This document shows, in pieces, positions 1-16,168 of a stretch of DNA of 16,168 nt. Position 1 is the first letter of the stretch, and the number at the start of each line of letters is the position of its first letter. Position numbers and translations under genes: made by a program. This DNA comes from Desulfobacterales bacterium (GTDB lineage: Bacteria; Desulfobacterota; Desulfobacteria; Desulfobacterales; Desulfobacteraceae). Under the pieces are notes generated by a model. The model was given only the letters and a program-made list of their open reading frames with translations, did not search any database and was not told the DNA's origin. The stretch is taken from positions 1 through 16,168 of the forward strand of contig JAKSBB010000431.1 of NCBI GenBank assembly GCA_022361315.1, read 5' to 3'.

Positions 1-929
1 GTCTGGGTCATGGATACCAGGGCCTGGGAAACAGGGTGCTTGGTCTGGGCTGCGGCTGCCGCGATGGGGGCGGAACCGAGGCCGGATTCGTTGGAAAAAA
101 CACCCCTGGCAACACCCATCCGGATGGCCATCATAACGCCGGCGCCGGCAAAACCGCCGGTGGCGGCAGTGGGGGTGAAGGCCTGTTCAACGATGAAGGC
201 CAGTGCGCCGGGAACGCCGCTGATGTTCATCAGGATAATGATCAATGCGCCGGCCATGTAAAATACGATCATGATGGGAACAAGAACGCCGGTAACCTTA
301 CCGATTTTCTTGATACCGCCGAGAACAACAAAACCGGTGAATACCATAAGCAGGAGGCCGGTAACGAATGTGGGGACCTTGAAGGTGGCTTCCACGGCAT
401 CAGCCACAGAGTTGGACTGGACCATGTTACCGATACCAAAAGCGGCGATGGCTGCGAATACGGCAAATACACTACCCAGCCAAGGCATGTTGAGGCCTTT
501 GGAGATGTAGTACATGGGGCCGCCGCTCATTTCGCCGTTTTCATCGGTGACTCTGTATTTAACGGCCAGGACGGCTTCGGCATATTTGGTGGCCATGCCC
601 ACAAGACCGGTAATCCACATCCAGAAAAGAGCGCCCGGGCCACCTGCGGCAATGGCCGTGGCCACACCGGCGATGTTACCCGTACCGACGGTTGCGGAGA
701 GTGCCGTCATCAGTGCCTGGAAATGCGAAATATCACCGGGTTCGTCGGAATCTTCCTTTCTTTTGATCAGGGCCAGGTAGAGGGAGTGGTATAGCTGGGT
801 GAACTGGATGCCTCTCAGGGCAAAGGTCAGCCAGAAACCGGTACCTACCAAAAGAATCAACATGGGGGGGCCCCAGGCGAATGCACCGACTTTACCGATT
901 AATGTTTCAAACGCAGTTAAAAATTCCAT
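1..929 (-). CDS. Sodium:alanine/glycine symporter (AGCS family), N-terminal part, cut by window edge
   Basis: This gene encodes an inner-membrane secondary transporter that imports alanine or glycine with sodium. The reverse strand gives an open frame of 309 codons running off the left edge, so the C-terminus is missing; full AGCS proteins are usually about 450-550 residues. The protein starts [17 protein letters not shown]. It carries the family signature around residues 78-100 ([20 protein letters not shown]), followed by the conserved [17 protein letters not shown] stretch and [11 protein letters not shown]. Many hydrophobic membrane segments are present, as is the later [11 protein letters not shown] motif near the cut end. 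The ATG at 929-927 is preceded by a good AAAGGAG ribosome site. It is divergent from the lytic transglycosylase gene, with 378 bp between them. The family call is secure; the exact substrate (alanine versus glycine) cannot be read from the sequence. Confidence 0.93.
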
Positions 930-1053
930 GACACGCTCCTTTAAATTAAGTTAATCCTTTGAGGCTCCGGAGAATCCGTCGGAACCAAAGTAAACCAAAG
1001 GCCGTTTTAACCCATTGGTTTTCCGTCATTTTTAAACTCGAAATCTCTATGTT

Positions 1054-1069
1054 TACACAAAGTGTGCCA
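1054..1069 (-). promoter_or_regulatory. Sigma-54-like -24/-12 element for the AGCS gene
   Basis: On the minus strand the sequence TGGCACACTTTGTGTA matches the -24 half (TGGCAC) of the sigma-54 consensus exactly. The -12 half is imperfect (GTGTA instead of TTGCA). It would start a leader of roughly 115 nt before the symporter ATG. A perfect palindrome lies about 78 bp further upstream, where an enhancer-binding activator would bind. The weak -12 half makes this tentative. Confidence 0.3.
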
Positions 1070-1146
1070 GGTGAATTGATTGCTTGGGAGAATGCTACAG
1101 GGCGAGGATATCCACGGTTTACCCATTGATTTGGGGATAGATGGTG

Positions 1147-1163
1147 TGTGTCAAAATGACACA
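1147..1163. promoter_or_regulatory. Perfect palindrome TGTGTCA-AAA-TGACACA, candidate activator/operator site
   Basis: Two 7-bp arms are exactly complementary around a 3-bp AAA spacer. This is a typical geometry for a dimeric helix-turn-helix regulator. It lies upstream of both divergent genes. Its position relative to the sigma-54-like element at 1054-1069 would suit an enhancer site. The regulator is unknown. Confidence 0.5.
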
Positions 1164-1218
1164 GTTCGGGGTGGGGGGATGGCCCAACCGTGGCGATTTG
1201 GCCCGGGAGGTTTCTACG

Positions 1219-1255
1219 GACAATTGTTGAAATTGTCGGCCGCTTCCTGTTAATC
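1219..1255 (+). promoter_or_regulatory. Sigma-70-like promoter with overlapping inverted repeat, upstream of the transglycosylase
   Basis: The hexamers are TTGAAA (1227-1232) and TTAATC (1250-1255) with a 17-bp spacer. The first matches the -35 consensus in five of six positions; the second is weak. The -35 sits inside an inverted repeat, GACAATT-GTTGA-AATTGTC (1219-1237), which could be an operator. The start site would fall about 45 nt before the ATG. Confidence 0.4.
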
Positions 1256-1307
1256 TCGTAACATATCCGTGCCTCTTATGTGATACAAAACAAATCGTGG
1301 AGGGAAA

Positions 1308-2762
1308 ATGAAGTCAAAAGCCGTTGTGATGATCATTGCTGCCGTTGCACCTATCCTTTCACTGATTTTAAGCGGTCAGACCTTGGCTGATGAACTCCCG
1401 GACAAAGCTCGGGACACTTCTTTTAAGACAAATGTGGCATGGAAGGGGGATTTTGAGAATCTGGTGGAAAGGCGGTTCATCCGGTTGTTGATTCCCTATA
1501 GTAAAACCTACTATTTTCTGGATAAGGCCACCCAGCGCGGGGCGTCATACGAGTTGGTCAAAGCCTTTGAAAAACAGATCAACAAAGAGTTGAAAACCCG
1601 TCATTTGAAAATCCATGCGTTGTTTCTACCCACGGCCAGAGACCAGTTAATACCGGATCTTGCCGCCGGGCTGGGGGATTTGGCTGTTGGAAATCTCACG
1701 ATTACACCCGAGCGGGCAAAGCTGGTGGATTTTTCCGACCCTTTCAGCACCGGTGTCAGTGAAATTCTGGTCACCGGCCCCAAAAGTCCCGGGGTAAAAA
1801 AATCGTCTGATCTTGCCGGCCGTACGGTTCATCTCAGAAAATCCAGTTCCTACTATGAAAGCGTGCGTGGGTTCAACCGAAAGTTAAAGGCTGAGGGTAA
1901 AAAAGAGATGAGAATTGTTCCGGCTGATGAAAATCTTGAAGATGAAGATCTGCTGGAAATGCTGAATGCGGGGCTGATTTCCATGATCGTCATCGACAGC
2001 CACAAAGGTGAGTTCTGGGCCCAGATATTCGACCGGATTCAATTACATCCGGAGATCCGGTTTCGGGAAAATGCCAGCATTGCCTGGGCCGTACAGAAGG
2101 GGGCGCCTGAATTCAGGAAAAGGATCAACACCTTTGCCAAAGGCAATAAGCGCGGCACCCTCATGGGAAATATGATTTTTGAGCGATATCTTAAAAGCAC
2201 GAAGTATGTGCGCAACAGTCTGGGGGACAAGGAACGGCAGCGGTTTAAGGATACTGTGGCATATTTTCGTAAATATGCGGGTATGTATAACTTTAACTGG
2301 CTGATGCTGGCGGCCATGGCCTATCAGGAATCCGGAATCGACCAGACAAAACGAAGTCCTTCCGGGGCGATTGGCGTGATGCAGGTACTGCCGTCCACGG
2401 CCAGAGATAAAAACGTGGACATCCCGGATATCGAAAAGATCGGGCCCAACATCCATGCCGGGACCAAATACCTGCGGTTTATGGCGGACCGTTACTTCAG
2501 TGACCCGGGGATTGACCCGGGGAATCAGATGCTGCTCAGTTTTGCCGCGTATAACGCAGGGCCTGCCAGGGTGGCTGACCTCCGGGAGGAGGCGGTGACA
2601 TTGAACCTCAATCCGAATATCTGGTTTAAACATGTTGAGGTGGTGGCGGCCAGACGGATCGGTCGTGAAACCGTACAATACGTGAGCAACATATTCAAAT
2701 ACTATGTGGCTTACCGTATGATCGCAGAACATCGCGGTTTAGAGGGAGATCCATCCAATTGA
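1308..2762 (+). CDS. mltF: MltF-type periplasmic lytic murein transglycosylase
   Basis: This 484-residue envelope enzyme is predicted to cleave the MurNAc-GlcNAc bond of peptidoglycan. Residues 1-27 form a signal peptide (charged start, hydrophobic core, cleavage after TLA); no lipobox Cys is seen. Residues about 55-295 form a family-3 solute-binding-like (SBP_bac_3) domain, including VGNLTITPERAKLVDFSDPF, the hallmark of MltF N-terminal modules. Residues about 312-460 form the SLT catalytic domain. It has the ES motif (MAYQESGID, catalytic Glu341), the GVMQVLPSTA motif at 356-365 and AAYNAGPARV at 413-422. The ATG follows a strong GGAGGG ribosome site. The length and two-domain order match MltF; E. 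coli MltF is membrane-bound, whereas this copy may be soluble after cleavage. It stands in its own unit, divergent from the symporter. Confidence 0.93.
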   Translation: MKSKAVVMIIAAVAPILSLILSGQTLADELPDKARDTSFKTNVAWKGDFENLVERRFIRLLIPYSKTYYFLDKATQRGASYELVKAFEKQINKELKTRHLKIHALFLPTARDQLIPDLAAGLGDLAVGNLTITPERAKLVDFSDPFSTGVSEILVTGPKSPGVKKSSDLAGRTVHLRKSSSYYESVRGFNRKLKAEGKKEMRIVPADENLEDEDLLEMLNAGLISMIVIDSHKGEFWAQIFDRIQLHPEIRFRENASIAWAVQKGAPEFRKRINTFAKGNKRGTLMGNMIFERYLKSTKYVRNSLGDKERQRFKDTVAYFRKYAGMYNFNWLMLAAMAYQESGIDQTKRSPSGAIGVMQVLPSTARDKNVDIPDIEKIGPNIHAGTKYLRFMADRYFSDPGIDPGNQMLLSFAAYNAGPARVADLREEAVTLNLNPNIWFKHVEVVAARRIGRETVQYVSNIFKYYVAYRMIAEHRGLEGDPSN

Positions 2763-2781
2763 GACCCGGGGGGCAAACGGA

Positions 2782-2810
2782 TTTACTCCGAATGAAAATT
2801 AGCATATGAT
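2782..2810 (+). promoter_or_regulatory. Sigma-70-like promoter for the HDOD gene
   Basis: TTTACT (2782-2787) and TATGAT (2805-2810) are separated by exactly 17 bp. The -10 matches consensus in five of six positions and the -35 in four. The start would be near 2817, giving a leader of about 90 nt that contains the hairpin at 2837-2873. Confidence 0.45.
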
Positions 2811-2836
2811 GAGAGTTTACGGGAGATCCACCCTGA

Positions 2837-2873
2837 TGCAGAACCTGGGAAATGCCGGGTCTGCAGTTTCTTG
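2837..2873 (+). terminator. Hairpin after mltF (terminator or leader element)
   Basis: TGCAGA (2837-2842) pairs with TCTGCA (2860-2865). Inner CC/GG pairs continue the stem with small mismatches, and TTTCTT follows. It may end the mltF transcript. Because a good promoter lies upstream of it (2782-2810), it could instead be a 5' leader hairpin of the HDOD gene. Confidence 0.4.
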
Positions 2874-2897
2874 AATATACGGGTTTAAATATACGGG
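2874..2897 (+). repeat. 10-nt direct repeat AATATACGGG x2
   Basis: AATATACGGG occurs at 2874-2883 and again at 2888-2897, separated by TTTA. The second copy ends 10 nt before the HDOD start codon, in the place where a ribosome-binding site is expected. Only a weak CGGG/CCGGA ribosome site is visible here. Confidence 0.6.
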
Positions 2898-2907
2898 ACA
2901 CCGGAAC

Positions 2908-5262
2908 ATGAACAAGATATTGAATTTGCCTTCTGAAACCGAGATCCGGGATGTGCTTCATCTGGACGAAGTGAAATTACCCAGCTTCCCGCAGGCGGCG
3001 GCGAAACTTCTTGAGACCGCCAGGGATGAAAGTACCTCTATGGAAGAATTATCCGCCATTATTGAGACAGACCCCGGTCTTTCCGCCCAGGTGCTTAAAA
3101 TTGTCAATTCCGCCACTTACAATGTCGGCCGGCGGGTGACTTCCCTGCAGGATGCCGTTGTCATGCTGGGGCTCGATGAAATTAAGAAGCAGGCTTACGG
3201 TATTGCCATTTTCAAAGGACTGTTTAAAGAAGATAAGGGAAACGGGTTTGACCGGCTCCTTTTCTGGCGTCACAGTCTGGCCGTGGCCGTATTAAGCATG
3301 GAGATTGCAAAAAAAATGGGTTACATCAACCCGGAGGAAGCCTATATCGCCGGACTCCTTCACGATGTGGGAAAGGTATTTCTGGATCTTCGGGGCAAAA
3401 AAGACTACGGAGATTTCATCCGTGCCCTGTCCACGTCCACCGACCTTGTGATTGAAAAGGAAAGGGCCAGCCTCGGTCTTGGCCATGATGACATCGGTGC
3501 TTATTTCTGTAACCGGTGGGAACTGCCCCGGCAATTGGCTGCCGCAGTAAAATACCATCATCAGTCCTTTGCCCATCTGGACATCCCGGCTGAACATAAA
3601 TGCCTGATTGCCATTGTCTCGCTGTCGGATTTCATCTGCTGGACCCAGGGGATCGGATCCTATGATTTTATCCGTCCCCCCGTGCTGCCGCCGGAGGTGG
3701 AGGGTGTCATCGATCTGGAAAAGATTAACATCATCAAATGTATCACGGAGATGAACCGGGAGGTGGACCGGATCTCTGCCTTTTATCGATTTGTATTTCC
3801 TTCGGATACCCAATTACAGGAAAATCTGTTGTGGGCAAATCTGAAGTTGTCACGGCTGAATACGCAGTACTATTACCAGGATGAACCCCTCAACACGGAA
3901 AATGCGCCGACGCCGGACCGGTACCTTCACACGGAGTCGGTATTCAGCAAAGCCCTGGCAAAGGCAAAGAGCGTTAAAGAGGTATTGGATATCCTGATGT
4001 ACCAGATCGGCCGGATATTTAAACCCCGGAACTGGTCTATCCTGTTAAAGGATCCTAAAACGGAGGAACTCGTGTTTTCCGTGGTGGTGGGCGCCAACAA
4101 GGATAAGCTCAAGGGAATGAGGCTGCCCAAGGGAGAGGGCGTTGCCGGATACATAGCCAAAACCGGTACGCCGCTGGTGGTGGCGGATGTGTCGGCGGAC
4201 GAACGGTTCAGTAAGCGGGTGGACCGGGTGACCGGTTTCAAAACCCGGTCCATCATCGGTACACCTTTGAAAACCGGCAAAAAGGTATTTGGGGTGATTC
4301 AGCTCATCAACAGGGATATCGAGGAACATTTTGATACCAAAGATATGGATCTGCTCTCATCCATCTCCGAATATGCGGCCATTGCCATTGAGCGCTCCTA
4401 TTACACCCAGGCCCTGACCAATCTGGCCACAAAGGATGTGCCCACCGGCCTCAAAAACCGCTGGAGCTTTGAACGTGCCGTGGGAAACGCCTCTGAATTC
4501 AAAGTACAGTACGGCAGTGTTTTTTCCATGCTGATCGTCACCGTGGACGGCCTTGAGAATCTGCTGATGGCGGAAGGACAGGCCGTATACGATAATGCCC
4601 TTAAGGAAATAGTACGGGTGATGAATGCCAAAAAGCGGCGGGATGACACCCTCTATCGGTATGGGGAAAATATTTTTCTGATGCTCCTGCCCCTGACCTA
4701 TTCGGATGGCTCAGAAAAATTGAAACGCCGTATTGAAGACGGGATACGTCTTTCCGTGTCCAAAGAACAGCTGCCGGAGTTGGCTGTAACCATTGCGGAT
4801 CACACCCTGAGCAGCAAGGAGGTCAGGACATTTAAAACCCTGGTTGAAGCTGCCTTGTCGGAAACAAAGAAAGTGACCCGGGAAGACCGCGTTGCTGCCA
4901 TCGAAGAAAATCTCCAGCCCCTTGTGGAAGAGGAGATGAACAAGGCTGCGGAAGAACGACGTGGCAGCAAATTCGGCAAAGTGGTTTCCCTCAGGGGGCA
5001 TTACCTCCATCCTACAATCGGTGCATCCGTTTATATCTCGGTCAAAGAAATCTCCCTGACCAAAATCGCCTTTACCATCCCCAAAAAGTCCGCCATCAAA
5101 GTGAACGATTTTCTGGATATCCAGTTTGTTCTGGATGATCTGAAACGATCTGTGATCAAGCGGCAGATCATTGTCAAGGAAGTGGAGGGGGATTATGTTC
5201 TGGCCGATTTCTACAACCCGCCGCCCTATGCCAAGAACTTGGGGTTTTATCTTATCAGTTAA
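2908..5262 (+). CDS. HDOD-GAF-degenerate GGDEF-PilZ-like signalling protein
   Basis: This is a soluble 784-residue multidomain regulator. Residues about 20-220 form an HDOD domain: LPSFPQAAAKLLE opening, then DPGLSAQVLKIVNSA, and LLHDVGKVFLDL with H152/D153. HDOD domains are HD-fold modules of signalling proteins that usually have no proven hydrolase activity. Residues about 340-495 form a GAF domain (GEGVAGYIAKTGTPLVVADVSADERF, then GTPLKTGKKVFGVIQLIN). Residues about 500-650 resemble a diguanylate cyclase (LATKDVPTGLKNRWSFERAV), but the GGDEF signature is GENIF at 586-590, so it should not make c-di-GMP. The tail (about 683-784) looks PilZ-like but lacks a clear RxxxR and (D/N)xSxxG, so c-di-GMP binding is doubtful. 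The domain order suggests a hub protein linked to motility or c-di-GMP signalling; this is inference. The start codon has only a weak ribosome site. Confidence 0.9.
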   Translation: MNKILNLPSETEIRDVLHLDEVKLPSFPQAAAKLLETARDESTSMEELSAIIETDPGLSAQVLKIVNSATYNVGRRVTSLQDAVVMLGLDEIKKQAYGIAIFKGLFKEDKGNGFDRLLFWRHSLAVAVLSMEIAKKMGYINPEEAYIAGLLHDVGKVFLDLRGKKDYGDFIRALSTSTDLVIEKERASLGLGHDDIGAYFCNRWELPRQLAAAVKYHHQSFAHLDIPAEHKCLIAIVSLSDFICWTQGIGSYDFIRPPVLPPEVEGVIDLEKINIIKCITEMNREVDRISAFYRFVFPSDTQLQENLLWANLKLSRLNTQYYYQDEPLNTENAPTPDRYLHTESVFSKALAKAKSVKEVLDILMYQIGRIFKPRNWSILLKDPKTEELVFSVVVGANKDKLKGMRLPKGEGVAGYIAKTGTPLVVADVSADERFSKRVDRVTGFKTRSIIGTPLKTGKKVFGVIQLINRDIEEHFDTKDMDLLSSISEYAAIAIERSYYTQALTNLATKDVPTGLKNRWSFERAVGNASEFKVQYGSVFSMLIVTVDGLENLLMAEGQAVYDNALKEIVRVMNAKKRRDDTLYRYGENIFLMLLPLTYSDGSEKLKRRIEDGIRLSVSKEQLPELAVTIADHTLSSKEVRTFKTLVEAALSETKKVTREDRVAAIEENLQPLVEEEMNKAAEERRGSKFGKVVSLRGHYLHPTIGASVYISVKEISLTKIAFTIPKKSAIKVNDFLDIQFVLDDLKRSVIKRQIIVKEVEGDYVLADFYNPPPYAKNLGFYLIS

Positions 5263-5612
5263 ACGGAAATAGGCTTTCCATTTCTGATATTGTTACTATA
5301 CTACTTAATTATATGTAAGTACCTACGCAACAGAAGTATAACCAACTTAACCTGAGTTGCGACTTCATTTGCCGGTTATTACCTGTGACCCTCCCAATAA
5401 GTTTGCGGTTATGGGCCGTTGTAAGCATTCCCGGACTGATTGAGGCGTTTATAAGGAACAAACGGGGCTACTTGTGGAAGAAACATGTGGTTCCATGCCC
5501 TGCAAGGATTCTGCTCTGAGGCTTGCAGTTTCAAAATGGTAAATGCAAGTGACAGACGCCAAGTGGAAGCATTCATTAAGCTTAGAATAATAAATATAAA
5601 CGAGGGGGAATT
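5263..5612. promoter_or_regulatory. Leader/intergenic region before the first RelA/SpoT-like paralog
   Basis: This 350-bp stretch is AT-richer than its surroundings and holds no convincing gene. A short GGAAA/TTTCC hairpin (5265-5279) may weakly end the HDOD transcript. TTGTTA-16 bp-TATGTA (5290-5317) is a possible distant promoter. A segment at 5472-5528 resembles one at 6820-6892 upstream of the second paralog, at nearly the same distance from the start codon. No strong promoter close to the gene was identified. Confidence 0.4.
5472..5532 (+). promoter_or_regulatory. Shared leader element, copy 1, with stem-loop
   Basis: TTGTGGAAGAAA, TGTGGTT, CATG.CC, AAGG and CTGCT.TGAG occur in the same order as in the region at 6820-6892. 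The first element begins 141 nt before its start codon and the second 145 nt before its own. Copy 1 also contains a 7-bp perfect stem, CTGCAAG (5500-5506) with CTTGCAG (5522-5528), followed by TTTC. It may be a conserved 5' untranslated element or a protein-binding region; the match is by eye and imperfect. Confidence 0.35.
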
Positions 5613-6581
5613 ATGCCGAAACAACTAAAACGAGCACTCATGCAGCCCATGAAAACCAATTGGCCTAAGATCCTTAAAAAAGGTCACAAAAATAAAGGGA
5701 ATACATGCTCGGGTTGCTGTGTGGAAAAACTGATTGAAGAGGGCGGCAAAGTGGAAAATGCATTTAAGGCATTGTTCGCTCACTTTGTGAAAAATTCCAA
5801 ATGCGATAATGGCGAGTATGAACTCTGGGGCAAGGATGATGAAAATGAGAATAAACATTATAATCAGAACAATCAATTGATCATGATCAGCCGAATGCGT
5901 AAGGTCACAGGTCCGGCCAAGAAGCTGAAAGGGGCCGAACGCATTGAGCAGAAGTGCAACACCAAATATAAGTACAGAATATCACAGACCCACGAGGTGC
6001 CCACCCGGTATATCAATGATGTGGTACGGGGAACCATGACCTTTAAAAACTGCACGGATATGCTGGCGGCGCTCAACTTCGTCCATAACAATGAGAATAA
6101 GCCCATCAACATCTCCACCAGTAACGTGATCAAATATAAAGTCGTCAGGATCAAGCAAATCTATATGCCCCGTAGTGAACTTCTTTACGGGGACGTCAAG
6201 CTGAATATCCAGCTCACTGCCGAAGGGTACAGACACAATTGTGAACTCCAGTTGAACCACCTGGATATGATCAAAGCAAAGGGCACCAAAGAGGGGCATG
6301 GGGCATATGAGACCTGGCGGAACCTGGATGATGAATGCTGGGCAAAGTATCACAAAGAGCTCCCCACATCGGTGGCTGAGATGCCCAGCGAATTTCAGGG
6401 TAAGGCGCAAAAGGCCATTCATGCCTCACACCAGGCATATCATAAGGCGGATATGGCCATTCATAACGATCCAAAGTTTCAGGCCGTATTGAACAAAGTC
6501 GATTCCTGGAGCACCGATATTAAATCAAAAATAGCCACCAACGCCATCATCCCCTATGACAAGCCACCTAAAGTGTCCTAG
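5613..6581 (+). CDS. Putative RelA/SpoT-fold nucleotidyltransferase-like protein, paralog 1
   Basis: This 322-residue protein has no signal peptide or membrane segment. I do not recognise a named family over its full length. The central part reads like a divergent RelA/SpoT synthetase domain. It has RIEQKxxxKY (R110, K114, K118) like the ATP-binding R.K...K motif, and RYINDVVRGT with Asp136 like the metal-binding Asp. VVRIKQIY leads to LYGDVKLNI, with Tyr192 at the place of the guanine-stacking Tyr. CELQLNHLDM has Glu211 like the catalytic Glu of EIQIRT, and GHGAYETWR matches the closing His/aromatic motif. No HD hydrolase, TGS or ACT domain is present. The N-terminus has KRALMQP, then GHKNKGNTCSGCC (C32, C35, C36). 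If the reading is right it would transfer pyrophosphate to a nucleotide or other acceptor. It has a good GAGGGGG ribosome site and a hairpin 30 nt after the stop. It is lower in GC than its neighbours, suggesting transfer. Confidence 0.6.
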   Translation: MPKQLKRALMQPMKTNWPKILKKGHKNKGNTCSGCCVEKLIEEGGKVENAFKALFAHFVKNSKCDNGEYELWGKDDENENKHYNQNNQLIMISRMRKVTGPAKKLKGAERIEQKCNTKYKYRISQTHEVPTRYINDVVRGTMTFKNCTDMLAALNFVHNNENKPINISTSNVIKYKVVRIKQIYMPRSELLYGDVKLNIQLTAEGYRHNCELQLNHLDMIKAKGTKEGHGAYETWRNLDDECWAKYHKELPTSVAEMPSEFQGKAQKAIHASHQAYHKADMAIHNDPKFQAVLNKVDSWSTDIKSKIATNAIIPYDKPPKVS

Positions 6582-6612
6582 CCGGGATTTCATCTTTTCA
6601 TAAATAAAATGT

Positions 6613-6646
6613 AAACGGCCCGTTCCTTTTCAGGAACGGGCCGTTT
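6613..6646 (+). terminator. Strong 14-bp hairpin terminator after paralog 1
   Basis: AAACGGCCCGTTCC (6613-6626) pairs perfectly with GGAACGGGCCGTTT (6633-6646) around a TTTTCA loop. The following T-run on the plus strand is short, but the stem is the strongest hairpin in the window and begins about 30 nt after the stop codon. It isolates paralog 1 from paralog 2. Confidence 0.8.
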
Positions 6647-6964
6647 GCGTTAATCCTCGGGTGAAAAAAGAACGGCCCCTTTTCTGGCGGTGTGCGTATG
6701 ATGTCTGTCACTTTAGTTGGCGCTTGGTTTTGAGGTCTGGTGTGATCTGCCAAATATGTTGCGGGTCATGACTGTGAAAGCAGTAGATAAGGGATGGATA
6801 AACGTAGATATGCCAGGGATTGTGAAGGAAATGTGTGGTTTTTCATGACCAAGGGCGCGTCGGCATGCAACCTGCTATGAGCCTGCTATGAGGTATAGGT
6901 ACGAAGAGAATGATGAAGAAAAAAATAATAGAACAGATAGAAACAATAACACCGAGGAGGAAGC
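6647..6964. promoter_or_regulatory. Leader/intergenic region before the second RelA/SpoT-like paralog
   Basis: This stretch holds no gene. It contains the second copy of the shared leader element (6820-6892) and an exact 11-nt tandem repeat (6871-6892). The purine-rich stretch before the ATG ends in a strong GAGGAGGAAGC ribosome site. No convincing -35/-10 pair was found, although TATAGGT at 6894-6900 could be a -10. Confidence 0.4.
6871..6892 (+). repeat. Exact 11-nt tandem repeat CCTGCTATGAG x2
   Basis: CCTGCTATGAG occurs at 6871-6881 and is repeated without a gap at 6882-6892. The 11-nt period is close to one helical turn, so a regulator could bind both copies on the same DNA face. The related sequence CTGCTCTGAGG occurs upstream of paralog 1 (5511-5521). 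Confidence 0.75.
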
Positions 6965-7918
6965 ATGAAACGCGCACTGATTCAACCCAAGAACAAGCCG
7001 TATAAAAGGAACGTCAATACCGGTCACAAAGATAGAAAATGTAATGGTTGTGCTGTTGAAGACCTTATCGCAGACGCCGGGCGGGTAGATAGTGAATTTG
7101 AGGAGTTGTTCAACTATTTTGTCTCACACACAAAAGCGGATACCGGGATTTATAAATTGTGGTTCAAGCCCAACCAAGGTAAGGATGCAAGTGGAAATAA
7201 GATCTACTATGAAACACCCTACGGCAGAATTCTTTTGGACGTCGGGGATAAGCCCGTCACCTCTTATGGCCGTCTGAAAGGGGCCCCCCGAATCGAGCAA
7301 AAGTGCTTCACGAAATACAGAGAGCAGTCATCTGCAACCGGTATCGTTGCTGTAAGGTATGTCAATGATGTGGCCCGGGGGACGATTTGTTATAAGAACT
7401 GCCTGGGGATGATCGGTGCTTTGGGTGAGATTACGAAATGGGATGGAATGAAACCACCGGGAACAAAAATAAGAAAGTATCAGGTGGTCAGAATCAAACA
7501 GATTTATGAACCCAAGAGCCCGCTTTTGTATGGTGATGTGAAGATGAATATTCAGGTTACCACCAGTACCGGTATAAAACACAATTGCGAACTGCAACTG
7601 AACCATCTGGATATGATCAAAGCCAAAGGCACCAAGGACGGACACGGGGCTTATGAGGCCTGGCGGAATATGGATGACGACCATTGGCAGAAAGAAGGTA
7701 AGGAACTGCCGCCAAAGATTGCCAATATGAAAGAAGATTATCGGGCAAAGGCATTAAAAATCGTTCACAAGTCCCAGAGTGCTTACAACACCTCTGCTGC
7801 AGCACTTTCAAGGGATCCGAATTATCAGAAGCTGTTGAATATGGTAAGAAGCTGGGGGGATCAGATTAAATCAGACGAAGGCCTGATGAACGCCAATTAC
7901 GATAATCCTCCAAATTAG
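6965..7918 (+). CDS. Putative RelA/SpoT-fold nucleotidyltransferase-like protein, paralog 2
   Basis: This 317-residue protein is homologous to the upstream gene over its full length, with roughly half the residues identical by eye. It is strongest from the RxxxK motif to GHGAY. Candidate active-site residues are all kept: R109 and K113 (RIEQKCFTKY), Asp135 (RYVNDVARGT), Tyr189 and Asp191 (LLYGDVKMNI), Glu209 (HNCELQLNHLDM) and His227 (GHGAYEAWR). The N-terminal KRALIQP and GHKDRKCNGC (C26, C29) are kept too, so the CxGC motif is likely functional. The loop between residues about 65 and 105 and the last 60 residues diverge most. No antitoxin-like small gene is adjacent. It has its own leader and terminator, so the pair is probably not one operon. 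Alarmone synthesis, nucleotide or tRNA modification, or an exported effector role are all possible; none is shown by the sequence. Confidence 0.6.
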   Translation: MKRALIQPKNKPYKRNVNTGHKDRKCNGCAVEDLIADAGRVDSEFEELFNYFVSHTKADTGIYKLWFKPNQGKDASGNKIYYETPYGRILLDVGDKPVTSYGRLKGAPRIEQKCFTKYREQSSATGIVAVRYVNDVARGTICYKNCLGMIGALGEITKWDGMKPPGTKIRKYQVVRIKQIYEPKSPLLYGDVKMNIQVTTSTGIKHNCELQLNHLDMIKAKGTKDGHGAYEAWRNMDDDHWQKEGKELPPKIANMKEDYRAKALKIVHKSQSAYNTSAAALSRDPNYQKLLNMVRSWGDQIKSDEGLMNANYDNPPN

Positions 7919-7944
7919 TCAAATAGGTTAAGACCTCTTTTAAA

Positions 7945-7986
7945 AAAGAACCGGCCTTCCCCTTTCCCCAGAGAGGGCCGGTCTTT
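7945..7986 (+). terminator. Hairpin terminator after paralog 2
   Basis: ACCGGCCTTC (7950-7959) pairs with GAGGGCCGGT (7973-7982) with one G-T pair. The stem can extend through AAAG/CTTT around a bulged A. A loop of 13 nt separates the arms, and CTTTAAAC follows. It lies about 27 nt after the stop codon. Confidence 0.7.
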
Positions 7987-8307
7987 AAACGAACAAGAAG
8001 GTAATATCAGTAACGAATTGATTCTCTGATCCGTCCCCCTGCAGTAAAAGGCCGGCAAACTATCTTATCCCGGTCACCACAGCCATCTTCGGCCACCTCC
8101 CGAACAATACCTCCGGCTTAGTTCAGTAACGGCCCTCTCCTGAAAAGCAGCATAAATGTGACCGTTAAATCTCCCGCCATTTTATCACATTATAATCTTA
8201 GCTTTCACTTTTAAACGTGGAGGTCTTGACAGCTTGTCAATAATTCATTAATTCATACCGCTTTAGTATAGATTGAAATTATATAGATTAAAAAGGTTTG
8301 GATTGAT
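7987..8307. promoter_or_regulatory. Intergenic region before the first Rrf2-SQR operon
   Basis: The first part (7987-8190) holds no gene, and I see nothing specific in it. The second part (8198-8289) is the promoter module that is shared with 14875-14966. A perfect TATAAT at 8191-8196 could be an extra -10, but no matching -35 lies at the right distance and the second module does not have it. Confidence 0.5.
8198..8289 (+). promoter_or_regulatory. Promoter/operator module of the first Rrf2-SQR operon
   Basis: In order: box TTAGCTTTCACTTTT (8198-8212), 13 nt, TTGACA (8226-8231), 35 nt, TATAGATT (8267-8274), 7 nt, and a second TATAGATT (8282-8289). TTGACA is a perfect -35 and also the left arm of the dyad TTGACA-GCT-TGTCAA (8226-8240). 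A weak -10 (TAATTC, 8249-8254) lies 17 nt on. The dyad-like ATACC-GCTTT-AGTAT (8255-8269) follows directly, where a repressor would block initiation. ATACC/GGTAT-type half sites are typical of Rrf2 operators, so autoregulation is likely. The same boxes at the same spacings occur at 14875-14966. Confidence 0.7.
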
Positions 8308-8754
8308 ATGCGAATGATTACCCAAATTCGCTATGGCATAAGAGTTCTATTGGATCTGGCAATGCACCAGAGTGACGGCGTCGTTCAGATGAACGACATT
8401 GCGGACCGGCAGAATATTTCACGGAAATATCTTGAACAGATCATTCAACCCCTGAAAAAAGCGGGCTTTGTCAACAGCAAACGGGGACGAAGCGGGGGGC
8501 ACATCCTTGCCCTTCCGCCGGAAGTCATTTCCCTGGCTGAAATTGTCCGGGTATTCGAGCCTGAAGACTCGGATGACGGCATTCCGGGCGGGGTGGGGTA
8601 CCCCGGTTATCAGGACGCCCTGATCCGGGAGGCATGGACAGATGCCAAAAAGGCGTTTTACGGACGTCTCAGCCAGGTCTCCCTGGCAGACCTCTCCATC
8701 GACACCACCAGGATGCTCTGGAGCGATTCCAACCTCCTGGTTTTCTGCGACTAG
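8308..8754 (+). CDS. Rrf2-family transcriptional regulator, SQR-linked, without Fe-S cysteines
   Basis: This 148-residue dimeric winged-helix regulator starts MRMITQIRYGIRVLLDLAMH. It shows the recognition-helix segment QNISRKYLEQIIQPL (35-49), the wing SKRGRSGGH (57-65) and the EAW.DAKKAF dimer helix typical of Rrf2. IscR and NsrR carry three cysteines near residues 92-105; here that loop (EPEDSDDGIPGGVGYPGYQ) has no Cys at all. The only Cys is residue 147, the second to last. It is 51 nt upstream of the SQR gene and probably controls that operon and itself through the ATACC-type dyad at 8255-8269. A very similar protein is encoded at 14980-15429. The signal is unknown; a thiol or persulfide cue through Cys147 is an inference. 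Confidence 0.9.
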   Translation: MRMITQIRYGIRVLLDLAMHQSDGVVQMNDIADRQNISRKYLEQIIQPLKKAGFVNSKRGRSGGHILALPPEVISLAEIVRVFEPEDSDDGIPGGVGYPGYQDALIREAWTDAKKAFYGRLSQVSLADLSIDTTRMLWSDSNLLVFCD

Positions 8755-8805
8755 GTTATGGACGTATTCCATATTGTTTTAATATTTAACTTTTAGGAGT
8801 AAATC

Positions 8806-10053
8806 ATGAAGAAAATTTTGATCTTAGGATCAGGCGCCGGAGGCACCATGTGCGCAGCCAAGCTGCGCAGAGAACTGGGTTCGGACTGGAAAATCACCAT
8901 CGTTGACAACGATGAGATGCACCATTACCAGCCGGGATGGCTATTCATCCCCTTTGGTATCTACACGGCCGAAGACTGCCAGAAACCCAAACGGGATTTT
9001 ATCCCCCAGGGGGTGGACTTTGTACTTGACGAGGTCGTGGGTGTGAATACCGAGGCACAGAAGGTCAGCTGTAAAAAAGGCGAGTATGACTATGACTGGC
9101 TGATCATTGCCACGGGCTGCAACATGGTGCCCCAGGAAATCGAGGGTCTTGAAAACTGGAAAGCCGACGGCAAAGCCAACGAGCACAGTTTTTTCACCCT
9201 GGAAAGTGCCGTGGCCCTGCACAAGAAAATGAAACATTTTGAAAAGGGCCGCCTGGTATTTAATATCGCCGAGATGCCCCATAAATGTCCTGTAGTTCCC
9301 ATGGAGTTCATCTTTATGGCGGACTGGTTTTATGCCAAGGCCGGCTGCCGGGATAATATCGAGATCGAACTCGTTACCCCGAACACCGGTATTTTTACCA
9401 AGCCAATCGCCACCAAGGTCATGACGGCCACTGCCGAGGAAAAAGATATCCTGGTGACCCCGAACTACAGTATCGACAGCGTGAACACCGAGGAAAAATA
9501 CATCGAATCGGTTACCGGTGACCGTGTTGATTATGATCTGCTGGTCTCCACCATGCCCAACCTGGGCCCGGACTATGTGGAAGATTCGGGCCTGGGGGAC
9601 GGTATGGGATATGTCCTGACCGACCACCATACCCTGAAAGCGGAAAACCACGACAATATCTACGTGGTGGGGGACGCCACCAACGTGCCCACATCTAAAG
9701 CCGGATCCGTTGCCCATTACGAAGCGGATATCGTTGTGGAAAATATGATCCGCGAGATCGAAGGCCGGGAACCCGAACCCGCATTTGACGGTCACTCCAC
9801 CTGTTTTATCGTCTCCGGTTATGACAAGGCCTTCCTTTTTGACTTTAACTACAAGACCGAACCGCTCCCCGGCAAGTTCCCGTTCCCGGGTATCGGCCCT
9901 TTTGATCTCATCGGCGAAAGCAGCATGAACTACTGGGGAAAAATGATGTTTAAATGGGTATACTGGAATATGCTGCTCACCGGCAAGGAAATGCCCCTGG
10001 AACCCCAGATGGCCATGGCCGGAAAGTACTGGCCCAAAGTCGGTACGGAATAA
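8806..10053 (+). CDS. sqr: Sulfide:quinone oxidoreductase-like flavoprotein, copy 1
   Basis: This 415-residue FAD enzyme is predicted to oxidise sulfide to sulfur or polysulfide and pass electrons to the membrane quinone. Residues 3-35 are the Rossmann FAD-binding segment (LILGSGAGGTMCAAKL, GxGxxG at 8-13, acidic D34 closing it). Further conserved parts are HHYQPGWLFIPFG (39-51), DWLIIATGC (97-105) and VVGDATNVPTSKAGSVAHYEA (287-307). The active-site cysteines are Cys161 in PHKCPVVPMEF and Cys333 in STCFIVSGY. The third Cys of classic type I SQR (in a QSxCT segment) is replaced: HSFFTLESA, with Cys105 as another Cys nearby in sequence. The C-terminal part (about 372-405, FDLIGESSMNYWGKMMFKWVYWNML) is amphipathic and likely holds the enzyme to the membrane. 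A TAGGAG ribosome site precedes the ATG. It is followed by a DUF1641 gene whose ribosome site overlaps the stop codon. Confidence 0.88.
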   Translation: MKKILILGSGAGGTMCAAKLRRELGSDWKITIVDNDEMHHYQPGWLFIPFGIYTAEDCQKPKRDFIPQGVDFVLDEVVGVNTEAQKVSCKKGEYDYDWLIIATGCNMVPQEIEGLENWKADGKANEHSFFTLESAVALHKKMKHFEKGRLVFNIAEMPHKCPVVPMEFIFMADWFYAKAGCRDNIEIELVTPNTGIFTKPIATKVMTATAEEKDILVTPNYSIDSVNTEEKYIESVTGDRVDYDLLVSTMPNLGPDYVEDSGLGDGMGYVLTDHHTLKAENHDNIYVVGDATNVPTSKAGSVAHYEADIVVENMIREIEGREPEPAFDGHSTCFIVSGYDKAFLFDFNYKTEPLPGKFPFPGIGPFDLIGESSMNYWGKMMFKWVYWNMLLTGKEMPLEPQMAMAGKYWPKVGTE

Positions 10054-10065
10054 GGAGGCAGTGAT

Positions 10066-10737
10066 ATGACAAATGAAGAATTGATTCTGGAGAAGCTGGA
10101 GCGGCTTGAGGCCCAGATCCAGCCTATCATCAAGACCAGCGAGAAGATGGGGGAACTTAAGGATGATCTCACTCCCATCGCCAACCATGCGGTGGCCCTG
10201 ATGATCCAGGAGTTGAGCGAGGTGGAGGCCGGCTTTCAGCTGGAAGACCTCATGGCACTGACCAAGGAGGCCATGCGTAATACCCAGAATTTTATATTTG
10301 CCCTTAAGCAGATGGCCAATATCATCGAGTTCGTAAAGGATCTGGAACCCCTGCTCAAAGGGTCTGTTCCCTATTTCATCCAGTTTCTGGACGAAATGGA
10401 GCAAAAGGGGGTGTTCAGAATCGTAAAGTCCACAGTGGACCTGAGAAAGAAGGTGGCTTCTACGTATACGGCCGAGGATATTGAGGTCATGGGCGATGGT
10501 ATTGTGGCCATGCTTGGCCTGTTCAAAGCCCTCTCCGATCCCAAGGCCATTGCCCTGTTGGAAAAGCTTTCCCAGATTCCCTCTAAGGTGGAGCTGGAAA
10601 ATACCAAAAGTGTCGGCCTGTTCGGCCTGGCATCCGCCGGATTTAATCCGGAGATCAGCCAGGGGCTAGGGGTGATCATGGAACTGACCAAGGCCATGGG
10701 TAAAATCGCACCGGCCGGGGACCCCCTGCCGGAATAG
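10066..10737 (+). CDS. DUF1641 family protein, SQR partner
   Basis: This 223-residue soluble protein has no signal peptide. The N-terminal 30 residues (LILEKLERLEAQIQPIIKTSEKM) are likely coiled coil. The C-terminal part, FGLASAGFNPEISQGLGVIMELTKAMG (about 185-212), matches the DUF1641 pattern. DUF1641 proteins are known as neighbours of SQR and of formate dehydrogenase genes, but their biochemical role is unclear; an assembly or membrane-association role is a guess. The AAGGAGG ribosome site overlaps the SQR stop codon, with 12 nt between the genes. The two are therefore surely cotranscribed and probably translated together. Confidence 0.85.
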   Translation: MTNEELILEKLERLEAQIQPIIKTSEKMGELKDDLTPIANHAVALMIQELSEVEAGFQLEDLMALTKEAMRNTQNFIFALKQMANIIEFVKDLEPLLKGSVPYFIQFLDEMEQKGVFRIVKSTVDLRKKVASTYTAEDIEVMGDGIVAMLGLFKALSDPKAIALLEKLSQIPSKVELENTKSVGLFGLASAGFNPEISQGLGVIMELTKAMGKIAPAGDPLPE

Positions 10738-10757
10738 CCCCGGGAATTGGAGTGCAA

Positions 10758-11288
10758 ATGGCCAAAGCGTCAGAGAAGACCGTATTTGTTGTGGATGATG
10801 AACCGGATGTCCGGAATTTCCTGTCGACCTTTCTTCAGGATGCCGGATTCCGGGTGGAAACGGCCAGTGACGGCCAGGATGCCCTGGACAGGATTGGTTC
10901 GGTGAGTCCTGATTTGATGACCCTGGACATGGTGATGCCCGGAAAGTCAGGAATCGAATTAATCCGGTGCCTGAGACAGGACCCCAGGTGGGCGGGACTG
11001 CCCGTGGTGGTGATTACGGCCCATGCGGCAAATGAATTTGCCAGCGAGGACATCAGATGTCTCAATGCATTTACCTCGGGACTCAAGCCCAGGCGAACCA
11101 TCAAGAAGCCAGTAACCCCGGAGATACTTGTGGAGACCATCTGCGACATCCTTGGGGTGACGGTGGACCCGGTTACGGTACCCGAGGTACCTTCCCCGGC
11201 CACCCGGGAGGAGGAAAAACTGTTGAAGCTGATACGCGAAAGCAACCCGGGGATGATCTCACAGATCAAGGCGATGCTGGACAGATAG
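10758..11288 (+). CDS. Stand-alone response regulator receiver protein
   Basis: This 176-residue two-component receiver has no recognisable output domain. Acidic pocket D13/D14 (VVDDEPDVR), phosphoacceptor D57 (LDMVMPGKSG), T87 (VVVITAHA) and K117 (IKKPVTPE) are all present, so it should be phosphorylated normally. Between T87 and K117 the sequence (NEFASEDIRCLNAF) is longer than usual. The tail (about 145-176, REEEKLLKLIRESNPGMISQIKAMLDR) is helical. I chose ATG 10758, 5 nt after GGAG; the GTG at 10752 overlaps that ribosome site. It is the last gene of the Rrf2-SQR-DUF1641 operon, 20 nt after DUF1641. The PAS histidine kinase at 12999-14813 is a candidate partner. Confidence 0.88.
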   Translation: MAKASEKTVFVVDDEPDVRNFLSTFLQDAGFRVETASDGQDALDRIGSVSPDLMTLDMVMPGKSGIELIRCLRQDPRWAGLPVVVITAHAANEFASEDIRCLNAFTSGLKPRRTIKKPVTPEILVETICDILGVTVDPVTVPEVPSPATREEEKLLKLIRESNPGMISQIKAMLDR

Positions 11289-11326
11289 CCCTCCCATAAC
11301 TATCTGCTACCATAGGGAAACAGACA

Positions 11327-11391
11327 GATCACGGGGCCCGGAAGAAGGAGGGAAAGCCCCCTAAAATTCTCCGGAAGCCGGCCCCGTGGTC
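11327..11391. terminator. Bidirectional hairpin between convergent genes
   Basis: GATCACGGGGCC (11327-11338) pairs with GGCCCCGTGGTC (11380-11391) with one G-T pair. The long loop contains a further imperfect hairpin, AGGAGG/CCCCCT. It fills the gap between the stop codons of the receiver gene (plus) and the Rrf2 gene (minus). No clear T-run is present on either strand. Confidence 0.5.
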
Positions 11392-11396
11392 ATCTG

Positions 11397-11816
11397 TTAT
11401 TGTACCAAGGCCTGTGATTGGGCGGCCAGGTCGGATATCCTGACCTGGTCCAGGCTCCGGTGCAGGGCCCGGGTGGCGTCTGCCCACGCCTCCCGAACCA
11501 GACAGCTTGATACCATGTCGCATTGTTCCGGGCAGGAAATACATGACACCAGTTCGCTCTGGGTTTCGAACGCCCGTACAATCTCCCCCAGGGTGATGGA
11601 TTCGGGATCCCTGATGAGGATATGTCCTCCCTTGGGTCCGCGGACACTGCGGAGGAATCCGGCCTGCCGGAGTTGCCGCAGCAGCTGTTCCAGGTATTTC
11701 ACAGGGATCTTTTGGGCCATGGCAATCCGGCTGACGGGTATGGGGCCCACGTCCCTGTGAAGGGTCAGCTCAATCAGTATCCTGGCAACGTACCGGGTTT
11801 TGGTGGATATCTTCAT
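11397..11816 (-). CDS. Rrf2-family regulator with Cys cluster (IscR/NsrR-like)
   Basis: This 139-residue winged-helix regulator starts MKISTKTRYVARILIELTLH. The recognition helix is QKIPVKYLEQLLRQLRQAGF (35-54) and the wing SVRGPKGGH (57-65). The cluster-binding loop has four cysteines, C92, C95, C99 and C105 (SCISCPEQCDMVSSC). C92/C99/C105 fit the three positions used by IscR and NsrR for a [2Fe-2S] or [4Fe-4S] cluster; C95 is an extra. It is thus a probable iron-sulfur, redox or nitric-oxide sensor, unlike the two other Rrf2 proteins in the window. It starts 21 nt after the stop of the cNMP-fold gene, with a weak ribosome site, so it is the second gene of that operon. Its targets cannot be told from the sequence. 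Confidence 0.88.
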   Translation of the reverse strand: MKISTKTRYVARILIELTLHRDVGPIPVSRIAMAQKIPVKYLEQLLRQLRQAGFLRSVRGPKGGHILIRDPESITLGEIVRAFETQSELVSCISCPEQCDMVSSCLVREAWADATRALHRSLDQVRISDLAAQSQALVQ

Positions 11817-11837
11817 CTGTTGTTTTGCCGGGGCGGG

Positions 11838-12242
11838 TTAATCCGTAACCCCGGCCATCCGTTTGGAAAAGATATCGCCGATTTTACGGTAAATCCGGAC
11901 TGCGGCCCGGCTGTTCTTTTCGAATATCGGGTCCATATCCGACTTGGGGATGCAGCGGATCGAGGCATCGGACTGGCAGGTGGCCGTGGACGTATATACG
12001 CCGTTTTCCACCAGAGAGGACCACCCGAAAACATCTCCGGTACGGTTCAGGTTGAACCGGGTGTCGTTCTTTGACTGCATCAAAAGGTCGATTTCGCCCT
12101 GTTCCAGTATAAACAAGTGTTCTGCCGTGTTTCCTTTAGTAAAGATGGTGTCTCCGGCCTTGAATGACCGTACGGAACTGATCCTGTCTATTTCCCGGAC
12201 CAGGTCGGCATCAATGTCTTCAAAAAACGTGAGTGCCTGCAT
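11838..12242 (-). CDS. Single-domain cyclic-nucleotide-binding-fold protein (no DNA-binding domain)
   Basis: This 134-residue protein consists of one cNMP-binding beta-roll: FFEDIDADLVREI (about 6-18), SFKAGDTIFTKGNTAEHLFILEQGEIDLL (about 26-54) and GDVFGWSSLVENGVYTSTATC (about 69-89). The phosphate-binding cassette is altered. The usual Glu of FGE is Trp and the usual Arg before (A/T)A is Thr, so cAMP/cGMP binding is doubtful; another ligand or a structural role is likely. It lacks the helix-turn-helix of Crp/Fnr proteins. The frame continues upstream to 12293. I chose ATG 12242 because it has an AGGAGG ribosome site (12257-12252) 9 nt before it and it opens the conserved domain. It is the first gene of an operon with the Cys-rich Rrf2 gene. 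Confidence 0.85.
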   Translation of the reverse strand: MQALTFFEDIDADLVREIDRISSVRSFKAGDTIFTKGNTAEHLFILEQGEIDLLMQSKNDTRFNLNRTGDVFGWSSLVENGVYTSTATCQSDASIRCIPKSDMDPIFEKNSRAAVRIYRKIGDIFSKRMAGVTD

Positions 12243-12251
12243 ACGCCTTAC

Positions 12252-12257
12252 CCTCCT
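12252..12257 (-). promoter_or_regulatory. Ribosome-binding site fixing the start of the cNMP-fold gene
   Basis: On the minus strand AGGAGG ends 9 nt before ATG 12242. The longer in-frame start at 12293 has no comparable site. Confidence 0.7.
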
Positions 12258-12339
12258 GTCTGCTGCAATGGTTGTGCAATACAATATGGTCAAAAAGCCC
12301 CCTTAATTGACCCGCTTTTTATCCTGGCAGATTAATATA

Positions 12340-12384
12340 CATACTTAGGGTAGGAATTAAAAGCATATAGTTTTAGTAGGAATT
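12340..12384. repeat. Imperfect direct repeats around GTAGGAATT
   Basis: GTAGGAATT occurs exactly at 12350-12358 and at 12376-12384, 26 nt apart. Each copy is preceded by a CATA and TTAG-like stretch. They lie in the divergent control region between the cNMP-fold/Rrf2 operon (minus) and the small-protein genes (plus) and may be regulator sites. Confidence 0.45.
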
Positions 12385-12480
12385 TATTATCTGTGTGTGG
12401 CAAGGGTTTCGGCGTTCCAGCAGGTGGGGTGCATCGTGGCCCAAACAGTGTGTGGCCGGCCTTGTGGCTGGTGGGTTCGG

Positions 12481-12514
12481 TTGACAATACCATGGGATGC
12501 TCTCATATTGAGAG
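12481..12514 (+). promoter_or_regulatory. Promoter with dyad over the -10, upstream of the small-protein genes
   Basis: TTGACA (12481-12486) is a perfect -35. CATATT (12504-12509), 17 bp on, matches the -10 in four of six positions. The -10 sits inside a perfect inverted repeat, CTCTCA-TAT-TGAGAG (12500-12514), which would suit a repressor. The start would be near 12516, about 20 nt before the first ATG. Confidence 0.55.
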
Positions 12515-12535
12515 TCATAAAAGAGAGGAGAAAAA

Positions 12536-12730
12536 ATGGCACACGAGTATTCGGTGCTGATCCACGGGTGGATCAGCCGGAAAAAAGAACTTCTGGACAG
12601 GCAGATCAGGGACGCTGACGCAGACACCGGCAAGGATGCGTATCACCGGGGACAGATGGATGCCCTGATGGAGATCCGGCAGTATCTCACAGACCGGATC
12701 GACCTGGACACCCAAACCTACTATGATTGA
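12536..12730 (+). CDS. Small hypothetical protein, paralog A
   Basis: This 64-residue charged, helical protein (MAHEYSVLIHGWISRKKELLDRQIRD...) has no membrane segment or signal. I do not recognise it. The ATG follows GAGAGGAG with good spacing. The C-terminal half (YHRGQMDALMEIRQYLTDRIDLD, given here in two parts of one helix) resembles the matching part of the next gene: YHxGxxDxLxEixxYLxDxxD. It is 22 nt upstream of paralog B and almost surely cotranscribed. Good ribosome sites and shared motifs support both as real genes. An adaptor or small regulator role near the SQR genes is only a guess. Confidence 0.75.
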   Translation: MAHEYSVLIHGWISRKKELLDRQIRDADADTGKDAYHRGQMDALMEIRQYLTDRIDLDTQTYYD

Positions 12731-12752
12731 CAGAACCAAAAAGGAGTCATAA

Positions 12753-12956
12753 ATGGCATATACCTATCTTCTGGATCTTTACACCCTGGTGGAAAAGGAA
12801 CAGGCCCGGGCCAAAGCTGCCCAAGGGGAAGGCGGAGACAACAGCCTCTATCATCAGGGCCGGTCAGACCTGCTGGAGGAATTTAAGGTCTATCTTTCTG
12901 ATCAGCTGGATGACAAGCTTCCCAGGCGGATCAGGAAGCGGCTTCAATCCGGGTGA
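12753..12956 (+). CDS. Small hypothetical protein, paralog B
   Basis: This 67-residue protein (MAYTYLLDLYTLVEKEQARAKA...) is charged and helical, without membrane segments. It shares with paralog A the start MA.(E/T)Y, a Lys/Glu-rich first helix and the YHxGxxDxLxEfxxYLxDxLD second helix, then adds a basic tail (KLPRRIRKRLQSG). An AAAGGAG ribosome site lies 6 nt before the ATG. The function is unknown. The basic tail could contact nucleic acid or membrane; this is inference. Confidence 0.75.
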   Translation: MAYTYLLDLYTLVEKEQARAKAAQGEGGDNSLYHQGRSDLLEEFKVYLSDQLDDKLPRRIRKRLQSG

Positions 12957-13012
12957 CTCTTCTCTATATTTTGGACGGCCCCATCGGGTGACACGGGCTC
13001 AATCCGGCTGAC
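12944..13012 (+). repeat. 14-nt direct repeat around two stop codons
   Basis: TCAATCCGGGTGAC (12944-12957) and TCAATCCGGCTGAC (12999-13012) differ at one base. The first spans the stop of small protein B and the second spans the stop of the convergent histidine kinase. No clear terminator hairpin lies between them. Confidence 0.5.
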
Positions 13013-14813
13013 CCCCTCCCTCAACTTTGGGCAGCCGCCACCGGGTGAAGCGGATCATAAATGTGCTGCCTTCTCCCTTTTTGGAAATCACAGAGATTTT
13101 CCCCCCGTGTTCCTGAACGATCTTCTGGGTCATGAGAAGGCCTAAACCGGTTCCCTTGAGCCCTTTTGTGGTGAAAAATTTGTTGAACAGCTGTTTTCTG
13201 TGCGTATCGTCAATGCCGCAGCCGTTATCCGTAACTTCTATGAAAATCGCTCCTTCTTCTTCGTAGAGTTTCACCAGGATGAGGCGGTCCCGGTCATCCT
13301 CAACCTCCGAGAAGGCATCTACGGCATTACCAACGAGATTGGTCAGACATTCATGGATCTTTTCATAATCAAGTGCAGCCGTCTGGTTGGGCATATCCTG
13401 TTCAAAGACCAGGGAGATACCTTTTTCCCTGGCCGCAGCCGTAAATGATTCCAGGACTTCTGTGATGATATCAGCAGGTTTGCACAGGGCGGGGCTAACG
13501 GATCTGAACCTGGCATAATTGAGAAAAGCCATGGTAAAGGCCCTGATTCTTTCAATATTTCGTGTCAGGGTCTCTATGCCTTTATGGACCCGGGAAATGT
13601 CCCCCCGGCTGATACCGGATTTAAGAAAATAGATCCCGCCGTCCAGGGCATTGATCAGATTCTTAATACCATGGGCCAGTCCGGCAACGGTCTGCCCCAC
13701 AATCGCCATTCGCTCGGCTTCTATCTTTTCCTGCTCCAGCTTCTTCAGCTGGCTGATATCATGGACGGAAAAAGCCATGCCGATGGCCTGTTCCCTGTCC
13801 CTGAGCCTGTTGCCGATAAGCCGGCCGTAGAATTCATCACCGTTACCCCGCTTCATGGGGGCCTCGGGCAGATAGACATGCCCTTTTTCCCGGGATACGT
13901 CGGCCAGGAATCCTTTGGGCAACATGGCATTGATGTCTTCCAGGGAGACGATCTGGCCCGGGTCAATGTTGAACAGATTGCGGGCGGCCGTATTAAACAC
14001 CTCCACCTTTCCCCTTTTGCTGATGCCTACGATACCATCCATGGAGGTGTTTATGAGGGCATCAAGGTAGTTATGGGCATCCTTGAGCCGGTTCTGGAGT
14101 TTTACGGTTCTGGAAATATCCACCCCCAGTTCCATGACAAGTTCCTGGCCGGTTTCGTGGTTTTCCAGAAGGATGGTGATCACGTGCATGTGAACCACTT
14201 TACCGTCGGCAAGGTGCCAGGCATGGTACCCGGTATGTTGCATTCCGTCTTCAAATGTTTTTCTGGCGATGCAACTCCGGCATTGCTCCTTTTTCCCCTT
14301 CAGGGCCTTATAACAATACTCTCCGGTCAGGGGGCCGATCATGTCCTCGGCCCGCTTGTTCGCCCGTACGATTTTAAATTCGCGGTCAATGATGACGATA
14401 TGGCAGGGCACCTGGTCAAACAGAAGTTTGTATTCCTTTTCCGTCTCCTTGAAACGGGTGGTTTCCGTACTGATTTCAACCAGGTAGGATACCTGCTGAT
14501 CTTCATCTATTACCGGTACCGTGTATTTGATATAGTGGATCAGCCGGTTGTTCTTGTCATAACCGGTCTGTTCACTCACGCTGGTGCGGCGGTCGGAAAA
14601 TGCAAACCGGCTGGTGCAGTCCCGGCAGAAATCCGGTCTTTTCTTGTAAACCGTATGGCATTTTTTGCCCTGCCACGGGCCGAACCGGTGTTCAAAAGCC
14701 GGGTTGGCATAGACCACATTCAGCTCTTTGTCCAATGCGGCGATAAACACGGGTACCGCGGCGAAAAACTCTTTTTCAATCCAGCGTTCAAGGTCCGGAG
14801 GCGGCTGTATCAC
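12999..14813 (-). CDS. Soluble three-PAS sensor histidine kinase
   Basis: This cytoplasmic two-component kinase has no membrane segment. Numbering is from a longer TTG start at 14840 (613 residues). PAS1 is at about 25-130, PAS2 at about 135-250 and PAS3 at about 258-375. PAS1 and PAS2 each carry a Cys triad: C61, C72, C75 and C176, C187, C190 (Cx10Cx2C in both), a possible metal, cluster or thiol sensor. The phosphoacceptor H390 lies in VAGLAHGIKNLINAL. The ATPase domain has N505 (NLVGNAVDAF), DNGCGID (538-544) and GTGLGL (563-568). I chose the GTG at 14813, 6 nt after AAAGGAAG (14827-14820), giving 604 residues; the TTG at 14840 has a weaker AGGGA site. It has no receiver or output domain. 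The receiver at 10758-11288 is a candidate partner. It is divergent from the second Rrf2-SQR module. Confidence 0.88.
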   Translation of the reverse strand: MIQPPPDLERWIEKEFFAAVPVFIAALDKELNVVYANPAFEHRFGPWQGKKCHTVYKKRPDFCRDCTSRFAFSDRRTSVSEQTGYDKNNRLIHYIKYTVPVIDEDQQVSYLVEISTETTRFKETEKEYKLLFDQVPCHIVIIDREFKIVRANKRAEDMIGPLTGEYCYKALKGKKEQCRSCIARKTFEDGMQHTGYHAWHLADGKVVHMHVITILLENHETGQELVMELGVDISRTVKLQNRLKDAHNYLDALINTSMDGIVGISKRGKVEVFNTAARNLFNIDPGQIVSLEDINAMLPKGFLADVSREKGHVYLPEAPMKRGNGDEFYGRLIGNRLRDREQAIGMAFSVHDISQLKKLEQEKIEAERMAIVGQTVAGLAHGIKNLINALDGGIYFLKSGISRGDISRVHKGIETLTRNIERIRAFTMAFLNYARFRSVSPALCKPADIITEVLESFTAAAREKGISLVFEQDMPNQTAALDYEKIHECLTNLVGNAVDAFSEVEDDRDRLILVKLYEEEGAIFIEVTDNGCGIDDTHRKQLFNKFFTTKGLKGTGLGLLMTQKIVQEHGGKISVISKKGEGSTFMIRFTRWRLPKVEGGGQPD

Positions 14814-14840
14814 TGGTGTCTTCCTTTCTGATGCATTCAA

Positions 14841-14979
14841 TAAATCCCTGTAATTCCAGCATTAGTTTTTTTGTTTAGCTTTCACTTTTTATTTTTTTCT
14901 TCTTGACAAGAATCTTCATAACATTTAATCCATACCAAATTGGTATAGATTAATTTAATATACATTGCAAGGGTTTAAT
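14841..14979. promoter_or_regulatory. Divergent region between the kinase and the second Rrf2 gene
   Basis: This AT-rich region carries the promoter module described for 14875-14966. On the minus strand no convincing kinase promoter could be picked out. Confidence 0.4.
14875..14966 (+). promoter_or_regulatory. Promoter/operator module of the second Rrf2-SQR operon
   Basis: Box TTAGCTTTCACTTTT (14875-14889) is identical to the box at 8198-8212. TTGACA (14903-14908) follows after 13 nt and TATAGATT (14944-14951) after 35 nt. TATACATT follows after another 7 nt. All spacings equal those of the first module, while most spacer bases differ. The dyad ATACCAAATTGGTAT (14932-14946) is nearly perfect here and is the best Rrf2-type operator in the window. 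A second dyad, TTCTTG-A-CAAGAA (14900-14912), overlaps the -35. The -10 would be TAATCC (14926-14931), just before the operator. Confidence 0.75.
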
Positions 14980-15429
14980 ATGCGCTCAATGAAACTCCTC
15001 ACCCAGGTGCGTTACAGTATACGCGTTTTGCTTGATCTGTCCATGAATCAGCGGGAAGGGGTGGTCCGGATTGCAGAGATTGCGTCCCGCCAGAAAATTT
15101 CCATTAAATATCTGGAGCGGATCATCCAGCCCCTCAAGGAAGCCGGGTTTGTCATGAGCAAGCGCGGACGAAACGGTGGGCATACACTGGCCATGCCGCC
15201 GGAAGCCATTTCACTGGCAGACATTGTAAGGATTTTTGAAGAGGATACGGTTGAGGCGGACTTCCAGTGCGGGCTTCCGGGTTACCAGGATGCCTTGATC
15301 CGGGAGGCTTGGCAGGCAGCAAAACAGGCATTTTATCTTCGTTTGGCCCGGATTACCCTGGCGGATCTGTCACTGGATACCACCAGAAAGCTCTGGAGCG
15401 ATTCGGAGATTTTAATTTTTTGCGAGTAA
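14980..15429 (+). CDS. Rrf2-family transcriptional regulator, SQR-linked, copy 2
   Basis: This 149-residue close paralog of the protein at 8308-8754 shares the helix-turn-helix (QKISIKYLERIIQPL), the wing (SKRGRNGGH) and the tail W-S-D-S-x-x-L/I-x-F-C-D/E. It has two cysteines, C97 (DFQCGLPGYQ) and the penultimate C148, but no three-Cys cluster motif. Start ATG 14980 is chosen because AAGGG lies 6 nt before it; a TTG at 14965 would be in frame but has no ribosome site. It ends 47 nt before the second SQR gene. The near-perfect dyad at 14932-14946 supports autoregulation and control of that gene. Confidence 0.9.
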   Translation: MRSMKLLTQVRYSIRVLLDLSMNQREGVVRIAEIASRQKISIKYLERIIQPLKEAGFVMSKRGRNGGHTLAMPPEAISLADIVRIFEEDTVEADFQCGLPGYQDALIREAWQAAKQAFYLRLARITLADLSLDTTRKLWSDSEILIFCE

Positions 15430-15476
15430 CCCCGGGAAAAACTTCCCATAGAAACCAGAAGAATAAGGAGAGTTAA

Positions 15477-16168
15477 ATGAAGAAGATCTTGATTCTTGGA
15501 TCCGGTGCCGGCGGGACGATGTGTGCGGCAAAACTGCGCAGGGAACTGGGCTCGGACTGGAAAATTACCATCATTGACAATGATGAGATGCACCACTACC
15601 AGCCGGGTTGGTTGTTTATTCCCTTCGGCATCTACACGGCCGCCGACTGTCAGAAACCCAAACGGGATTTTATTCCCCAGGGCGTGGATTTTGTGCTGGA
15701 CGATATCGTGGGGGTGGATCCCGGGGCCCGGACGGTTGAGTGCAAAAAAGGAAAGTATGACTACGACTGGCTGATCATCGCCACCGGCTGTCAGATGGTG
15801 CCCAATGAAATTGACGGGCTGGAAAACTGGAAGGCGGACGGCAATGCCAATGAACACAGCTTTTTCACCCTGGAGAGTGCGGTGGCCCTGTACAAGAGAA
15901 TGAAGCATTTCGACAAGGGAAAGATGATCTTCAACATCGCTGAAATGCCCCATAAGTGCCCGGTGGTTCCCATGGAGTTCATCTTCATGGCCGACTGGTT
16001 TTTTGCCAAAAACGGTTGCAGGGACGATATCGAGATCGAATTCGTTACCCCCAATACGGGTATTTTCACCAAACCCATCGCCACCAAGGTCATGAGTGCC
16101 ACGGCCGAGGAAAAGAACATCCTGGTGACCCCGAATTACAGTCTGGATAATGTAAACACGGAAGAAAA
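15477..16168 (+). CDS. sqr: Sulfide:quinone oxidoreductase-like flavoprotein, copy 2, cut by window edge
   Basis: The first 230 codons of a second SQR align without gaps to copy 1 and are identical at most positions. The GxGxxG segment, HHYQPGWLFIPFG, ATGC (C105) and PHKCPVVPMEF (C161) are all kept, and so is the HSFFTLESA replacement of the classic first Cys. Differences are mostly conservative and silent third positions differ widely, so the duplication is not recent. The ATG has an AAGGAG ribosome site 6 nt before it. The second active-site Cys (333 in copy 1) and the membrane-binding tail lie beyond the window. Whether a DUF1641 gene follows here too cannot be seen. Confidence 0.88.
   Translation, partial: MKKILILGSGAGGTMCAAKLRRELGSDWKITIIDNDEMHHYQPGWLFIPFGIYTAADCQKPKRDFIPQGVDFVLDDIVGVDPGARTVECKKGKYDYDWLIIATGCQMVPNEIDGLENWKADGNANEHSFFTLESAVALYKRMKHFDKGKMIFNIAEMPHKCPVVPMEFIFMADWFFAKNGCRDDIEIEFVTPNTGIFTKPIATKVMSATAEEKNILVTPNYSLDNVNTEE

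What the first reader, a model, noticed from the sequence alone, without database searches (positions are those of the whole stretch)
5613..7918. Tandem pair of divergent RelA/SpoT-like proteins without hydrolase or antitoxin
Two full-length paralogs keep, in order, an RxxxK(x3)K motif, an N-D-V-x-R-G motif with candidate metal Asp (136/135), an LLYGDVK motif with Tyr (192/189), a CELQL motif with candidate catalytic Glu (211/209), and GHGAY.(T/A)WR. This order fits the RelA/SpoT synthetase fold. The context does not: no HD hydrolase domain, no TGS/ACT domain, no neighbouring antitoxin, two copies in separate transcription units, and low GC. They may be a new branch of alarmone synthetases, effectors or nucleotide-modifying enzymes.
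Basis: partly seen in the sequence, partly recalled or inferred. Interest (0 to 1): 0.72.

Follow-up and report, generated by a model that had tools for sequence, protein, structure and literature searches.

The report
Leaderless pair of Tas1-like alarmone synthetases
Two neighbouring genes in a likely sulfate-reducing bacterium encode proteins that share conserved active-site residues and a predicted fold with the bacterial toxin Tas1, so they would probably turn ATP into growth-stopping alarmones, yet they carry no recognised delivery domain and no recognised immunity gene beside them.

The parts
5613..6581 (+). Copy 1 (P0011, 322 aa): Tas1-like alarmone-synthetase (SYNTH) protein
   Evidence: dN/dS 0.069 against L002
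6965..7918 (+). Copy 2 (P0001, 317 aa): paralogue in a separate subclade
5685..5720 (+). Copy 1 His/Cys segment H25..C32-x2-C35-C36, candidate metal or redox site
   Evidence: sequence; column counts
7025..7051 (+). Copy 2 His/Cys segment H21..C26-x2-C29
   Evidence: C29 19 of 19 in leaderless rows, 0 of 17 in leader-bearing rows
6018..6020 (+). Copy 1 predicted metal-binding Asp136 of N-D-V-V-R-G-T
   Evidence: invariant 36 of 36; pattern as in Tas1
7367..7369 (+). Copy 2 predicted metal-binding Asp135
6186..6188 (+). Copy 1 predicted acceptor-site Tyr192
   Evidence: invariant 36 of 36; role by motif order
7529..7531 (+). Copy 2 predicted acceptor-site Tyr189
   Evidence: invariant 36 of 36; role by motif order
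6243..6245 (+). Copy 1 predicted catalytic Glu211 (E-L-Q)
   Evidence: invariant 36 of 36; corresponds to Apk1 E382
7589..7591 (+). Copy 2 predicted catalytic Glu209 (E-L-Q)
6613..6646 (.). 15-pair hairpin between the two copies (candidate terminator)
2908..5262 (+). Upstream HDOD-GAF-GGDEF gene, neighbour of copy 1 in the window and in L002; no shown link in function

Best explanation
The two genes encode leaderless relatives of the toxin Tas1/Apk1 that share its predicted fold and, by alignment, four of its five reported ATP-binding residues, and they would likely transfer a pyrophosphate from ATP to the 3'-hydroxyl of a purine nucleotide, most likely an adenine one, making (p)ppApp-type alarmones and draining ATP. 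Shown here: homology within the family, the conserved catalytic set, predicted fold, family members fused to the eCIS delivery domain DUF4157, absence of a recognised leader, signal peptide and adjacent antitoxin, purifying selection on copy 1. Inferred: enzyme activity, ATP as donor, adenine as main acceptor, ATP drain. The most likely use is as a conflict weapon or self-stop (a toxin-grade synthetase kept in check by something other than a recognised adjacent immunity protein). I propose, untested, that the conserved His/Cys segment, found only in leaderless members, binds zinc or senses redox state and holds the enzyme in check.
Against: No enzyme activity was measured. Direct matches to PF04607 are absent; the bridging phage protein as a whole scores 24.4, below the cut-off; hhalign against long Rel is about as weak as the best shuffles (P 0.056-0.075). 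In Foldseek's list of 50, Tas1 is not shown, and one Rel chain has 21% identity over 134 columns. The fifth ATP-site residue (Asn in Apk1 and SaEAS) is Lys in 36 of 36. The bridging phage domain itself lacks the Arg at D+3. Base choice cannot be read off: in the published wider family Apk1 uses A, VpEAS G, SaEAS both (PMC12691689). No delivery machine could be looked for in the window's own genome; the two related Desulfobacterales MAGs show no DUF4157 and no eCIS tube. The Cys pattern follows clades, so it is one or two events, and the N-terminal segment is poorly modelled in copy 1 (pLDDT 53 for residues 21-30).
Confidence: 0.72

Rival explanations
1. They are ordinary small alarmone synthetases that act in their own cell as stress regulators (like RelQ/RelP), with no weapon role.
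Against: Identity and the D-x-x-R-x-T pattern point to Tas1, not RelQ/RelP; part of the family is DUF4157-fused; distribution is patchy (2 of 86 genomes of the family, 3 of 389 of the order counting one distant prophage match), unlike a core stress gene. 7 of 7 genomes searched already have a long RelA_SpoT protein.
Confidence: 0.3
2. They are tRNA-CCA pyrophosphokinases (FaRel2/CapRel type) acting as toxin or antiphage enzyme.
Against: FaRel2 uses D90, G93, R95 (D-x4-R; PMC11782079 passages), unlike the D-x-x-R here; no recognised antitoxin gene or fused antitoxin domain; identity to CapRel 9-10% in VIA.
Confidence: 0.1
3. They are catalytically dead or retooled nucleotidyltransferase-fold proteins (scaffolds, or another transfer reaction).
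For: Lys in place of Asn at one ATP-site position (36 of 36); no credible Pfam match.
Against: Nine catalytic and binding positions invariant in 36 of 36 and strong purifying selection on copy 1.
Confidence: 0.08

Closest known systems
Tas1/Apk1 (type VI secretion (p)ppApp synthetase, PDB 6ox6)
   Same: Predicted fold (rmsd 2.9 over 170 residues), highest identity among listed synthetases (23-24%), K-x3-R-x2-QK, D-x-x-R-x-T, E-[IL]-Q, GH-x2-YE-x-WR
   Different: No recognised N-terminal delivery domain, no recognised immunity gene next door; Lys instead of the Asn370 equivalent; extra His/Cys segment
Exported alarmone synthetases, SaEAS (8vx3), and the seven DUF4157-bearing sequences reported in mBio 2025 (PMC12691689; sections 5 and 9 read whole, other passages)
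   Same: Top structural match; same reported ATP-binding positions except one; some family members here carry DUF4157
   Different: Window proteins have no signal peptide or export domain found; whether the seven published sequences include members of this family could not be checked (supplements not readable)
RelA_SpoT domains of phage polyvalent proteins (e.g. the G248 prophage protein; PMC5512222, passages read)
   Same: Clear sequence homology over the catalytic core
   Different: Part of a 1474-aa multidomain protein; lacks the Arg at D+3
Small alarmone synthetases RelQ/RelP and long Rel/SpoT
   Same: SYNTH fold, Asp/Tyr/Glu frame
   Different: D-x4-R, no significant profile similarity to the long Rel set tested, HD/TGS/ACT in long forms

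Membership tests
RelA/SpoT synthetase (SYNTH) superfamily | SYNTH nucleotidyltransferase fold | tested here: met
   predicted models of both copies
RelA/SpoT synthetase (SYNTH) superfamily | Catalytic Asp and Glu, acceptor Tyr, basic ATP-binding residues in order | tested here: met
   36 of 36 rows
RelA/SpoT synthetase (SYNTH) superfamily | Direct match to the Pfam model PF04607 (a detection aid, not a biological trait) | tested here: not met
   no match at E up to 1; only the excised bridging phage domain P0025 passes the cut-off
RelA/SpoT synthetase (SYNTH) superfamily | Pyrophosphate transfer from ATP to a 3'-OH | not testable with these tools
   needs an enzyme assay
Tas1/Apk1-like synthetases | D-x-x-R-x-T at the metal Asp, with K353, E382, Q384 equivalents | tested here: met
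   correspondence by alignment and spacing
Tas1/Apk1-like synthetases | Asn370 (SaEAS N169) at the ATP site | tested here: not met
   Lys193 in 36 of 36
Exported alarmone synthetases (EAS) | Sec signal peptide or secretion-system domain | tested here: not met
   no Pfam leader; highest 15-residue mean hydropathy within the first 50 residues 0.35 and 0.19; no signal-peptide program was run
eCIS-associated toxins | DUF4157 in the protein or eCIS genes in the genome | tested here: inconclusive
   DUF4157 absent from both window proteins and from G001/G002, which also show no eCIS tube; window's own genome not held
toxSAS toxin-antitoxin modules | Adjacent antitoxin gene or fused antitoxin domain | tested here: not met
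   no ORF of 60 aa or more on the + strand between the genes and their neighbours HDOD and Rrf2, no fused domain; only 30-71 aa ORFs in the gaps
Long RSH (Rel, RelA, SpoT) | HD hydrolase, TGS and ACT domains | tested here: not met

The most novel reading that the evidence does not exclude
A Tas1-type toxin warhead has been taken into the cell's own service in sulfate reducers: it lost its delivery leader and immunity partner, carries a His/Cys zinc or redox switch in their place, exists as a tandem pair, and acts as a self-made (p)ppApp alarm that stops growth when oxygen or metal stress hits.
Probability: 0.2. Interest if true: 0.72.

Novelty: new variant of a known kind. Interest (0 to 1): 0.48.

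Why it matters
(p)ppApp makers are described mostly as toxins, handled by an immunity partner or by export (PMC12691689). A conserved pair with neither recognised raises a testable question: how would a cell live with a toxin-grade ATP-draining enzyme in its cytosol? If the cysteines hold the answer, this would be a built-in switch; the words cysteine, disulfide and zinc do not occur in that paper. It also places DUF4157-fused synthetases, a one-line mention in the only paper that the search found, in a defined family with signature residues.

Tried and rejected
Curated libraries: Pfam, NCBIfam, PHROGs and PADLOC gave no credible family for either protein (weak DUF7944 at E 0.022 in the C-terminal helices rejected, below cut-off). 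PDB by single sequence: none. The first profile search of the PDB gave only a designed protein at E 0.96; P0042 alone gave none. Viral contigs: 12 pattern stretches, none confirmed by tblastn. Plasmids and phages: none. Rfam in the window: none.

Delivery machine near the leaderless genes: none noticed by eye in the ORF lists of L001-L003 (only some of those ORFs were scanned with Pfam); G001, G002 and G003 have no eCIS tube match; G001 has one Hcp, not followed. Antidote: a 178-aa HD_4 frame exists in G001 but G002 has only the one in Rel, so no consistent hydrolase partner. Synteny: HDOD is found in 30 of 78 genomes. In 7 loci from genomes without the synthetase (L080-L086) and in G001, where the synthetase lies on another contig, the window proteins found nothing but HDOD (one kinase match in L083), so no empty-site comparison was possible. 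A shared promoter of the two copies: upstream similarity is weak (best pairwise E 0.02).

Rows dropped: P0014 (fragment) and P0023 (frameshifted) from 23 for A3; P0014, P0023, P0041 and P0042 from the 38 database proteins for A5 (two proteins from loci added, 36 rows); A4 used 10 rows and A6 32 of these. The third protein search scored only the 7996 candidates sharing most words. Of 12 RelA_SpoT segments, two duplicates and two phage-type ones (neither pattern) were not counted in the 8. Tree rooting is on two distant rows and some branches are long; leaderless rows are not shown to be one clade, nor rejected as one (p-AU 0.147).

Full report
What is there. The window holds two complete ORFs, 5613-6581 (322 aa) and 6965-7918 (317 aa), 48% identical end to end. 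The motifs in the finding are at the stated residues. Ten window proteins were scanned against Pfam: the eight others are ordinary (SLT/SBP3, HDOD-GAF-GGDEF, Rrf2, Pyr_redox_2, DUF1641, response regulator, Rrf2, PAS histidine kinase), while the two proteins have no credible family; NCBIfam, PHROGs and PADLOC add none. The HDOD protein is 87% identical to that of an uncultured Desulfobacteraceae MAG (L002/G002), so the host is likely a relative of that lineage, and by lineage likely a sulfate reducer; no genome is held for the window itself.

Relatives. Three searches of the protein database gave 38 proteins at E up to 0.01, the window's own two included. Of these, P0014 is a fragment, P0023 frameshifted, P0041 a TPR protein and P0042 a distant DUF4157 protein with a recognisable but more divergent domain (by eye). 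The other 34, plus two proteins read from loci (P0026, P0028), make the 36-row alignment A5. It splits into 19 leaderless proteins of 299-333 aa (where named: Desulfobacterales, Desulfobacteraceae, Desulfobacter, a delta-proteobacterial MAG) and 17 with an N-terminal leader, 329-614 aa (where named, Aureispira; P0026 from a MAG called only 'bacterium'; lengths). Fourteen of the 17 carry eCIS_core/DUF4157 in the precomputed annotation; I rescanned four of these (P0037, P0039, P0040 and the locus copy of P0021) and all four matched. P0035, P0036 and P0026 gave no such match.

Sequence link to the synthetase superfamily. The family profile in 389 genomes of the order of G001 finds, besides the two known members, a domain in a 1474-aa protein with InPase and ddrB-ParB domains (E 4.3e-6) and a second, stop-interrupted one in the same genome (E 3.1e-4). 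The first aligns with the family over 181 columns (hhalign P 2e-11), against P of 0.059 or more for one reversed, 20 shuffled and 6 unrelated controls. Excised it passes the RelA_SpoT cut-off (30.2 against 27 bits); the whole protein scores 24.4, below it. Its first PDB hit is Tas1 (E 5e-4). The family's own best PDB hit is also Tas1, but weak (E 0.62). The long Rel set (6 sequences, or 8 with small synthetases) is not detectably similar by profile (P 0.075 and 0.056), about the level of the best shuffles of the other template.

Active site. The Tas1 stretch printed reads D-x-x-R-x-T at the metal Asp. The family has Asp 36, Arg 36, and Thr 34 or Ser 2 of 36 at D135, R138 and 140. The eight distinct Rel and small-synthetase segments from the searched genomes have Arg at D+5 and none at D+3 (by eye). 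FaRel2's D90, G93, R95 (PMC11782079, passages only) fit the Rel pattern. The 2025 mBio paper (PMC12691689; sections 5 and 9 read whole, other passages) lists ATP-binding residues SaEAS/Apk1 R124/R330, K154/K353, N169/N370, E182/E382, and Q184. By alignment and spacing I take these to correspond to R138, K178, K193, E209, Q211 here; K178 to K193 is 15 residues, as K154 to N169 in SaEAS (Apk1 has 17). Four of five are identical; the fifth is Lys in all 36. The role of Y189 as acceptor-site Tyr rests on motif order and on FaRel2 Y128 in the passages read.

The His/Cys segment. In the 19 leaderless rows C29 is present in 19, C114 in 19, H21 in 18, C146 in 17, C26 in 16. In the 17 leader-bearing rows C29, C114, H21 and C26 are present in 0, C146 in 1. 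This looks like a site that came or went with the leader, but on the tree the label changes only twice, so it is one or two events and not independent proof. The model coordinates were not readable here, so whether the Cys side chains meet is untested. Zinc or redox gating is my inference.

Context and evolution. Copy 1 follows HDOD in the window and in L002, with 89% protein identity, 70% identity of the intergenic DNA, and dN/dS 0.069 (HDOD 0.083). Copy 2 belongs to another subclade with P0002, so the pair is an old duplication or two acquisitions. Of twelve window proteins searched against L001, L002 and L003, only the synthetases, HDOD (L002 alone) and a histidine kinase (L001, 24-26% identity) match, so no common partner gene was seen. 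The family is rare: 2 of 86 genomes in the family of G002, 3 of 389 in the order of G001 (one of them the prophage-type match), 2 of 199 in the family of Aureispira G004, 2 of 396 in its order (the same two), 1 of 317 in the class of G003. The 389, 199 and 396 are even draws from larger groups.

Delivery. Aureispira G004 and the near-identical unnamed G132 carry three tube-type genes each; in G132 these lie in a cluster with sheath, baseplate-V and CIS_tube matches, about 2.6 Mb from the fusion gene. Geller 2021 (PMC8213781) and the 2024 classifier paper (PMC11297309), passages read, tie DUF4157 to eCIS toxins. In G001, G002 and G003 neither DUF4157 nor the tube was found, MAG gaps allowed. 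So delivery by eCIS is plausible for the fused kin and unsupported for the leaderless ones.

What it does. Most likely a toxin-grade alarmone synthetase of Tas1 type. Steps shown: homology, residues, predicted fold, kin, selection on copy 1. Steps inferred: activity, donor, acceptor, effect, and control. In the published family the acceptor can be A, G or both, so (p)ppApp is a best guess. In print: the search 'alarmone synthetase' plus DUF4157 finds only the mBio paper, which mentions seven such sequences; 'ppApp' plus 'Desulfobact' finds none; 'alarmone synthetase' plus 'sulfate-reducing' finds one paper that by its listing is on Roseobacteraceae biofilms. The held library lacks most subscription papers and all preprints, and the mBio sequence lists were not readable, so absence from print is not shown.

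Noticed in passing
8308-10053 and 14965-16168: Two copies of an Rrf2 regulator plus a Pyr_redox_2 oxidoreductase (sulfide-quinone-reductase-like by eye); the second oxidoreductase copy is 87% identical over 230 aa and runs off the window.
   Followed up: partly
2908-5262: HDOD-GAF-GGDEF protein whose cyclase motif reads RYGENIF instead of RYGGDEF, so the GGDEF domain is probably inactive.
   Followed up: partly
L005 5461-10735 and L020 715-7487: In one MAG (G005, Bacteroidota-like by my guess) a WD40-caspase gene lies 97 bp before a synthetase gene with a DUF4157-style N-terminus, and a TPR protein with a CHAT-like protease end (by eye) lies about 120 bp before a DUF4157 protein: protease genes beside such effectors. 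The genome's other DUF4157 locus (L021) was not examined.
   Followed up: no
   Followed up: no
L016 9814-14238 and L017 (G248): Two phage-type RelA/SpoT domains in one genome of the order of G001; one is inside an InPase-RelA_SpoT-ddrB polyvalent protein next to a methylase and a capsid-like gene, the other is interrupted by stop codons.
   Followed up: partly
3-929 (minus): Open-ended frame that by eye resembles a sodium:amino-acid symporter.
   Followed up: no
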